Positions 1-64,000 of a DNA stretch of 64,000 bases are shown in pieces; the first letter of the stretch is position 1; every line of letters starts with the position of its first letter. The stretch spans positions 1 through 64,000 of the forward strand of contig NZ_JASBQE010000067.1 of the NCBI RefSeq assembly GCF_029960785.1, written 5' to 3'. Below the pieces are notes generated by a model. It worked only from the letters and a program-made list of their open reading frames with translations. It searched no databases and was not told the origin of the DNA. The translations under genes and the position numbers were made by a program. The stretch is from Polyangium sp. 15x6 (lineage in GTDB: Bacteria; Myxococcota_A; Polyangia; Polyangiales; Polyangiaceae).

Positions 1-118
1 AAGAACCGCGCATCGCGCGGTTCTTCCACCCCGAGTCCAGCGCTTGCGCTGGTTCGGGTCGAGGGGCGAACAGCCCCCGCGGGGTCCGGGGCAGAGCCCC
101 GGCGCGGCGGCCCCAGGG
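1..118 (+). repeat. Composite hairpin repeat, arm of type I (copy A, partial)
   Basis: This is one arm of the dispersed hairpin element; its partner arm would lie left of the window. It contains four hairpins in series. The first has stem AAGAACCGCGC with its complement, the second CCAGCGC/GCGCTGG, the third a GGGGC/GCCCC type around GAACA, and the fourth CCGGGGC/GCCCCGG. It ends in a GC-rich boundary sequence also found at the other copies. It lies just beyond the stop codon of the FG-GAP gene at 136, so it would be transcribed as that gene's 3' end. There is no U-tract. Relative to copy B, the first stem carries a T:A to C:G paired change. Confidence 0.8.
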
Positions 119-135
119 CGGCCCCGGAAGGATCG

Positions 136-2514
136 TCAGTGCGAGATGTTGATGAAGACGTTCACGCTCCCGTCCTGCTGCGCTGGGGTGGAGACGACGA
201 GGACATCCGGCCGCTGGTCTCCGTTCACGTCTCCGATTGCGAGGGCCTCGGTGAAGACGCTCTGGTAGATGATGGCCGTATCGAAGGTGCCGTCGCCTTT
301 GCCGCGGAGCACGCCCAGCGTTCCACCTCCGCCGCGCGCGTAAAAAATATCGGGCCGCGTGTCGCTATCGAAATCCGCCGTCGTGAGTGCGGTCTCCAGG
401 GGGAAAGGCGCCGGCATGGTGAGGGGCGCGCCGAACGTCCCGCCTCCCTGGCCGGGAAGCACGCCGATGACGCTCCCGCTGCCTACGGTCGCGTAGACCA
501 TGTCGAGCATGCCGTCGCCCGTGAAATCGGCGGGCGCTACGGTCCATGCGGAGGTATCCACTGGGCTGCTCGTCGGCGCCCCGAACGTGCCGTCGCCGAC
601 GCCGATCAGGACCCGGATATCCTTGCTGTCGTAATTTGCGGTTGCCAGATCGGGGATCCCATCTCCACTCAAATCGACGGCCGCCAGGTCCAGGATGTTC
701 GTCCCCGCGGGATACACGACGGGCGTCGAGAACCCGCCGGCCTTGTCGTTGAGGAGCACCCGCACCTTGTCGAACGTGGTCGCGGCGATATCGACGGCGC
801 CGTCTCCATTCATGTCCGCGAGCGCGATCCTCCGCCCGCCATCGTGGAGCGCCGCGGGGCCGAACGCGCCCGCCCCGTCGCCGAGGATCACGCCTACCTT
901 TCCTGCTGAGCGCGTGCCGAACACGACATCGAGATGCCCGTCGCCGTTCACGTCTCCCGCGACGACCTGCTCCGGATCTGCGCCGCCGGCCTGCATGGCC
1001 ACGGGCGTACCGAACGCTCCGCTCCCTTCTCCCGGGAAAAACGCGAGCGATTTGCCGCTGCGATAAGCGACGACCACGTCGAGTTTGCCGTCCTCGTTCC
1101 AATCTCCGAGCGCCGCGCCTTTGGCGTCCTTGCCCCCGAGGAGCGCGGGTGCGGCATGGAACGTCCCGTCCCCGCGCCCCCGCGCGACGACGAGGTTTGC
1201 CATCGACATGATGAGATCCGCCTTGCCATCTCCGTCGAGATCTCCCGACCGGATCTGCGATCCTCGGTCCCCACTGAAATAGGTCACCCCCGGCGCGAGC
1301 CCCCCGGCCCCGTCGCCCCGGAAGATGGTGAAGAGCGAGTCATCGGAACTCACGACCGCGAGGTCTTGCTTGCCATCGCCGTCCCAGTCGCCGATCACGA
1401 CGCCGCTCGGCACGCGGCCGGCCGTGACGCGCTTGGTCGCGGTGAGCGCGCCTCCCGCGCTGCCCATCAAGAGGGTCATTCCCTTCGTGTCGACAGCGGC
1501 GAGATCCGGGTGGCCGTCGGCATTGAGGTCGCCCACCGCGAGATCACTCGCGCTGCCGACCGGAACGCCGTCCAGCGCGGCGAGCGTGTATTTCGTCAAT
1601 GGCGCGAACGATCCACCGGCCTGCCCGAGGCGCACGGTGACGATCGGCGACGAGAACTCCGTGTCGTAGCCGATGATGTCGAGCTTGCCGTTGCTGTCGA
1701 GGTCCGCGAGCCTGATGTGGCGGGTGTTGGTCGCCCCGCTCAACGCATTCGAGAGGGTGAATGCGCCCGCGCCGTCCCCCGCGAGGATGGCGATGTGCGT
1801 GCTGTTGTGTGCGGCCACGAGGTCGAGGTTGCCGTCTCCCGTCATGTCCGCGAGGACGGGCGAGACGTAATCGGCGCCGGGGCTCGAGATGGGTGCCTGG
1901 AATGTGCCGTTGCCATTGCCGAGCAGGACGCGCACGCTGCTGGCGCTCAGCAGCGTGACGACCAGGTCCTGGTTGCCATCGCCGTTCACGTCGCCTGCGG
2001 CGACGTCGTTCGCTCCATTGACGGTGAACTCGGTCGAGGGGAGGAACCCGCCCTTGCCGTCGGCGAGGAGCACCGCGACTTTGTTGGCGCTGCGCAGCGC
2101 CAACGCGCTGTCGACCAGCCCGTCACCGTTGAAGTCTGCGAGCGCGAAGGGGGTGCCGTAATAACTCGAGTCGGTGTTGTAAAACCTGACGACATCGAAA
2201 TCAATGGTCTCCGCCGCCTGAGGCGCGCCCCCACCCCCGCCTGCCCCGCCCGCGCCGCCTGCCCCGCCCGCGCCGCCTTGACCGCCTGCCCCGCCTTGAC
2301 CGCCTTGGCCCCCGGCGCCGCCTTGACCGCCTGCCCCGCCTTGACCGCCTTGGCCTCCGGCGCCGCCTTGACCGCCTTGACCGCCTTGGCCGCCCTGCCC
2401 GCCGTGGCCGCCAGCGCCGCCGTGGCCGCCTTGACCATCCGATGGTGTATCCCCACACGCGGAGCCGATGAAAACGACGAAGGCAAATGCCAGGAGTCCG
2501 TGATGTGCGCGCAT
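136..2514 (-). CDS. FG-GAP/VCBS repeat lipoprotein
   Basis: A 792-residue exported protein. The ATG at 2514 is chosen over an upstream TTG because GAAAGG lies about 10 nt upstream and the protein then opens with a short signal peptide and a lipobox-like FIGSAC, so it is probably a lipoprotein. Next comes a Gly/Gln/Ala-rich spacer of about 80 residues (GGQGGAGG units). The rest is a long series of FG-GAP/VCBS repeats with calcium-loop motifs such as GDVNGDG, GDLNADG and GDWDGDG, spaced about 45-50 residues apart, consistent with a seven-bladed integrin-like propeller or two. Such proteins are surface-exposed and often bind ligands or carbohydrate, but the ligand cannot be told. No enzymatic domain was seen. 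The gene ends about 15 nt from hairpin-repeat copy A. Confidence 0.9.
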   Translation of the reverse strand: MRAHHGLLAFAFVVFIGSACGDTPSDGQGGHGGAGGHGGQGGQGGQGGQGGAGGQGGQGGAGGQGGAGGQGGQGGAGGQGGAGGAGGAGGAGGGGGAPQAAETIDFDVVRFYNTDSSYYGTPFALADFNGDGLVDSALALRSANKVAVLLADGKGGFLPSTEFTVNGANDVAAGDVNGDGNQDLVVTLLSASSVRVLLGNGNGTFQAPISSPGADYVSPVLADMTGDGNLDLVAAHNSTHIAILAGDGAGAFTLSNALSGATNTRHIRLADLDSNGKLDIIGYDTEFSSPIVTVRLGQAGGSFAPLTKYTLAALDGVPVGSASDLAVGDLNADGHPDLAAVDTKGMTLLMGSAGGALTATKRVTAGRVPSGVVIGDWDGDGKQDLAVVSSDDSLFTIFRGDGAGGLAPGVTYFSGDRGSQIRSGDLDGDGKADLIMSMANLVVARGRGDGTFHAAPALLGGKDAKGAALGDWNEDGKLDVVVAYRSGKSLAFFPGEGSGAFGTPVAMQAGGADPEQVVAGDVNGDGHLDVVFGTRSAGKVGVILGDGAGAFGPAALHDGGRRIALADMNGDGAVDIAATTFDKVRVLLNDKAGGFSTPVVYPAGTNILDLAAVDLSGDGIPDLATANYDSKDIRVLIGVGDGTFGAPTSSPVDTSAWTVAPADFTGDGMLDMVYATVGSGSVIGVLPGQGGGTFGAPLTMPAPFPLETALTTADFDSDTRPDIFYARGGGGTLGVLRGKGDGTFDTAIIYQSVFTEALAIGDVNGDQRPDVLVVSTPAQQDGSVNVFINISH
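2220..2440. repeat. In-gene microrepeat encoding Gly-rich spacer
   Basis: A degenerate 9- and 18-bp tandem repeat (units like CCGCCTTGA and CCGCCTGCC on the plus strand) encodes the GGQGGAGG-type spacer between the lipobox and the propeller. Because the unit is a multiple of three, copy-number change would alter linker length without a frameshift. Confidence 0.75.
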
Positions 2515-2670
2515 TTGATAGCACCTTTCAAACATGAGCAAACAAGACTGGACGGCCCGCCGCTCCGAGACCCGTGGAAGGTTCGAACGCGCCGCGCCGA
2601 CGAGGACGTATCGTACAGGAGCCGTGCGGGAAAAGCATTCCCCATGGCGACACGCTCGAGCAGGCGGCGA

Positions 2671-3252
2671 TCACCCACCGCCGTCGCCGTCCGCCACTCG
2701 TCGCGCCAAACACCTCGCCTCGTGCCGCCCTTGCTCGGTCCACCCTTCCTCGTAACGGACCATCGAGAGCCCCGCGCAGAGAGAAGGCAGCTCGCCGTCC
2801 TCGAGCAAGAACGCAGCCCCCGGTCTGGCGTGGCGCAAGAGGTTCGACCGCGTCGGATGCTCCACCACGAGGAGCCCATTCGGCGCGAGCAGGCGCGGAT
2901 ATCGCCGAAAGAGCGGGCGTTCGAGGTAGTGGCTTTGCAAGATCACGTCCCACGGGCCCTCGGGCAAAGGCTCCTCTTCGAGATCGCGCCGGAGCGTCTC
3001 GATCGTGACGCCCGCCTCCCGCCCGCGCTCCTCCGCAACGGAAAGTCCCACGGGCGAGATGTCCACGAGCGTCACCCGAAGTCCCCGCTTGGCCAGCCAA
3101 ACCGCATTTCGCCCCGCCCCACCCCCGACGTCGAGCGCGCGCCCTTCCCGGGGCAAATGCCCGTCGAGCGACATGAGCCAGGCCGAGGGCTCCTCCGGCG
3201 CCCCCTCGGCCGCGTACCGCGCATCCCATTTCTGCCGATCTGCGTCTGCCAC
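2671..3252 (-). CDS. Class I SAM-dependent methyltransferase
   Basis: A 193-residue soluble protein starting at GTG 3252, with GGAGGA about 10 nt upstream. It shows the class I methyltransferase fold signature: motif I ALDVGGGAGRNA (residues about 39-50), an acidic residue closing strand 2 (VTLVDIS), and a motif II/post region WDVILQSHYLERP with LLAPNGLLVVEHPT. It resembles the small TehB/UbiE-like methyltransferases annotated generically in many bacteria. The substrate is unknown. It lies alone between the FG-GAP gene and hairpin-repeat copy B. Confidence 0.88.
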   Translation of the reverse strand: MADADRQKWDARYAAEGAPEEPSAWLMSLDGHLPREGRALDVGGGAGRNAVWLAKRGLRVTLVDISPVGLSVAEERGREAGVTIETLRRDLEEEPLPEGPWDVILQSHYLERPLFRRYPRLLAPNGLLVVEHPTRSNLLRHARPGAAFLLEDGELPSLCAGLSMVRYEEGWTEQGRHEARCLARRVADGDGGG

Positions 3253-3317
3253 GTGCAGGTTCCTCCGCAGCGCATTCGATCAGATTCGCATCGTCCCGTC
3301 AATCCGGAGCAGTTCCT

Positions 3318-3641
3318 TCTCGGGGCCGCCGCGCCGGGGCTCTGCCCCGGACCCCGCGGGGGCTGTCCGCCCCTCGACCCGGACCAGGCACGGCCTGGAC
3401 CGAGGGTGGAAGAACTGCGCTTCGCGCAGTTCTTCCAACGGGCCCGTTGGAAGGGACGATGTTGCCAGTCGAAATGGCAGCGACGCTGTTTCGGTTGGCA
3501 GGGTTCATTCCTCGGCCTGTTCGATGAACTGCGCATCGCGCAGTTCATCGACCCTGGGTCCAGCGCTTGCGCTGGTCCGGGTCCAGGGGCGGATAGCCCC
3601 GGTGGGGCCTGGGGCAACGCCCCAGCGAGACGCCCCAGATG
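3318..3641. repeat. Composite hairpin repeat, complete copy B
   Basis: Two arms face each other. The left arm (3322-3455, type I, reverse orientation) has stems GGAAGAACTGCGC, CCAGGC/GCCTGG around ACG, GGGGC/GCCCC and CCGGGGC/GCCCCGG. The right arm (about 3522-3641, type II, forward) has stems CGATGAACTGCGC, CCAGCGC/GCGCTGG, GGGGC/GCCCC and TGGGGC/GCCCCA. The centre holds the perfect palindrome CCAACGGGCCCGTTGG and a spacer of about 60 bp. The outer ends form an imperfect inverted repeat rich in GCCCC and CCAG. It lies between divergent genes, about 100 bp before the start of the gene at 3743, and fills most of the 490-bp gap. Confidence 0.85.
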
Positions 3642-3742
3642 AGAAGCGGGTGTCGGATGAGGTTCATCCGGGACGGCTCCCGTGGTAGCATGGTGAAACA
3701 TTCTTCGCCTTGGCTGCGGTGGCCGCGCCGGAAAGGATCTCC

Positions 3743-5470
3743 ATGCTCGGATCGAGCTCTCCCAGGTTTCCCGTCGTCATCTCCTCTTTGATCGGCGCCT
3801 CGGTCCTCTGCGCGAGTGGGGCGGCGTTCGCGGTCGTCACGCAGCCGAACGGCACCGTCATCCCCGTGGGAGGGGGCGCAGCGCTCAGCGGCTACCTCAA
3901 CGGATCGGCCAACAACGACAACATCAACGAGGGGATCGACGTCGTGCAGAGCGCCGCCGTGGAGCCCCAGGTTTTCTCGCCGCTCTGCGACTTCAGCGGC
4001 AAGTACATCGCCAAGGGCGGCGGCGCCAATTTCGCCGTCGGCTGGTACAACGTCGACGACAACATCCCGAGCAACAATCCGCCGAAGTACGTCCCCGTGG
4101 ACCTCGGCGCGAACCTCAACATGGCCGCGCCGGAGAGCGCCATCCAGATCCTGTTCCCGTTCTCGGGCGCCCTGCCGCCTCCCGACCAGGTCAACCTGAC
4201 CGCCGTCTCGATCCGGGAGCACCCGGCCTACAAGGGGGGCTACATCGGCTTCGTGCTCGTCCCCAACCCGAACGGCACCGGCACCGGGAACGCGACGCAG
4301 TATCACTACACCGAGCACCGGTTCAACGTCACGTGCACGCAGTGCTCGACCCCGGGACCCTGGTACTCGGATCTCATCTACAAATCGAACATGCTCGCCA
4401 ACACGATCTACCTTGGCTTCGAGGATCTCGACTTCAAGGACGCGGCGGGCGCCGAGGGCGTCAACGGCAACGACCTCGACTACGAGGACTTCCTCTTTCG
4501 CTTCACCGGTGTCGCCTGTCCCGGCGCCGGGCAGCCCTGCGACGTCCCCGACGCGCAAGGCGCGTGCGCCAAGGGCATCTCCGACTGCGATGCGCAGGGA
4601 ACGCTCATCTGCAAGCCCGTCCTTCAGCCCGGCATCCAGGGCGAGGCGTGTGACGCCATCGACAACGACTGCGATGGCCTGATCGACGATGACGCGACGT
4701 GCCCGCCGGATACGGTGTGCAGCAATGGCACCTGCGTCGCGTCCTGCGAGTCGGGCGAGTTTCCCTGCCTCCCTTCGTTCGTGTGCAAAGGGAGCGTGTG
4801 CATCGAGGAGGCCTGCGCGAACGTGGTGTGCCCGGCGGGCGAGGTGTGCCACAGCGGCGAGTGCCGCGCTCCCTGCGCCGGCGTGGTCTGTCCCGCGGGC
4901 CAGGTCTGCAGCGGTGATCACTGCGTGGACCCGTGCGCGGGCGTCACGTGCGGAGACGGCCAGGTGTGCGTGAGCGGCGTCTGCATCGCCGGGTGCGCCT
5001 GCCGGATATGCCCCTCGGGCGAGAGCTGCCACGTGGACAGCGGCCAATGCGTCGAGACCGCGTGCCTCGGGGTGTCGTGCGAGGCCGGCACCCATTGCAA
5101 GGCGGGGAACTGCGTCGACCTCTGCGATGGCGTCACGTGCCCGCCGGGCGAGGCCTGCGAGGGCGGTCAATGCGCCGTGGCCGCGCCCTCCGCGACGAAC
5201 TCGTCGTCCACGGGCACGTTCGTCGGGTCCGGCGGCGCAGGCGACGGCGGCGCAGGCGGCATGGGCGGCGCCATGACGGGCGGCGGCACGTCGTCCGCAG
5301 GCGGCGCGCCCCCCGGGAGCAGCGAGTCCGGGAGCTGCGGCTGCCGCGTCGAGTCCACATCCTCCACCGCCGGCGGCACAGGGCTCACCGCGCTGCTCGC
5401 GGCACTTCTGCTCGCTCGCCGCCGCCCGAGCGGTCGCGTACGCAGGCCGCGCGCGAAAGAGAGCCGCTGA
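3743..5470 (+). CDS. Exported DUF4114-like, Cys-rich, MYXO-CTERM protein
   Basis: A 575-residue secreted protein. The ATG at 3743 follows GAAAGGATCT and gives a signal peptide ending near ASGAAFAV. The N-terminal half has a DUF4114-like stretch (GFEDLDFKD, then NDLDYEDFLFRF). A MopE-like metal-binding motif follows (AIDNDCDGLIDDD). Then come about seven Cys-rich repeats of the pattern C-x2-V-x-C-x2-G-x2-C-x3-C, a Gly/Ser/Ala linker, and a C-terminal tail with Cys-Gly-Cys, a hydrophobic segment (GLTALLAALLLA) and an Arg cluster. That tail matches the MYXO-CTERM sorting-signal design, so the protein is probably exported and anchored on or processed at the cell surface. Its biological role is unknown. 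It is followed at once by hairpin-repeat copy C. Confidence 0.9.
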   Translation: MLGSSSPRFPVVISSLIGASVLCASGAAFAVVTQPNGTVIPVGGGAALSGYLNGSANNDNINEGIDVVQSAAVEPQVFSPLCDFSGKYIAKGGGANFAVGWYNVDDNIPSNNPPKYVPVDLGANLNMAAPESAIQILFPFSGALPPPDQVNLTAVSIREHPAYKGGYIGFVLVPNPNGTGTGNATQYHYTEHRFNVTCTQCSTPGPWYSDLIYKSNMLANTIYLGFEDLDFKDAAGAEGVNGNDLDYEDFLFRFTGVACPGAGQPCDVPDAQGACAKGISDCDAQGTLICKPVLQPGIQGEACDAIDNDCDGLIDDDATCPPDTVCSNGTCVASCESGEFPCLPSFVCKGSVCIEEACANVVCPAGEVCHSGECRAPCAGVVCPAGQVCSGDHCVDPCAGVTCGDGQVCVSGVCIAGCACRICPSGESCHVDSGQCVETACLGVSCEAGTHCKAGNCVDLCDGVTCPPGEACEGGQCAVAAPSATNSSSTGTFVGSGGAGDGGAGGMGGAMTGGGTSSAGGAPPGSSESGSCGCRVESTSSTAGGTGLTALLAALLLARRRPSGRVRRPRAKESR

Positions 5471-5483
5471 GCTCCTCCCCACT

Positions 5484-5612
5484 GGAGGCCGCCGCGCCGG
5501 GGCGCTGCCCCGGACCCCGCGGGGGCTGTCCGCCCCTCGACCCGGACCAGGGCAAGCCCTGGACTCGGGATGGAAGAACTGCGCTCCGCGCAGTTCTTCC
5601 AACGGGCCCGTT
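5484..5612 (-). repeat. Composite hairpin repeat copy C, type I arm (reverse)
   Basis: Same four-hairpin arm as the left arm of copy B. The first stem is GGAAGAACTGCGC. The second stem is CCAGGGC/GCCCTGG around AA, a compensatory variant of the CCAGCGC/GCGCTGG seen elsewhere. The fourth stem is CCGGGGC/GCCCCGG. It ends with the palindrome CCAACGGGCCCGTTGG. It begins about 14 nt after the stop of the MYXO-CTERM gene and is separated from its partner arm by the 43-bp minisatellite. Confidence 0.82.
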
Positions 5613-5636
5613 GGAGGGTGAACAGGCGCGGTGGGG

Positions 5637-6065
5637 CGCTCGTGCTCGCGCGCGATGCGCGTGAGCACGCCCGGGGAGGCGCACGTGCTCATGCCCGGAG
5701 AGGGTGAGGACGCCCGGGGGCGCGCACGTGCTCATGCCTGGAGAGGCTGAGGACGCCCGGGGAGGTGCACGTGCTCGTGCCTGGAGAGGCTGAGGACGCC
5801 CGGGGAGGTGCACGTGCTCGTGCCTGGAGAGGCTGAGGACGTCCGGGGAGGCGCACGTGCTCGTGCCCGGAGAGGATGAGGACGTCCGGGGAGGCGCACG
5901 TGCTCGTGCCCGGAGAGGATGAGGACGTCCGGGGAGGTGCACGTGCTCGTGCCTGGAGAGGGTGAGGACGCCCGGGGGCGCGCGCGTCCTCGTGCGCGAT
6001 GAGCGAGAGCACGCCCAGGGGGGCGCACGTCCTCGTGGACGGAGCAGGATGAGGATGCGCGAGGG
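5637..6065. repeat. 43-bp minisatellite, about 10 copies
   Basis: Tandem units start with the palindrome GCACGTGC at 5681, 5724, 5767, 5810, 5853, 5896 and 5939, an exact period of 43 bp, with more divergent units at both ends. Each unit also carries GGAGAGG and GAGGACG(C/T)CCGGGG. The period is not a multiple of three, so the minus strand stays open in all three frames with the same cyclic peptide. No ribosome-binding site or plausible protein was seen, so it is treated as non-coding. It sits in the centre of hairpin-repeat copy C, where other copies have only a spacer of about 60-80 bp. Confidence 0.88.
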
Positions 6066-6104
6066 GAATGGCTACGACGACACGACGCGGTTGCACAGGT
6101 CCGC

Positions 6105-6277
6105 GTGGCTGTCTTGATTGGCAGCGTTGCTCGCCGGTCTTGCCTTGGCCTGTTCGATGAACTGCGCATCGCGCAGTTCATCGACCCCGGGTCCAGCGCT
6201 TGCGCTGGTCCGGGTCCAGGGGCGGATAGCCCCTGGTGGGGCCTGGGGCAACGCCCCAGCGAAGCGCCCCAGATGAG
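6105..6277 (+). repeat. Composite hairpin repeat copy C, type II arm (forward)
   Basis: Matches the right half of copy B, including the spacer-end motif (GGCCTGTTCGATGAACTG) and four hairpins: CGATGAACTGCGC stem, CCAGCGC/GCGCTGG, AGGGGC/GCCCCT and TGGGGC/GCCCCA. It ends about 25 nt from the stop codon of the minus-strand gene at 6303. Copy C therefore lies between the 3' ends of two converging genes. Confidence 0.82.
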
Positions 6278-6302
6278 ACCAACCTCGAGCCGACCGCAGG
6301 GA

Positions 6303-7718
6303 CTATGGAAGGGCGCAGGCGGGCACCTGGATCAGGTAGCTCGCGACGTCGTTCTCCATCGTGCTCTCCCAGGTCGAGGCGAATAGCACCTTCGTGAGGT
6401 CTCGGTTGGCGACTGCCTGCGCCGAGGTGAAGTAGCCGGCGTTGCCGTAGTGGGTATGGGCGAGATTGTAGACTTTCGGGTTCGCTTGGAGCTCGACGGC
6501 GATCACCTTATTGTAGAACCACTGCGCGGACGGGTCGCACGCTTTCGCGCCGTAGTCCTCGGAGCAGGCGTAGAACCCGATGACGGCGTAACCGGGCTTG
6601 TTCTTGGCGGTTCCGCTGATGTGCATGGCGGCGCCCGCGTTGTTCTCGCCGTAGAGGGGAACGAGCGGCGTCGCTGCTCCGCCTGCGAGCTCGACCATGA
6701 CCACGTTGCCCGCATTCTCCCCGTCGTAGGCGGTGTAGACGAGCACCTCGTCGCCGCCCTTCGTCACCGCGAGATCGCTGTGCTCGCTGCGGTCGTGGAG
6801 CTGCGTGTAGCTCGAAAAATCGGTCTTGTAGGCGCGTGTCCCCATCGGGAGCCCCCAGGAGGGCACGCAGTAGTTCCCCTTCGGGCTCGTCGAGATGTGG
6901 TCGGGCGCCTCCGTCACCGGCATGTGCCCGAGGATCTTGTCGGCGTCGAAGTCATAAGCGAACAGCCCATCGGGCACGAAATTGCTGGCCGCCGTGTGGC
7001 CGGCTTCGAGGCACCAGATCTTGCCGTCGTCGGAGGGACGACCCTCCTGCTTCGTCCACATTCCGGTCGCGCCTGGGAAGAGCGCCTTCACGCGTGTCCC
7101 GAGATCTCTCGTCGTGGACTTCTCGTCGCTCGTGATGTCGTACGTCGAGATCGTGAGACCCTGGCCGTACGATTCGAGGAAGTAGAGCTTGTTCGGATCC
7201 GTCGGGTGCCAGTTTGGCTCCTGGGGCTCGCCCAGAGCGAGCGTCTTCAGGAAAGCCAGGGTGCCGTCCGGCTTCACCTCGTAAAGGCGTATCCACCCGT
7301 TCGAGCTGATCATGAGCGCGCGGGTCGAGTCGGCATTGAAGGCGGGCCGGCGTGAGTATTCGTGGCGGACCCAGCTCGGGATGTCGTGGTCGGTGACCTG
7401 CGAGGCGTCGGTCACGCGGGCGAGCTTCAGGTGGTAGTGCTCATCCTCGAAGGGGACGTTCAGCGCGGGGCGCATGTTCCCCTCGGTTGGCACCGATGTG
7501 TCGAGCCCCTCGACGAGCGTCACGTTGCAGGCGCCGCCGCCTGAGCCCGCGCTGCCGCCCGAGCCCGCGCTGCCGCCTGAGCCCGGGTCCCCGCCGCCCG
7601 AGCCTGCGCTGCCGCCCGAGCCCGCGCTCGAGCTCGAGGCTCCGCTCGGATCTCCTCCGCTCGAACCGCACCCCATTGCGACAAGGCCAGCGATCAGAAC
7701 CAATGCCAAGGTCTTCAT
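6303..7718 (-). CDS. Propeller-like lipoprotein of unknown function
   Basis: A 471-residue protein with a lipoprotein signal (MKTLALVLIAGLVAMGC) followed by a Gly/Ser/Ala repeat linker (GSGGSAGSGG units, about residues 18-62). The rest is β-rich and has propeller-like recurring segments such as SRRPAFNADSTRALMIS, PNWHPTDPNKLYFL and ISTSPKGNYCVPSWG, resembling TolB/oligogalacturonate-lyase-type WD-like blades. No catalytic set could be assigned. It is probably an outer-membrane or periplasmic lipoprotein. It lies about 108 bp downstream of the HMG-CoA synthase gene on the same strand and converges with the MYXO-CTERM gene across repeat copy C. Confidence 0.85.
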   Translation of the reverse strand: MKTLALVLIAGLVAMGCGSSGGDPSGASSSSAGSGGSAGSGGGDPGSGGSAGSGGSAGSGGGACNVTLVEGLDTSVPTEGNMRPALNVPFEDEHYHLKLARVTDASQVTDHDIPSWVRHEYSRRPAFNADSTRALMISSNGWIRLYEVKPDGTLAFLKTLALGEPQEPNWHPTDPNKLYFLESYGQGLTISTYDITSDEKSTTRDLGTRVKALFPGATGMWTKQEGRPSDDGKIWCLEAGHTAASNFVPDGLFAYDFDADKILGHMPVTEAPDHISTSPKGNYCVPSWGLPMGTRAYKTDFSSYTQLHDRSEHSDLAVTKGGDEVLVYTAYDGENAGNVVMVELAGGAATPLVPLYGENNAGAAMHISGTAKNKPGYAVIGFYACSEDYGAKACDPSAQWFYNKVIAVELQANPKVYNLAHTHYGNAGYFTSAQAVANRDLTKVLFASTWESTMENDVASYLIQVPACALP

Positions 7719-7826
7719 GCCGACGATGGTACACGGAGTCGTCGCAGCGCCCTTTGGAAATCGGTCGACATCCTTCGATATCGCGGGCCACCCAGAGCAA
7801 ATAAATCCGGCTCGTTCGGATCCGGG

Positions 7827-9053
7827 TCACGCGTAGGCGTACACGCGCCGCTCGTTCGAATCGACCCCGAGATAGACGGCCCGTCCGCCTTCGTTCGCCG
7901 TTCCTCCGGGGGCGCGCTTCGGCGCCGGTCGGCCGTCGGCGACGGCGTCCTCGGCGCGGAGCCGCTCGTATTCGGCGACCGTCATTCGATGGCAGTCGCG
8001 CAGGGGACCGTCGATCTCCAGTCGCGCCACGAGCTCGGCAGCCTCCGGGTTCGTCCTGCCGGCGAAGAACTCCGCGCAGCAGCCCGATCCATAACTGAAG
8101 AGACCAATACGCTGACCGGCGAGCTCCCTCGCTTGCGTGTTCAGCAACGAGGCAAGCGCGAGGTAAAGCGAGCCCGTGTAGACATTGCCGATCCGGGACG
8201 GCAGGTCGAGCGACGGCTCTACTTCCGCCACGAACGACGCGTCGGCGGCCTCCTCGGTCAGGCCATCCAGCATCCGGCGATGCCGGTGGGCCTTGCGGGC
8301 CATCTTGCCATAAGGCACGTGATAACAAGTCCGCACGAGCGGCTCGTCCGTGGCGCCGTCGAGGCGGCGCCACGCATCGTAAGCGCCTTCCAGGGCGTCG
8401 AGATAACATTGCACCGAGTAATGCCCATCGACGAGGGCCTCCTTGTGGTGGAGCGGGCGCCAGAAATCGTGCACGTCGCGCGCGAACGTGCCGGTCTGGC
8501 CCACGTCGAGCGAGAGCAGCCGCGGGTTTTCCCGGACGAGCAGAGCGACGGCGCCCGCTCCCTGCGTGGGCTCGCCTGCCGAACGGAGGGGATATCGTGC
8601 AATGTCGGTGCAGACGACGAGCGCCGCGCGGCCGCGCGCCGAGCCGGAGGCGATCCAATCGACGGCGGAGAGGAGCCCCGCCGTGCCGCCGAAGCAGGCG
8701 TGTTTGGCCTCGAAGATGCGGCATGTGCTCGGCAGATCGAGCAGGCCGTGGACGAACGCGGTCACCGGCTTCGAGTGGTCGACCGCCGTCTCGGTGCCGA
8801 CGATGCAGAGGCCAATCTCCGCAGGGCTCGCGCCGGAGCGCTCGAAGAGGCGACGCGCCGCGTTCACGGCCAGGGTCACGGGGTCCTCGTCCGGCGCGGC
8901 GATCGCCATCCGGCGCATCCCGAGCCCATTCGAATACTTCGACGGCGGGACTCCACGAGCTTCGGCGAGCTCGGACAGCTCGACGTAGCCACGAGGCACA
9001 CTCAAGGCAATCGCATCGATCCCGACGTCGGGCACGCTTTTGCAAGAATTCAT
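7827..9053 (-). CDS. mvaS: Hydroxymethylglutaryl-CoA synthase
   Basis: A 408-residue thiolase-fold enzyme that condenses acetyl-CoA with acetoacetyl-CoA to HMG-CoA, the entry to the mevalonate route. ATG 9053 is chosen because the protein then begins directly with the family N-terminus (VGIDAIALSVPRGYVELSELA). The catalytic triad is visible: Glu89 in GTETAVD, Cys120 in KHACFGGTA, and His245 in CYHVPYGKM, together with FWRPLHHKEALVDGHYS. Length fits the bacterial family. Myxobacteria use such enzymes for mevalonate-derived isoprenoids, for the alternative isovaleryl-CoA route, or for β-branching in polyketide synthesis. No ACP, ketosynthase or other mevalonate gene is adjacent, so which role applies is open. 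The symbol is tentative. Confidence 0.9.
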   Translation of the reverse strand: MNSCKSVPDVGIDAIALSVPRGYVELSELAEARGVPPSKYSNGLGMRRMAIAAPDEDPVTLAVNAARRLFERSGASPAEIGLCIVGTETAVDHSKPVTAFVHGLLDLPSTCRIFEAKHACFGGTAGLLSAVDWIASGSARGRAALVVCTDIARYPLRSAGEPTQGAGAVALLVRENPRLLSLDVGQTGTFARDVHDFWRPLHHKEALVDGHYSVQCYLDALEGAYDAWRRLDGATDEPLVRTCYHVPYGKMARKAHRHRRMLDGLTEEAADASFVAEVEPSLDLPSRIGNVYTGSLYLALASLLNTQARELAGQRIGLFSYGSGCCAEFFAGRTNPEAAELVARLEIDGPLRDCHRMTVAEYERLRAEDAVADGRPAPKRAPGGTANEGGRAVYLGVDSNERRVYAYA

Positions 9054-9149
9054 GGCGCGGAGCCTAGTGGCGACGCGTGCATCGGCCGAGGAGACTCGAA
9101 GGAGGGTCGAGGGAGCGGCCATGGGAAAACGGGGCGTATGCGCCGTCGC

Positions 9150-12100
9150 TCAGCGACCCGCCACACGCGCGAGCCACGCCCGGACACGCAGGAGTTCTTT
9201 TGCTTCCGCCTCACCCATGCTCGCGAGCACCTGCTCGGCCTGGGTCGAGAGCTGCTTGGCGCGGTCGCGCGCCTTTGCGCCGTCCCAGAGCGCCTGCGCG
9301 AGCTCGAAGCGCGCGAGCGCGAGAAAGACAGGGTTACCGTCGTAGGTTTCGAGGTTTTTCACGGCCTCTTCGAGCAGGGGCACTGCCTGCGCAGCGCGTC
9401 CCATCCGCCGCTCGACCTTGCCCCGCCCCGTGAGCGCGATGCCGATCTGGAAATCCTCGGGGCCGTTGACCTTCTCCCATGTCTTCTGCGCGCGGGTGAA
9501 ACGCGCGCCGGCCTCCTCCGTTCGCCCGAGCTCCAGGAGGACATCGCCCATGGTGTTGAGGGCAGCGGCCACCTGGTCGTGCTCGGGCCCGAAGACCTGC
9601 TCGAAGGCCAAGAGCGCCTTCTCGCTCGCAGCGAGCGCCTTCTCCGGGCGGCCTGCGTCGACCTCCGCGCACGCGATTCCGATGAGCACCTCCGCGGAGA
9701 GCGGCAGCGCGCTCTTGTCCTTTTCGAAGATCGAGAGCGCCTCCTGGTAGGCGGCGAGCGCCTGGGCATTCTCGTGCAGCGCCGAGAGCGCGTGGCCCAT
9801 GCCGAGCAGCATGCGCCCGACGTTGACGTGCCCAGGGTCGAGCGCCGCTCGCTGGATCGCGAGGGCTCTCTTGTAGACCGCGAGCGCCTCGACGTGATGC
9901 CCCTCGTTGAAATGCGCCGTCGCGAGCCCGCCCAAGACGAACGCGACCTTTGGGTGATGGGGGCCGAGGATCGCCTCGAGTTGCTCGCTCGAGCGGCGGG
10001 TGTGCTCCATGGCCTCCGCCATGTCGCCCCGCCACATCGCCACCTGACCCAGGTTGTAGAGCTCCGTGGCCACCCGCAGGTGCTGTGGCCCGACCACGCG
10101 CTGCCAGAGCTCGAGCGAGCGCGTGTACTGCTCCCCGGCGCGGGCGTGATCGGCCTGCGTCAGATAGACATCGCCCCGATTTTCGTGGAGCTGGGCAAGG
10201 AGGCCCTCGTCCTCTTTGCCCCTGCGGAGCAATGCCTCGGCGAGCCAGGCCCAGTGAAGGCCATCGTCGAAACGGCGTAGCTGCGCGCCCACGACGTCGA
10301 CGAGCTGGATGGCCGCATCCGCCGCGGCGCGGTCGTGGCGTCCCGCCTGGGCCGCGGAGAACGCGCGCCGGAGCGACGCCTCGGCGGCCTTGGGGTCGCC
10401 GGTGGCGATCTGCAGATCGGCGAGCGCCGTGAGCGCCTCGGCCTCGGTCGGCGCGTGCGTGAGGGCCTCGGCGCGCGTGACCGTCGCCTCGGCGATGGAG
10501 AGGCCCTCCTGGTATCGGCCAACGGCGGACAGCGCCGAGGCGCGGGCGATCTGCTCACGAATCGCTCGGGCCTCGTCGGCCGCTGCTTGCCGCTCGGGCA
10601 GGCGTACCGGAGACCGGAGGCCCTCGACGTCCGCGCAAACGGAGACGTCGCCGAGCGACTTCGCGGCCTCGGGGGCCTTCGCCACCTGGTCCTTGCCGCT
10701 CGTCTCGAGCACGCCCACGAGCGCGCGCACCTCCTCGAGCCGCCGATCGAGGCAAAGCATCCGCAGCGAGAGCACCTCATCGGACTGATCGCCGCGCAGC
10801 CGCGTCGCCTCGCACGCCTCGGTGTGCATCGTCGACCACCCTCGCCCGTAGGCGTCGAGCGCCTGTTCGATGCCCCGCCAGGCATCCTGCGCGTACGAGA
10901 GCTCGGTCGCGAGGAACTGCTCGCGGATCGCGCGCTTCTGCGGTTCCCCCCAGGCGCCGGCGAACTTCTCCGGCGCCCCGCTGCAGAGCGGCACGCTCGG
11001 CTCGGCGCGCAGCGCGCCGAAGACCCCCACCCCTCCGAGCGCCGCCACGGCGAGCGCGCCGAGCACGCGGTTCCGGAAGGTGCGCTGCTCGTCTTGCGTG
11101 AGCGCCGAGAGGAGCGCGTCCATGGACGGGAAGCGCTCCTCCGGTGAGGGCCGAAGGCCTCGCTCGATCGCGCGCAGCACGCGCGCGGGCACGCCCGGCA
11201 CGTCCTTCGGCCGCGGCAGCCTCCCGCCCGGCGCCTCGGTCAGGACCGCCTCGCGCGTGTTCACGGTGAAGGGCCGTTCGCCGTAGAGCGCCTCGAAGAG
11301 CGCGAGGCAGAAGCTGAACTGGTCGGCCTGCGCATCGACGGAGACGCCCTCGAATTGCTCCGGCGCCATGTAGGCAGGCGTGCCGAGGACGGCGCCCGAG
11401 CGGGTCAGCGATGCGAGGCTCTCGCCGTCCCCTCGCGTCTCCTGTATGTCCTCCGGGGGGAGCGGGGGCGCGGCGAGGGCGCGCGCGAGGCCAAAATCGG
11501 CGACGCGGACGCGCCCGTCGCTGGCGACGAGGACGTTCTCCGGCTTGAAATCGCGGTGAACCAGCCCCGCGGCGTGCGCCGCCGAGAGCCCCCGGCCGGC
11601 CTGTTCGAAGAGGTCGAGGATCTCGCGCCAGGAGCGCTTCCCCTGCGACAGCCACCCGGCGAGCGTGGTGCCGTCGACGTACTCCATGGCGAAGAACAGG
11701 CCCTCCCCGATCGTGCCCACGTCGTGGATGGCGAGCACGTTCGGGTGGGAGATGCGCGCCATGGCCTGCGCCTCGCGCATGAGCCGGAGCTCGGCGCCCG
11801 GGGCCCGCTGCAGGATCTCGGGCCGCAGGATCTTGAGCGCGACCTTCCGGTCGAGCTCGGGGTCGTAGGCGGCGAACACCACGCCCATTCCGCCCGCCCC
11901 CACCGTCTCCAGGATCATGTACCGCCCGAGGATCGCGCCCCGCGAGAGCTCCCCGGAAGGCGCGGCCGCCGCCGTGGCCCTGATTCGCGGCGTCGCCGCG
12001 CCCTCCGTGGCGACCGCCTCGCGGCCGGGGAGTTCCAGCACGGAGATCTGCTTGGCCAGCTCGGACAAAAGCCTCCGGCAGGCGGCGCAACCCGCGACGT

Positions 12101-12182
12101 GCCGCTCGACACGCTCGGCCGCCTGCGTCTCGAGCAAACCCTCCGCGAACTCGGCGACCGTGGTGTCACTCAGGCAGCTCAT
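9150..12182 (-). CDS. Ser/Thr protein kinase with zinc finger, one TM segment and TPR repeats
   Basis: A 1010-residue protein; ATG 12182 opens a natural N-terminus. Residues 28-35 form an anti-sigma-like zinc-binding motif (His28, Cys32, Cys35). The kinase domain spans about 87-345: Gly-loop VGAGGMG, Lys117 in VALK, HRDFKPEN, DFGLA and GTPAYMAPEQ are all intact, so it should be active. A transmembrane helix (VLGALAVAALGGVGVFGAL) follows near residue 370. The rest is outside the membrane, with many tetratricopeptide-like repeats from about 560 to 1000 (for example VATELYNLGQVAMWRGDMAEA). It is divergent, over 99 bp, from a sigma factor gene, an arrangement typical of myxobacterial kinase/sigma pairs. 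The zinc finger suggests it may bind that sigma factor; that is inference. Confidence 0.92.
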   Translation of the reverse strand: MSCLSDTTVAEFAEGLLETQAAERVERHVAGCAACRRLLSELAKQISVLELPGREAVATEGAATPRIRATAAAAPSGELSRGAILGRYMILETVGAGGMGVVFAAYDPELDRKVALKILRPEILQRAPGAELRLMREAQAMARISHPNVLAIHDVGTIGEGLFFAMEYVDGTTLAGWLSQGKRSWREILDLFEQAGRGLSAAHAAGLVHRDFKPENVLVASDGRVRVADFGLARALAAPPLPPEDIQETRGDGESLASLTRSGAVLGTPAYMAPEQFEGVSVDAQADQFSFCLALFEALYGERPFTVNTREAVLTEAPGGRLPRPKDVPGVPARVLRAIERGLRPSPEERFPSMDALLSALTQDEQRTFRNRVLGALAVAALGGVGVFGALRAEPSVPLCSGAPEKFAGAWGEPQKRAIREQFLATELSYAQDAWRGIEQALDAYGRGWSTMHTEACEATRLRGDQSDEVLSLRMLCLDRRLEEVRALVGVLETSGKDQVAKAPEAAKSLGDVSVCADVEGLRSPVRLPERQAAADEARAIREQIARASALSAVGRYQEGLSIAEATVTRAEALTHAPTEAEALTALADLQIATGDPKAAEASLRRAFSAAQAGRHDRAAADAAIQLVDVVGAQLRRFDDGLHWAWLAEALLRRGKEDEGLLAQLHENRGDVYLTQADHARAGEQYTRSLELWQRVVGPQHLRVATELYNLGQVAMWRGDMAEAMEHTRRSSEQLEAILGPHHPKVAFVLGGLATAHFNEGHHVEALAVYKRALAIQRAALDPGHVNVGRMLLGMGHALSALHENAQALAAYQEALSIFEKDKSALPLSAEVLIGIACAEVDAGRPEKALAASEKALLAFEQVFGPEHDQVAAALNTMGDVLLELGRTEEAGARFTRAQKTWEKVNGPEDFQIGIALTGRGKVERRMGRAAQAVPLLEEAVKNLETYDGNPVFLALARFELAQALWDGAKARDRAKQLSTQAEQVLASMGEAEAKELLRVRAWLARVAGR

Positions 12183-12281
12183 CCCATACCGTTTGCCGTG
12201 GACGACGTCGTTTTCCGCGGAAGCGCGCCCCGAAGCACGCGTGACTGTACAGGGGTCGCGTGAATCCGGTAAAGTCCGCGC

Positions 12282-13187
12282 GTGACCGCCCCGGCGTGCC
12301 GTCTCACCGAGGTCTTCCTGCAGCAGCAGGCCCGTGAGCAAGGGGCGGCGCGAGGCGAGGAGCACGACGCGCTTTCGGGGCTCCTCGAACGAGCCGTCGC
12401 ATCCGCGCGGGCCGCATGGCCGGAGATCGATGTGCCCGCGGAAGCCTTCGTGCGCTGGCTCTCGGAGCGGATTGCCGCGGCGAACGTGGAGACACTCGAA
12501 CGAGCGCTCGGCACGTTGCGCCTCGGCGATCTCTATCTCGCATGCGCTTGCGCGCGGGGCGACCGCGCGGCGCTCGCGGCGTTCGAGCGGTCCTACGTCC
12601 CGGATCTCATTGCAGCGATCCAGCACGTCGATCGATCCGGTAGCCACGCGGACGACGTCCTGCAGGTGCTGCGGCAAAAGCTGTTCGTGGGAGAACCTTC
12701 GACCGGGCCGAAGATCCGCGAGTACGGCGGCCGCGGGGAGCTGCGCCGGTGGCTCCGTGCCGTCGCGGTGCGCGGCGGCATCGACGCCCTGCGCGCCGCG
12801 CGTGAGATCCCCGTCGAGGACGAGCTGCTCGACGCCATCGAGGTTCCCGCCGACCACCCGGAGCTATTGCACCTGAAGCGCACCTCGCTCGCCGAGCTCA
12901 AGCTCGCCCTGCGCGACGCCCTGGGCGCGCTGTCCGCGCGGGAGCGGACGCTGCTCCAGCAGTACTACCTCGACGGCGCCCACCTGGAGGCGCTCGCCGC
13001 GCTGTACCGAGTCACACCCTCCGCCGTGAGCCGCAGCCTCGCGAAGACGCGCGCGACCCTCATGGGACGGGTGCGGAACGCGCTGATGGCGCGGCTACGG
13101 CTCAGTGGGCGTGAAGTGGACAACATCCTTGTCCTCGTCCAGAGCCAGCTCGAGCTCTCGAGGAGCATGCTCGACGGGCCGTCGTAA
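12282..13187 (+). CDS. RNA polymerase sigma-70 factor, myxobacterial gmx1-like family
   Basis: A 301-residue protein starting at GTG 12282. It has an ECF-like organisation: a region 2-like segment (LYLACACARGDRAALAAFERSYVPDLIAAI, then DDVLQVLRQKLF) and a region 4 helix-turn-helix (LGALSARERTLLQQYYLDG, LAALYRVTPSAVSRSLAKTRATL). The long N-terminal part and the sequence style match the lineage-specific Myxococcales sigma family annotated as Sig-70_gmx1. It is transcribed away from the zinc-finger kinase gene and probably regulated with or by it. Target promoters are unknown. Confidence 0.88.
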   Translation: MTAPACRLTEVFLQQQAREQGAARGEEHDALSGLLERAVASARAAWPEIDVPAEAFVRWLSERIAAANVETLERALGTLRLGDLYLACACARGDRAALAAFERSYVPDLIAAIQHVDRSGSHADDVLQVLRQKLFVGEPSTGPKIREYGGRGELRRWLRAVAVRGGIDALRAAREIPVEDELLDAIEVPADHPELLHLKRTSLAELKLALRDALGALSARERTLLQQYYLDGAHLEALAALYRVTPSAVSRSLAKTRATLMGRVRNALMARLRLSGREVDNILVLVQSQLELSRSMLDGPS

Positions 13188-13346
13188 GGGGAAAGCCCCC
13201 GTAGTTTCGCACACAGACAAACAAAAAACGCAAACGCGCGCTGGTTCTCCGTCCTCTAGGGCGAGCGCCTGCTGCCGGGGCCTCCTCGGGCAGCGGAAGA
13301 CGCATGCGGCTGCGCCCGCCCCTTCATACCCGGAAGACCATCGACC

Positions 13347-14723
13347 ATGACACGTACGCTCGTTGCATCGCTGCTCGCCACGTTCGTCGCCGGATGCGGC
13401 TTCATCAAGGTGGGGGGCCTGCCCTCCGTCTCGTCCGGCGAGCCGTCGGAGGCCTCCGGCGAGGCCGGAGCCGCCGGCCCGAAGTCCACCGACGAGGAGC
13501 TCCTCAAGCTCTACCAGTCGATCGACTACACCTGCTGCACGCAGACGCGCGCGAGCGGCATGGGGTTCTTTCAGAAAGCCGGCGTCGATCAGACGGGGCT
13601 CTTCAAGCGGGGGAACGTCGATCCGGAGTGGATCCCCGGCTGGTCGAACGACCTCTCGACCATCGAGCTCACGAACGCGCTGGCGCAGGGCGCCGTCAAC
13701 CGCACCTGGCAAAAGCAATGCTTCGCCGACTACGAGGACTATCGCAAGGGCTTTGCCGCCATCGAAGGAAAACACCGCCCGCGGTTCGAGGCGCTGCGCA
13801 AGCAGGGCAACTACTACGAGCAGGCCTCGGGCCTGAGCGCGCTCCTGTCCGACGTCGCGAAGGAGGCCGAGCAGAAGGGCCTGAAGCTCCCCGGCTCGCA
13901 TCCGATGACGTGGGTGGGACTGCCTTACGAGATCGTCACCGCCCTCTTCCAGGTGCATCGCGACACGGGGCACGAGTACGCGCTCGCCGATTACGTGAAG
14001 CCCGTGGGGGATCAGGTCGAGAAGTTCTCGCGCTTCGGCCGGCCCTGGTCCGAGGACAAGACGTTCGATCGTGACGTCTTCTGCGCGTACGCCGAGGTGA
14101 ACGGCACGCACCGCACGCCGAAGCTGCCCGATATCGGCGGCTGGGAGCCCGGCCGCGACGCGCCGGTGCGCTGGCCGGTCGCGGCCGAGCGTCACGCCGA
14201 GGTCGAGAAGAAGCTCCAGAGCCTGCAACCGCAATCGGCGGCGGCGCTCACGATCCAGGGATGGAAGGTCCCCAGGCTCGAGATGGGGACGCTCGATCGC
14301 GAGCCGAAGGCGCCCAAGCTCTTCTATACCGGGCCCTACACGATCACCTCCGTCCAGCGCGAGGGCGACAAGGTCGTGATCGGCGGCGAGCAGCGCAAGA
14401 CCGAGCCGTTCAACTACGATTGCCGCTCGACGGGCGTCATCGAGTCGTACGACCTCAACAACAACCCCGTCTACGGGCGCAATTGCAAGGTGGGCTCGAA
14501 GACGAGCATCCGCATCGCGGAGGTCACGTTCCCCGACCTCCCTGCCTCGATTCAGCTCGGCAAGGGGGACGAGATCTCGTTTTATGGCGATCTCGTGCGG
14601 GAGGAGAAGGACAAGTCGGTGAAGCAGACCCCGTCGGAGGTCGTGACCAGCCGCGCCCACGCGTTCGAAGGGAAACACCTCGTGCAGGTGAAGCGCGAGG
14701 GCAAGGTGCTTCACTCGTTCTGA
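13347..14723 (+). CDS. Lipoprotein of unknown function
   Basis: A 458-residue protein with a lipoprotein signal (MTRTLVASLLATFVAGC) and a start preceded by GGAAGA. The body is not recognised. It begins with a short Ser/Glu/Gly linker, then an α-helical part with paired cysteines (YTCCTQT), then a β-rich C-terminal part (YTGPYTITSVQREGDKVVIGG; NCKVGSKTSIRIAEVTFPDL). There is no transmembrane helix besides the signal. It is followed by a GC hairpin and converges with the protease-nuclease gene. It lies 159 bp after the sigma gene and might belong to its regulon; nothing in the sequence proves that. Confidence 0.82.
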   Translation: MTRTLVASLLATFVAGCGFIKVGGLPSVSSGEPSEASGEAGAAGPKSTDEELLKLYQSIDYTCCTQTRASGMGFFQKAGVDQTGLFKRGNVDPEWIPGWSNDLSTIELTNALAQGAVNRTWQKQCFADYEDYRKGFAAIEGKHRPRFEALRKQGNYYEQASGLSALLSDVAKEAEQKGLKLPGSHPMTWVGLPYEIVTALFQVHRDTGHEYALADYVKPVGDQVEKFSRFGRPWSEDKTFDRDVFCAYAEVNGTHRTPKLPDIGGWEPGRDAPVRWPVAAERHAEVEKKLQSLQPQSAAALTIQGWKVPRLEMGTLDREPKAPKLFYTGPYTITSVQREGDKVVIGGEQRKTEPFNYDCRSTGVIESYDLNNNPVYGRNCKVGSKTSIRIAEVTFPDLPASIQLGKGDEISFYGDLVREEKDKSVKQTPSEVVTSRAHAFEGKHLVQVKREGKVLHSF

Positions 14724-14775
14724 CGCGTCGCGAGGGGACACGGCGCCGTCGCTGCGATTCCAACGTTTGAGAAAA

Positions 14776-14802
14776 GGCCCGGACGCAGGGGAGCGCCGGG
14801 CC
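14776..14802. terminator. Possible bidirectional hairpin terminator
   Basis: A 7-bp perfect stem GGCCCGG/CCGGGCC with a 13-nt loop lies in the 90-bp gap between two converging genes (stops at 14723 and 14814). There is no U-tract, so the call rests on position and stem only. Confidence 0.4.
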
Positions 14803-14813
14803 AGCCCCTCGAG

Positions 14814-16682
14814 CTAGAACCGAATATCGCTGGGGTCGGAGACCAGACGGCGCCTGCTCCCCGCCTTCTCTTCCTGCCCGAAGCGATCGTGTTTCTTGAG
14901 ATTCCCGAAATCGAGCCCCGTGAGCTGTTCGATCTCCTCGACGCTCACCTGATAGGTGCGGAATTGCCCATAGGCGAACTCCAGGTCCGTGATCATGCTC
15001 GCCTGGCTCAGCATGTAGGCCGTGACGGAGAGCTCCTTCGTCTCGTCGTCCCGCACCATGGCGACGACCTTCCAGAACTGACGCGGCAACTGGACCGATC
15101 GGTACTCCGGGTCTTCCGCGTCGAGGACCGGCCCGGTGAATACGCAGACCCTGAGCTCGTGCGCCCCCGCGTTGTCCAGCACGTAGTCTTCGAGATCGTT
15201 CCAGACCTTCTGGTTGAGGTCCTTGTGCTGCGGGCAGGCGTTCGTGAAATGGAAGGTATCGTCGTTCGCCTTCTTGGCATCGGCTCCCCAGACAGGGTCG
15301 AGGCGGCGCACCATGTGCCCCCGGTCGAGATCGTTGTTCGCGTACACGCTCGGCCCCGTCTGCCACTCGGCCGGAAGGCGAGGATCATAGCTCCACTTGT
15401 CGCGGGACCGGGGCAGCGCGAGTCGTGAACCGCCGTCGATGTTCACCGCCGTGAAAAACGGCATGCGCCGCGTCTTGTTCATGACGACGGAGAAGTTCGT
15501 GTAGCGGAGCACGAAGTCGTCTGTGCCGTCGATGACGGCGATGTGTGGCTCGAGCACCTGGGCGACCGTGGGAAGAGGAACCTCGTGACCCTTGCCGAGG
15601 AAGTCCTCGACGTACCCCACACGATCACTGTAATCGGTCTTGTTCCGGTCCTTCGCGCGCCCCTCGAGGTCGGCCAGCGACATCGACGGCGCCGCGATTT
15701 CGGCCGGCGCGCGGTCCAGCGTGCGAAGGAGCTCCTCCAGCACGGGGGCAGAGACCGCGTAATTCGCGACCTCCGACCTCCCGCCGAAATGGATCCCCAC
15801 GACCGCGCCCGTCTCGATGTCGACGGCCGGCGAGCCGGAGTTCCCTGCGAGGGTCGTGCAGGTGTGGGCGAAGACCTTGCCGTCGGAGCTCAGGGCGCTG
15901 ACCGTGCCCGGCGAGAGGCGCTTGACGTCGTAAATACCGAGGAAGAGCTCCTCCATCGCGCTTCGATCTTCGTAATAATCCAGCGCCGGATAGCCGATGA
16001 CGGCGACGAGCTGGTCGACGCGCGGCGGAGCCTTTGCGAGGGGGATCGGCGGCGGAACGGCGAGCCCCGGGCGCTCCTCCAGGAGGAGGAACGCGACATC
16101 CGGCGTGTCATCGCCGTCCTCGGCAATGTACAGGACCTTGCTGATCCCGAGCTCCAGCGTGGCAGCCCGCTGATACTCTTCTTTGAAATCGACGCGCGCC
16201 TCCATCGGCGTGCCCATGAATTGCTTGAAAACGAACTTCTTCTCGGCATCCTTCCTGCCGAACTCCTGGGCGACGTGCCTGTTGGTCACGATCACGTTCT
16301 TCGCGATCACCCACCCCGTGCCGACCCAGGGAGCTTGCGGGTGATTGCGTAGCTCGATGCGACCGACCGACGCGATGGCGCTCTCGAGGACCCTCCTGTG
16401 CGGGAGCAATCGGGCCCTCCACGTATCGGTCTCCGGTACCTGAAAGGTGCCATTCTGGATGAAAAGGGCGGGGCGGCCTTTGCGGAGGACGATCTTCTCC
16501 GCCACAGGGTTTTTGGCGAAGAACGGCGTAGCCTCGGCCGCGCTCTCGGGAACGATGCCGACGGACTCGAGGCCTGCTCCCCAGGTTTTCCGCTTGCGGC
16601 CTTGAAACGATGCCGTGTACCGCGAGATTTCCCGGATGAGCTGCTTGTCGGCCAGAATCGCTTCCAGTTGTTTCTTGCGCAT
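14814..16682 (-). CDS. Trypsin-like serine protease fused to DNA/RNA non-specific endonuclease
   Basis: A 622-residue protein without signal peptide; ATG 16682 has GGAGGGG eight nt upstream. The N-terminal part (about 100-325) is a trypsin-fold peptidase: His136 in VTNRHVA, probable Asp195 in TPDVAFLLLEE, Ser282 in LAGNSGSP, followed by VVGIHFGG. The C-terminal part (about 375-590) is a NUC/NucA-type metal-dependent nuclease: LDRGHMVRR with His456, HFTNACPQ with Asn481, and the helix NQKVWNDLEDYV with Glu498. Both active sites look complete. A short helical N-terminus (residues 1-100) is unassigned. Cytosolic protease-nuclease fusions are known in bacterial conflict and cell-death contexts, which would fit an effector cleaved or activated on attack. 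That role is inference. Confidence 0.88.
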   Translation of the reverse strand: MRKKQLEAILADKQLIREISRYTASFQGRKRKTWGAGLESVGIVPESAAEATPFFAKNPVAEKIVLRKGRPALFIQNGTFQVPETDTWRARLLPHRRVLESAIASVGRIELRNHPQAPWVGTGWVIAKNVIVTNRHVAQEFGRKDAEKKFVFKQFMGTPMEARVDFKEEYQRAATLELGISKVLYIAEDGDDTPDVAFLLLEERPGLAVPPPIPLAKAPPRVDQLVAVIGYPALDYYEDRSAMEELFLGIYDVKRLSPGTVSALSSDGKVFAHTCTTLAGNSGSPAVDIETGAVVGIHFGGRSEVANYAVSAPVLEELLRTLDRAPAEIAAPSMSLADLEGRAKDRNKTDYSDRVGYVEDFLGKGHEVPLPTVAQVLEPHIAVIDGTDDFVLRYTNFSVVMNKTRRMPFFTAVNIDGGSRLALPRSRDKWSYDPRLPAEWQTGPSVYANNDLDRGHMVRRLDPVWGADAKKANDDTFHFTNACPQHKDLNQKVWNDLEDYVLDNAGAHELRVCVFTGPVLDAEDPEYRSVQLPRQFWKVVAMVRDDETKELSVTAYMLSQASMITDLEFAYGQFRTYQVSVEEIEQLTGLDFGNLKKHDRFGQEEKAGSRRRLVSDPSDIRF

Positions 16683-16926
16683 GGACTCGTCCCCTCCGCC
16701 CAGACGCCTGCCTCCCGTGCGTCGGCCGCCTCGGTGCGGCCATGCAAAGGTGGGCGTGACAAGACTCGACGCTGGATCGGACGTATGGTTAATCCCGAAG
16801 GGTACACACAACCATCATCCTTTGTAAATGATTTTTGTGCTACGCGGTCCCTTTTGTGCTCACAGATGATTCGGGTTCATGGCGAATGACTGTGGTAACC
16901 CGACGACCATTCAAGCTCACGTGGGC

Positions 16927-16954
16927 GAGGCGCACCGGAGTGCCGGTGCGCCTC
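16927..16954 (-). terminator. Hairpin terminator after the glycyl radical enzyme gene
   Basis: A perfect 12-bp stem (GAGGCGCACCGG with its complement) around a 4-nt loop lies 15 nt downstream of the stop codon at 16969, read on the minus strand. There is no U-tract after it. Position and stem strength support a terminator or 3'-end stabiliser. Confidence 0.6.
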
Positions 16955-16968
16955 GGGTCCCTCGCGTC

Positions 16969-19900
16969 TCAACCCTTGCGATCAGGCGTATTGACGGGGC
17001 GCCTCTGGTGCTGCTCCTGATGCGCCGGGAACATGGCCACGAAGAACTCCGACCAGCCCCCCATGCGCACGCGCAGGAGGTCGTACTTCTCGGGGTCCTT
17101 CCGGGCGCCTGCGAATGTCTCCGCATCGGCGCACGTGATCGTCATGATATTGGAGCCCTGGCCGTCGGCGAAGGCACGAAGGACGCGCTGGAGCGCCTCG
17201 CCGGGGAAGTTCTCGGGGATGTTGAAGTCCGTGGGCGCTCCGTCCCACATCGCCTCGGCGCCGGAACCCGAGAACCCCGCGAGGACCTTGGAGAAAGGCT
17301 GCGCTCGCGGATCGACGGGGGCATCGGCGTAGCTCGGCGAAGGGCTCAGATCGGAGGCGAGCGGATCGCCTCGATGACGGCCGTCCGCCGAGGCGCCGGT
17401 CATGGCTCCCCAATCGAGGTAATTCTCGAAGGTCCCCACGCCGGGCGTGATCTGGAACCCGCCAAAGGGGTGCTGGGGTGTCCCCATCCGCTTCGCGAGG
17501 TCCACCATCTTTTGCGCCGTGGGCTCGGCTGGATTCGTGAAGATCGAGACGATGGTCTCCGCGACGCGCTGGACGAATGCATTCCCGAACGCATCGATGG
17601 CGGCGCTCCCTCGGCCGTACTTGGGCATCGCCATCGCGACCTCGCGCAGCCGCTTGAATCGCTCGGCGCGCGCTTCGATACGCGCGGGGCCAGCCAGCGT
17701 CCCGACGAAGGGCTCGACCATGCTCTCGCCCCAATCGCAGAGAAGCGCCTCGACGAGCTCCGGCAGGGACGTGACCGCGGTGTTCGAATCGAAGACCATC
17801 GCGCGGATGGCCCACAAGGAGTCGATCGTCGTGGAGAGCCCGGTCAGGCAGGGCGCGATCATGTTGTAGCGCGGACCGCCTGCGTAGAAATCGAGGCCCT
17901 TTTCGACGCACCCTTCGACGAAGACCGAAAGCAAGGGCGAGGGGCAATAAGCGCTGAGCTGCCCGTAGACACCGATGGTGCCGTCGACTTGCTTGGCATA
18001 CGAGAAGCGCATGTGCTCGAAGAACAGCTCACACAGCTCCTCGAAGGATCGGATCCCCTTCACGGCCTTCGACGTGAACGATTGCCGCTGCCCGCGGAAC
18101 CAGACCGGCCCGGCCGAGGCCCACGTCATGCCCTGGTTCAGGGCCATCTCGAGCACCTGCGGCAGGGTCAACCCGCCGAGGGTGAACCAGCTCCGCCCCG
18201 AGAGCTGCGGCTCGTAGCAGCCGTCGCACGCGTAATCACGCGCATGGCTGAGCTCGACCTTGCTGTCGAAGAGGCCGCTCGACTTCTCGCGCACGGGCGT
18301 GGCAGCGGTGGGTTTTTCAGGGTCGCCCTCCCCGATCCGATTCCCGCACTGCGCGAGCCCCGGGATGATCTTCTCGTCCGAGAGCAGGATCGGGTGGGCC
18401 CCACCGCTCAGGATGGCGAGAGAGGCCTCGTGCAGGATCTCGTCGGGGATGTCCTTGCGTACGCGCAGGGATAGACACGGTGCATTGAGGGGCAGCCTGC
18501 GCGCGGCGCGAATGCAGAGGAGCGTGACCGCGTTGTACGCACCCGTCCCCTCCCCCGGCGCGTCATCGGCGACCGTACCCCCGACCGTGACCTGCTGGAT
18601 CCACTGGTTGTTCGACGAGCCCTTCGGGTAATTGCCCGCGGAGCCGCCCATGGCCAGGTTTCCGTAGACCTGGTGATCCTCGACGAACTGGCGGTTGATC
18701 TGTACCTTTTCGCCGATCTTGATCCAGAAGCAATCGATGATCTCCTGGGCCTGTTCGTCCGTGAGGCGCCCCGCGGCGACGTCACGCGCATAGAAAGGCG
18801 CGAGGAGCTGATCGAGCCTGCCGATCGCGGTCGGCTCGCCCGTCAGGTGCATGCACGCATGCAGCGTGAAGACGAGCTGCGCGGCCTCCAGGAACGTCTC
18901 CGGAGCCGCCACCGCGAGCTTCTTCATGCGCTGCTCGATCACCAAGAGGTTCTTTCGCTCGGCGCTCTGCCCGGCGCCGAGCTGGGCGGCCATTTCCGCG
19001 GCGAGCCGCGCGTAGGCGAGGCTATACTCCGCGACGCCCTCCAGGGCGAGGATGGAGGCATTGTAGAACGAGCGCTTGCTCGCGTCCGTCGCCGCGTCGC
19101 GCAGGCTTGCGAGCTCCTTCTGGAGATTGCCGATCCCCTTCTCGAGCGCCTTCCCGAAGGCCGGGACGACATGCCCGACCCCGGAAGCATACCCGAGCCC
19201 GGCGAAGAAGTTCTGGGTACGCTCGTCGTCCCGCGCGTAATCGATGAGGTATTTGCCCTGCCCGAGCCCGAGGTTCGGCAATGCGCCGACGATCAGCTCC
19301 GCGGGCTGGATGCGGTAGGTGTCGGCGCCGTTGATCCAGTCCCCATGTTCGTCCCTCCGCCGCCCGCGGAATCCGTATTCGTGGCTCGTGAACACGTCTC
19401 CGAGCGCGACCTTGAAGGCCCAGGCCATGCGCTCCGCGACGGGCAAGGCCATCACCCTGTCGGCCTCCGCGCGGCCATGTTTTTTCTCGATGTAGGCGGA
19501 GAGATGCCCGAGCTCCTGCTGCGCGCGATCGAAATACCACCCGTCCTGCCAGCGCGAGAAGGCGTTCGCCAGGAGCTTGAGGACGCGGTTCGAGGGCGGC
19601 AGATACCGCTCACGATCCTTCCCGCTCATGGTCGCCATCCGGAAGAGGTACTCCTTGTGGTTGTAATGCATGTACCCGTTCTCGGACGCCTCGCGGAAAT
19701 GCCGATCGAGCCGGCTCCAATCGACGCCGGGGAAGCGCTTCCAGTTGGTCGTCTCCAGCGGGGAGAGGTTCGTCGGCGCGAGGCCCAGATCCGTGAGGCT
19801 CGGGATATAATAAAACCCCCCGAGATCGGAGCGCGCATGAGCGAGGAGCCGATCGGCCATGAAGCCCTCGCGGGCGCCGATCTGCTGGTTCATGATGGTC

Positions 19901-20916
19901 TCGAGCACGCCCACGTTCTTCGCGTAACCCGCGAAATAGATGCCGGCCTCGTCGCGCACGCTCGCGCCCTTCGCGCGGAGATTCTCGCTGTTCACGGCCG
20001 CCGATTGGCCGAAGGGCAGCCCGAGGCGGAGCACCTGCATCGTGTTGCCATGCTGGTTCTGCGCCCGCGCGCACTTGATGTGGCTGTGATCGTCACGCGA
20101 CGGGACGAGCGCGTCCTCCGTCGTTCGCCCGACGAGATCTTCGATGTGCTGGGGGCTCATGTCGAGGAGCTGGTCCCAGTTGAGGTAGAAGCGCTGGGCG
20201 AGCACGTACGAGGCGCCGATATGGTCGGGATCCTCGAAGCCGACGATGGTATTCTCCTGAATGCTCACGGGATCCGTGGGGTTGTTCAGGTTCTCGGAGA
20301 AGCGGCACCCGATGACCTTGCCCCCCATCTTGTCGGGGCTGTTCGATTTCGTGGCGGCACTCTGGTGGACGGTGCGCGTGGGATCCACGCAGCGATCGAT
20401 CTCCTCGAGGCGACGCTTCAGGTACTCGAAGACCTTGGTGCAATTCTCGCTCACGTCGCTCTTGATGTGAAACCAGAGATCCGCCTCCGAGTCGACGAAG
20501 CTACTCCCGCGGCGCGTGAAGAGGGCCGAGCGGCTCTCGGACGTGGAGCCGTCCTCTTCCTGCGCGGGAAAGACGAGCTTCATGCCCGCGGGCGGCGCCT
20601 TGCCTTCCGCTGCGCACATCTCCCGCCAGAGCTCGAAGCCGACGCCCATGACGGCGGTCGTGTGGGAGTTGCCCCAGGAGATGTGGATTTCTTCGCGCAT
20701 GTCCACGAGCAGGCGGCGGAGGGTCTGGATCGAGACCGGCGCGCCGACGCCAGGGGGATTGCGGAAAAAAGTCGCGAAGACCGCGTAAGGAGATGGATAA
20801 ACGAGTCCCCGTTGCGTGAAAGACCAGATTCGATGACTCGTCTGGTTGCCCGCCTGGGTGGACAGATCCTCGGCGGACTCACGGTGCAAGGATTGACCGA
20901 TCGAACCTTCCTGCAT
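16969..20916 (-). CDS. DyP-type peroxidase-like domain fused to a glycyl radical enzyme
   Basis: A 1315-residue soluble fusion. ATG 20916 is preceded by GAGGGAG, so longer starts are unlikely. Residues about 30-400 resemble dye-decolorising peroxidases: RFSENLNNP, then EDPDHIGASYVLAQRF, DDHSHIKCARA with candidate proximal heme ligand His279, VLRLGLPFG, and AGIYFAGYAKN followed by RLLAHARSDLGGFYYIPSL. The GxxDG motif reads GCRFS, so the usual catalytic Asp is missing. Residues about 480-1315 are a glycyl radical enzyme: VGHVVPAFGKAL, Cys900 with Glu902 in DGCYEP, and Gly1287 in VRMGGWSEFF. GCxEP is the dehydratase/lyase type, not the Cys-Cys of pyruvate formate-lyase. Such enzymes need a radical-SAM activase; none is in the window. 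The substrate is unknown. Confidence 0.88.
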   Translation of the reverse strand: MQEGSIGQSLHRESAEDLSTQAGNQTSHRIWSFTQRGLVYPSPYAVFATFFRNPPGVGAPVSIQTLRRLLVDMREEIHISWGNSHTTAVMGVGFELWREMCAAEGKAPPAGMKLVFPAQEEDGSTSESRSALFTRRGSSFVDSEADLWFHIKSDVSENCTKVFEYLKRRLEEIDRCVDPTRTVHQSAATKSNSPDKMGGKVIGCRFSENLNNPTDPVSIQENTIVGFEDPDHIGASYVLAQRFYLNWDQLLDMSPQHIEDLVGRTTEDALVPSRDDHSHIKCARAQNQHGNTMQVLRLGLPFGQSAAVNSENLRAKGASVRDEAGIYFAGYAKNVGVLETIMNQQIGAREGFMADRLLAHARSDLGGFYYIPSLTDLGLAPTNLSPLETTNWKRFPGVDWSRLDRHFREASENGYMHYNHKEYLFRMATMSGKDRERYLPPSNRVLKLLANAFSRWQDGWYFDRAQQELGHLSAYIEKKHGRAEADRVMALPVAERMAWAFKVALGDVFTSHEYGFRGRRRDEHGDWINGADTYRIQPAELIVGALPNLGLGQGKYLIDYARDDERTQNFFAGLGYASGVGHVVPAFGKALEKGIGNLQKELASLRDAATDASKRSFYNASILALEGVAEYSLAYARLAAEMAAQLGAGQSAERKNLLVIEQRMKKLAVAAPETFLEAAQLVFTLHACMHLTGEPTAIGRLDQLLAPFYARDVAAGRLTDEQAQEIIDCFWIKIGEKVQINRQFVEDHQVYGNLAMGGSAGNYPKGSSNNQWIQQVTVGGTVADDAPGEGTGAYNAVTLLCIRAARRLPLNAPCLSLRVRKDIPDEILHEASLAILSGGAHPILLSDEKIIPGLAQCGNRIGEGDPEKPTAATPVREKSSGLFDSKVELSHARDYACDGCYEPQLSGRSWFTLGGLTLPQVLEMALNQGMTWASAGPVWFRGQRQSFTSKAVKGIRSFEELCELFFEHMRFSYAKQVDGTIGVYGQLSAYCPSPLLSVFVEGCVEKGLDFYAGGPRYNMIAPCLTGLSTTIDSLWAIRAMVFDSNTAVTSLPELVEALLCDWGESMVEPFVGTLAGPARIEARAERFKRLREVAMAMPKYGRGSAAIDAFGNAFVQRVAETIVSIFTNPAEPTAQKMVDLAKRMGTPQHPFGGFQITPGVGTFENYLDWGAMTGASADGRHRGDPLASDLSPSPSYADAPVDPRAQPFSKVLAGFSGSGAEAMWDGAPTDFNIPENFPGEALQRVLRAFADGQGSNIMTITCADAETFAGARKDPEKYDLLRVRMGGWSEFFVAMFPAHQEQHQRRPVNTPDRKG

Positions 20917-21144
20917 TGCAATGTTCTCCCTCGGAATTGGACAAACCATCCCCATGGCGAGACGTCTCCCGCTCCGGGAACCTATCCCCTCGCCCCGCCA
21001 TGGGGCCGCGCCCCTGATCGACTGTCGACCGACGCCCCCGCCCCCGATTCGTTCGACCTGCGGGTTGTTGCAACGACAACAAGAAAGGACGAACACTGTC
21101 AAGAACTATTTGCCCACGCTCGCGCAAGCGCGCGGGCACAACGT

Positions 21145-21159
21145 GTTACGTGCCGTAAC
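21145..21159. promoter_or_regulatory. Small palindrome upstream of the DyP-glycyl radical gene
   Basis: A perfect inverted repeat GTTACG-TGC-CGTAAC lies in the 272-bp region ahead of the gene starting at 20916 (about 230 bp upstream). A TTGACA hexamer reads on the minus strand at 21102-21097, but no good -10 follows. It could be a regulator site or part of the preceding gene's 3' end. Confidence 0.3.
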
Positions 21160-21188
21160 GTAGGCTTTGCTTGCCCCTCACCACCCGT

Positions 21189-21971
21189 TCATCCGAGCAG
21201 CGAGGGGCCCTCCACGAACGTGAATCCTTCCTGCGGCACCACGGCCCGCACCTTGTACCAGCGCAGCACCGCTTCCTCGGACCGATCAGCCATGGGCGCC
21301 GTCCACGCGCGGTCGAGGCGCATTCTGTCCCGGAGTCGCAGCACGAGCCCCCGGCCGTCACGCGCGGCCGCCACCCCCTCGAACCGCAAAAGTCGGAAGG
21401 ATCGATCCGCGCGCTCCACCAGCACATCCGAGATCCCGGCATCACACACGGACGCAAAGCGCAGCCGTTCGACCACGAAGATCGCCCCGAAGAGCGGCAC
21501 GTAATCGCAGCGGTTGCGATTGTGGCGCCCTCGACCTGGCACCGATCCTCGCGAAATGCGGCCCTCGTCGCTCGACAGCTTCCACATCCCATCGAGCACG
21601 CGCGCCGCCACGACCCCCTCGACCCGCCGGAGCTCTCGCAAGGAGATGAACGGCAGCGCAGGAAAACGCAGGCCGTGCGGCTCGTTCGGGGAATGATCGG
21701 GTCGCTTCAGCGGCGCGAGCGTCCGGTTCCAGCGCAGGCGCCTCACCAGTCGGATCCGCGTGGCGATTGCAGGGTTTTGAAGATCGTCCGGCAGCTCGCT
21801 CCCCGGACGCAGCTCGGGCTCCGTGGCGTCGCGCAATTCGAAGAGCGACAGTTCGTGCCGTGTCAAGCCATTGGCCTGCCTGAGCCGAAAGAGCAGGTCA
21901 CGCGCCGACAGCGCCGTCAGGTGGACGAGCCGGCCATCCCCCGCGAACCCGAGGCCGATCGGCTCGATCAC
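21189..21971 (-). CDS. Protein of unknown function, downstream partner of 21974-22732
   Basis: A 260-residue protein starting at GTG 21971, two nucleotides after the stop of the preceding gene, so the two are almost certainly cotranscribed and translationally coupled. No signal peptide or transmembrane segment. It is Arg- and Leu-rich and appears β-rich, with segments such as LGFAGDGRLVHLTALSARDLLFRL, FPALPFISLRELRRVEGVVAARVLDG and a C-terminal VRAVVPQEGFTFVEGP. I do not recognise a family. Longer upstream reading in the same frame overlaps the coiled-coil gene and is not supported. Confidence 0.72.
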   Translation of the reverse strand: MIEPIGLGFAGDGRLVHLTALSARDLLFRLRQANGLTRHELSLFELRDATEPELRPGSELPDDLQNPAIATRIRLVRRLRWNRTLAPLKRPDHSPNEPHGLRFPALPFISLRELRRVEGVVAARVLDGMWKLSSDEGRISRGSVPGRGRHNRNRCDYVPLFGAIFVVERLRFASVCDAGISDVLVERADRSFRLLRFEGVAAARDGRGLVLRLRDRMRLDRAWTAPMADRSEEAVLRWYKVRAVVPQEGFTFVEGPSLLG

Positions 21972-21973
21972 GC

Positions 21974-22732
21974 TCAGAGCCCGCTCGGCCCCGCGCCCGC
22001 TCCTCCCTCGGAGGAAGGAGCCCTCGGCGGCAGCACGTCGTCGAATACTTTGCTGATGGAGTCGATGACCCGCGAGAGAACGGGATCGTCCTCGTGACCG
22101 CGCCCGTTGGCTTCGTCGATGGCCACCTGAATGGCCGTGCCGAGATCCGTGACCATCTCCTCGAGCTTCTGGATGCGTCGGACCTCCAGTCCATAATCGA
22201 TCTCGACCTGCTGGGATGCGCCGACCTTCTCGCGATAACGCTCCTCGTAGGTGCGCACCCGCGTGGTAGCGTCCTCCTCGTAGGGCTTGTAACGCACGCG
22301 TTCCTCGAAGGTCTCCTCCATTTTGCCCGCGAATGCAGGCCGACCGTCGACGGTCGTGTTGTGCACGACCTTCGGGTTTCGCCGCGGGAGCTTCTGGACC
22401 AGCATGGCGAGCGTGGCGTGAGCCTCCTTGAGCGCCCGTAGCTGCGGCACCGTCAAATCGGCCTCGATCCCCCTCCACGTGAAGCGCCCGGTGTTCTTGC
22501 CATTGGCGCGTTGCCGTGCGCCGTGCTGGCGCACGACCTCCACCACGATCCCGAGCACCTGACGGGCGACCTCCTCGGGCGGATAGTCGACGTAGGTCTC
22601 CCGGGTCTCGGTGAGCTTTTTGCCCTCCGCGTCGAAGGAGACCTTGCGGATCTCGTGGGCGCGGAGCCGCTCGATCCAGCTGGCCGCCTTGGCCAGCTCG
22701 CGTTTCTGGCGGGTAAATGTTGCCTGTACCAT
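21974..22732 (-). CDS. Coiled-coil protein of unknown function
   Basis: A 252-residue soluble protein; ATG 22732 is preceded by GAGAGG. It is helical and highly charged, with an N-terminal segment FTRQKRELAKAASWIERLRAHEIRK, a YVDYPPEEVARQVLGIVVEVVRQHG segment, a central WRGIEADLTVPQLRALKEAHATL segment, and a coiled-coil-like QQVEIDYGLEVRRIQKLEEMVTDLG near residue 190. The C-terminus is Pro/Ser/Gly-rich. I do not recognise a family. It is the first gene of a minus-strand run that continues into the 260-residue gene and, after 217-272 bp, into the DyP-glycyl radical fusion. Confidence 0.75.
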   Translation of the reverse strand: MVQATFTRQKRELAKAASWIERLRAHEIRKVSFDAEGKKLTETRETYVDYPPEEVARQVLGIVVEVVRQHGARQRANGKNTGRFTWRGIEADLTVPQLRALKEAHATLAMLVQKLPRRNPKVVHNTTVDGRPAFAGKMEETFEERVRYKPYEEDATTRVRTYEERYREKVGASQQVEIDYGLEVRRIQKLEEMVTDLGTAIQVAIDEANGRGHEDDPVLSRVIDSISKVFDDVLPPRAPSSEGGAGAGPSGL

Positions 22733-24040
22733 GTCGAGCCTCTCGTCGGATGGATCCACCCGCGCCGCGGCGCCGGGAGGAGGAAACAATGCGAGTGTTC
22801 GTGAAGGCTCCTGGCGCGCTTGGCGCCGCCGCGCCGTCACCGGCGCGGCTTCCCGGGGGCCTTGGGGACTTTCGTCCGGGAGTGCGGCACCAATCGACGC
22901 TCCACCCGCTGTGGCGCGCCGCCATTTCGAGCGGATCCTCGGGAGGCCTCACGGTTTTCGCCTGCCGCCGTCTCTGGATCCGCCCGGTGACGGCGCTCCC
23001 GCGGGAAACACGCCGCGGGCGTCGACCGGATCGATGTGCCGCGCCCTGGTTACTAGGCGCTCCCCGTGGCCCAGGGGGCGGCGGTTACCCGCCGGTCGGG
23101 GTCACGGCAGAACTCACGAATCCACCGCGCGTCACCGCTCGGCGGACCGTAGGGCTTCACTCCCGCACGCGCGACCATTCGTCCGGCCGGAGCCGGACCG
23201 GCTGTCGCTCGCCTGCCAGCAGAAGGAGGTGTTGTCTGCGAGGAGCCCCGCCAGGCCAGCGTGATGAGAGAAGTGAACGTTTCGTTCGATGACGGGCCCG
23301 CGTGGTGCAACCCTCGCGCGTTCATGTTCGTCTCCGGTGCGACATGGTCACTTGGACCGCCACACCGGACGAGGCTTTCATCGCTCACCGGGCCGAGGCC
23401 CGCGGTAGGGTAACAGAAGTACCCGACGGAGCTTTACGACCCCAACGACACAAGGGCTACCTTGCGGCTGCGGTTTGTCGCCGCAGCACCATGACGATGC
23501 GGGCACGCTCTACCTTCGTTCGTCCTTCGGTCTTTCGGGACCCGTCTGAGCCCCTACTTGCATGGCGGTGCGTACAGCCTTCGCGAGCCGCGCAGAACGC
23601 GTGCATTTCATTGCAGCATGCCCTGTGCGACCCTCGTGCTGCGTCCTCCAACCTTGACCTCCTTGAACCGCTCCGTCCTTCCTGATGACCTCCTTATGCC
23701 CTTGGACGAGCGCCTTGTGCGTGAACCTCGGTCCTTGCCGCTGCCAGCACCGGCAGACCGAGGTCACTCCCGGGATCACGAACACTCATGGCCAACGTAT
23801 CCCAGATCGGCTCGCGGTTCAACCTGGTAGCAGGGGCGTTGGTCGAGGCCTCGGAAGCCGCACGCCTCCCTGGCGCTGCACGGGCGGCGGCATCACGAAC
23901 TCGCGCGCTCCGCCGTCGGATCGAGGCCACAGGCATCGAAGGAGTGACCAAGGGACGATGCTCGAACGAAATTTGGATCTGCCTCACAGTCCTCCTAGAA
24001 TGGGTCGTCTTCTGATGATGGCGGAGCGAAAGGGACATCC
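22733..24040. other. Gene-poor stretch of 1.3 kb
   Basis: No reading frame here has a convincing start, domain or codon pattern. The part from about 23350 to 24000 is less GC-rich than its surroundings and holds several short overlapping frames on both strands, which would fit decayed or imported DNA. The last 40 bp carry the ribosome-binding site (AAAGGG) of the next gene. No inverted-repeat ends, tRNA or hairpin-repeat copy was seen. Confidence 0.5.
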
Positions 24041-24295
24041 ATGCGCGCAGCACTCGCTTTGGGATTGATCAGTTTCCTCGCAATTGGTTGCGTCGTCGGC
24101 GACGATTCCCTCGACGATGATGGTGTGGAGAATACGCAGGAGTCTCAGCTGGCACTGAAAGCACCATCCTGCGCGGACTCGATTCTAGAGCTCCCATGCG
24201 GTAGCGTTTGCATCCTCGACTCGCAGTACAAGGTTCGACACATCTGCTACAAGGATGGAAGTCACGCGTGGGAGATCATCGAGAGTCCTTCGTGA
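24041..24295 (+). CDS. Small Cys-containing lipoprotein
   Basis: An 84-residue protein with GAAAGGG about 8 nt upstream of ATG 24041. The N-terminus is a lipoprotein signal with lipobox LAIGC (Cys17). It is followed by an acidic linker (DDSLDDDG) and a small domain with four cysteines (APSCADSILELPCGSVCILD, then HICYKDG), probably two disulfides. Such tiny secreted lipoproteins are common in myxobacteria; the function is unknown. It stands alone in a gene-poor region. Confidence 0.75.
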   Translation: MRAALALGLISFLAIGCVVGDDSLDDDGVENTQESQLALKAPSCADSILELPCGSVCILDSQYKVRHICYKDGSHAWEIIESPS

Positions 24296-24830
24296 AGAGC
24301 TGCGACCACCGAGAACCCTACGTGGCGGTGCGTCTCTTCACCCCCGACGACCTGGAGCAGAACCAAGCGGGATCCTCGGCTCCTCGTGGAGGGGGCAGGA
24401 GGGCGTGAATCCAAATTGCGTCGCTGCGGAATGACCTTCACCTTCACCCTCGACACCGGCACCGTCGACGCCTTCTACTGGGGTGTGGCCTTCGGCTCGT
24501 AACGCGGACGATACAATGGTGCGCGGACGTGACACCGAGGTGTAACGACGGCGTTACTGCGCCCCCGCCGGCGTCGACACGCCGCACCGACACCGTGTAA
24601 AATTCCGAGAAACTGGCTCGGTGGTCGCTCTCCGGTGTGGAGAGGGAGGGCTTCTTCGCTGCCGCGGCCCGACGGCAGGTATGGCACGGCGTCTGCTATA
24701 CCCGGCGGAGTTGCCGGGGGATTCTTTCCCTCCGGAACACCAGAGCCGTACGCGTGGGCTCCTGGAACGGCCTGCTCCTCGTCGCCGTCCTCCTCGCGGA
24801 CGGGCCCCAAAACTCACATAGGAACGGTCC
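24296..24830. other. 535-bp intergenic region
   Basis: No gene is supported. It contains an inverted repeat GTAACG-ACGG-CGTTAC at 24542-24557 and, just before the next gene, a ribosome-binding site (AGGAA). Nothing else was recognised. Confidence 0.5.
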
Positions 24831-25979
24831 ATGCTGGCGAATCTCCTTTTCCGCTTCGGGCTCGCGCCGCTCGCCTTGGCGCTCGCGTTCGGCCTCTCCG
24901 GCTGCTCTTGTGGTCCGGTGTATACCTGTACGTACAACCCAGCGATGGGTGGCACATGCAATGACCCGGACGCGGGGGGCAACAGCCTCCTGTGCTTTGC
25001 CGGAGACAACCTGATCACGACCGTCTGCGCCCCCGAGTTGCCTACAAAGAACCCCGTCTGGTGGTGCAGGCAGCAGTGCGAGGCAGATGGCCTGACCAAT
25101 TGTGATGCGATCGATGAAGCGAAGAACGACTGCGATTGCGTCAAGTGCAGCCCGTCCGCGCCCCCACCTCCCCCTCCCTCGGGCTTCATCCAGTATGAGT
25201 GCCAGTGGAACACGAGCACCCCGCCGACCTACAACCTCCAGACCGGGACGGATAGCAATGGGCAGCCCGTGTGGTCCGAGGGGCAGCTGACCGCCTTTTA
25301 TACGATCTGCGTCCTCGAGGAGCTCGAGTCCATGGCGACGGACCAGTGCCTCACCACCTTCCTGATCGACGTCGCGCAGGGCGGCGGGTATACCGGGAGC
25401 GGGGAGGACCCTGTGCTGTACCCGGACAAGCTGCCCAACGGCACCATGATCGAGGCGGAGGAGCTCGGCCCGTGCTCGGATGGCGTCTTCCCGTACACCC
25501 CGGTGACCTCCGATGTCCTCGTGACCCTGGTGCTGACGGAGGTGCAATCCTTCACGTCGCCCCCGTCGTCCACGTCGGCGCAGGCCGCGGGGCAGATGGT
25601 TTACGGCATCCCGAGCTTCGCGAGCGGGGCTTCCGCCGTGGTCGTCGAGGACCTGCAGCTCTCGACCCCGGGCCCGTACCTCGTCGACGGCGAGGAGATC
25701 TCGAATGTCACGATCAAGCTTCTCACGCGGGTCGCCGGTCCTCTCGACCTCACATCGTCCTCCGTGTCGATCCCGGCAGGCAGCGTGGACTTCCTGCTGG
25801 AGGCCGACGCAATCGCCGCGGATGGTTCCGACAAACGATACCTCAGCCGGGTCATCTCCCCCGACGACGTGACGCTGACGGTGGATGGGGGCGGCAACGC
25901 ATCGATGAACGCGTTCTTCCGCGTCAGCCCGACCGAGACGTTGACGGTGAGCCTGAGCGGCGTGCCTCAGAGCCCGTGA
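24831..25979 (+). CDS. Lipoprotein of unknown function
   Basis: A 382-residue protein with AGGAA 7 nt before ATG 24831, a lipoprotein signal (LALAFGLSGC) and an N-terminal Cys-rich stretch (about 10 cysteines in residues 25-110, such as CSCGPVYTCTYNP and NDCDCVKC). A short Pro linker follows, then a larger β-rich domain (ALVVEDLQLSTPGPYL-like strands; SSVSIPAGSVDFLLEADAIA; ISPDDVTLTVDGGGNASM). No family was recognised. It is probably exposed in the periplasm or on the outer surface. The gene converges with the LysR gene at 26133. Confidence 0.8.
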   Translation: MLANLLFRFGLAPLALALAFGLSGCSCGPVYTCTYNPAMGGTCNDPDAGGNSLLCFAGDNLITTVCAPELPTKNPVWWCRQQCEADGLTNCDAIDEAKNDCDCVKCSPSAPPPPPPSGFIQYECQWNTSTPPTYNLQTGTDSNGQPVWSEGQLTAFYTICVLEELESMATDQCLTTFLIDVAQGGGYTGSGEDPVLYPDKLPNGTMIEAEELGPCSDGVFPYTPVTSDVLVTLVLTEVQSFTSPPSSTSAQAAGQMVYGIPSFASGASAVVVEDLQLSTPGPYLVDGEEISNVTIKLLTRVAGPLDLTSSSVSIPAGSVDFLLEADAIAADGSDKRYLSRVISPDDVTLTVDGGGNASMNAFFRVSPTETLTVSLSGVPQSP

Positions 25980-26132
25980 TCGAGCCACTCGTTCAAGTCA
26001 TCATGTCATTGATGCGCGCGCTCTTCCGCTAGCCACAAGCGCCTCCGCGATCACGCTCGGCTCGATCGCCACGCGCGCAGCATACCTTCGCGCCTGCGGA
26101 GAACCACCCGCTTCTTTTTTTCGACGCTTCGC

Positions 26133-27062
26133 TCAACGAGGCGCGCGGGGCGCTTGCCGCTCCCGGGCGTCGGACAGGACGAACTCTTTGAGAGCGCGAG
26201 CGGCCGAGGACTGAACGGTCCCCCTCGGGTGAATCAACGAAAAGGGCCGGCTCGCCCCGCGGAAAGGCGCGAGGACCTCGATCAGGCTGCCGCGCGCCAC
26301 GTCTTCTTCCACCAGGAAATCGTAAATCTGCACGAGACCGACGCCCGCCCGCGCGAGCCCGATCACGCCGAGCGCGTCCTCCGAGCACGTGTACGGCGCG
26401 TCAGGAACGAAGCTGCGCGGCGCGGGGTGGAAGGTCCACGGTAAAACCCGGCCCGAGCTCGGCATCAGGAATGCGACGCAGGCGTGCTCGGCCAGGTCGT
26501 CGGGCGAGCGCGGCGTGCCGTGCCGTGAGAGGTATGACGGGCTCGCATAAACCCCGAGCGGGTAATCGCCGAGCTTGCGCGCGACGAGCGTCTTGTCCTG
26601 GATGGTGCCCATTCGAATGGCGAGGTCGTGGCCGTCTCGCACGAAGTCGACGTTGCGGTTCGTGACGTTGACCTCGACGCGGACGCCTGGATATCGATCG
26701 CGAAATGCCCCGAGGATCGGCAGGAGGCGATGATGCCCGTACGTCGTGGGCGCGCTGATGCGCACGCGCCCCTCGACGAGCGCGCGTCCGCTCGCGAGGT
26801 CCCGCTCGCCGGCCGCGAGCAGGGAGAGGGCTTGCACGCACAATGCATAATAACGGCGGCCGTGCTCGGTCGGGGCGAGGCTCCGCGTGGTGCGGCGAAA
26901 GAGGGTGACGCCGAGGGCGTGCTCGAGGCGAGCGACGCTGCGGCTCGTGGCTTGCGGGGTGACGGAGAGGGCGCGGGCCGCGGCGGTGAAGCTCCCGGCC
27001 TCGTACGTGCGACAAAACGCCTCGATGCTGGGCAAGCTGCCGGCGAGCGCGGGGGCGATCAT
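26133..27062 (-). CDS. LysR-family transcriptional regulator
   Basis: A 309-residue regulator. The N-terminal winged helix-turn-helix is clear (IEAFCRTYEAGSFTAAARALSVTPQATSRSVARLEHALGVTLFRRT), followed by the linker helix and an effector-binding domain (GRVRISAPTTYGHHRLLPIL, VEVNVTNRNVDFVRDGHDLAIRMG). The style is that of the large CrgA/DmlR-like subgroup. The start is ambiguous: GTG 27071 or ATG 27062, neither with a good ribosome-binding site. It is divergent over about 76 bp from a DJ-1-like gene, which is its likely target together with the GST gene that follows. Confidence 0.92.
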   Translation of the reverse strand: MIAPALAGSLPSIEAFCRTYEAGSFTAAARALSVTPQATSRSVARLEHALGVTLFRRTTRSLAPTEHGRRYYALCVQALSLLAAGERDLASGRALVEGRVRISAPTTYGHHRLLPILGAFRDRYPGVRVEVNVTNRNVDFVRDGHDLAIRMGTIQDKTLVARKLGDYPLGVYASPSYLSRHGTPRSPDDLAEHACVAFLMPSSGRVLPWTFHPAPRSFVPDAPYTCSEDALGVIGLARAGVGLVQIYDFLVEEDVARGSLIEVLAPFRGASRPFSLIHPRGTVQSSAARALKEFVLSDARERQAPRAPR

Positions 27063-27138
27063 TTGAAACACGGTAGCACAGATGCTTGTACGAGCCGTCC
27101 TCTACCGGGCAGCCGCGTCCGTCGCTACCCTCCAGGCC

Positions 27139-27957
27139 ATGACGAACCGAACTTCCGACACCGCGGGTGGGCGTCGCGTCGTGCTGCTCGCGCTGCTCGC
27201 CGCGGCGGGCCTCACCGCTTGTGGCGGCGCCCCGTCGCCCCATCTTTCCGACGTCTCGACATCCAAGAGCAAGGAAAAAGCCATGACCAAGCGTGTCCTC
27301 ATCGCGACGACCAGCCACGACAAGAAAGGCGATACGGGCGAGAGCACCGGCGCCTACCTGCCCGAGGTCGCGCATCCGTATGCGGTCTTCAAAGAGGCGG
27401 GGTACACGATTGATTTCGCCTCGGTCAAGGGAGGCCAGGTGCCGCTCGACGGCGTGGACCGCAAGGATCCGGTGCAGGCGGCCTTTCTCGACGACGCGCA
27501 GGTCGTCGCACGGCTCCACGCGAGCGCGCCTGCGGAGAAGGTCGATCCTGCGGCGTATGACGCGATCTTTTTTGCGGGCGGTCACGGCACGATGTGGGAT
27601 TTCCCGGACAACGCGGCCTTCGCGAGCGTCGCGGCGAAGATCTACGAGCGAGGCGGCGTGGTGGCCGCGGTTTGTCACGGCCCGGCCGCGCTGGTGAACG
27701 TCCGGCTCTCGACGGGCGAATACCTCGTGGCAGGCAAGCAGGTGAGCGCATTCACGAACGAGGAAGAGCGCGCGGTCAAGCTCGAGAAGGTGGTGCCGTT
27801 CCTGCTGGAGGACAAACTCGTGGAGCGCGGGGCGCGATTCGTGCCGGCGCCGAACTGGCAAAAGCAGGTGGTCGTGAGCGAGCGGCTGGTGACGGGGCAG
27901 AACCCGGCGTCGGCGGCGGGCGTCGCAGAAGCGACGGTGAAGCTCCTGGAGAAGTGA
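27139..27957 (+). CDS. DJ-1/PfpI-family (Hsp31-like) protein with lipoprotein signal
   Basis: A 272-residue protein with the class I glutamine-amidotransferase-like fold. Nucleophile Cys lies in AAVCHGPAAL, with GGHGTMWDFPDN before it and a Glu-containing TGAYLPEVAHPYAVF near the N-terminus of the domain, as in HchA/Hsp31-type glyoxalases and chaperones. ATG 27139 gives a lipoprotein signal ending in LTAC (Cys28), so the enzyme would be exported. An internal ATG at 27283 has a better ribosome-binding site (AAGGA) and would give a cytosolic form, so both may be made. It is divergent from the LysR gene and 69 bp before a GST gene, suggesting a stress or electrophile-detoxification group. Confidence 0.87.
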   Translation: MTNRTSDTAGGRRVVLLALLAAAGLTACGGAPSPHLSDVSTSKSKEKAMTKRVLIATTSHDKKGDTGESTGAYLPEVAHPYAVFKEAGYTIDFASVKGGQVPLDGVDRKDPVQAAFLDDAQVVARLHASAPAEKVDPAAYDAIFFAGGHGTMWDFPDNAAFASVAAKIYERGGVVAAVCHGPAALVNVRLSTGEYLVAGKQVSAFTNEEERAVKLEKVVPFLLEDKLVERGARFVPAPNWQKQVVVSERLVTGQNPASAAGVAEATVKLLEK

Positions 27958-28026
27958 GCCGCCGTTTGTCTTGGGCACGAGGCCTCATGCTGCTATGCTG
28001 CGCCCGCAGACCAGCAGGAGATTGCC

Positions 28027-28692
28027 ATGCCCCCGACGCTCTATTATCATCCCTTCGCCTCCTTCTGTCAGAAGGTGCTGATTGCGCTTTACGAGAACGG
28101 GACGCCGTTCGAGCCTCGGCTGATCGATCTCGGTGATCCTGCCTCGCGCGCGGAGCTCACGTCGGTGTGGCCGCTCGCGAAGTTCCCGGTGCTGCGGGAC
28201 GTGGAGCGCGACGTCATCGTCCCGGAATCCAGCCTGATCATCGATTATCTCGGGCGCCATTACCCGGGGCCCTGCAAGCTGATCCCCGCCGATCCGGAGG
28301 AAGCGATGCGCGTTCACCTCTGGGATCGCCTGTTCGACAACTATGTCGCCAATCAGGTCACCAAGATCGTGACGGACCATTTCCGCCCCCAGGGACGGCG
28401 CGATCCGGATGGCGTGGAGCAGGCGAAGGCCATGATCGCCACAGCCTATGCGCTGATCGAGCGGGATCTGCCCCCAGGCGGCTGGGCTTGCGGCGACGGA
28501 TTCACCCTGGCGGACTGCGCCGCGGCGCCGGCGCTTTTCTATGCCAATATCGCCGTTCCCTTCGCGGAGCACCCCAAGCTCGTCGCTTATTACGAGCGAC
28601 TGTGTGCACGCCCGTCCTTTGCCCGGGTGATCGACGAAGCTCGGCCTTACCGGAAGCCCTTTCCATTGGGATGGCCTGCCTCCTACGCCTGA
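28027..28692 (+). CDS. Glutathione S-transferase family protein
   Basis: A 221-residue soluble protein with AGGAG 6 nt before ATG 28027. The N-terminal thioredoxin-like domain starts LYYHPFASFCQKVLIALYENG and contains the cis-Pro region AKFPVLRD and the ESSLIIDYL motif that binds the γ-glutamyl end. The C-terminal all-helical domain has CGDGFTLADCAAAPALFY, matching the family's conserved capping Asp region. The active-site position is Ser/Cys-like (FASFC), as in bacterial β/θ-like members. It probably conjugates or reduces electrophiles; the substrate is unknown. Confidence 0.92.
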   Translation: MPPTLYYHPFASFCQKVLIALYENGTPFEPRLIDLGDPASRAELTSVWPLAKFPVLRDVERDVIVPESSLIIDYLGRHYPGPCKLIPADPEEAMRVHLWDRLFDNYVANQVTKIVTDHFRPQGRRDPDGVEQAKAMIATAYALIERDLPPGGWACGDGFTLADCAAAPALFYANIAVPFAEHPKLVAYYERLCARPSFARVIDEARPYRKPFPLGWPASYA

Positions 28693-28875
28693 GCGCCGAC
28701 GAGCGCGAGGTTCCTCGCCACGCGCCACGCGCTTCACGGTCACGTCGATCGTAACGAACCGCACATGGGTGCGCTCGCCCACCACGCGCGAGCGGCGCGG
28801 GGACCCCAGCCGTTTCGCTCTTGCCGCTTCTCCCTTGCCACCGACGCAGGGGCTGCTACCTTCGCGATGACCGGT

Positions 28876-28899
28876 TGACCAACTTCTAAAAATTGGTCA
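28876..28899. promoter_or_regulatory. TetR operator (24-bp palindrome)
   Basis: Half-sites TGACCAA and TTGGTCA flank a 10-bp AT-rich centre; 10 of 12 positions are symmetric over the full 24 bp. It lies 24 bp before the GTG of the TetR gene at 28924 in an otherwise AT-poor region, the expected place and form for an autoregulatory TetR/AcrR operator that would also control the P450 gene downstream. Confidence 0.75.
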
Positions 28900-28923
28900 C
28901 AGGGTCAGCAAGGAGCGCCCCTC

Positions 28924-29616
28924 GTGTCCGAACGCCCGCAACAGGTCCAAAGCCGCGCCGACCGGATCCTCGACGCCGCGGGCACGCTGCTCTTGCGCAT
29001 GGGCTACCGGAAGGTGACCATCGAGGACATCGCCAAGCAGGCGGACATCGGCAAGGGCACGGTGTACCTGCACTGGCGCTCCAAGGAGCAGCTGTTCCAG
29101 GCGCTGCTCCGGCGTGAGTCCATCCTCCTCGTCGAGGAGCTGCTCTCCGGGCTACGCAAGGATCCGGCCGAGATCAGGCCCCACCGCTTCGCGCGGAGCA
29201 AGTTTCTGGCCGTCCACAAGAGGCCGCTCACGATGGCGCTGGCGCTCGGAAACACCGAATTGCTCGGCAACCTGAGGGAGGGCCCGGTCGGGCGACAGGA
29301 GCTGCTCGCGGCCGACCGGTCCATCGAGATGATGACCCGCCACGGCCTGATCCGCGCGGATATCCCGAACATCGTCTATGCGATGCGGGCCGCGTCGGCC
29401 GGGTTCTACCTGCTCGGCACCGTCGACCTCGGCACCGCCAGCCTCGACCTGGAAGCCAAGGCCGACGCCCTCGCGCACACCATCCGGCATTCCTTCGAGC
29501 CTGCCGGCGAGCCACGGAAGGAGGTGATGGCGGCGGCCGCCGCCGAGCTCTGCACCGTCTTCGAGGATCTCATCACTTGCTACCGCAAATGGATCTACGC
29601 CGCCGAGCCCGGCTGA
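28924..29616 (+). CDS. TetR/AcrR-family transcriptional repressor
   Basis: A 230-residue repressor. GTG 28924 is chosen because AAGGAG lies about 9 nt upstream. The N-terminal helix-turn-helix domain is typical (ADRILDAAGTLLLRMGYRKVTIEDIAKQADIGKGTVYLHWRSKEQLF). The remaining roughly 160 residues form the helical ligand-binding and dimerisation domain. It is the first gene of an operon with the cytochrome P450 gene (36-bp gap) and has its own palindromic operator upstream, so it most likely represses both genes until a small ligand, perhaps the P450 substrate, releases it. Confidence 0.93.
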   Translation: MSERPQQVQSRADRILDAAGTLLLRMGYRKVTIEDIAKQADIGKGTVYLHWRSKEQLFQALLRRESILLVEELLSGLRKDPAEIRPHRFARSKFLAVHKRPLTMALALGNTELLGNLREGPVGRQELLAADRSIEMMTRHGLIRADIPNIVYAMRAASAGFYLLGTVDLGTASLDLEAKADALAHTIRHSFEPAGEPRKEVMAAAAAELCTVFEDLITCYRKWIYAAEPG

Positions 29617-29652
29617 TCCCGGACCCGGAAGCGCGCGGAAAGGGGAACCGCA

Positions 29653-30840
29653 ATGACGAACCTGGCCGACACCTGGGGCATTCACAAATCACAGTTCTGG
29701 CTACGCGGGCAAGTCCCGGACGAACCCGTCCACTTCGCTCCCGAACTCGGGATGTGGAACGTGTACGGATACCCGGAGACGCTGCGGATCCTCGGCGATC
29801 CCGGCCTGTTCTCGTCCAACACCATGCGTCTGGTCCCGGAGATCAGGCGGTCCATCGAGGGGAACCTGGTGCAGATGGACCCGCCGGAGCACAAGAAGCT
29901 CCGGAGTCTCGTCAGTCACGCCTTCACGCCGAAGGTCGTCGCGGACCTCGAGCCGCGAATCGCGCGTCTGACCCACGAGCTGCTCGACGCGGTGGATGGG
30001 CCGGATCGGCTGGAGCTCGTGGCCGATCTCGCGTACCCGCTCCCGGTCATCGTCATCGCCGAGCTCTTGGGGGTGCCCAGCAGCGACCGCGACATGTTCA
30101 AGCAATGGGTCGACAAGATGCTGGAGAGCTCCACGCAGTTCTCCCTCGTCAATCGCTCCGAGGAGCAAGAGCGCCAGGTAAAGGTGGCGCTCGAGCAGAG
30201 CCAGCTCCTGCTCGATTACCTCGGAAAACACGCCGCGGAGCGCAGGCAAAAGCCACGCGAGGACCTGCTCACCAAGCTCGTCGAGGCCGAAGTGGACGGC
30301 GACCGCCTCACCGAGACCGAGGTCGCCAATTTCGCGAACATCCTCTTGATCGCGGGGCACATCACCACGACCATGCTGCTCGGCAACACGGTGCTGTGTC
30401 TGGACGCGCACCCGGAGCAAGGGGCGAAGGTGCGCGCGGACCGGTCGCTGGTGCCCGGCGCCATCGAGGAGTCGCTGCGCTTCTTCAGCCCGTTCGCGAC
30501 CGTCGGCCGATCCACGACGAGCGCGGTCGAGCTCGGCGGCAAGACGATTCCTGCGGACCAGTTGATCATGGTGTGGATCGCGGCGGCCAACCGAGATCCA
30601 AGGCAGTTTACGAATCCGAACGAGTTCGACCCGTCCCGTGACCCGAACCCGCACGTCGCCTTCGGACGAGGCATCCATTTCTGCCTCGGCGCGCCCCTGG
30701 CCCGGCTGGAAGGGCGGGTCGCGCTGGACATCCTGCTGGATCGTTTCCCGCGCCTGCGCATGGATCCCGAGGCGCCGCCGGAGTTCATCCCCAGCCCGAA
30801 CATGACCGGCGTGCGCAAGCTGCCGCTGCTGGTCCGCTGA
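29653..30840 (+). CDS. Cytochrome P450 monooxygenase
   Basis: A 395-residue soluble bacterial-type P450 with AAGGGG before ATG 29653. Key motifs are present: I-helix AGHITTT, K-helix EESLR (ExxR), and heme-binding FGRGIHFCLGAPLAR with axial Cys344. In the I-helix the acidic residue normally before the conserved Thr (AGH-E/D-T) is Ile, which should alter proton delivery. Sequence style is like CYP107/polyketide-tailoring enzymes. It needs a ferredoxin and reductase, and none is adjacent. It is cotranscribed with the TetR gene. The substrate is unknown; it may be a xenobiotic or an antibiotic. Confidence 0.93.
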   Translation: MTNLADTWGIHKSQFWLRGQVPDEPVHFAPELGMWNVYGYPETLRILGDPGLFSSNTMRLVPEIRRSIEGNLVQMDPPEHKKLRSLVSHAFTPKVVADLEPRIARLTHELLDAVDGPDRLELVADLAYPLPVIVIAELLGVPSSDRDMFKQWVDKMLESSTQFSLVNRSEEQERQVKVALEQSQLLLDYLGKHAAERRQKPREDLLTKLVEAEVDGDRLTETEVANFANILLIAGHITTTMLLGNTVLCLDAHPEQGAKVRADRSLVPGAIEESLRFFSPFATVGRSTTSAVELGGKTIPADQLIMVWIAAANRDPRQFTNPNEFDPSRDPNPHVAFGRGIHFCLGAPLARLEGRVALDILLDRFPRLRMDPEAPPEFIPSPNMTGVRKLPLLVR

Positions 30841-30933
30841 AATTCCCTGTCGATCTCCGCGAACCGCCCTTCCGGCGCGGCGGTTTCGTGCGCTGATCGC
30901 GCGGCGAGGCCCGTATGGCTGGAAGCTCGGCGC

Positions 30934-31656
30934 ATGAGACCAGATCGAGATGCCCCGCGGCAGCCACGAATCCTCTTGGTCGAGGATGACGAGCGGCTCG
31001 CCGGGCTGATCCAGGCATTCCTCGCGGGGCAGGGCTTTCGTGTCGGGAGGGTCGCCGAGGGACGAGAGGCGATATCGATCATCCTCGGCGATCCGCCCGA
31101 TTGCGTGATTCTCGACATGTTGCTCCCCGGCGTGGGCGGGCTCGAGGTTTGTCGCGCGGTCCGCGCCGGGTATCCCGGGTTCATCCTCGTGCTCACCGCG
31201 CAGGACGAGGACATCCACGAGGTCGTCGCGCTCGATACCGGGGCCGACGACTACCTCGCGAAGCCCGTACGCCCGCAGGTGCTGCTCGCGCGGCTGCGCG
31301 CCCTCCTGCGCCGCGGAGCGCGCGCAGCCGCGGCGCCATCGGACGAGCGCGCGCGCATCACCTCGGGCGACCTCGAGATCGATGCCGAGCGCCGGGCCGT
31401 CACGCAGAGCGGCGCGCCCGTCTTGCTCACCGACGCGGAGTTCGAGCTCCTCTGGCTGCTCGCCTCGCGCGCCCCGGCGGTGCTGTCGCGGGACGAGCTC
31501 GTCGCCGAGCTCCGGGGCATCACGTTCGATGGGCTCGACCGGTCCATCGACATGCGCATCTGCAAGCTCCGCAAAAAGCTCGGCGACGACGAGCCGCCGC
31601 ATCGGCTCATCCGCACCGTGCGCGGCCGCGGCTACCTCTTCGCGAGGGAGCGATGA
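30934..31656 (+). CDS. OmpR-family response regulator
   Basis: A 240-residue regulator with an N-terminal receiver domain (ILLVEDDERL; phospho-acceptor Asp in CVILDMLLPG; conserved Thr in VLTAQ; Lys in AKPVRP) and a C-terminal winged-helix DNA-binding domain (LTDAEFELLWLLASRAPAVLSRDELV; DRSIDMRICKLRKKL; IRTVRGRGYLF). The sequence is closest in style to RstA. Its stop overlaps the start of the sensor kinase gene (ATGA), so the two form a two-component operon. It begins 93 bp after the P450 gene and has no obvious own promoter. Confidence 0.93.
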   Translation: MRPDRDAPRQPRILLVEDDERLAGLIQAFLAGQGFRVGRVAEGREAISIILGDPPDCVILDMLLPGVGGLEVCRAVRAGYPGFILVLTAQDEDIHEVVALDTGADDYLAKPVRPQVLLARLRALLRRGARAAAAPSDERARITSGDLEIDAERRAVTQSGAPVLLTDAEFELLWLLASRAPAVLSRDELVAELRGITFDGLDRSIDMRICKLRKKLGDDEPPHRLIRTVRGRGYLFARER

Positions 31657-33023
31657 ACAACCTCTTCCTGCGCTTTTATGCCGGTATCGTCGTCGCCCTC
31701 GCGCTGGCCGCGGTCCTCGTCGTCGGCTCGGCCGCGAGGCGCACCCACCCGAGCACCGCCTCGCCTGCGGAGCTCGAAGCCCAGGCGGCGCAGATCGCCG
31801 AGCATTACGTCGAGCTCACCGACGGCAACCACTGGCTCATGCAGGAGGCGCTCCGCGCCCATCCTCCCGAGCAGTGGGAGTCCGTGGTCGCGCGCTGGCA
31901 GCCCCATTTCCGCTACCCCATCGAGCTCAGGTCCGCGCCGGACGTGCTCGAGCCCGAGATGCCCGCTTTCACGCGCCGCCGCCTCGAGGCCGGCGAGAAA
32001 GCGGCCTGGGTCCGGGCCCGAGGGCCCGCGAGCGAGCACCTCGTGCTTTATCTGCCCCTTGAAGGGTCGGGCCGCGTCCTCGTGCAGGATCTCGATCTCG
32101 GCCCCCCCGTCGAGGTGCTGATCGAGCTCTTCGGGCGCGATCTCGTGGTGCTGCTCTTGCTCCTCGGTCTGGCCATTCTCGTGCTCACGCGCCCGATCGC
32201 GCGGCACGTGAACCGGCTCGCGGACGCGGCGAGCACCCTCGGTGATGGTCGGCTCGACGCGCGCGTAAATACCTCCGCGCCCGAGCCGGTCGCGCACCTC
32301 GCGCGCTGCTTCAACGCCATGGCCGAGCGACTCGAGCGATCGGCCGACGAGCAACAGGCGACGCTGCAGGCCATCTCGCACGAGCTGCGCACGCCCATCG
32401 CGCGCCTGCATTTCGCGCTCGAAGCGAGCGCGGCAGCCATCGAGGCGAAGGAGGCGCGCGTCCACCTCGACGGGATGGCGAAGGACGTGGGCGAGATGGA
32501 GGCGCTCGTCGAAGAGCTGCTCGCCTACGCGCGCCTCCAGCCCGGGGCGCCGCCTCTCGAGGCCGTCACGCTCGACCTCGTCGACCTGGTGGAAGGCGTC
32601 GTGCAGGACCTCGCGCCGCTCTCTCCGAATCTCTCCATCGAGATCGACGCGCCCGCGCCCGCCGTTGCCGTCGGGGACCCCCGGCACCTCCGGCGGGCGG
32701 TGTGTAACCTCGTGCGTAATGCCCAGCGCCACGCGCGCGCCCGGGTGATCGTTCGAGTTTCGGCGGGAGCGCGCGCGGTGGTGATGGTGGACGACGACGG
32801 TCCGGGCATTCCCCCCGAGCAGCGCGCGCGTATCTTTTTGCCCTTCGAGCGCCTCGACGCGAGCCGCAGTCGCTCGACGGGCGGGCACGGCCTCGGGCTC
32901 GCGATCGTGCACCGGGTGATGCAAGCCCACGCCGGCTGCGCGAGCGCCGAGAGCAGCGATCTCGGAGGGGCGCGGCTGATCCTCTCGTGGCCGGGCCCCG
33001 CCGAGACGCGCGTCGAGCGTTGA
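31653..33023 (+). CDS. Two-component sensor histidine kinase
   Basis: A 456-residue membrane kinase whose ATG overlaps the regulator's stop by 4 bp. It has an N-terminal transmembrane helix (YAGIVVALALAAVLVV), a periplasmic sensor region of about 120 residues, a second helix (LVVLLLLLGLAILVL), a HAMP linker (RPIARHVNRLADAA), HisKA with the phospho-acceptor His in AISHELRTPIARL, and a HATPase domain (N-box RRAVCNLVRNAQRHA, G1 DDDGPGIPPEQRARIF, G2 GGHGLGLAIVHRV). Layout fits the RstB/EnvZ class. The stimulus is unknown. It is paired with the regulator just upstream. Confidence 0.93.
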   Translation: MNNLFLRFYAGIVVALALAAVLVVGSAARRTHPSTASPAELEAQAAQIAEHYVELTDGNHWLMQEALRAHPPEQWESVVARWQPHFRYPIELRSAPDVLEPEMPAFTRRRLEAGEKAAWVRARGPASEHLVLYLPLEGSGRVLVQDLDLGPPVEVLIELFGRDLVVLLLLLGLAILVLTRPIARHVNRLADAASTLGDGRLDARVNTSAPEPVAHLARCFNAMAERLERSADEQQATLQAISHELRTPIARLHFALEASAAAIEAKEARVHLDGMAKDVGEMEALVEELLAYARLQPGAPPLEAVTLDLVDLVEGVVQDLAPLSPNLSIEIDAPAPAVAVGDPRHLRRAVCNLVRNAQRHARARVIVRVSAGARAVVMVDDDGPGIPPEQRARIFLPFERLDASRSRSTGGHGLGLAIVHRVMQAHAGCASAESSDLGGARLILSWPGPAETRVER

Positions 33024-33031
33024 CGTCGCCG

Positions 33032-34717
33032 TCAGCGCGGGAATGGATGGCCCTGGCGGGCGCGCTGGAATGCGCGCCGGACCTCGTCGAGTGCGCGGTC
33101 CGCGCGCGCTCCGGGCTCCGGCGCTTGCGCCTTGCCGCCGTCCTCCCACAGGTCCGCCGCGCCGAGCAGGGCCCCGGCCATCGCCGGATCGCCGTGGAAA
33201 TCGAGGGGCACGAGGTCGGCGACGCAGGCCGTATCCACGGGCGCCTCGGGATCCGCTACGAAGCGCGCGAACATCGAGAGCGCGCACGGCGTATGCGGCG
33301 GCTCCACCGTCGGCGTCCGCATGACGAGCGCGTGGGGCGCGTCGGGGAACGTGACGAAGGTCTGATGGGGCTGGGTGTAGTTGGGCGCGATTTCTTCCGC
33401 GAATTCGAGCGGCGTCTGCGGATCGAGCGTCCCGTTCATGAGGAGCATCGGGACGGTGGTCGGCGCGTATTTGCCGACGTACGCGTCGCGGGCATAACGC
33501 GGCCACGCGTCGAAGAGGGCGTATTCGGTGGCGACGTCGCCCGTCCAGAAGAACGCCTGATCCTGGATCGACTGGGCCTCGGCGAGGGGCAGCGGATCGA
33601 GCTCCATCATCTCCGAAATGGCGACGTTGAACGAGAGCACCTGCGAGTACAGGTACGCGTCCGGGTTTGCCGCGGACGAGGCAGGCGGCGCCGTCAAGAA
33701 GCCGATGAGGTGCTCGAACGCCGCGACGTCCGACGGCGCGCATCGATGGCCCCGGTAGACGAGCGCGGGGACGAGCGGGCGCGTCTCCAGCGTCGCGACG
33801 AGCGCCGCGAAGAGCTGCTTCGCGAGGCCCCGCGTGACGCCGAGGTCCGTGATACCCTGGCACTTCTTCTCGTCGAGGCCGTCGAGGAACGCGCCCATGG
33901 CGGCGAGCGGCTCCGCCCCGAGTTTGCCGCCGCAGAAAGCGTCCGCGCCGCACGCGCCCATGAACTTCCGGCCGACGTGATCGACCCAGCGATCGAACGT
34001 CGTGAGCGAGCAGAGTCCCGCCTGGCAAAGGCCGTCGAGCGTCACCGAGGTCGGTTGGTCCGGGAAGAGCTGGAGGTACCGCTGCGCCCAGTACGTGCCA
34101 TACGAGACGCCATAGACGTGCGCCTCCTGCCCCGGCGCGCGGGTCCGCTCGATGAGGGCGCCGACGTCGCGCGCGGCGTTCGTCGTGTTGAAATGGCCGA
34201 GGTCCGGCCCGAGGGTCGTGTCGAGGTGCGCGAGGCACGCGGCCCACTCGTTCGGATCGATGCCGTCCATGCCGGGCACTTCCTGGTCAGGGCATCCGAG
34301 CCGGGCCGAGCGCCCCACGCCCCGATGATCGACGAGATAGATGTCGCTCGACGGCGAGAGCGCCTGGAGCGGCACCGCGAGGGCCTCCTCGAGCCCGGCC
34401 CCGGAGCCACCCGGCCCGCCCGTCAAGAGCCAGACCTGCCGGCGTTCGGTCCCGGTCCCCGGAATGCGCTTCACGAAGACTTGCATTTGCGCGCCCCCGG
34501 GGTGCTCCCAGTCGAGCGGGACGTCGACCATGGCGCATTCGGCTTCCTTCCCTGCGCCATCGGTGACGATCGGGCAAGGGCTCCAGGCAATGGCCATCGG
34601 CGCGCCGCTCTCGCCGCCCCCCGTCTCGTTCGCCGCTCCCTCGTCGCTCCCGCAGCCAGCAACCATGGCGATTGCAGCGCCGGCGATTCCCCAGGTCATC
34701 CAAGACATGCTTTTCAT
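33032..34717 (-). CDS. TAP-like α/β-hydrolase lipoprotein (probable peptidase)
   Basis: A 561-residue exported hydrolase; ATG 34717 has GGAG a few nt upstream. Lipobox VAGC (Cys22). The catalytic core is of the tripeptidyl-aminopeptidase/proline-iminopeptidase type: oxyanion motif GGPGGSG, VDHRGVGRS, nucleophile Ser205 in GVSYG, acid Asp in MNGTLDPQTP and His in PDAPHAL. The long lid insert between them (about 250 residues) and the N-terminal Gly/Glu linker are typical of secreted actinobacterial and myxobacterial members. It probably trims peptides or esters outside the inner membrane. It converges with the sensor kinase gene (8-bp gap). Confidence 0.9.
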   Translation of the reverse strand: MKSMSWMTWGIAGAAIAMVAGCGSDEGAANETGGGESGAPMAIAWSPCPIVTDGAGKEAECAMVDVPLDWEHPGGAQMQVFVKRIPGTGTERRQVWLLTGGPGGSGAGLEEALAVPLQALSPSSDIYLVDHRGVGRSARLGCPDQEVPGMDGIDPNEWAACLAHLDTTLGPDLGHFNTTNAARDVGALIERTRAPGQEAHVYGVSYGTYWAQRYLQLFPDQPTSVTLDGLCQAGLCSLTTFDRWVDHVGRKFMGACGADAFCGGKLGAEPLAAMGAFLDGLDEKKCQGITDLGVTRGLAKQLFAALVATLETRPLVPALVYRGHRCAPSDVAAFEHLIGFLTAPPASSAANPDAYLYSQVLSFNVAISEMMELDPLPLAEAQSIQDQAFFWTGDVATEYALFDAWPRYARDAYVGKYAPTTVPMLLMNGTLDPQTPLEFAEEIAPNYTQPHQTFVTFPDAPHALVMRTPTVEPPHTPCALSMFARFVADPEAPVDTACVADLVPLDFHGDPAMAGALLGAADLWEDGGKAQAPEPGARADRALDEVRRAFQRARQGHPFPR

Positions 34718-34855
34718 TGTGGCTCCACTCCTCGATGGCCCCCCGGAGGACCACCGTGCCGCGTGAGCCGCAGCATGTCCGTCGCAAGTTTGTCGTCACC
34801 TTGTAAGTGTTCGTAACGCCGAGGTGAGAACTCTCACCGGCAGGTCGTCGAGGCC

Positions 34856-35190
34856 TTTTCTGGGGGCCGCCGCGCCGGGGCGCTGCCCCGGGCCCCGCGG
34901 GGGCTATCCGCCCCTCGACCCGGACCAGCGCAAGCGCTGGACCATTTGGGGAAGAACTGCGCGATGCGCAGTTCTTCCCACGGGCCCGTGGCAAGACCAG
35001 GGACAACGTCGTGGATTGAAGCCGTCTTGGTTGGCAGCGTCGCTCGCCGGTCTTGAATCGGCCTGTTCGATGAACTGCGCATCGCGCAGTTCATCGACCC
35101 TGGGTCCAGCGCTTGCGCTGGTCCGGGTCCAGGGGCGGATAGCCCCTGGTGGGGCCTGGGGCAACGCCCCAGCGAAGCGGCCTCCAGAAG
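34856..35190. repeat. Composite hairpin repeat, complete copy D
   Basis: Same build as copy B: a reverse type I arm (first stem GGAAGAACTGCGC, second CCAGCGC/GCGCTGG around AA, fourth CCGGGGC/GCCCCGG), a central CACGGGCCCGTG palindrome and spacer, then a forward type II arm (CGATGAACTGCGC stem, CCAGCGC/GCGCTGG, AGGGGC/GCCCCT, TGGGGC/GCCCCA). The outer ends are inverted: about 21 of 26 positions match between the left end and the complement of the right end (core GGCC, CCAGAA). It ends about 10 nt from the stop codon at 35201 and about 140 bp before the hydrolase start. Confidence 0.85.
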
Positions 35191-35200
35191 AGACCCATGC

Positions 35201-35557
35201 TCAGCCTTCGGCGCGGTGCTCGCTGATGACTTCGATCGTCCCGACGATGGCGTCGTTGAAGGCTTCGAGCTCCTCGGCGGGGATCCAGTATTCGGCGTGG
35301 ATCTTCGATCCGACCACCTGGACGTCGTACTTCGCGAGGAAATCCGACTGGACCTCGAACCGGGTCACGTATCCGACTGCGCCTTGCGCCGTGTTCCATC
35401 GGCTCGCGATCTGCGCGGCATAGGTCTCGTTGCAGACGGGGTAGAAGATCGGCTGATCCGGCAGGCGCGGCGGGAAGCGGCGGTAGCCGCTGGCCGCGAT
35501 CAGGTCGAGCTCGGCCTGGCCGACGGGGCGGTAGAGGGTCGTGGAGGCGGCGGTCAC
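35201..35557 (-). CDS. ADP-ribosylation/crystallin J1-like small protein
   Basis: A 118-residue soluble protein. The proposed start, GTG 35557, overlaps the stop of the upstream membrane-protein gene (GTGA), which implies translational coupling. The body (STTLYRPVGQAELDLIAASGYRRFPPRLPDQPIFYPVCNE and TRFEVQSDFLAKYDVQVVG, with WIPAEELEAFNDAIVGTIEVI) matches the short family usually named ADP-ribosylation/crystallin J1. The biochemical function of that family is not established as far as I know. Its 3' end abuts hairpin-repeat copy D. Confidence 0.75.
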   Translation of the reverse strand: MTAASTTLYRPVGQAELDLIAASGYRRFPPRLPDQPIFYPVCNETYAAQIASRWNTAQGAVGYVTRFEVQSDFLAKYDVQVVGSKIHAEYWIPAEELEAFNDAIVGTIEVISEHRAEG

Positions 35558-36342
35558 GGGGCCACGATACACCGCTCGGTCGGGGGGGCAACTTTGGGAC
35601 GCCGCTGCCGGACCTTCTTTCCCGGAGCACGAGCGCTGCGCGCCGCGGGGCGGACGTGGAGAGGATACGCGCGGGTGAAGCCTGGGGGCGCGCCGACCGA
35701 GACCTCGAGGCGCCATGCGATGCCGCGTTTGTGGGACGTGCACGGGGCTTCGCCGGGCAGCTCGATCGAGGCGTCGTATCGGACGGTTTTTCCTGCGTCC
35801 ACGGACCGTCCTTGATCGAGGATGTATTCGGCGGAGAAGACCGGTTCTTTCTTTCGGCTGACTTCTTCCGCGACGAACCGCACGAGGAGCGGGTCGAGGG
35901 CGAGCGTGTTTCTTGGATTCAGCACGACCCGAAGGGAAAAGGCATGGTCCAGCGTCACCGAGAGCCCCTCGTCGTCGTGGCCGTCGATGCGGACGACCGA
36001 AGGCACCACGACGCGTGGATTCGCCCATGACCAGAATGCATAGACGAAGAGGGCGATGGCGCCGGCGCCGAATGCGATGCTCGCCAGGTCTCCATACCCC
36101 CCGAAGATGCGCGGCGCGAGCGGTACACCCCAGCGCAGCAGAACCACGGCCGTGACGACCATGCCCACGACGCGGCTGCGCTCGCGAGATTGAAGGCGAG
36201 CAAGGGAACGTCGATCCTCGGGCGCAGGTTCGACCAGCTCGCCCACCGGTTCGGTTTCGGGCATCGGGCCCTCCGGCGGCATGCGATATGCGGTCGTGCT
36301 CGTGGGATCCGCCGGAGCGCCCCTGTCACCCATGGGGCGCAT
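35554..36342 (-). CDS. Two-TM membrane protein of unknown function
   Basis: A 262-residue protein. Two transmembrane helices follow an N-terminal acidic/Pro region: VVGMVVTAVVLLRWGVPL (about residues 58-75) and ASIAFGAGAIALFVYAFWSW (about 87-106). The rest is a soluble β-rich domain (RVVVPSVVRIDGHDDEGLSVTLDHAFSLRVVLNPRN), then a basic C-terminus. No family was recognised. ATG 36342 or the in-frame ATG 36333 may be the start; neither has a strong ribosome-binding site. It overlaps the next gene by 4 bp. A 23-bp palindrome lies 39 bp upstream and may control it. Confidence 0.78.
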   Translation of the reverse strand: MRPMGDRGAPADPTSTTAYRMPPEGPMPETEPVGELVEPAPEDRRSLARLQSRERSRVVGMVVTAVVLLRWGVPLAPRIFGGYGDLASIAFGAGAIALFVYAFWSWANPRVVVPSVVRIDGHDDEGLSVTLDHAFSLRVVLNPRNTLALDPLLVRFVAEEVSRKKEPVFSAEYILDQGRSVDAGKTVRYDASIELPGEAPCTSHKRGIAWRLEVSVGAPPGFTRAYPLHVRPAARSARAPGKKVRQRRPKVAPPTERCIVAP

Positions 36343-36380
36343 ATCTCACGAGCCGTAGTGGTTTGCAAGGCTTGGAATCA

Positions 36381-36403
36381 CGGGTACGAAGCCTTCGTAC
36401 CCG
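36381..36403. promoter_or_regulatory. 23-bp perfect palindrome upstream of membrane-protein gene
   Basis: CGGGTACGAAG, a single C, then CTTCGTACCCG: an 11-bp perfect inverted repeat. It is 39 bp upstream of the start at 36342, so it could be an operator, or a hairpin terminating anything transcribed from the kinase gene side. No matching regulator is adjacent. Confidence 0.45.
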
Positions 36404-36415
36404 CCCCGCCGGACC

Positions 36416-36546
36416 GTGTCACCCAGGGGCCCGGTCTACGTGCTCGGGCCCCCGGTCTGCGCCAACCGAGGGGATGGGTTGACATCGCCAGCCGCAAGGA
36501 AGTGTCACCCGAGGTCCCGGTTTGAGGTGTCACCCAAGATCCCGGT
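36416..36546. repeat. Three copies of a 20-bp direct repeat
   Basis: Copies of GTGTCACCC(A/G)-x-G-x-(T/C)CCCGGT-type start at 36416, 36502 and 36527. Spacings are 86 and 25 bp. They resemble binding sites or remnants of element ends, but no transposase is near. Confidence 0.5.
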
Positions 36547-37086
36547 TGCACAGCACACAACTCGCGTCCCTCCGCCCCCACTCGCACCACACTTCCAAGA
36601 CAGTCGCCCGTGTCCCGCCGGTCACTCCCGCTTGGCCCTCCACCCACACCGGACCATCTCCCAAACTTGTCCAGAATCGTCCGGACATCTCCCCGCCTCC
36701 CCCCGCGACCTCTCTCTCCTCTCCCCGCGACCCGTCCACCTACCGCCGCCCACAGTCCCGCCCCTCTTCCCCCCGAAACTCTCCTCCTTCGCTGCCACGC
36801 CCGCCCATCCCCGCACCACCTCCACCACCCCCGCAAGCCCCTCGAAACCGTTCCCAGATCCTGCCCCGTCCCCCTTCCCATCCACCCCGCCCATCCACGC
36901 CCCCGACGCCCGATCCCTCCCTGCCACACTCGTCCCTCGCCCCTCGAAACCCCGACCCCACCCCCGCCCCCATCCGCGCACCCGCGACCCTGGCATCCCC
37001 CTTGCTCAAAGCCCCTGCACACACCGACGTCACCCACGTCGGAATCTCCTTCGACACACCATCACCCTTCCCTCGCGGGAGCCCTC
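36547..37086. other. C-rich, G-poor tract without a gene
   Basis: On the plus strand this stretch is strongly skewed: a hand count of 36721-36780 gives about 36 C and 8 G, and the neighbouring lines are similar. Frames through it give only low-complexity Gly/Arg/Trp or Pro/Ser/His peptides. It lies between the stop of the kinase gene at 37087 and the repeats at 36416-36546. A minus-strand transcript would be G-rich and could form G-quadruplexes. No gene is supported. Confidence 0.6.
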
Positions 37087-40000
37087 TCAGGCCGCGTCGG
37101 CGAGAGCGAAGATCTCGACGTTTTCCGGGACGTTCTCGAGGAAGCTCCGCCGAAGCTCGGGATCCTCGATCTTCGCCGCCTGGGCGAGCAGACGCGCGCG
37201 GGCCTCGAAGAGCACCGTCCGCGCGCGCGCAAGGTCGCCGGTCGCGCGCAGGGCCTTGGCGTGGGTGAGCTGCACGAATGCCTCAAAAAGGCCGGCTGTA
37301 CCGATCTCTTTGCGCTTCGCGACCGCTTCTTCGGTGAGGCTCCGCGCTTCGGCTGCGCGGCCTTGCTGGAGGAGGATGCATGCGAGCGTCGCCATTGCGA
37401 CCGAGCGCTCACTGGGGGTCGCGGCCAGTTGCTCGATGGCCTCTCGCGCCTCGCGTTCGGCTTCTTGATAGGCCCCGCTGCGCCAGAGGACGTAGGACAG
37501 CTCCCTGCGGGCCCAGCCCTCGTAAAACCGGGCACCCCGCGCGTGCTCCCGGTCCACGAAGGAGGAGGCCATTGCGCGCGCTTCTTCCAGCGCGCCGCGG
37601 GCCACGAGCACCTCGATGAGCACGTTGTTTGCCCAGACGGAGACTGGGCCCAGCATATTGCCGTGGGAGCGCAGCACGCTCCGCACCTCTTCTTCTGCAC
37701 GCGCGTATGCCCCGAGGTGGCGGAGCAACGACGCGCCCCATACACGCATGTCGTCGACCTGGAGCCGATCGCCCGCCTCGTCGAAGGAACGCTGTGCCTC
37801 TTGCGACGCCTTCAAGCTCGCCCAGAGATTCCCCTCGAATGCGCGCGCACTGGTCTGCGTCCTCTGGAGCCTGGCTCGGACCGTCGGATCACGCTCCCGA
37901 GCCCTGCCTCCCACGTGCTCCATCCGCGTCGCGCAGACCTTGGCGAGGTCACGCATGCCGAACATCATCACGACGGAATACACGAATCCGAGGGCCTCGA
38001 CGATTCGCCCCACGCTCTCCGGGCTTGGCTCCACCTCGCAGATGGCCTGGACGAAGTCGAGGGACACTTCCCGCGTCCCGAGGAACACGGAAGCCACCAG
38101 CCTGCCCGTCATGGCCAAGGCCCAGGTCGTATCCCCGACTTCGACCTCGCGCAAAAGCTCATCGGCGACCGCATCGAGCGAAGCCCCGTTCCCGCTCCAC
38201 CCGTGGGCCATCATGAGGACGATGAACAGCTCCTCGCGCAGCTCCCCCGCCGCTCCGCTGCGGAGCCCGCGCTCGGCGAAGGCGATCGCCGCGGGCAGGT
38301 CATTTCCAAGGAGCGTCTGCCTGGAACCTTCGAGGTACCATCTCGCTGCGCGCTCCGGCGCCCCGCCGCGCTCGAAATGCTCGGCGAGGATCATCGCGTC
38401 CGTCGACCCGGATCCCTCCAACCATTCCGCCGCGAGCCTGTGCCCGAGCGCGCGATCGGCGTCCCGCAGCGTCGCATAGGCCCCCTCGCGTAGCAGGGAA
38501 TGCCGGAACGAATACTGCTCCTCCTCGGCAAACCGGCTCGTCGCGCTGCGCTGCACGACCTCGCGCTCGACCAGCATGGCGAGCCACTCGTCCACGCAGA
38601 GCGTGTCGTCGAGAGGTCCCAGGAGCGATTCCACGCCGCCCCGCCAGAAGACCTCCCCGAAGACGCTGGCCGCGCGCAGCACGCGGCGCGCCTCGGGCGG
38701 GAGCGCGGACAGGCGCGCCTCGACCATCGCGAGGACGGTCTCCGGCAGCACGTCGCCGCGGCCCTCGGCCACGGCCCGGATGAGCTCCTCGAGAAAAAAC
38801 GGATGGCCGGAGGAGCGCTCGACGACCCGCGCGATCGTCTGCGGCCCGGCGGAATCCCCGAGGGCGTGCCGGGCGAGCTCCTCGGCGGCCCGCGGCGTCA
38901 GCTCCCCGAGGCGGAGCTCGGAGAGTCCACGCTCGCCCCATAACCGCGGGAAACGCTCGTGCACCTCGGGCCGGCCAAACGCCGCCACGAAGAGCGGCTT
39001 GCCCTTGAGCTCCCGCAGCGCGGCATCGATGAGCTTGACCGAAGCGAGGTCGCCCCAGTGCAGATCCTCCAGGACGAGCAGGAGCGGCTGGGCTCCACAT
39101 GCGGCGGCGAGAAAGGTCTCCCAGGCGTCACGGATCTGCTCGCTCATGATCCGCGCCTCCCGCCGCGCGACTCGCAGCTTCACGCTCTCGGCGTCGGGGA
39201 ACGGCGTGCCCGTCATCTCGCCGAGGAACTCCGCCACCCGATGGACGTCGCCCTCGGCCACGTGGCGCGCGACGCGATCGACGAGCTTTCTGCGTCGCTC
39301 GTCGACAGGCTCGCCCCCAACCACGGCCGCCGCGTGCCGGATCGCAGAGCCCGCCAGGGCGAACGCAGAGCCCACGCTCATCGGGTCGCCGCGACCGACC
39401 CACACGTCGACGCCGGGGCGGAGGCGGTGTACATCGCTGACGAACTCCCGGCGCAAGCGCGATTTGCCGATGCCTGGCGGCCCCGTCACGAGCACCACGC
39501 GCGCGACGGCCTCGACGACGGATTCGTCGAGCAGATCGAGCAGCACGCGGAGCTCCCGGTCGCGGCCGACGCAGGGGCTCGGTTTCCCGAGCAACTGGCG
39601 CGGGGCCTCGACGATGTCGCTTTCTCCGCGCAGCATGAGCCCGGCGGGTCCCGCTGTCACCTGGAAACGGATATCGAGCAGCCGCGCCGTCACCTCGTCG
39701 AGCAGCACCACGCGCGGGGGCGCGGTGCGCGAGAGCGTGGCGGCCCGATCGATCACCTGACCGACCGGGATCCGCTCCTGGAGCTCACTGAGCCCCGTCG
39801 CGATTGCAATGGGCGCCTCCGGCTCGTGCTCCGCGAAACGCAGCGCGCACCGCGCGGCACGCGCCACCTGGTCCGCGGCGCTGCCGGTGCCCATGAGGAT
39901 CGCCAGCACCGAGCCATCCGCGAGCCCCTCGACACGCACGCCGAACGGCGCCGCGACGGCCTCCAGCGCCTTTCGCCGCGACCCCGTCTGCTCCATCGTG

Positions 40001-40962
40001 AGCGTGCTTTCCCGCGGCGCGCCTCCTCCGCCTCCGCCTCCGCCGCCCACGCCGACGGCGACGATGCTGAGCAGGCGCAGCTCGCCTCTCGTCAACGCCG
40101 GAAGGCGCGACGCGGCGGCGTCCCACCACGGCGATGCCTCCTCGGCCTCGAGGGAGGCGAGCGCGTCCGCGACCTCCGCCGCGTCGGCGAGCCGATCCGC
40201 CGGATCCTTTGCGAGCATGCACGCGACGATCGCCTCGAGCATCACCGGCACCTCGCGCCTCAGCGTACGCAGCGGCGGAGGGTCCTCGAGCAGGAGCTTC
40301 GCGAGCACGGCCATGGCATGCTGGCCCATGAATGCTGGCTGCCCGGTCAGACACTCGAACAGCACGGCGCCGAGCGCGAAGACATCGGCGCGCGCGCCGA
40401 CCTCCGCCGCGCCGCGCGCCTGCTCCGGGGCCATGTACCCAGGCGTCCCGAGAATGACGCCCGGCTCCGTGAGCCGCGTCGACATGGGGCCGAGGCGCGC
40501 AATGCCGAAATCGAGCAGCTTGATGTGATCGAGGGCGCCGTCCACGAGGAAGAGATTGCTCGGCTTGATATCGCGGTGCACCACGCCGCGCGCGTGCGCC
40601 TTCGAGAGCGCCTCGGCGACCGAGTGGACCAGCGCGACGCTCTCCTCGACCGCGAGCCTCCCGCGGGAGAGCCGCGCGGCGAGGTCCTCGCCGTCGAGCC
40701 ATTCCATGGCGAGGAAGGGCTCGCCCGCCACGGTGAACCCGTGCGTGAGATAATGGACGATGCTCGGATGCTCGAGCTCGGCGAGGAGCCGGGCCTCCAC
40801 GTCGAATCGTGCGATCGCGCGTGGCTCTCTGGCATGGACGACCTTGATCGCGGCCGGTCCACCCTCCTGCAGGTCACGTGCCCGGAAGACCGAGCCCATC
40901 CCCCCTGAGCCGACCAGCGCCTCGACCACGAACCGCCCCCCGACGAGCTCGCCTTGCTGCAT
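37087..40962 (-). CDS. Ser/Thr kinase with cyclase-like domain, AAA ATPase and TPR region
   Basis: A 1291-residue soluble signalling protein. The kinase domain (about 8-270) is intact: VGSGGMGSVF, Lys40 in AAIK, HRDIKPSN (Asp131), DFGIA (Asp151) and GTPGYMAPEQ. A run of ten Gly (305-314) follows, then a degenerate class III nucleotidyl-cyclase-like domain (about 318-435, VEGLADGSVLAIL and IATGLSELQERIPVG). AAA_16-type ATPase follows, with Walker A GPPGIGKS (494-501) and LVLEDLHWGD. The C-terminal half has TPR-like helices. Family knowledge: such proteins belong to the PknB/STAND type typical of myxobacteria. It lies 72 bp after a lipoprotein gene on the same strand; the start follows a G-run. 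Confidence 0.92.
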   Translation of the reverse strand: MQQGELVGGRFVVEALVGSGGMGSVFRARDLQEGGPAAIKVVHAREPRAIARFDVEARLLAELEHPSIVHYLTHGFTVAGEPFLAMEWLDGEDLAARLSRGRLAVEESVALVHSVAEALSKAHARGVVHRDIKPSNLFLVDGALDHIKLLDFGIARLGPMSTRLTEPGVILGTPGYMAPEQARGAAEVGARADVFALGAVLFECLTGQPAFMGQHAMAVLAKLLLEDPPPLRTLRREVPVMLEAIVACMLAKDPADRLADAAEVADALASLEAEEASPWWDAAASRLPALTRGELRLLSIVAVGVGGGGGGGGGAPRESTLTMEQTGSRRKALEAVAAPFGVRVEGLADGSVLAILMGTGSAADQVARAARCALRFAEHEPEAPIAIATGLSELQERIPVGQVIDRAATLSRTAPPRVVLLDEVTARLLDIRFQVTAGPAGLMLRGESDIVEAPRQLLGKPSPCVGRDRELRVLLDLLDESVVEAVARVVLVTGPPGIGKSRLRREFVSDVHRLRPGVDVWVGRGDPMSVGSAFALAGSAIRHAAAVVGGEPVDERRRKLVDRVARHVAEGDVHRVAEFLGEMTGTPFPDAESVKLRVARREARIMSEQIRDAWETFLAAACGAQPLLLVLEDLHWGDLASVKLIDAALRELKGKPLFVAAFGRPEVHERFPRLWGERGLSELRLGELTPRAAEELARHALGDSAGPQTIARVVERSSGHPFFLEELIRAVAEGRGDVLPETVLAMVEARLSALPPEARRVLRAASVFGEVFWRGGVESLLGPLDDTLCVDEWLAMLVEREVVQRSATSRFAEEEQYSFRHSLLREGAYATLRDADRALGHRLAAEWLEGSGSTDAMILAEHFERGGAPERAARWYLEGSRQTLLGNDLPAAIAFAERGLRSGAAGELREELFIVLMMAHGWSGNGASLDAVADELLREVEVGDTTWALAMTGRLVASVFLGTREVSLDFVQAICEVEPSPESVGRIVEALGFVYSVVMMFGMRDLAKVCATRMEHVGGRARERDPTVRARLQRTQTSARAFEGNLWASLKASQEAQRSFDEAGDRLQVDDMRVWGASLLRHLGAYARAEEEVRSVLRSHGNMLGPVSVWANNVLIEVLVARGALEEARAMASSFVDREHARGARFYEGWARRELSYVLWRSGAYQEAEREAREAIEQLAATPSERSVAMATLACILLQQGRAAEARSLTEEAVAKRKEIGTAGLFEAFVQLTHAKALRATGDLARARTVLFEARARLLAQAAKIEDPELRRSFLENVPENVEIFALADAA

Positions 40963-41034
40963 CGGCGACCCCCCGGTGATCTTTAATGTCGTGCCCGGGA
41001 TCCGGTCGTCCCATGCGCGGCCGAGCGCCACAGC

Positions 41035-42093
41035 TCAGTCGATCTCGACGACGGTCTGCGCGAGGATCTCGCCGGCGCGCGCCTCGACGCGACAGGTGCC
41101 GCGCTCGACCGCGCGAAGCTCCCACGCCGAACGCTGATAATCACGCGAGCGAGGAAGGTGGAATTCGAGCACCTCTCGCGCGCGCTCCGGCTGCGGCGCG
41201 GGCGCGAGGGTGCAGACCTCCGGCGTGGCCGAGCGCGGCGCTTCCGGGAGACCAACGATCGCGCGGCCGTCGCCCGCTCGCAGCCGCACGAAAAGAAATC
41301 GCCGCTCGCCTCTGTGCAGGTGGCTCACCGGCTGGTCGAAGGGCGGCGCCGGCGGAATGCAGCCATATCCGACGTTGGTATCGTCCGCCTGCAGGTCCAG
41401 GTCGATCCCCGCGATCGCGCTCGGTTCGATCGACTCCGTCTGGATCGCCCCGCCGAGCAGCGCGAGTTTGCCCTCGCCCGCGCGCTCGGCGCGGACGTGA
41501 AGCTCCCCGTCCGTGCTCGGAAGCAAGGACACCGCACCCTCGGCGCGCGTCGTCTCGAGGGCCCGATCCCCGACCACCTCCCGCCCCTCGGCGTCGCGGA
41601 GGCGCACCGGCAGCCGTACGTCGGCGCCGACCAGAAGCAAGACGGGCGCCGCCGCGGTCGCGCCGGCGAGAGGAGGCAGGATCTCCGCGCGGACGGCGGG
41701 CGCGACGACCACGGAGATGCGCGCCTCCTCGCCGTGGCCATGGACGACCAGCTTCGCGGTGCCGGCCGCGCGACCGTGCACCAGAAGCCGACCGGGGCGC
41801 TGCTCGACGACCTCGAGCGTCGCGGGGTCCTCGCTCTGCACACGCAGCGGGAAATACTCGCTCGAGTTCAGCGACCCGTCGCAGCCGAGGCGACGCAGCC
41901 CCTGCAGATGCAGCTCGGTGGTCGCCCCGGGCGCGATCGCTGGGCTCCGAACACCCGCCGCCCAGGGCTCTAGCTCGAGCAGCGTGCTGTGACACTCCTT
42001 TGGACCACACCCCGTCAGCGTCCCGACGAGCGCGGCCGCAAAAAGCGCGCACGACGGCGCGCTCGGGCCGAGCCTCTCCGCCTTGCGAGCCAT
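41035..42093 (-). CDS. Lipoprotein with Ig-like β-domains
   Basis: A 352-residue protein starting at ATG 42093 with a signal ending in lipobox LTGC. The mature part is β-rich with several weakly similar segments reminiscent of bacterial Ig-like (Big) domains (LLVHGRAAGTAKLVVHGHGEEARISVVV; LHVRAERAGEGKLALLGG) and a final Cys-containing domain (LRAVERGTCRVEARAG). No catalytic motif. It is probably the first gene of a two-gene minus-strand unit with the kinase that starts 72 bp downstream. It is divergent from the RPH-like gene at 42219. Confidence 0.8.
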   Translation of the reverse strand: MARKAERLGPSAPSCALFAAALVGTLTGCGPKECHSTLLELEPWAAGVRSPAIAPGATTELHLQGLRRLGCDGSLNSSEYFPLRVQSEDPATLEVVEQRPGRLLVHGRAAGTAKLVVHGHGEEARISVVVAPAVRAEILPPLAGATAAAPVLLLVGADVRLPVRLRDAEGREVVGDRALETTRAEGAVSLLPSTDGELHVRAERAGEGKLALLGGAIQTESIEPSAIAGIDLDLQADDTNVGYGCIPPAPPFDQPVSHLHRGERRFLFVRLRAGDGRAIVGLPEAPRSATPEVCTLAPAPQPERAREVLEFHLPRSRDYQRSAWELRAVERGTCRVEARAGEILAQTVVEID

Positions 42094-42218
42094 GACGCGG
42101 AGCCTACCACACCATCACGCATTCCTCCGTCTTCCTCGACCGGCGCGGGCATTCCTGCTCGCCACTTGTAAACCGCGTGGGAGCAAGGCAAGGGCGTGAT
42201 GCACCAAAGAGACGCACC

Positions 42219-44672
42219 ATGACGATCCATCGCTTGAACGAGTTGTCCCGAGCTCATCTCTCCACGGCCGGCGGCAAAGGCGCGAACCTCGGAGAGCTCA
42301 CGCGGCTCGGGCTCGCCGTGCCGCCCGGGTTCGTCGTGAGCGCAGGCGCGTACGCAGAGCATGCGCGCGCGTGGGGGCTCGCCGAGCGCCTCGCGCCGCA
42401 CCTCGCCGCGGAGAACTGGGAGGCGGCGGCCGCGGAGGCGGCGAAGCTCTTCGAGAAGGGCGAGCTCCTGCCCGGACTCGAACGCGCCGTCCGCGAAGCG
42501 CATCGCGAGCTCGGCGCGCCGCTCGTCGCGGTGCGCTCCTCGGCGACGGCCGAAGACCTCGCCGACGCCTCGTTCGCGGGCCAGCACGAGACCTTCCTGA
42601 ACGTCGCGGGAGAGGACGAGCTCCTCCTCGCGCTGCGGCGGTGCTGGGCGTCGCTCTGGAGCGCGCGAGCCCTCGGCTACCGAGCCGCGCGCGGCGTGGA
42701 GCACCTGGGGGTCGACATCGCGGTCGTGGTGCAGCGCATGGTGTCGGCCGATTTCGCCGGGGTCCTGTTCACGGTCGACCCGGTGGCCCAGCGCGCCGAC
42801 CGCATGCTCCTCGAGGTCGCGCCGGGGCTCGGCGAAGCCGTGGTCTCGGGACACACGACCGGCGACGTCTATCGCTTGCGGCGCGAGCCTCTGGCGATCG
42901 AAGACCGAGATCACCGCGTGGCAGGGCGCTCCACGCCGAGCGACACCCTCGTGCTCCAGCTCGGCCGCCTCGCACTCGACCTGGAGGCCCATTTCGGCTC
43001 CCCCCAGGACGTGGAGTTCGCCTTCGAAGGCCGCACCGTCTACCTCCTCCAGTCCCGCCCCATCACCACCCTCGGCGGGGCCGAGATCGAGCCGCTCCCT
43101 CCGCCCCCGGAGCTCAGCCGCCTGCAGCGGAAGATGCTCGAGTCGAATGACAACGACCGATTCCCCGTCGCCCCCAAGCCGCTCGATCAATGGACCTTCC
43201 GGATGGTGATCCCCGCGCTCATCAATGCGGTGCGCATCATGGGGCTCGACGTCGACGAGGCCGACGAACACGCGCTGATGGCCGAGGTCTGGCGTGAGTT
43301 CTTCGTCCTGCCCTCACCACGCCCCACCCTGAGGCTCCTGGGTTTGCCCGGGAGGGTCGCGGCTTGCCTGCGCAAGGACTGGATGGCGTGGTGGGAAGCC
43401 GAGGCCTTCGTGCGGATCCTGGAGGTCTGCGCGCCGGTGGATCTCCGCACCCTCGACGACGCCGCGCTCCTCGGCCGCGCCGATCGGATCGAGGAGACCA
43501 CGCGAGAGATCCTGTTCAAGCGGTTCGAGGGGATCGTCAGCCAGATGGCCGCGGTCGCCTTGCGGATTCCGGTCACCGCCGCCGTGGGCCGGAAGCGGGC
43601 CGAGGCCGTCATGGGCGACCTCGTCTCGGGCCTGTACACCCGGACCTCCGAGGTCAACCTCGCGCTTTACCGCCTCGCGCGCAAAGCCGTGAGCGCGGGG
43701 CCCGAGGTGTACCGTTCGATTCGCGAAGGGCGCCCCGAGGACCTCCGCGGATCGGACGAGGGCCGTGCCTACCTCGCCAAGGTGGAAGCTTTCCTGGACG
43801 AGCACGGGCACCGGGAAAGCACGGGCTTGTACCTCTCGGCGCCGACCTGGCGGCAGGATCCCGCGCCCATGTGGGGGCTCTTGCGCAGCCTGCTCGACAC
43901 CACCGAGCCCCCGTCCGAGGAGGCCGGGCAAAAGCGATATCAAGCGGCGCTCGACGAGGTCACCCACGCGCTTCGTTTCGTGCCGGGGCTGTCCGATTCG
44001 TTCCGCGGCACCCTTTCGCGGCTGCGGCAGGCGATCGTCTTCCGGGAGCGCTCGCATTACGATATCGCCCGCATCTTCTCGGCGATGCAGGCCATCGTGG
44101 CCGAGATCGCGCGTCGCCTCCACGAGCGGGGGCACCTGCCGAGCCCCGACGATATTTTCTACCTGACCGAGGCCGAGGTCCGGGCGTGGCTCCGCGAGGG
44201 GGTGCCGCCGCTCTCCGAGGTGAAGAGGCTCGTGCAGCGCAGGCGCGCGACGTACGGGGTGGTCAACGGGAAGTGGCAGAAGAGGGCCTTCGGGGCAGGC
44301 GCCCTGGCCGCCGAGGGCAGCGACGAGCTTCGCGGCACCGGGGCCTCGTCCGGCGTCGTCCGCGGCAGGGCGCGCATCGTGCGCGACGAGCGCGAGTTCG
44401 GGCGCCTGAAGCCCGGGGAGATCCTGGTCTGCCGGTACACGAACCCTGCGTGGACGCCGCTCTTCACCCTCGCCGCGGGCGTCGTGACGGATACCGGCGG
44501 CGCGGCCTCGCACGCGGCCATCGTCGCGCGTGAGTACGGCATCCCCGCGGTGCTGGGGGCCGCCGGGGCGACGACGCGCATCACGGATGGCCAGGAGATC
44601 CTCGTGGACGGGTCGGAAGGCCGCGTGCTCCTGTTGCGCCTCGGCGTCACGGGGGAGGTCGCCTTTGCCTGA
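42219..44672 (+). CDS. PEP-synthase-related enzyme, rifampicin-phosphotransferase-like layout
   Basis: An 817-residue enzyme. The N-terminal PPDK/PEP-synthase ATP-grasp domain is clear (GGKGANLGELTRLGLAVPPGFVV; VRSSATAEDLADASFAGQHETFLNV; FTVDPVAQRADRMLLEVAPGLGEAVVSG; QDVEFAFEGRTVYLLQSRPI). A central domain of about 380 residues follows. The swivelling phosphohistidine domain is at the very end (TNPAWTPLF, DTGGAASHAAIVARE with His about residue 765). There is no C-terminal TIM-barrel pyruvate-binding domain, unlike true PEP synthase. That layout is the one of rifampicin phosphotransferase, so an antibiotic- or small-molecule-phosphorylating role is more likely than gluconeogenesis. It overlaps an MFS exporter gene by 8 bp. 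Confidence 0.85.
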   Translation: MTIHRLNELSRAHLSTAGGKGANLGELTRLGLAVPPGFVVSAGAYAEHARAWGLAERLAPHLAAENWEAAAAEAAKLFEKGELLPGLERAVREAHRELGAPLVAVRSSATAEDLADASFAGQHETFLNVAGEDELLLALRRCWASLWSARALGYRAARGVEHLGVDIAVVVQRMVSADFAGVLFTVDPVAQRADRMLLEVAPGLGEAVVSGHTTGDVYRLRREPLAIEDRDHRVAGRSTPSDTLVLQLGRLALDLEAHFGSPQDVEFAFEGRTVYLLQSRPITTLGGAEIEPLPPPPELSRLQRKMLESNDNDRFPVAPKPLDQWTFRMVIPALINAVRIMGLDVDEADEHALMAEVWREFFVLPSPRPTLRLLGLPGRVAACLRKDWMAWWEAEAFVRILEVCAPVDLRTLDDAALLGRADRIEETTREILFKRFEGIVSQMAAVALRIPVTAAVGRKRAEAVMGDLVSGLYTRTSEVNLALYRLARKAVSAGPEVYRSIREGRPEDLRGSDEGRAYLAKVEAFLDEHGHRESTGLYLSAPTWRQDPAPMWGLLRSLLDTTEPPSEEAGQKRYQAALDEVTHALRFVPGLSDSFRGTLSRLRQAIVFRERSHYDIARIFSAMQAIVAEIARRLHERGHLPSPDDIFYLTEAEVRAWLREGVPPLSEVKRLVQRRRATYGVVNGKWQKRAFGAGALAAEGSDELRGTGASSGVVRGRARIVRDEREFGRLKPGEILVCRYTNPAWTPLFTLAAGVVTDTGGAASHAAIVAREYGIPAVLGAAGATTRITDGQEILVDGSEGRVLLLRLGVTGEVAFA

Positions 44673-46047
44673 GCCCTCGTCCCGCCTGCCGGTGCGGCTC
44701 CTCGTCGCCATCGCCCTGTCGGCGGCGCTCGCGCCGCTCAACTCCACGATGGTCGCCGTGGCGCTGCCGGAGATGTCGCGCACCCTCCCGGCCGACTCCG
44801 GCGCGCTCCGGCAGGCGCTCGTGACGAGTTATCTGCTCACGAACATCGTCCTGCAGAGCCCCGGGGGAAAGCTCGGCGATCGCCTCGGCCACCGGCGCGC
44901 GCTCGGCCTCGGTCAGCTCCTTCTGGCGGTCGGCGCCGCGCTCGCGTACGTCTGGCCCGTCCTCCCGGTGCTCGCGGTGTCACGCGTCGTGATGGCCGCG
45001 GGCGGCGCGATCGTGGTCCCGAGCGCGACGGCCCTGCTCCGCACCGAGCTCCCGCCCGAGGTACGTGGGCGCGCGTTCGGCGCGTTTGGCGCGGTGATGG
45101 GGATCGCGGCGGGCACCGGACCGATGGTCGGGGCGCTCCTCGTGGCGCGCTTCGGCTGGACCTCGATCTTCCTCGCGAACGTCCCGGTGCTGCTCCTCTC
45201 TGCGGCGCTCGCGCACCTCGGCGCGCCGGCGCGCCCCGCGGCCTCGACGCCCGCCGGGCCGCGCGCGCGTTTCGACCTCCTCGGCTCGGTGCTTCTGGGG
45301 GGCTCGCTCGTGGGGCTCGTCCTCGGCCTCGAGTCCGCGCACCACCGCTGGGCGGCCGTGCTCGGCGCGCTGGGCCTCGTGCCCTTCGTGCTCTGGGAGC
45401 GCCGCGCCGTGGACCCCATCATCGACTTCTCGCTGTTCAAGCGTCGCGCGTTCGTGGGGGGCAGCCTGATCATCGCCATCCAGAATTTCGCCATGTACGC
45501 GACGATCTTCGAATTGCCGCAGGTGGCGGGAAGGCTCTTCGGCGTCGCGCCGCGGGACGTCGGCCATACGCTGCTTTCCATGATGGGCACGATGGTGCTC
45601 GTCGCGCCGTTCGCGGGTCGCAGCTCGGATCGCTTCGGGGCGCGCGTGGTTTCGCTTTGCGGATGCTCGCTCGCCATCGCCGGCATGTTCCTGCTCGCGG
45701 CGCGGCCTCTGGGCGCGATCACGGACGCGGTCCCGGCGCTCGTGATCCTCGGCGCGGGCCTTGGACTCTCGTCCGCGCCGTCGCAGTCCGCGGCGATGAG
45801 CGACGTCCCTCGGGAGAAAAGCGGAATGGCCGCGGGCCTCACCTCGACGATGCGTTACATCGGGGGAATCGTCGGCCTCACCGTGCTCGGCCTCGTCCTC
45901 ACGGACCGCCCGGCCGGCGACGTCGTGATGCACGAGCACATCACCGCCATGTCCATCTTCTGCGCGTCGTTGCTCCTGACGATAGGCTGCGCCTTCCTCC
46001 TCCCTGGCCGCGCTGCTGCGCCCGCGCCCGCCGCGGGCGCGCGGTGA
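44665..46047 (+). CDS. MFS drug-efflux-like transporter (DHA2 type)
   Basis: A 460-residue inner-membrane protein with about 12-14 hydrophobic helices. TTG 44665 is chosen as start because GGGGGAGG lies about 7 nt upstream and the protein then begins PEPSSRLPVRLLVAIALSAALAPLNSTMVAVALPEM, the usual first helix of the family. The A-motif GGKLGDRLGHRRALGLG and the proline-containing C-motif region GAVMGIAAGTGPMVGALL are present. It belongs to the EmrB/QacA-like proton-driven drug exporters. Its gene overlaps the RPH-like gene by 8 bp, so it is translated with it. Together they suggest modification plus export of one compound. Confidence 0.9.
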   Translation: MPEPSSRLPVRLLVAIALSAALAPLNSTMVAVALPEMSRTLPADSGALRQALVTSYLLTNIVLQSPGGKLGDRLGHRRALGLGQLLLAVGAALAYVWPVLPVLAVSRVVMAAGGAIVVPSATALLRTELPPEVRGRAFGAFGAVMGIAAGTGPMVGALLVARFGWTSIFLANVPVLLLSAALAHLGAPARPAASTPAGPRARFDLLGSVLLGGSLVGLVLGLESAHHRWAAVLGALGLVPFVLWERRAVDPIIDFSLFKRRAFVGGSLIIAIQNFAMYATIFELPQVAGRLFGVAPRDVGHTLLSMMGTMVLVAPFAGRSSDRFGARVVSLCGCSLAIAGMFLLAARPLGAITDAVPALVILGAGLGLSSAPSQSAAMSDVPREKSGMAAGLTSTMRYIGGIVGLTVLGLVLTDRPAGDVVMHEHITAMSIFCASLLLTIGCAFLLPGRAAAPAPAAGAR

Positions 46048-46148
46048 ACCCGCCACGCCATGGCTCTTGACGACGCGCGCCTTGGCGCATCGACTCGGGA
46101 GCCTCGTCGAACATCATCACGCCGTACGGCATCAGGAGGCCCTTCACG

Positions 46149-47546
46149 ATGCATCAAGACCGCTTCCCACAGGCTGCCCTCGATTCGCTTCGACCGAACT
46201 TCCGCGGCGAGCTCATCGACCCCGATCACGGGCGTTACGACGCGGCCCGCGTCGTCTGGAATGCCCGCATCGACAAGAGGCCGGCGCTCATCGCGCGCTG
46301 CGCCGGCGTCGCGGACGTCCTCGCCGCCGTGCGATTCGCGCGGGAGCACGAGGCCCGCGTCGCGGTGCGCGGCGGCGGGCACGACATCGCGGGCAGCGGC
46401 GTATGCGACGGCGGAATCGTGATCGACCTGTCTCCCATGAAGGGCGTCCGCGTCGATCCTGCGCGGCGCACCGTCCGCGCCCAGGCGGGGCTCACCTGGC
46501 GGGAGCTCGATCACGAGACGCAGGCGTTCGGGCTCGCGACGACCGGGGGCCAGTGCTCTGCGACCGGGATCGCCGGGGTCACGCTGGGCGGAGGGATCGG
46601 TTGGCTCATGCGCCAGCATGGCCTCACCATCGACAACCTCCTCTCGGTGGATCTCGTGACCGCCGACGGCCGGCTCGTCACGGCGAGCGCCGACGAGAAC
46701 GCGGAGCTCTTCTGGGGCCTCCGCGGCGGCGGCGGCAACTTTGGAATCGTCACCGAGCTCGAGCTGCGCCTGCACCCCGTCGAGCAGGTGATGGTCGCGA
46801 TGCTGTTTCACCCGGTCGATCGCTTCGCGGATGTGCTGCGCTTCTACCAGACGTTCGCCCGGACCGAGCCGGAGCGCATGAGCAGCACCTTCATCCAGAT
46901 CGCGCTCCCGCCGATGCCGCAGCTTCCCGCGCGCATGCACGGCGTGCCCGGGGTGATCCTCGTGGCCTGTTACAACGGCCCGAGCGTGGATGCGGAGGCG
47001 GCCTTCGCGCCGCTCCGCGCGTTCGGCCCCCCGGCCGCGGAGCTCGTGAGCCCGATGCCCTATACCGTCCTCCAGGGCATGTTCGATACGGCGCCGGCGG
47101 GCGCCTCGGGCTATGGCCAATCCATCCGCGGGCATTACGTCTCCACGCTCGGGGACGAGGGCATCGAGACCATCGCCGCGCAGCTCCGCGCGGCGCCGTC
47201 ACCGCTTTGCCTCTTCGAGATCGCCCACCTGGAGGGTGCGATCGCGCGGGTCGGCGAGGACGAAACCGCGTTTCCGCGACGGAAAACCCCGTTCTTTGCG
47301 ATGTTCCAATCGAGCTTTCAGGATCCGGCCGACGCCGAGCGCCACGTCCGCTGGACGCAGGACGCCTGGCAGGCCATGAAGCCGTTCGCCGCCGAGGGCG
47401 TTTATGTGAATTTCATCGACGCCGACGAACCCGCCGGGCGGGTGCAGGAGACGTACGGCGAGGCCAAGATGAAGCGCCTCGTCGCCCTGAAGCGCGCTTA
47501 CGACCCGACGAATTTCTTTCGGTTGAACAAGAACATCGCGCCGTAG
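46149..47546 (+). CDS. FAD-linked oxidoreductase, berberine-bridge (BBE) type
   Basis: A 465-residue flavoprotein with AGGAGG before ATG 46149. The FAD-binding PCMH domain has the conserved VRGGGHDIAGSG, whose His is the usual 8α-histidyl FAD attachment site, and a Cys in GGQCSATGIAGVTLGGG at the place of the second (6-S-cysteinyl) attachment in bicovalent enzymes. The C-terminal BBE motif is YVNFIDADEP, then YDPTNFFRLNKNI. It would oxidise a small organic substrate with oxygen, often a sugar or natural product. No signal peptide. It lies 101 bp after the MFS gene, possibly in the same module. Confidence 0.9.
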   Translation: MHQDRFPQAALDSLRPNFRGELIDPDHGRYDAARVVWNARIDKRPALIARCAGVADVLAAVRFAREHEARVAVRGGGHDIAGSGVCDGGIVIDLSPMKGVRVDPARRTVRAQAGLTWRELDHETQAFGLATTGGQCSATGIAGVTLGGGIGWLMRQHGLTIDNLLSVDLVTADGRLVTASADENAELFWGLRGGGGNFGIVTELELRLHPVEQVMVAMLFHPVDRFADVLRFYQTFARTEPERMSSTFIQIALPPMPQLPARMHGVPGVILVACYNGPSVDAEAAFAPLRAFGPPAAELVSPMPYTVLQGMFDTAPAGASGYGQSIRGHYVSTLGDEGIETIAAQLRAAPSPLCLFEIAHLEGAIARVGEDETAFPRRKTPFFAMFQSSFQDPADAERHVRWTQDAWQAMKPFAAEGVYVNFIDADEPAGRVQETYGEAKMKRLVALKRAYDPTNFFRLNKNIAP

Positions 47547-47602
47547 CGCAGAGCGCCGCGACGTCCCTGCTCGGGCGGCCCTCTCGTGGTACGGTGCCCT
47601 CG

Positions 47603-48166
47603 ATGCTCCCCGGCGCTGCCCTCGGAATCCTCGCGTTTCTGGCGGGCGTCCTCTGGCGCCTGGAGGTCGAGTGGCGCGGCTGGGAGGGGCTCGTCTGGAC
47701 GGGATACTTCCACCTCGCGGTGCCGGTCTCCGTCGCCGCATTCCTCGTCTGGACCTGGATCTTCCTCGACGTGCCCTCGCCTCGGCGGAGAGCCGCGCTC
47801 GTCGCCGCCCTCGCGCTCGTCGCGGCGCTCGCGGTACCTCTCACCGAGTCTTCTCTCCGGACGGCATTCAGCCGATTCTTCTTTTTGAGCAGCCTGCCCC
47901 GGCCCTTGTTTTTCTGGTGGCTGCTCACCCCTTCCCTCGTCGCGGGCATCCTCCGGGCGTTTCGCGTCCCCGTGGGCTTGCGACGCTGGGCGCTGGGCCA
48001 GGCCCTCTTCGTGGCGGCCTGGCCGATGGCCACGGCCGTCATGCAAGTGTTTCCGCAGCACGGGTATACCGATGCGATGCATGCGTTCAAGAGCGGGCTC
48101 GTCGTGCCCTTCTTCGTGATCGCGCTCGGCATCTCGATTCCCACACGAAAGCTCGGCGAAGCATGA
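47603..48166 (+). CDS. Small multi-pass membrane protein
   Basis: A 187-residue integral membrane protein with about five hydrophobic helices (LGILAFLAGVLW; FHLAVPVSVAAFLVWTWIFL; AALVAALALVAALAVPL; PLFFWWLLTPSLVAGILRAF; VVPFFVIALGISI). A GTG nine nucleotides upstream is an alternative start. No family was recognised. Its stop overlaps the start of the CoA-binding protein gene (ATGA), so the two are coupled. Confidence 0.75.
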   Translation: MLPGAALGILAFLAGVLWRLEVEWRGWEGLVWTGYFHLAVPVSVAAFLVWTWIFLDVPSPRRRAALVAALALVAALAVPLTESSLRTAFSRFFFLSSLPRPLFFWWLLTPSLVAGILRAFRVPVGLRRWALGQALFVAAWPMATAVMQVFPQHGYTDAMHAFKSGLVVPFFVIALGISIPTRKLGEA

Positions 48167-48648
48167 AGCACGAGGCGCATCCCTCGGGACTCCTGAGCCC
48201 CGTGGAGATGGAGCGGACGCTCCGGAATGCCCGCACGATTGCCGTCCTCGGCATCAAACCGGAGAGCCGGGCCCACCTCGACGCGCACCAGATTCCGCTC
48301 TACCTCCAGAAAGTCGGCTACCAGATCCTGCCCGTCCCGACGCGTTATCCGGACGCGACCCACGTTCTCGGCGTCCCCGTCCGCCGCCGCCTGACCGAGC
48401 TGCCTCGGCCCGTGGACGTGCTCAACGTCTTCTGCAAGCCCGCCGATTTCCTGCCCCACCTCGAAGACGCGCTCGCCTTGCGCCCTTCGGTCGTGTGGTT
48501 CCAGTCCGGCCTCATCGAGCCTTCCGCCGCGCGCCGGCTGCTCGATGCGGGGATCCCGGTCGCGGAGGATTGCATCGGCTGCCGGCGAGCATCGATGTGG
48601 CCGTCCGTGGAGCCATTCGATGCACAACGAGGCTCGTGGAAACCATGA
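48163..48648 (+). CDS. CoA-binding domain protein (YccU-like)
   Basis: A 161-residue soluble protein of the short stand-alone CoA_binding family. Recognisable are RTIAVLGIKPESRAHLDA, the Rossmann-type strand GYQILPVPTRYPDATHVLG, PVDVLNVFCKPADFLPHLEDAL, SVVWFQSGLIEPSAARRLLDAGI and VAEDCIGC. Members bind CoA or acyl-CoA; their role is poorly known. Its start overlaps the stop of the membrane protein gene by 4 bp, an operon arrangement. It is followed after 80 bp by the amidohydrolase gene. Confidence 0.88.
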   Translation: MKHEAHPSGLLSPVEMERTLRNARTIAVLGIKPESRAHLDAHQIPLYLQKVGYQILPVPTRYPDATHVLGVPVRRRLTELPRPVDVLNVFCKPADFLPHLEDALALRPSVVWFQSGLIEPSAARRLLDAGIPVAEDCIGCRRASMWPSVEPFDAQRGSWKP

Positions 48649-48728
48649 GCCTCAGCCGTGGATGACGTTCGTCGACTCCGTTTTCAGGTACCTCGACGCG
48701 AGCGCTCGTGGTAGGGACCGCGTCGCTC

Positions 48729-50174
48729 ATGAAAACCGCCGGTGTCGTCGGGGCCTTGCTCATCGCAATCTCGTTCTTGTCGGGCTGCAGCGGAGCGGCC
48801 GGGACCGTCCCCGCCGAGCCGCCGCGCGCCACCCCGGCGAACGCCGCCCCGGAGGCCGCGAGCGCTGCCCCTTCGGCGGTGTCGATTCCCGCGCAGGGAG
48901 CCTCGGCGCCGGCCTCCATTCCGGCTCCCCTCCCCGCGCCCACGTTCACGGGGACGGCGGGAAAAGGCCTCTATTTGCTCAAGCCGGCGCGTGTCTTCGA
49001 CGGCGAGACCGCGCGTCCGCACGAGGGATGGGTGGTCCTCGTGCGCGGCAATCGCATCGAGGCGGCGGGGCCCGAGGGGCAGATGCAGGCGCCGAGCGAC
49101 GCGGTGGTCGTCGATTTGCCGAACACGACGCTCTTGCCCGGGCTCATCGAGGGGCATTCGCATTTTTTTCTGCACCCGTACGACGAAGCCTCCTGGGATG
49201 CGCAGGTGGCCCGGGAGCCGCTCGCCCTCCGCGTCGCCCGCGCGACGAATCACGCGCGGAATACCCTGCTCGCCGGCTTCACGACGGTCCGTGATCTCGG
49301 GACGGAGGGCGCGGGGTACGCCGATGTCGGGCTCAAGCAGGCCATCGACCAGGGGATCATCCCCGGCCCGCGGATGCTCGTCACGACGAAGGCCATCGTC
49401 GCCACGGGGAGTTATGGTCCAAAGGGCTTCGATCCCGGCTTCCACGTGCCGCAGGGCGCAGAAGAAGCCGACGGGCACGATCAGCTCCTGCGTGTCGTGC
49501 GCGACCAGATCGGCCACGGTGCCGATTGGATCAAGGTCTATGCGGACTACTATTGGGGGCCCGGCGCCGAGGTGCGGCCGACGTTTTCGGTCGAGGAGCT
49601 CCGGCTCATCGTCGAGACCGCGCATTCGAGCGGCCGGAGCGTCGCGGCGCACGCGTCGTCGGCCGAAGGAATGCAGCGCGCGGCCCTCGCCGGCGTCGAT
49701 ACGATCGAGCATGGAGATGGGGGGACGCCGGAGGTCTTCAAGCTCATGGCGAAGAATCACGTCGCGTTTTGCCCGACGCTCGCGGCAACGGACGCCATCG
49801 CGCGTTATCGAGGCTGGAAGAAGGGCAGCACGCCCGAGCCCGAGAGCCTCACGAAGAAGCGAAAGGCCTTCAAGGCGGCCCTCGATGCAGGGGTGAGCCT
49901 CGTGAACGGGAGCGACGTCGGCGTGTTCGCCCACGGAGACAATGTCCGCGAGCTCGAGCTGCTCGTGGAATACGGCACGACGCCTGTCGATGCACTACGC
50001 GCGGCGACCTCCCGCGGGGCGAAGGTGCTGCGCCTCGATGCAGCGATCGGCTCGGTCGCGGCCGGCAAGCTGGCCGATCTGATCGCGGTCGAAGGGGATC
50101 CCACCCGGGAGATCGTGGCGTTGCGGAATGTCCGCTTCGTGATGAAGGCAGGGGCGGTCTACCGGCGCCCGTGA
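48729..50174 (+). CDS. Amidohydrolase-family lipoprotein
   Basis: A 481-residue exported metal-dependent hydrolase. ATG 48729 follows GGTAGGG and gives a lipoprotein signal ([11 protein letters not shown], Cys20), then an Ala/Pro linker of about 50 residues. The metal-dependent core shows the HxH motif in GHSHFF (His143, His145), KVYADYYW containing the bridging Lys region, the metal His in [10 protein letters not shown] and IEHGD, and the catalytic Asp in [13 protein letters not shown]. The profile fits imidazolonepropionase/prolidase-like periplasmic amidohydrolases. Substrate is unknown, probably a peptide or cyclic amide. Confidence 0.9.
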
Positions 50175-50392
50175 GGCCCGTGAGGCCCGCATCGCCTCGG
50201 GCCGCGCGCCCGCTTCCGCGAACGAACGATCCCGACCTCGAGAACTCACGGGACGGCGGCGGTAGCGGAAGTGCAGGCGGAGGCCTATGGATCCGGCCGT
50301 GGGAGCTCTCGCCCTGGTCTTTCCCACCGGGCGCGTCTGTTGGTGGAGCCGATGAAGAGAGGGGCCCGGAGGCCCAGGAGCCGGTGCCTTTC

Positions 50393-53300
50393 ATGTACAC
50401 GCTGACAGAGACGCTCTCCGAGCGTGACGGGGTCGCCGTTTATCGTGGACGCAGGGACGCCGATCAACGTCCGGTGGTCATCAAGATGCTCGATCCTCGG
50501 CGGTGCCGGCCCAGGGATCTCGAGCGCCTGAAAAACGAGTACGAGCTCGGCAGGATGCTCGACATCCCCGCGGTCGCGAAGCCACTCGCGCTCGAATCGC
50601 TCGAGGGCTCGCCGGCTCTGGTCACGGAGGACGCGGGCAGCGTCTCGCTGCTCCACCTCCTCGGGGCGCCGATGGGCGTTCCCAGGTTTCTCCCTCTCGC
50701 GGTGTCCATCGCGCAGGCCGTGGCGGAGATTCACGCCCAGAGCGTCATTCACAAGGACCTCAAGCCGGCGAATATCCTCGTCCATCCCGCGACCGGCGCG
50801 GTCCAGATCGCCGACCTGGGAATCGCCTCCCGTCTCCCACGCGAGCGACGGGCTGCCCAGCCCCTTCGCCTCATCGAAGGCTCCTTGCCGTACCTGTCGC
50901 CGGAGCAGACGGGGCGGATGAACCGCGCCATCGACAATCGCTCCGATCTCTATTCCCTCGGCGTCACGTTTTACGAAATGTTGACGGGCCGGCTGCCCTT
51001 TCAGGCGACGGATTCGCTGGAGTGGGTGCATTGCCACATCGCTCGGTCGCCCGCTCCCCCTCGGGAGCTCGTGCCGTCCGTGCCGGAGGTGCTCTCTCGC
51101 ATCGTCATGAAGCTGCTCGCCAAGGGAGCGGAGGAGCGCTACCAGAGCGCCGCCGGTCTCCGGCACGACCTCGCGTGTTGCCTGGCGTCGTGGCAATCGA
51201 CGGGCCGGCTCGATCCCTTTCCCCTGGGCGGTCGAGACGTGGGGGATCGATTTCGAATCCCCGAAAAACTCCATGGTCGTGACGAAGAGCTCGCCGCGCT
51301 CCTCGGGGCGTTCAGGCGGGTCGTCGCCGAGGGGACCCCCGAATTCGTGCTGGTCTCCGGCTACTCGGGCGTCGGCAAATCGTCGCTGGTGCACGAGCTC
51401 GACAAGCCGGTCTTCCGGGAGCAGGGCTTGCTCGCCTCGGGGAAGTTCGAGCAATACAAGCGCGACATTCCCTACGCCACGATCGCGCAGGCCTTCCGGG
51501 ACCTCGTGAGCGAGCTCCTCGGCCAGACCGACGAGCGGATCGAAGGCTTTCGGCAGCGGCTCCGCGCCGCGCTCGGGGTGAACGGTCAGCTCATCGTCGA
51601 TGTGATTCCCCAGATCGAGCTCGTCATCGGCCGGCAGCCGCCCGTCCCGGAGCTGCCCCTCGTCGAGGCGCAAAACCGCTTCCACATGGTGTTCCGGCAG
51701 CTCGTCTCCGCGTTTGCCCGGGAAGAGCACCCCGTGGTGGTTTTTCTCGACGACCTCCAGTGGGCGGACTCCGCGAGCCTCGAGCTCCTCGCGCACCTCG
51801 TCACGCACCCCGATACGAGGTATTTCCTCCTCATAGGCGCGTACCGCGACAACGAGGTCGACCCGTCGCATCCGCTCATGCGCATGCGGGGCGAGGTGCG
51901 GAGGAGCGGCGTTGCCGTACGTGACATCGTCCTCGCGCCCCTTTCGGAAGCGCACGTGGCCGAGCTCGTCGCCGATATCGTCCACCGCCGCCCCGAGGAG
52001 GTCGCGTCCCTCGCGCGGCTCGTGCACGAGAAGACCGCCGGCAATCCATTCTTCGCGATCCAGTTCCTCACGACGCTGCACCAGGAGCACCTGATCACGT
52101 TCGATCCGCGATTGGCATCCTGGAGCTGGGATGTCGACAAGATCCAGGCCAAGAATTTCTCCGACCACGTCGTCGATTTGATGGTGGGAAAGTTGAGGCG
52201 CCTCGCGGCGACCACGCAGGACGCCATGAAGCTCGCCGCCTGCGTCGGGAACACCGCGGAGACCCGCGTCCTTTCGATGATCGACGGCCGCTCCGAAAGC
52301 GACATTCACGGCGCGCTCTGGGAAGCGGTCCACGAGGGGCTCGTCCTGCGCCGCGACGACACGTATGCGTTCCTTCACGATCGGGTGCAGGAGGCGGCCT
52401 ACTCGCTCATCCCCGAGGAAGAGCGGGCTCTCGTGCACCTCCGGATCGGAAAGCTGCTCGTCGCTCACGTATCCAAGGGGGAGCTCGAAGAGAGGATCTT
52501 CGAGATCACCAACCAGCTGAACCTCGGCGCGTCCTTGCTCGCGTCCCGCGACGAGAAAGACCGGGTCGCTCAGCTCAATTTGATTGCTGGAAGGAAGGCG
52601 AAGGCGTCCACGGCCTACCTCTCGGCCATCAAATACCTCTCGGCTGGGATGGCGCTGCTCGCGCCCGATGGCTGGGAGACCCAGTACGAGCTCACCTTCC
52701 GCCTTCACCTGGAGCGCGCCGAATGCGAGTTCGTGAGCGGTGGGTTCGCCGCGGCGGAGGGCTTGCTCTCGGTGATCCTCCGCCACGCGAGGACGAACGT
52801 GGACCGCGCTCGCGCGACGTCCGTGAAGGTGTACCTGCACGCGATCCAGGATCAATACGATCAGGCCGTGGCGGCGGCGATTACGGGCCTTTATCCGTTC
52901 GGAATCGTCCTGTCGCCGCACCCCGGCCGAGACGAGGTCGATCGGGAGTACGGGCGGATCTGGCAAATGCTCGGCGAACGGCGGATCGAGGACCTGCTCG
53001 ATCTGCCACCCATGATCGACACCGACGGGAAGGCGGCCCTCGACATCCTGGTGGCCATCAATTCGCCGGCGCTCTACACTGACATCAACCTCGTCTGCTT
53101 GACGACGTGCCACAGCGTGACCTTGAGCCTCCAGCATGGCAACGCCGCGGGTTCGAGCTTCGCTTATGTGTTCTTCGGCATGCTGCTCGGGCCCGAGTTC
53201 GGCCAGTATCCCCTGGGTTTTCGCTTCGGGAAGCTGGGCTATGATCTGGTCGAGAAGCGCGGCTTGACCGGCTACAAGGCGAAGGTTTTGCTCGAATTCT

Positions 53301-56032
53301 TTCTCCTCACGCACTGGGCGCGACCGGCCTCGACACGACGGGCCCTGGTGGACAGTGCCTTCGCCACGGCGGTGGAGGTCGGTGACCAGACATTCGCCTG
53401 TTATGCGGGCAATAACCTCATCACGTACCTCATCGTCAAGGGCGAGCGATTGGAGGATGTCCATCGCGAATCCGAGCGAGCACTCTCGTTCGCGCGCAAG
53501 GCGAAATTCGGCATGTTCGAGAGCGTCATCGTCGTCCAGCAGCGCCTCATCCAGAACCTCCGCGGCCTCACCGCCCACTTCGGGGCGTTCGACGGCGCGG
53601 GATTCGACGAGGCAGAGCACGAGGCCTTCCTGGCCAAGCGCCAAACGAGCATGGCGATTGCCGTCTGCTGGTACTACGTCTGGAAGACCCAAGCGCGCTT
53701 CATGGCCGGTAATTACGAGGAGGCCGCCTCCGCGGCAGCCATAGCCCGTTCCCTCCTGTGGTCGTGCCCATCGTTCGACGAGGTCTCGGAGTGTCATTAC
53801 TATGGCGCGCTCTCCCTCGCGGCGCGCTATTCCAAGGCGCCGCTCGAGGAGCAGGCGGAGGCCATGGCGATGCTTCGCGCCGACCAGGAGCAGCTCCGCG
53901 TGTGGTCGGAGAGCTGCCCCGAGAGCTTCTTCAACAAGTATGCGCTCCTCTCGGCCGAGATCGCCCGCATCGAGGGCAGCGAGCCCGAAGCCATGCGGCT
54001 CTACGAGCAGGCCATCCGCTCGGCGCGCGAAAACGGCTTCGTTCAAAACGAAGGAATCTCCTGGGAGCTCGCCGCGCGATTTTATCGTGATCGGGGATTC
54101 GAGCTCATCGCCGACACCTACCTCCGCGAGGCGCGCGCGTGTTACGTGCGCTGGGGGGCCGAGGGCAAGGTGCGGAGCCTCGACCGGTCGTATCCGCATC
54201 TGTTCGAGCGGACGTCCACTGCGCCGACGGCCACCTTGGCCGTGCGGGCCGAGCAGCTCGACCTCCTCGCGGTGGTCAAGGCGTCGCAGACCATCTCGGG
54301 CGAGATCGTGCAGGAGAAGCTCATCCACACGCTGCTCCGGGTCGTCCTGGAGCTCGGCGGGGCGCAGAAAGCCTATCTGCTCATCTCCCGAGGCGGTGCT
54401 TTGTGGATCGAAGCGGAGGCCACGCTCGACGCTGAGGGGGCGCGCGCGAGGATGCTATCGCCCGTCCTGGCGGAATCCTCGGAGCTCGTCCCCGCTTCCA
54501 TCGTGCATTACGTGCGTCGCACGAAGGAGCGTCGGATCCTCGACGACGCCAGCGCCGAGGCGGGCAGGTTTTCCTCGGACGAATACATCGTGCGGCGCGC
54601 GCCGAAGTCGATCCTGTGTTTGCCGATTCTCCGGACGGGCGAGGTGTTCGGCCTGCTTTATCTCGAGAACAACCTCGTCCCGGGGGCCTTCACGGCCGAG
54701 CGCCTCAGCGCCCTCGAGCTCGTGGCTTCGCAAGCCGCCATCTCCCTGGAAAACGCCCGGCTGCTCTCCAGCGAGCAAACCGCGCGGCAGGCGGCCGAGC
54801 AGCACGAGCGCCGCTCGGCATTCTTTGCGGAGGCAAGCGAGAGCCTCGGCGAGTCGCTCGAGTACGAGCAGGTCCTCCGCCGCCTCGCGGAGCTCTGCGT
54901 CCGCGGTCTCGCCGACTGGTGCGTGATCGACATCGTCGACAACGGACGAATCCGGCGCGTATCGGGGGTTCACCGAGACCCGGCAAAACAACCGCTGCTC
55001 GAGGAGCTTCAGCGGCGCTATCCGCCATTTCCAAGCTCGTCCCACCCAGCGGCGCAGGTGATACGGAGCGGCGAGCCGCTTCTCCTTTCCGAGATCACCG
55101 ACGCGACGATACGCGCAACCACCGTGGATTCGGAGCATTTCAGGATCCTCCGCGATCTCGGGCCCAAGAGTGGAATCCACGTGCCGCTCATGGCGAGGGG
55201 GCAGGTCTCCGGAGCCGTGAGCCTCGTCTCTGCCGAGATTGGCCGCCCCTACGGGGCCGCCGATCTCGGCATGGCCGAGGAGCTCGCGCACCGCGCCTCG
55301 ATCGCCATGGACAACGCGCGGCTCTACCGCGCGACGCAGGAAGCCGTTCGTATGCGCGACGAGTTCCTCGCGGTCGCCTCCCATGAGCTGCGCACCCCCA
55401 TGACGTCGCTTGGGCTGTCCCTTCAATCTCTCCTCCGGTCGAGCCAGTCGGACATGCCCATCCATCGCAAGGCGACCGAGGATCTCATCCAGCGCGCCTG
55501 TCGCCAGAGCGATCGAATGAACAGGCTCATCGACGAGCTCCTGGACGTCTCGCGGTTCGATTCCGGGCAGGTCGCGCTCGAGACCGCGGAGGTCGATCTC
55601 AGCGCCCTCGTTCAGGAGGTGGTCGCGCGGTTCGAGCTCGATCTGAAGCGATCGCGATGTCCGGTCCGGATCCACGGTGACGCTCCCGTGATCGGTGTCT
55701 GGGATCGGTCCCGCCTCGAGCAGGTGGTCACGAACCTCCTTGGCAATGCCATCAAGTTCGGCGGCGGCAAACCCATTACGATCGCCGTCCGCAAGGAGGC
55801 GGGGAGCACGAGCCTCGTGGTCTCGGACCAGGGAATCGGGATCGCGCCGGACCAGCAAGCCCGCATCTTCGAGCGCTTCGGGCGTGCCGTGTCGGCGCGC
55901 CATTATGGCGGGCTCGGGCTCGGCCTGTACATCTGCCGCAGGATCGCCGAGGCACACGGCGGTTCGATCCGGGTCGAGAGTGGGCCGGGGCTCGGCTCGA
56001 CGTTCGTGGTCGAGCTTCCCGGTGGCACGTAG
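50393..56032 (+). CDS. Hybrid Ser/Thr kinase-AAA ATPase-GAF-histidine kinase
   Basis: A 1879-residue multidomain regulator; ATG 50393 is the most plausible start (AGGAG 12 nt upstream). Domains in order: Ser/Thr kinase (about 1-270) with Lys31 in VVIK, HKDLKPAN (Asp122) and DLG (Asp141) intact; AAA_16 ATPase with Walker A GYSGVGKS (323-330) and VVFLDDLQWAD; a long TPR-like helical section (about 600-1250); two GAF domains (about 1310-1460 and 1490-1640); and a histidine kinase core with phospho-acceptor His1664 in ASHELRTP and HATPase motifs NLLGNAIKFGGG, DQGIGI, GLGLGLYICRRIAEAHGG. It is of a type known from myxobacteria and cyanobacteria, and joins both phosphorylation chemistries. No receiver domain; partner unknown. 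Confidence 0.93.
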   Translation: MYTLTETLSERDGVAVYRGRRDADQRPVVIKMLDPRRCRPRDLERLKNEYELGRMLDIPAVAKPLALESLEGSPALVTEDAGSVSLLHLLGAPMGVPRFLPLAVSIAQAVAEIHAQSVIHKDLKPANILVHPATGAVQIADLGIASRLPRERRAAQPLRLIEGSLPYLSPEQTGRMNRAIDNRSDLYSLGVTFYEMLTGRLPFQATDSLEWVHCHIARSPAPPRELVPSVPEVLSRIVMKLLAKGAEERYQSAAGLRHDLACCLASWQSTGRLDPFPLGGRDVGDRFRIPEKLHGRDEELAALLGAFRRVVAEGTPEFVLVSGYSGVGKSSLVHELDKPVFREQGLLASGKFEQYKRDIPYATIAQAFRDLVSELLGQTDERIEGFRQRLRAALGVNGQLIVDVIPQIELVIGRQPPVPELPLVEAQNRFHMVFRQLVSAFAREEHPVVVFLDDLQWADSASLELLAHLVTHPDTRYFLLIGAYRDNEVDPSHPLMRMRGEVRRSGVAVRDIVLAPLSEAHVAELVADIVHRRPEEVASLARLVHEKTAGNPFFAIQFLTTLHQEHLITFDPRLASWSWDVDKIQAKNFSDHVVDLMVGKLRRLAATTQDAMKLAACVGNTAETRVLSMIDGRSESDIHGALWEAVHEGLVLRRDDTYAFLHDRVQEAAYSLIPEEERALVHLRIGKLLVAHVSKGELEERIFEITNQLNLGASLLASRDEKDRVAQLNLIAGRKAKASTAYLSAIKYLSAGMALLAPDGWETQYELTFRLHLERAECEFVSGGFAAAEGLLSVILRHARTNVDRARATSVKVYLHAIQDQYDQAVAAAITGLYPFGIVLSPHPGRDEVDREYGRIWQMLGERRIEDLLDLPPMIDTDGKAALDILVAINSPALYTDINLVCLTTCHSVTLSLQHGNAAGSSFAYVFFGMLLGPEFGQYPLGFRFGKLGYDLVEKRGLTGYKAKVLLEFFLLTHWARPASTRRALVDSAFATAVEVGDQTFACYAGNNLITYLIVKGERLEDVHRESERALSFARKAKFGMFESVIVVQQRLIQNLRGLTAHFGAFDGAGFDEAEHEAFLAKRQTSMAIAVCWYYVWKTQARFMAGNYEEAASAAAIARSLLWSCPSFDEVSECHYYGALSLAARYSKAPLEEQAEAMAMLRADQEQLRVWSESCPESFFNKYALLSAEIARIEGSEPEAMRLYEQAIRSARENGFVQNEGISWELAARFYRDRGFELIADTYLREARACYVRWGAEGKVRSLDRSYPHLFERTSTAPTATLAVRAEQLDLLAVVKASQTISGEIVQEKLIHTLLRVVLELGGAQKAYLLISRGGALWIEAEATLDAEGARARMLSPVLAESSELVPASIVHYVRRTKERRILDDASAEAGRFSSDEYIVRRAPKSILCLPILRTGEVFGLLYLENNLVPGAFTAERLSALELVASQAAISLENARLLSSEQTARQAAEQHERRSAFFAEASESLGESLEYEQVLRRLAELCVRGLADWCVIDIVDNGRIRRVSGVHRDPAKQPLLEELQRRYPPFPSSSHPAAQVIRSGEPLLLSEITDATIRATTVDSEHFRILRDLGPKSGIHVPLMARGQVSGAVSLVSAEIGRPYGAADLGMAEELAHRASIAMDNARLYRATQEAVRMRDEFLAVASHELRTPMTSLGLSLQSLLRSSQSDMPIHRKATEDLIQRACRQSDRMNRLIDELLDVSRFDSGQVALETAEVDLSALVQEVVARFELDLKRSRCPVRIHGDAPVIGVWDRSRLEQVVTNLLGNAIKFGGGKPITIAVRKEAGSTSLVVSDQGIGIAPDQQARIFERFGRAVSARHYGGLGLGLYICRRIAEAHGGSIRVESGPGLGSTFVVELPGGT

Positions 56033-56035
56033 CCC

Positions 56036-56776
56036 TCAAGCAGGGTCGTGATAAACGTCCCGGAAGGCGAGCATCGCGCCGATCTTGCGCTCGTTGTCGC
56101 GGGGGAACCCGCAAGCCGGGGCGAACTCGTCCGCGTCCTTGTACGTGCCGAAGAGCCGATCCCACAGCGGCAGGTCGGAGAAATTGTAACGGTGGATGTC
56201 GAGCTGATGGTGCACGGAATGTAGCTCGGGCGTCTGGATGAACCATTTCAGCCAGCGAGGGCTCTTGAAATTGCCGTGATAGAAATACTCTCCGGTCGCG
56301 GCGAAGAAATTGAACCAGAATGCGCCCTCGAGCGAGATGCCGAGCAGGAGGTACGCGATCGCCGCGCTGAGCAGCGCGTCGGAGAGCATCTCGACGGGGT
56401 GTTTGTAGAAGGACGTGAGAATCTCGATGCGCGCGGGCGAATGGTGGATCTGGTGGAAGACGCGCCAGAAGCCGTCGGCATGGCGCAAGCGGTGCCACCA
56501 GTAATAGAAGAACGTACCCACGAACCAAGCCACGAGCCCCTCGAGCCACGGGCGCCCGAGCGCAGAGAGCGTGAAGAGCGAGGCGCCCTGGAACAGCCAC
56601 GCCCAGACGCGATTCAGCGCGAGCGTGATGCCAAGCTGCGCGAGGTTCAAGAAGAGCGCACGCACATGCCAGCCGGCAACGTGCGGAAGCGCGCGGCCAG
56701 GCCGCACGCGCTCGAGCACGAGGAACGCGAGCGTCGAACCGATGGTGAAGATCGTGGGGAGCGTGAGGTGGGGCAT
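56036..56776 (-). CDS. Sterol desaturase/fatty acid hydroxylase family protein
   Basis: A 246-residue membrane diiron enzyme. ATG 56776 is chosen because the hydrophobic N-terminus begins there. Three helices or more (FTIGSTLAFLVLERVR; LAQLGITLALNRVWAWLF; LEGLVAWFVGTFFYYW) surround the His boxes: HRLRH, HQIHHS, and HSVHHQLDIHRYNFSDLPLWDRLFGTY. The His pattern and length are typical of bacterial family members that act on sterols, carotenoids or fatty acids. It converges with the giant kinase gene (3-bp gap). Hairpin-repeat copy E lies just upstream. Confidence 0.9.
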   Translation of the reverse strand: MPHLTLPTIFTIGSTLAFLVLERVRPGRALPHVAGWHVRALFLNLAQLGITLALNRVWAWLFQGASLFTLSALGRPWLEGLVAWFVGTFFYYWWHRLRHADGFWRVFHQIHHSPARIEILTSFYKHPVEMLSDALLSAAIAYLLLGISLEGAFWFNFFAATGEYFYHGNFKSPRWLKWFIQTPELHSVHHQLDIHRYNFSDLPLWDRLFGTYKDADEFAPACGFPRDNERKIGAMLAFRDVYHDPA

Positions 56777-56825
56777 GCGATCGCGCCGCCGAACATACCA
56801 GCAGACCTGGCAACGGCGAAAGCGG

Positions 56826-57153
56826 CCACTCATGTCGAAGCCGCCGCGCTGGGGCGTTGCCCCAGGCCCCACCAGGGGTTGTCCACCCCTGGACCCGGAC
56901 CAGCGCAAGCGCTGGACCCGGGGTCGATGAACTGCGCGATGCGCAGTTCATCGAACAGGCCGAAGAAGGACCCCTGCCAAGCAAGACCGCCGCGCTGCCC
57001 TTTCGACGGGCAAGGCTCTCTCACGGGCCCGTTGGAAGAACTGCGCATCGCGCAGTTCTTCCACCCTCGGTCCAGGCCGTGCCTGGTCCGGGTCGAGGGG
57101 CGGACAGCCCCCGCGGGGTCCGGGGCAGAGCCCCGGCGAAGCGCCTCCAGGCG
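56826..57153. repeat. Composite hairpin repeat, complete copy E (inverted orientation)
   Basis: The same element as copies B and D but turned round: type II arm on the left (reverse) and type I arm on the right (forward). Second stems are CCAGCGC/GCGCTGG and CCAGGC/GCCTGG around CGT. In the type II arm the third stem reads AGGGGT/ACCCCT instead of AGGGGC/GCCCCT, a paired change. The right end stops at the stop codon of the gene at 57154; the left end is about 50 bp before the start of the desaturase-like gene. Confidence 0.85.
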
Positions 57154-58020
57154 TCACGGACAGGCGGGCGGCGGCAGGATGCGCGTGCCGGGCATCCGGC
57201 CGCAGGGGGATGGCTTTCGCTTGGCGGCGGCGCGCGTGGCGTCTTCGGGCCCTCGCACGAGGCTGTGAAAGACGGCCGTGGGACAGCCATCGATGCCGGG
57301 GTAGTCGTCCCAGATCATCCCCGGCTCCACGGGACAGGCGTCGCAACGATCCGGGATACCGTCCGCGTCGCCGTCGGGTTCGGTAGGACAGACCTGCGGT
57401 GCATTCTTCGCCGGAGGCTCGGGAGATGCGTCCTCGACATCGAGGAGATGCGGCGTGACCCAGCGCTCCCGCACCTTCCACGTCGTGCCGACACGCGCGC
57501 GGAGCTCGTATGTGACCTGCGGTCCCGACGCCCAGCGCGTGATGTCGGCGAGACCGTCGCCGTCGACGTCGATGTCGAGCTCGTGCACGAAGGTGCCTTC
57601 GGGCGCCTTCTTCCACGCGTCGATCCATCGATCATCTTGGAAGGTGACGCGCGCCTTCGTGAGCGGACCCAGGGCCGGACCGATGGCGATCGCGCCGGCG
57701 ATCGGCCGCTTCCATCCGCCCTCCGGCGCTGCCGTCGCCTGATGCTGCGGGCAGTGATCGCATCGCGCCTCGATCGCGCTGCGGACCACCACCTCGCCGA
57801 GGAAGCCATCACGATCGACGAGTGACCATCGCTCGCCGACGGCGGGGGCGGGACGCATCCAGGTCGCGAGCACGACGACGTCGTTCGGCTCGCCTTCCGA
57901 TGGCTTCGTCACCTCGGCGAGCCTTACGGCGTCGGGCTGCGGCGCTGCCGCTCGTTTCGGAGCGCCGCACGACGCGACGCCGCAGGACGCGAGGACGATC
58001 AGGGTGAACGAGAGACGCAT
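57154..58020 (-). CDS. Lipoprotein with thrombospondin type 3-like repeat
   Basis: A 288-residue protein with a lipoprotein signal (LIVLASCGVASC, lipobox VASC). The central part is β-rich with an Asp-rich loop (HELDIDVDGDGLADITRW), followed by a TSP3-like calcium-binding motif, PDGDADGIPDRCDACP. It has paired cysteines (CDHC). Such proteins bind calcium and sit at the outer surface. Function unknown. It lies 96 bp after the start side of the giant STAS-protein gene's stop and ends at hairpin-repeat copy E. Confidence 0.83.
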   Translation of the reverse strand: MRLSFTLIVLASCGVASCGAPKRAAAPQPDAVRLAEVTKPSEGEPNDVVVLATWMRPAPAVGERWSLVDRDGFLGEVVVRSAIEARCDHCPQHQATAAPEGGWKRPIAGAIAIGPALGPLTKARVTFQDDRWIDAWKKAPEGTFVHELDIDVDGDGLADITRWASGPQVTYELRARVGTTWKVRERWVTPHLLDVEDASPEPPAKNAPQVCPTEPDGDADGIPDRCDACPVEPGMIWDDYPGIDGCPTAVFHSLVRGPEDATRAAAKRKPSPCGRMPGTRILPPPACP

Positions 58021-58116
58021 CTTCGACCCGGCACGTGATTCGTGCCCCGCATTCTACTTCGCGAGGATGTGCCGAGGGAAGTCCTCCGGGGGCGGTCGCG
58101 CCCTCCGCTCGGGGGT

Positions 58117-61100
58117 TCAGCGCTTGAACGTCGTGCCCGTGCGTCGCAATGCGTGCTCGATGCCGCTCTCGAGCGACGAGCGCGTCGTGATGCCGCGGAA
58201 ATCTGCGTCGAGCCCGACGAGCACCTTGGCGACCTCGCCGCGGATCCCCGTGAGCACCGTCTCGGTGCCGAGCAACGCGAGCGCGCGCGCCGTCTCCACG
58301 ACCGTGCTCACCACGGCCGCGTCGACGCAGCGCAACCCCGTCAAATCGAGGAGCACCAGGCGCGCGGAAGACGCGTGCGCGCCGGCCAGCGCGGCTTCCA
58401 GGATCTGCTGGGCGCGCGCCGCATCCACGTTCCCGATGATCGGCATGACGAGCACACCTTTCGTCAGCGGGATGAGCGGCGTCGACAGCTCCGCGAGCCG
58501 GTCCTCCTGGGCGCGCATGATCTCTTGATGCAGCACCTCGCGCGCCCGCTCGGCCTCGGCGCGCTCTGCGAGCTCTCGCTCCAGCCGCTCGCTTTGCGCG
58601 CGCAAGACCTCCGCCTGCTCCACCGTACGCGCGTTGGCCGCCCGGAGCTCCGCCGTACGCTCCTCGACCTCGCGCGCGAGCAGTTTTCCGTGCGCGGCGA
58701 GCTCGCGCGTCTTTTCCTCCAGCGTCGCGTAAAGCAAAGCGTTCTCGAGGGCGCCGGCGGCCTGCGCGCTCAGGATCTGCACGAGCTCCGCGCGCTCCGC
58801 GGAGAACGCGTCACGCGCCTCGAAATGTTCGAGCAGGAGCACGCCGAACCGGCGGCCGCGTTGCTTCAGCACGAGACAAAGAAGTGAACGAGGCGCGCGG
58901 CGGCGGAGGTACGGATCGTCGCAAAACCGTGGATCGATCGCCGGATCCGTGAGCAACAAGGGCTCGCCGAGGCGCACCATGTACCGGACGATGGATTGCG
59001 GCAGATCGCTGCGCGTCTCGAGCGGAGCCTCGAGCTTGACGCGGACCTCGTCGGGCTCGAGCGACGCCAGGGCTTCGAGGCGCAACGCGCCGTCTCGTTC
59101 GAGCACCAGCGCGCCGCGTTGCGCCCCCGCGCAGGCGAGGATCGTGCGCATCACGCGATCGAGGGCGTGCTCGAGGTGGAGCTCACTCGAAATGGCGCTG
59201 GAGGCGTAGAGCAGCGCCTGGATGTCGAGCCCGCCTGCGTCGCTCGGGAAACGCATGCTGCCGGCGGGCTGCGAGCCCCTTTGCCACCGCGCGACCTCGC
59301 CGAACCGGACCCGAAGCTCCGCGACTTTGGCGCTTGCCCCCCATCGCTCGTAGGCGTCGATGGCCTCGGCCACGTACACGGACGCCGCGCGGCCCGAGCC
59401 GAGCTGCCGCAGGCAACCCGCCGCGAGCTCGTGCCCGAGCGCCTCGTATTGCAAGAACGCGCCGCGCTGCGCCTCGTCGATCGCCTCGTCGAAGAGGGCG
59501 ATCGCGTCCTCTCGGCGCCCCTCGGCGCGCGCGCGCTCGGCGCGGACGAGCAGCCATTTGTGCCGGAAATTGTCACGGCCGTGCGTCGCCCACGCCGCGA
59601 GCCGCTCCTCCTCCTTGCGCGCGGCTTCGAGATGTTCTTCCCCTCCCAGCGCGAGGTGCGCGAGCGCCACGTAAAGCGCGAGCGTCGCCTCGATGGGCAT
59701 GCCCATGACCGCGCCGAGCACGGGCCGGATGTGCTCGAGCTCGGCGAGCGCCTCGGCGGGCCGGCCGAACGTGTAGAGCAGAAAGAGCCGCAGGATGTGG
59801 TGGAACGCGATGCCGCAGCCGAAGCTCGCCGCGTGGATCTGCGCGAGGGCGTCCGCCTCGTGAAACGCGGGGCTCATCGACGTCACGTCGGACCCGATGA
59901 GCGCCCGGAAATATTGCGTTTCGAGCTTGATCGTCAGCTCGATGGGACGGTTGTTGGTCCGCTTCGCGAACGTGACGAACCCCTCGCAAATGCGGAAGAG
60001 GTCGGGCAGCGGCGTGCCGATCTCGTAGTGCTGCCAGGGAGCCTCGAACGCGAGGAACCCCGCATACACCGCGTCGCCCACCTCCTGGCACGCCGTGAAC
60101 GCGCTCTCCAGCACGGGCAGGTCCTCGCGCATGTGACGTTGCCAGAACTGGATGTGATCGCCGTGCAGATGAAGCAGCGTCCCGCGGAGCCTTTTGTCGC
60201 CGAGCTTCTCGTTCAGGCGCAGCGACATCTCCGAGAAACGGACGCCGGACGGGACGTCGCCGAACACCGCGACGAGCATGAGGCCGTAGACGCTGTAGGC
60301 GAAGCAGGACGGCTCCGCGTTGCCGTGCCGGAGCGAGAAATTCAGCATGCGCAGCGCGACGAGCGGGAAAAGAGCCGGGCGGCCGATGTACGCGCAAGGC
60401 GCGCAATCGGCGAGCAACATGAGCACCGCGCGATCCCTCGGATCCTCCATGCGCGGCGCCGAGAGGAGATCCTCGATGCTGCGGCCCGCCATTCCGGCCT
60501 GGATTCGATCGATCTCCCCCGCGAGCTGCGCGTTCGTGTCCTCGGCCGTCTCGGGCAAATCGACGCCGAACCTACGCAGCGCCGCCGTCGCGAGCTCCAC
60601 GCCCTCCGCGTATCGCCCCGCGACCTGATACAGCTTGATGCGGATGCTCTCGAGGCCCGCGTGCTCGACGTCGTCCTGCGCGTGCCGCAGGCATTCGGCG
60701 AAGAGCGCCTCGGCCGCGTCGAAATGCCCCGCGAGGTACTCGCTCTCGGCGCACTCCGCGTGCAGGCCCCGGGCGAGCGTGTACTCCGTCGTCCACGCGT
60801 CCTCCGGCAAAAGGTCGAGCCCCGCGCGCAAGAGCTCGACGGCGTACGCATACGCCGTCGACGCTTTGGCGTTCCGCCCGGCCGCGAGGTCGAGCCGCGC
60901 GAGGTCGAGCTTCTCCTCGGCCGATTCGAGGAGCATCGTCGCTCGGTTCAGGTGGCCGACCACCGAAAAGAGCGCCCCTTTCCCGTCGAGCCCCCCGCGC
61001 GCGCGGAGCGCCCGGCCGATATCGAGATGTACACGCGGCCGCTCCGACGCGGGGATCATCAGGTACGCGCCCTGCTGGATGCGGTCGTGCAGGAAGCGGT

Positions 61101-63138
61101 AGCGCGACTCCTCGTCGGCGCTCGCGTCCCTGGAATCGAGCGTATGGACGAACCCCTCCTGCACCGCGCTCCGGAGGGCGACGGCGAGATCGGCCGGCGA
61201 AAGCTCGGCCACGAGCGAGAGCGCGCCGAGGTCGAACTGGTGCCCGATACAGGCCGCGAGCTGGAGCACGCGCAAGGTCTCGGGCGGCAATCTCCCGAGG
61301 TCGGCCGCCACGAGCACGGCCACGTCGTCGCTGACGCCCCGCGCGCCGATCTTCTCGAGGTCCCATTGCCATGCCCCCGCGGCCTCGTTCCAGGCGACGT
61401 CTCCGTCGTGGATCATGGCGAGCACGAGCTGGTTCACGAAAAACGGATTTCCGAGCGTCTTTTGCGCGACGTGCGCGGCGAGCTTCGCGACGGCGTCGGG
61501 CGAGCATTCGAGCCCGTCGGCGAGCAGCGACGTCACGTCCGCGGACGAGAGCGCCCCGAGGTGGATCTCGGTCACGCGGGCGCCGTCGCGCCGGAGCGCG
61601 TCGACGGTTTGCCGGAGCGGATGCGCCGCGTCGACCTCTTGCTCCCGGTACGCGCCGATGAGGAGCAGATGGGAGCGCCCCGGATCCGTGAGCCAGAGCC
61701 GGAGCAGCCGGATGGACGCCGCGTCGGCCCATTGCAGATCGTCGAGGAAGATGGAGACCGGGTGCTCGGGCCGGCAGAAGACGGAGAGCAGCGCCTGCAG
61801 CACCTGATCGAAGCGGTTCTGCGACTCGGACGGCCCGAGCTCGAGGACCGCCGGCTGTGGCCCGAGGAGGCCCTCGAGCTCGGGCAAGAGCGGCACGACG
61901 AGGGCCGCGTTCGCGCCGAGCACGGCCGCGAGCGACTGCCCGAGCGCCTCGACCTCCGCGGGCCGCTCCGCCATCACCTGGCGCAGGAGATCCCGGAGCG
62001 CCTGCGAGACTGCGCTGAACGGTTGATTGCGGTTGTACTGATCGCACTTCCCCGCGACGAAATAGCCGTGCGCGAGGGCGACGTCCGGGTAGAGCTCCTG
62101 CACGAGCGCCGATTTGCCGATGCCCGCATATCCCGCCACGAGCACGAGCTCGGCGCCTTTGCGGCTCGCCCGCCCGAACGCCTCGCGCATGGCCTCGATC
62201 TCGCGCGCGCGCCCGTAGAGCCGCTGGGCCCCGGTCCAGGTGCGCCGCCGATCGTGCTGGCCGAGCGGGAACGGCTGGATCTCGCCGCGCTCGTCGAGCT
62301 CGAGCAGGCACTCGACGAGGTCGGCCGCGAGCCCGGATGCGCTCTGGTACCGGGCGTCGGCCTCCTTCGCGAGAAGCTTCGAAACGATGGCCGAGACCAC
62401 CTCGGGGATGTCGGCGTCGAGCTCGTGCGGCGGCGTCGGGGTCCGCGCGATATGGCTATGCACGAGGTGGAGGGGATCGGCGCTCGTGAACGGCGGCGCG
62501 CCGGTCAGGAGCTCGTACAGCGTGACCCCGAGCGAATACAGATCACTCGTGCGGCCGATGGGCCGCCCGGTGCGCCCCGTCTGCTCGGGCGAGACATAAG
62601 CGAGCGTCCCTTCGAGCGACTGCGCCGCGACCCCGCCGGCGAGCTTCGCCCCGATTCGCCCCGCGAGCCCGAAATGGAACAGATGGACCGCGCCCGTCGT
62701 CGGGTCGTAGAGAATGTGATCCGGCTGGATGTCCTTGTGGACGATTCCCTTGTCGTGGACGGCCGCGAGGATCTCGCATATCGAGACGACCACCCGGAGC
62801 GCTGTTTTTCGAGACAATGGGCCTCGACGGAGGGCGTCGCGCAGCGGATGACCCGCGACGGATGGGAACGCGAGCGCCCATCGTCGCCCGATCCGCACGA
62901 GGCCTTCGCTGTGCAGGACGCCGGGGACCGCCGCGAGCTCTTCGAGGATCTCGTGCTCGTGACGGAGGAGCGCGATCTCGCGCGAGCTCGGCAGCTCGAG
63001 GCCCGTCATTTCGAGGATCCACGGCGTCCCGTCGTCCTTTCGCCGGGCACGGACCCAGACGTGCTCCTTGCCCGACGCGATCTCCTCGATGACTTCGAAG
63101 GTCGAATCGAGCACCGGTGTATTCAGCGTGCTTCCCAT
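58117..63138 (-). CDS. Giant pseudokinase-AAA ATPase-GAF protein ending in a STAS domain
   Basis: A 1673-residue protein, ATG 63138. The N-terminal Ser/Thr kinase-like domain (1-270) lacks several catalytic residues: the VAIK Lys is Glu43, the catalytic loop reads HKDIQPDH (Lys to Gln138, Asn to His141), and the DFG Asp is His155 (HFG); the SPEQ end is kept. It is thus probably a pseudokinase. Then come an AAA_16 ATPase (Walker A GYAGIGKS; IFLDDLQWAD), a TPR-like helical region to about 1250, one GAF domain (about 1290-1440), a coiled coil (about 1440-1545), and a C-terminal STAS domain (about 1555-1673: VLLDLTGLRCVDAAVVSTVVETARALALLG). The STAS part resembles RsbR/RsbS-type stressosome regulators. 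Its partner kinase is unknown. Confidence 0.92.
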   Translation of the reverse strand: MGSTLNTPVLDSTFEVIEEIASGKEHVWVRARRKDDGTPWILEMTGLELPSSREIALLRHEHEILEELAAVPGVLHSEGLVRIGRRWALAFPSVAGHPLRDALRRGPLSRKTALRVVVSICEILAAVHDKGIVHKDIQPDHILYDPTTGAVHLFHFGLAGRIGAKLAGGVAAQSLEGTLAYVSPEQTGRTGRPIGRTSDLYSLGVTLYELLTGAPPFTSADPLHLVHSHIARTPTPPHELDADIPEVVSAIVSKLLAKEADARYQSASGLAADLVECLLELDERGEIQPFPLGQHDRRRTWTGAQRLYGRAREIEAMREAFGRASRKGAELVLVAGYAGIGKSALVQELYPDVALAHGYFVAGKCDQYNRNQPFSAVSQALRDLLRQVMAERPAEVEALGQSLAAVLGANAALVVPLLPELEGLLGPQPAVLELGPSESQNRFDQVLQALLSVFCRPEHPVSIFLDDLQWADAASIRLLRLWLTDPGRSHLLLIGAYREQEVDAAHPLRQTVDALRRDGARVTEIHLGALSSADVTSLLADGLECSPDAVAKLAAHVAQKTLGNPFFVNQLVLAMIHDGDVAWNEAAGAWQWDLEKIGARGVSDDVAVLVAADLGRLPPETLRVLQLAACIGHQFDLGALSLVAELSPADLAVALRSAVQEGFVHTLDSRDASADEESRYRFLHDRIQQGAYLMIPASERPRVHLDIGRALRARGGLDGKGALFSVVGHLNRATMLLESAEEKLDLARLDLAAGRNAKASTAYAYAVELLRAGLDLLPEDAWTTEYTLARGLHAECAESEYLAGHFDAAEALFAECLRHAQDDVEHAGLESIRIKLYQVAGRYAEGVELATAALRRFGVDLPETAEDTNAQLAGEIDRIQAGMAGRSIEDLLSAPRMEDPRDRAVLMLLADCAPCAYIGRPALFPLVALRMLNFSLRHGNAEPSCFAYSVYGLMLVAVFGDVPSGVRFSEMSLRLNEKLGDKRLRGTLLHLHGDHIQFWQRHMREDLPVLESAFTACQEVGDAVYAGFLAFEAPWQHYEIGTPLPDLFRICEGFVTFAKRTNNRPIELTIKLETQYFRALIGSDVTSMSPAFHEADALAQIHAASFGCGIAFHHILRLFLLYTFGRPAEALAELEHIRPVLGAVMGMPIEATLALYVALAHLALGGEEHLEAARKEEERLAAWATHGRDNFRHKWLLVRAERARAEGRREDAIALFDEAIDEAQRGAFLQYEALGHELAAGCLRQLGSGRAASVYVAEAIDAYERWGASAKVAELRVRFGEVARWQRGSQPAGSMRFPSDAGGLDIQALLYASSAISSELHLEHALDRVMRTILACAGAQRGALVLERDGALRLEALASLEPDEVRVKLEAPLETRSDLPQSIVRYMVRLGEPLLLTDPAIDPRFCDDPYLRRRAPRSLLCLVLKQRGRRFGVLLLEHFEARDAFSAERAELVQILSAQAAGALENALLYATLEEKTRELAAHGKLLAREVEERTAELRAANARTVEQAEVLRAQSERLERELAERAEAERAREVLHQEIMRAQEDRLAELSTPLIPLTKGVLVMPIIGNVDAARAQQILEAALAGAHASSARLVLLDLTGLRCVDAAVVSTVVETARALALLGTETVLTGIRGEVAKVLVGLDADFRGITTRSSLESGIEHALRRTGTTFKR

Positions 63139-63388
63139 TGCTGATCCACATGAGAAGCGTGCCGCAGCGTTTTCGTCAAGAACGAACGCCGCGGCTGCGC
63201 CGTGCCCGGTGCCCTCGAGCGGTGGTGGACATCACGTCGTACATCGTTGGCGCATTTCTCGCCAGAGAGAGTTCGTCAACGTGATGACGCCATTCCTTTG
63301 GCGGCAGCCGATGTTTCAGCCAGTTGCGCTCGACGAGGGGCTTCGCCGCGCATCCAGGGCGGTTTGCCTCGCGCCGACGAACCAGGTT

Positions 63389-64000
63389 TTACACGTTCGG
63401 GATGATCAGGAGCCGAAAGAGCGCTTCGACTTGCTTTTCGAGCGTGCATGGATCGGCGCCGGTCAGCGAGGGCATGGCGATGACCTGCCGCATGAGCTGA
63501 AGCCCGGCGATCAATGCGAGCATCAGCGACGCTCGTTCCCGCGCCGCGTCCCCTGGCAATGCGGGGACGAGCCTGTGCTCGAAATGCGCCTCGAACTTGT
63601 CGCGTAATATCGCCGCCGCCTGCGGGCTGCTCGCGGAGCGGAGCATGATCAAGAAGCCGTCCAGCGGCGTGCCCGTGGGCGAGGTCGCGTCGACGAGGGC
63701 GGCGGAGATGTGCCGGGCGAGCGCCGCGACGTCGTGCCCCATCGTGGTGATCTCGCGGGTGAGGATGCCGGGGCGCGACAGGGTGACGTCGACCACCTCG
63801 GCGAACAGGCTCTCCTTCGAGCCGAAGTAGCGATTCACGAGCATGGCGGTGACGCCGGCGCCGGTCGCGATCTCCCGCACGCCCACGCCGTCGTAGCCCG
63901 CGCGGGTGAAGGCGGCCCGCGCAGAGTCCAGGATCGCCTGGCGGGTCTCGGCCGCGTTGCGCCGCCTGGGAGGCGTACAATCGGGCTCTTCCTGGGTCCG
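63389..64000 (-). CDS. TetR/AcrR-family regulator, truncated at window edge
   Basis: The C-terminal 203 residues of a TetR protein. The frame is still open at 64000, so its start lies beyond the window. The N-terminal helix-turn-helix is readable: NAAETRQAILDSARAAFTRAGYDGVGVREIATGAGVTAMLVNRYFGSKESLFAEVV. The ligand-binding part follows to the stop at 63389. The operator and target genes are not in the window. An in-frame GTG near 63886 is an internal codon, not a start. Confidence 0.9.
   Translation of the reverse strand, partial: RTQEEPDCTPPRRRNAAETRQAILDSARAAFTRAGYDGVGVREIATGAGVTAMLVNRYFGSKESLFAEVVDVTLSRPGILTREITTMGHDVAALARHISAALVDATSPTGTPLDGFLIMLRSASSPQAAAILRDKFEAHFEHRLVPALPGDAARERASLMLALIAGLQLMRQVIAMPSLTGADPCTLEKQVEALFRLLIIPNV

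Follow-up and report, generated by a model that had tools for sequence, protein, structure and literature searches.

The gene at positions 16,969 to 20,916 on the minus strand of the window (the whole stretch of DNA analysed here, 64,000 nucleotides from the soil bacterium Polyangium sp. 15x6) specifies a glycyl radical enzyme (GRE) of a distinct family that travels with a DyP-type heme domain, either fused to it or encoded by an adjacent gene. These DyP-linked GREs look like GREs without an activase, a description that we did not find in print among open-licence PMC papers. The fusion architecture itself is already known.

The preliminary description of this DNA was aware of no described family with such a fusion. 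A DyP-PFL architecture has, however, been published and its function called "elusive" (PMC5041501). The part of that paper dealing with these proteins describes DyP B-PFL fusions from Chaetomium and from bacteria, takes it that a PFL activase activates them and gives no function. For Chaetomium cochliodes it reports a putative activase of the PFL type, and expression of the fungal fused gene is reported to rise 3-fold under H2O2 and 18.5-fold under peroxyacetic acid. Judged from this description and not from sequence, the published proteins and the window protein most likely belong to the same family.

Domains, conserved residues and relatives of the fusion

The gene is a single open frame with an ATG start that encodes 1315 residues plus a stop codon, a layout shared by its relatives; an alternative TTG start at 21,102 could give a longer frame. 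The DyP-type peroxidase domain spans residues ∼32–376 (19,789–20,823, minus strand, as are all features below), its start being placed by homology to the relatives. NCBIfam TIGR01413 (Dyp-type peroxidase) matched residues 80–376 with 112.7 bits against a cut-off of 100.5, and Pfam Dyp_perox_C matched residues 211–374 with 56.9 bits, also above its cut-off. The GRE domain, residues ∼395–1302 (17,011–19,734), was assigned through TIGR01774, PF02901 (PFL-like; residues 566–1123, 359.9 bits, cut-off 24.3) and the fold of a relative, whereas the Pfam Gly_radical profile reached 15.4 bits, below its cut-off of 22.2. The fusion scored below the cut-off of every GRE equivalog of known function tested, namely CutC (169.9 versus 1050), HypD (143.8 versus 1100), PFL (24.3 versus 994.2), sulfopropanediol dehydratase, HPAD, and indoleacetate decarboxylase.

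The fold was read from a model of the relative L018, standing in for the window protein. Its DyP part matched PDB entry 6fks with a Z-score of 28.5 and its GRE part matched 5i2g with a Z-score of 29.3; the mean pLDDT is 74.6, falling below 50 at residues 1136–1167, where the radical loop lies, and the model is too poor for domain geometry. The DyP profile match and the DyP fold of this model exclude a plain GRE extension at residues 30–400. Together with the conserved Cys, Glu, and Gly residues, the profiles bear out the initial reading of a DyP-like domain and a complete GRE in one polypeptide.

Eighteen loci in other organisms match the fusion with 36–67% identity; 15 of the matches start no later than residue 35 and extend past residue 1306, and three begin at residue 126 or 199. 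The joined gene thus recurs in many genomes, ruling out the suspicion that a frameshift or a sequencing or assembly error had united two genes. In total, we found 23 DyP-linked GREs, including the window protein, scattered over Myxococcota, Cyanobacteria, Actinomycetes, Proteobacteria, Acidobacteria, and others. All 23 fall into a single clade, which has a radical loop of its own, R[MT]GGW, and in two of them (L021 and L103) the GRE and the DyP are separate neighbouring genes. None of 39 pattern matches in viral_contigs was confirmed as a viral relative.

Alignment to solved DyPs and to the family identified His279 (20,080–20,082) as the expected proximal heme ligand and Arg297 (20,026–20,028) as the expected distal Arg, both characteristic of DyP peroxidases. 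The Asp of the GxxDG motif, also characteristic, is absent, as the preliminary description had noticed; the position is filled by Glu208 (20,293–20,295), and the distal Arg is retained. In B-type DyPs, Arg and not Asp is essential. The Asp-to-Glu exchange is common to the window's clade. Across the family, the distal residue is Asp in six of the 23 members and changed in the other 17, five of which carry His; the same five lack the distal Arg, which makes peroxidase action doubtful in them. These five include members from Scalindua and Desulfobacca, lineages known for anaerobic life, and from the one genome (G011) among the 18 carriers surveyed, several of them MAGs, in which COX1 is missing. 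COX1 is present in the other 17, and terminal oxidase genes in the window's genome are in agreement with the earlier impression of an aerobic host.

In the GRE domain, Cys900 (18,217–18,219), the expected thiyl radical site, and Gly1287 (17,056–17,058), the expected glycyl radical site, are conserved in 23/23 DyP-linked and 11/11 ordinary GREs. Glu902 (18,211–18,213) of the Cys-x-Glu motif is present in all 23 DyP-linked GREs, and His582 (19,171–19,173) corresponds in the alignment to the GVGH His of glycerol dehydratase. The family alignment confirmed the positions of His279, Cys900, Glu902, and Gly1287 proposed from the window alone. The usual loop of ordinary GREs, R[VI][SA]GY, is absent from the fusion, which has RMGGW around Gly1287; the family loop differs from the usual one at three positions. 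Four Trp residues (Trp456, Trp460, Trp1062, and Trp1288) are invariant in the DyP-linked family.

Activases in the carrier genomes

Enzymes of the GRE kind are usually met in anaerobic life and, to our knowledge, those with an established function have their radical generated by a radical-SAM activase in the absence of oxygen. No activase gene lies beside the fusion gene in the window, as had been noted before, and the window's genome contains no match above the TIGR02494 or TIGR02493 cut-off. An activase elsewhere in that genome, the possibility raised earlier, was therefore not seen at these cut-offs; an unlinked NrdG-like protein (L068) is present, scoring 100.3 bits with TIGR02491, below the cut-off of 126.1. 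It occurs in all six genomes of the genus, five of which have no PFL-like gene. For this reason a dedicated activase role is not favoured, although the protein is a possible borrowed activase.

A canonical activase was found in four of the 18 carrier genomes, each time adjoining a second, ordinary GRE. The remaining 14 carriers have DyP-linked GREs only and no activase over the TIGR02494 and TIGR02493 cut-offs; the window's genome and three more of these encode an NrdG-like protein above 100 bits without NrdD, and in a fifth (G017) the NrdG-like protein adjoins NrdD. In nine of the 18 carriers all three markers are missing: a canonical activase, an NrdG-like protein above 100 bits, and an NrdD over its cut-off. 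In the one genome in which the radical-SAM set was named fully (G006), none of the 12 proteins found is an activase, and three bear family names lacking known function. Five weaker activase-like matches that were examined (L026–L030) proved to belong to the AmmeMemoRadiSam family, four of them over its cut-off and L028 below it (201.5 versus 220).

As a control, Myxococcota genomes whose PFL-like genes are of other kinds were compared with those holding the DyP-GRE fusion alone; TIGR02494 was detected in 49 of the 50 former and in neither of the two latter. In five of the former (L111–L115), activase and GRE share one frame with the activase at the N terminus, all five scoring over the TIGR02494 cut-off. 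The DyP domain of the fusion occupies the place where a fused activator can stand.

A proposed role for the heme domain and its alternatives

Because most carriers lack a recognised activase, we favour a reading in which the DyP heme domain replaces the radical-SAM activase and starts the GRE radical, with a probability of about 0.4. The preliminary description had offered protection, oxygen sensing, or electron transfer; the activase survey points rather to radical initiation, and all of these roles are conjectural. The DyP domain would bind heme, and a ferryl species would arise there by reaction with peroxide or another O2-derived oxidant. This might then take an electron from the GRE domain by way of conserved Trp/Tyr residues, producing a radical at Cys900 that Gly1287 may store. 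Cys900, Glu902, and His582 could next carry out an eliminase-type reaction (dehydratase or lyase) on a small substrate. In its fuller form, a self-starting GRE for oxygen-exposed cells in which peroxide at the heme yields the thiyl/glycyl radical with no radical-SAM activation, the proposal is tentative. By analogy, the fusion might relate to ordinary GREs as oxygen-dependent class I relates to class III ribonucleotide reductase.

Initiation by the heme is consistent with the invariant Cys, Glu, and Gly, the distinctive loop and the four Trp residues, with COX1 in nearly all carriers, with the adjoining DyP gene where the two are unfused, and with the peroxide induction reported for the fungal gene (PMC5041501). 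Against it stand the exposure of a glycyl radical to O2 attack, the loss of the distal Arg in five family members, the putative activase that the same paper reports in Chaetomium cochliodes, and the NrdG-like proteins in five of the 14 carriers without canonical activase. The last two observations, with the intact Cys/Gly pair, would also suit a normal GRE that the DyP domain protects or gates by peroxide removal or O2 sensing, and whose activation in trans falls to a radical-SAM protein that is non-canonical or borrowed, be it NrdG-like or another; peroxide induction fits protection too. We regard this as a credible alternative at less than even odds, as the nine carriers devoid of all three markers, the genus-wide NrdG-like protein of the window's genome, and the absence of any unnamed radical-SAM protein in G006, its three families lacking known function notwithstanding, argue against it.

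A further reading, compatible with the others and apparently unlikely, is that the gene acts in mobile islands devoted to conflict or defence, alongside neighbouring genes for nucleases, proteases, and sensors. A trypsin-like/non-specific endonuclease gene, assigned by Pfam, lies 157 bases downstream of the fusion (14,814–16,811), and a homologue is found near the fusion in L019. PLD-like genes occur near the fusion or gene pair in L004, L012, L014, L019, and L021, while L017 has DNase II and phosphoesterase genes nearby; L103 is flanked by TIR and CHAT genes, and L021 by genes for a STAND-type ATPase and trypsin-like proteins; positions 14,730–21,418 of the window had no DNA match in same-genus genomes (40 candidates scored per genome). 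However, the close clade L002–L011 showed no shared operon, with PLD-like/phosphoesterase neighbours in L004 only, and the neighbour families, taken from simple ORF calls of which a selected part was profile-scanned, were counted without a background rate. No PADLOC family matched the fusion with an E-value of 0.01 or lower, and the fusion was rejected as a known defence family. The PLD-like/phosphoesterase neighbours and the likeness to CutC and glycerol dehydratase allow a guess, and only that, at phospholipid head-group catabolism.

A non-radical GRE part, with the conserved residues serving structure or other chemistry and the DyP as the working domain, would fit the altered loop and the scarcity of recognised activases but is improbable, since Cys900, Glu902, and Gly1287 are retained throughout the family across many phyla and the DyP is the more altered part (Asp changed in 17/23, Arg missing in 5/23).

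If radical initiation by the heme domain is correct, it would represent a second way to start GRE chemistry and a heme-based parallel to the oxygen-dependent ribonucleotide reductases. Such a mechanism would be relevant to how radical enzymes came to terms with oxygen, and it might yield a GRE that is simply switched on.

Comparison with known systems

The Chaetomium and bacterial DyP B-PFL proteins described in PMC5041501 have an N-terminal DyP and a C-terminal PFL/GRE, as here. Glycerol/propanediol dehydratase and CutC share with the fusion family the fold, the Cys-x-Glu motif, His582, and the radical Gly, but identity is at most 22% in the listed structure alignments; the fusion differs from them in its R[MT]GGW loop, its DyP domain, and the absence of an adjacent activase, and it does not keep Asp447 of glycerol dehydratase. 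With B-type and other DyPs the fusion shares the fold, as seen in L018, the proximal His, and the distal Arg, and is set apart by its junction to a GRE and by Glu in place of Asp in the window's clade. The Myxococcota fusions L111–L115 are likewise single chains with an extra domain N-terminal to the GRE; theirs is a radical-SAM activase, whereas that of the fusion is a heme domain. In class I ribonucleotide reductase, an oxidant-made di-metal centre in a separate subunit starts a Cys radical. The scheme proposed here would be analogous, as an oxidant-made metal centre would likewise generate the radical on a Cys within a related barrel, except that the centre would be a heme and that the fusion keeps the conserved Gly.

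Domain architecture and relatives of the fusion

The open frame at 16969-20916 on the minus strand encodes 1315 residues. Residues 80-376 match a Dyp-type peroxidase (NCBIfam TIGR01413, 112.7 bits against a cut-off of 100.5) and residues 566-1123 a PFL-like domain (Pfam, 359.9 bits); a Gly_radical match at residues 1242-1293 falls under the Pfam cut-off. Among solved structures, the N-terminal part matched DyPs and the glycyl radical enzyme (GRE) part matched glycerol dehydratase, diol dehydratase, and CutC. A structural model was built for L018, the 1167-residue relative from Andreprevotia (18-row alignment, mean pLDDT 74.6, pTM 0.73). Its residues 8-302 matched DyPs (6fks, Z 28.5, rmsd 2.6, 281 aligned) and its residues 343-1167 matched GREs (5i2g, Z 29.3, rmsd 3.1, 685 aligned), with low confidence in the radical loop.

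One scan of genome contigs revealed 18 loci with 36-67% identity to the fusion. Their sources are Corallococcus (two), Archangium, and a Myxococcales MAG; Anabaena, Amazonocrinis, Actinophytocola (two), Saccharopolyspora (L010, whose gene spans two frames), Chromobacterium, Azohydromonas, and Andreprevotia; and a Rhodobacter MAG, a Ctena symbiont, and MAGs of Gemmatimonadota, Scalindua, Desulfobacca, and Acidobacteria. A plasmid search added one fused copy from Asticcacaulis (L020) and a Hymenobacter locus (L021, 9935-13700) in which a GRE split over two frames is followed by a DyP gene also broken by a frame change, reflecting either a decayed gene or a sequencing error. Searching the carrier genomes, those with a DyP-linked GRE, yielded two more loci: Archangium carries another fused copy (L104), and the Acidobacteria MAG has an 888-residue GRE with a separate 443-residue DyP directly 3' (L103). 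Window included, this gives 23 DyP-linked GREs, 21 fused and 2 unfused; because the fusion was mostly the query, DyP-less members of the clade may have escaped.

The preliminary description knew of no described family with this fusion, which has in fact been in print since at least 2016 (PMC5041501, which cites a 2014 encyclopedia article). In searches of literature outside subscription journals, mostly of titles and abstract openings, we recognized no second account of the fusion, nor any report that activases are missing or that a heme drives GRE activation.

Conserved residues of the DyP-linked family

In a midpoint-rooted tree of the GRE parts, for which the program warned of long branches, the 23 DyP-linked members split from 11 ordinary GREs (PFL-like enzymes without a DyP link) with branch support of 100/100. 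The two unfused pairs grouped together (100/99), beside fused members (fork 92/99). Every DyP-linked GRE has the radical loop R[MT]GGW, 22 of them with Met and one with Thr; at 31 of 34 ordinary loci the loop reads R[VI][SA]GY, the other three lacking any pattern match. The family alignment bore out the positions first assigned to His279, Cys900, Glu902, and Gly1287, and the latter three, together with His582, are kept in 23/23 members, as are Trp456, Trp460, Trp731, Trp1062, Trp1288, His686, His1303, and Cys801. Position 1288, Trp in the DyP-linked enzymes, is Tyr in all 11 ordinary GREs; none of these has Trp at position 1062, and counterparts of Trp456, Trp731, and His686 each occur in two.

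Alignment to solved DyPs and to the family confirmed that the GxxDG Asp is absent from the window protein, as it had seemed to be, and placed Glu208 at its position; the distal Arg position is Arg297, within VLRLGLPF. Twelve members have Glu at the distal position (window, L002-L011, L020), five have His (L012-L015, L019), and six have Asp (L016-L018, L104, and both unfused members, L021 and L103); the sites of L103, L104, and L021 were read by eye, and the L021 His and Arg lie in a shifted frame. Members with Glu or Asp retain the distal Arg, which the His class lacks, and the proximal His occurs in all 21 fused members. Since the unfused pairs retain Asp, a normal peroxidase site was probably ancestral in the family.

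COX1 was found in 17 of the 18 carriers searched, being absent from G011. The His class includes Scalindua and Desulfobacca, which are known as anaerobes, so the DyP-linked family as a whole is not confined to aerobes.

Proposed source of the glycyl radical

Eighteen carrier genomes (the window's and those of all contig loci except L014, plasmid records being left out) were searched for PFL-like genes, radical-SAM GRE activases (TIGR02494, TIGR02493), NrdG-like proteins (Fer4_12), and class III RNR. Activases over either cut-off occur in four (G004, G007, G011, G016), each adjoining an ordinary GRE. The PFL-like genes of the other 14 are all DyP-linked, with no activase above these cut-offs. 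Among these 14, the window's genome (G000), G002, G003, and G005 encode an NrdG-like protein without NrdD (Fer4_12, 108-135 bits), G017 has one beside NrdD, and nine (G001, G006, G008, G009, G010, G012, G013, G014, G015) have neither such protein nor NrdD, apart from an NrdD fragment in G012 at 22 bits, below cut-off. Some lower-scoring Fer4_12 match occurs in all 18 carriers, and a TIGR02494 match at E <= 0.001 in 16 of 18, as in 13 of 14 control genomes; such low scores are widespread among radical-SAM proteins. In G006, each of the 13 radical-SAM matches, from 12 proteins, received a family name: MoaA, MiaB, PqqE, HemW, BioB, RimO, LipA, RlmN, CofGH, and TIGR03960, Rv2578c, and Pput_1520, the last three being families without known function.

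Five weaker activase-like proteins (G000, G003, G008, G012, G017) were set aside as matches to the AmmeMemoRadiSam family. On contig C133 of the window's genome (L030, 1240-3042), an AmmeMemoRadiSam-type radical-SAM domain forms residues 271-599 of a 601-residue frame. The NrdG-like protein on C208 (L068, 3282-3935), in a host without NrdD, occurs in each of the six genomes available for the genus.

As a control, 52 of 283 Myxococcota genomes gave a PFL-like match. Two carry only the fusion, G000 and G219, the latter being the MAG of L004, since its coordinates and score equal those of G003. The remaining 50 have other PFL-like genes; the loop was read at 30 of these loci, and the rest were assumed to be ordinary. 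TIGR02494 at E <= 1e-20 was found in 49 genomes, all within the 50 (exception G257; 47 above cut-off), and in neither fusion-only genome, with 8 candidates scored per genome and G000 (all 34) and G003 (all 27) scored completely. Because the genomes share ancestry and include several MAGs, a missing activase in any single one is weak evidence.

Five of the 49 encode an activase and a GRE in one frame of 1080-1170 residues, activase N-terminal: L111 405-3743 (G046), L112 61-3300 (G080), L113 103-3612 (G099), L114 87-3326 (G174), and L115 485-3952 (G019). Each scores 196-222 bits with TIGR02494 (cut-off 174.35) and carries the loop RIAGY or RVAGY, indicating that an activator can occupy the place of the DyP domain. 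Among the papers listed by one literature search, none described such proteins.

The retained Cys, Glu, and Gly, the family's own radical loop, the lack of a recognized activase in most carriers, and the DyP in the members seen are most simply explained if the heme domain makes the GRE radical, a reading to which we give a probability of about 0.4. We consider it nearly as probable that the DyP-linked enzyme is a protected GRE activated by an unrecognized activase. PMC5041501 reports a putative PFL activase for Chaetomium cochliodes which, if right, counts against a heme-made radical; in the same paper, H2O2 raised expression of this fungus's fused gene 3-fold and peroxyacetic acid raised it 18.5-fold.

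Gene surroundings and likeness to glycerol dehydratase

No PFL-like gene occurs in the five same-genus genomes. Window positions 12282-14730 match three of them at 89-90% and 13212-14730 a fourth at 89%; 26137-27934 matches four at 74-91%, at another location. Among 40 candidates scored per genome, nothing matched 14730-21418, and from 21418 to 26.0 kb there were short pieces only and one 1.5-kb stretch in G267. The fusion and a trypsin-endonuclease gene thus lie in a strain-specific stretch. The latter gene (14814-16811, minus strand) joins a trypsin-like peptidase to a non-specific endonuclease and has a homologue near the fusion in L019.

In other lineages, the fusion or pair lies near PLD-like, phosphoesterase, DNase II, HAD-like, deaminase, metallo-beta-lactamase, TIR, CHAT, and STAND genes; these neighbors are a lead. 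In the Acidobacteria MAG (L103 2551-12961, contig C44 of G013), the unfused GRE and DyP are followed by HAD-like and metallo-beta-lactamase genes, with TIR and CHAT genes flanking. A common HAD-like protein with the motif FFDxDDN lies near the fusion, beside PLD-like genes, at L012 13830-14663, L014 5207-6211, and L019 14216-15022, and gave no Pfam match in L012 and L019, the two scanned. A cytidine/deoxycytidylate deaminase (L019 13358-14209) sits between the PLD-like and HAD-like genes.

By the structure-search alignment, the window GRE has equivalents of His164, Cys433, and Glu435 of glycerol dehydratase and, unlike that enzyme, does not keep the equivalent of its Asp447. From these residues, our guess is that the GRE part is an eliminase.
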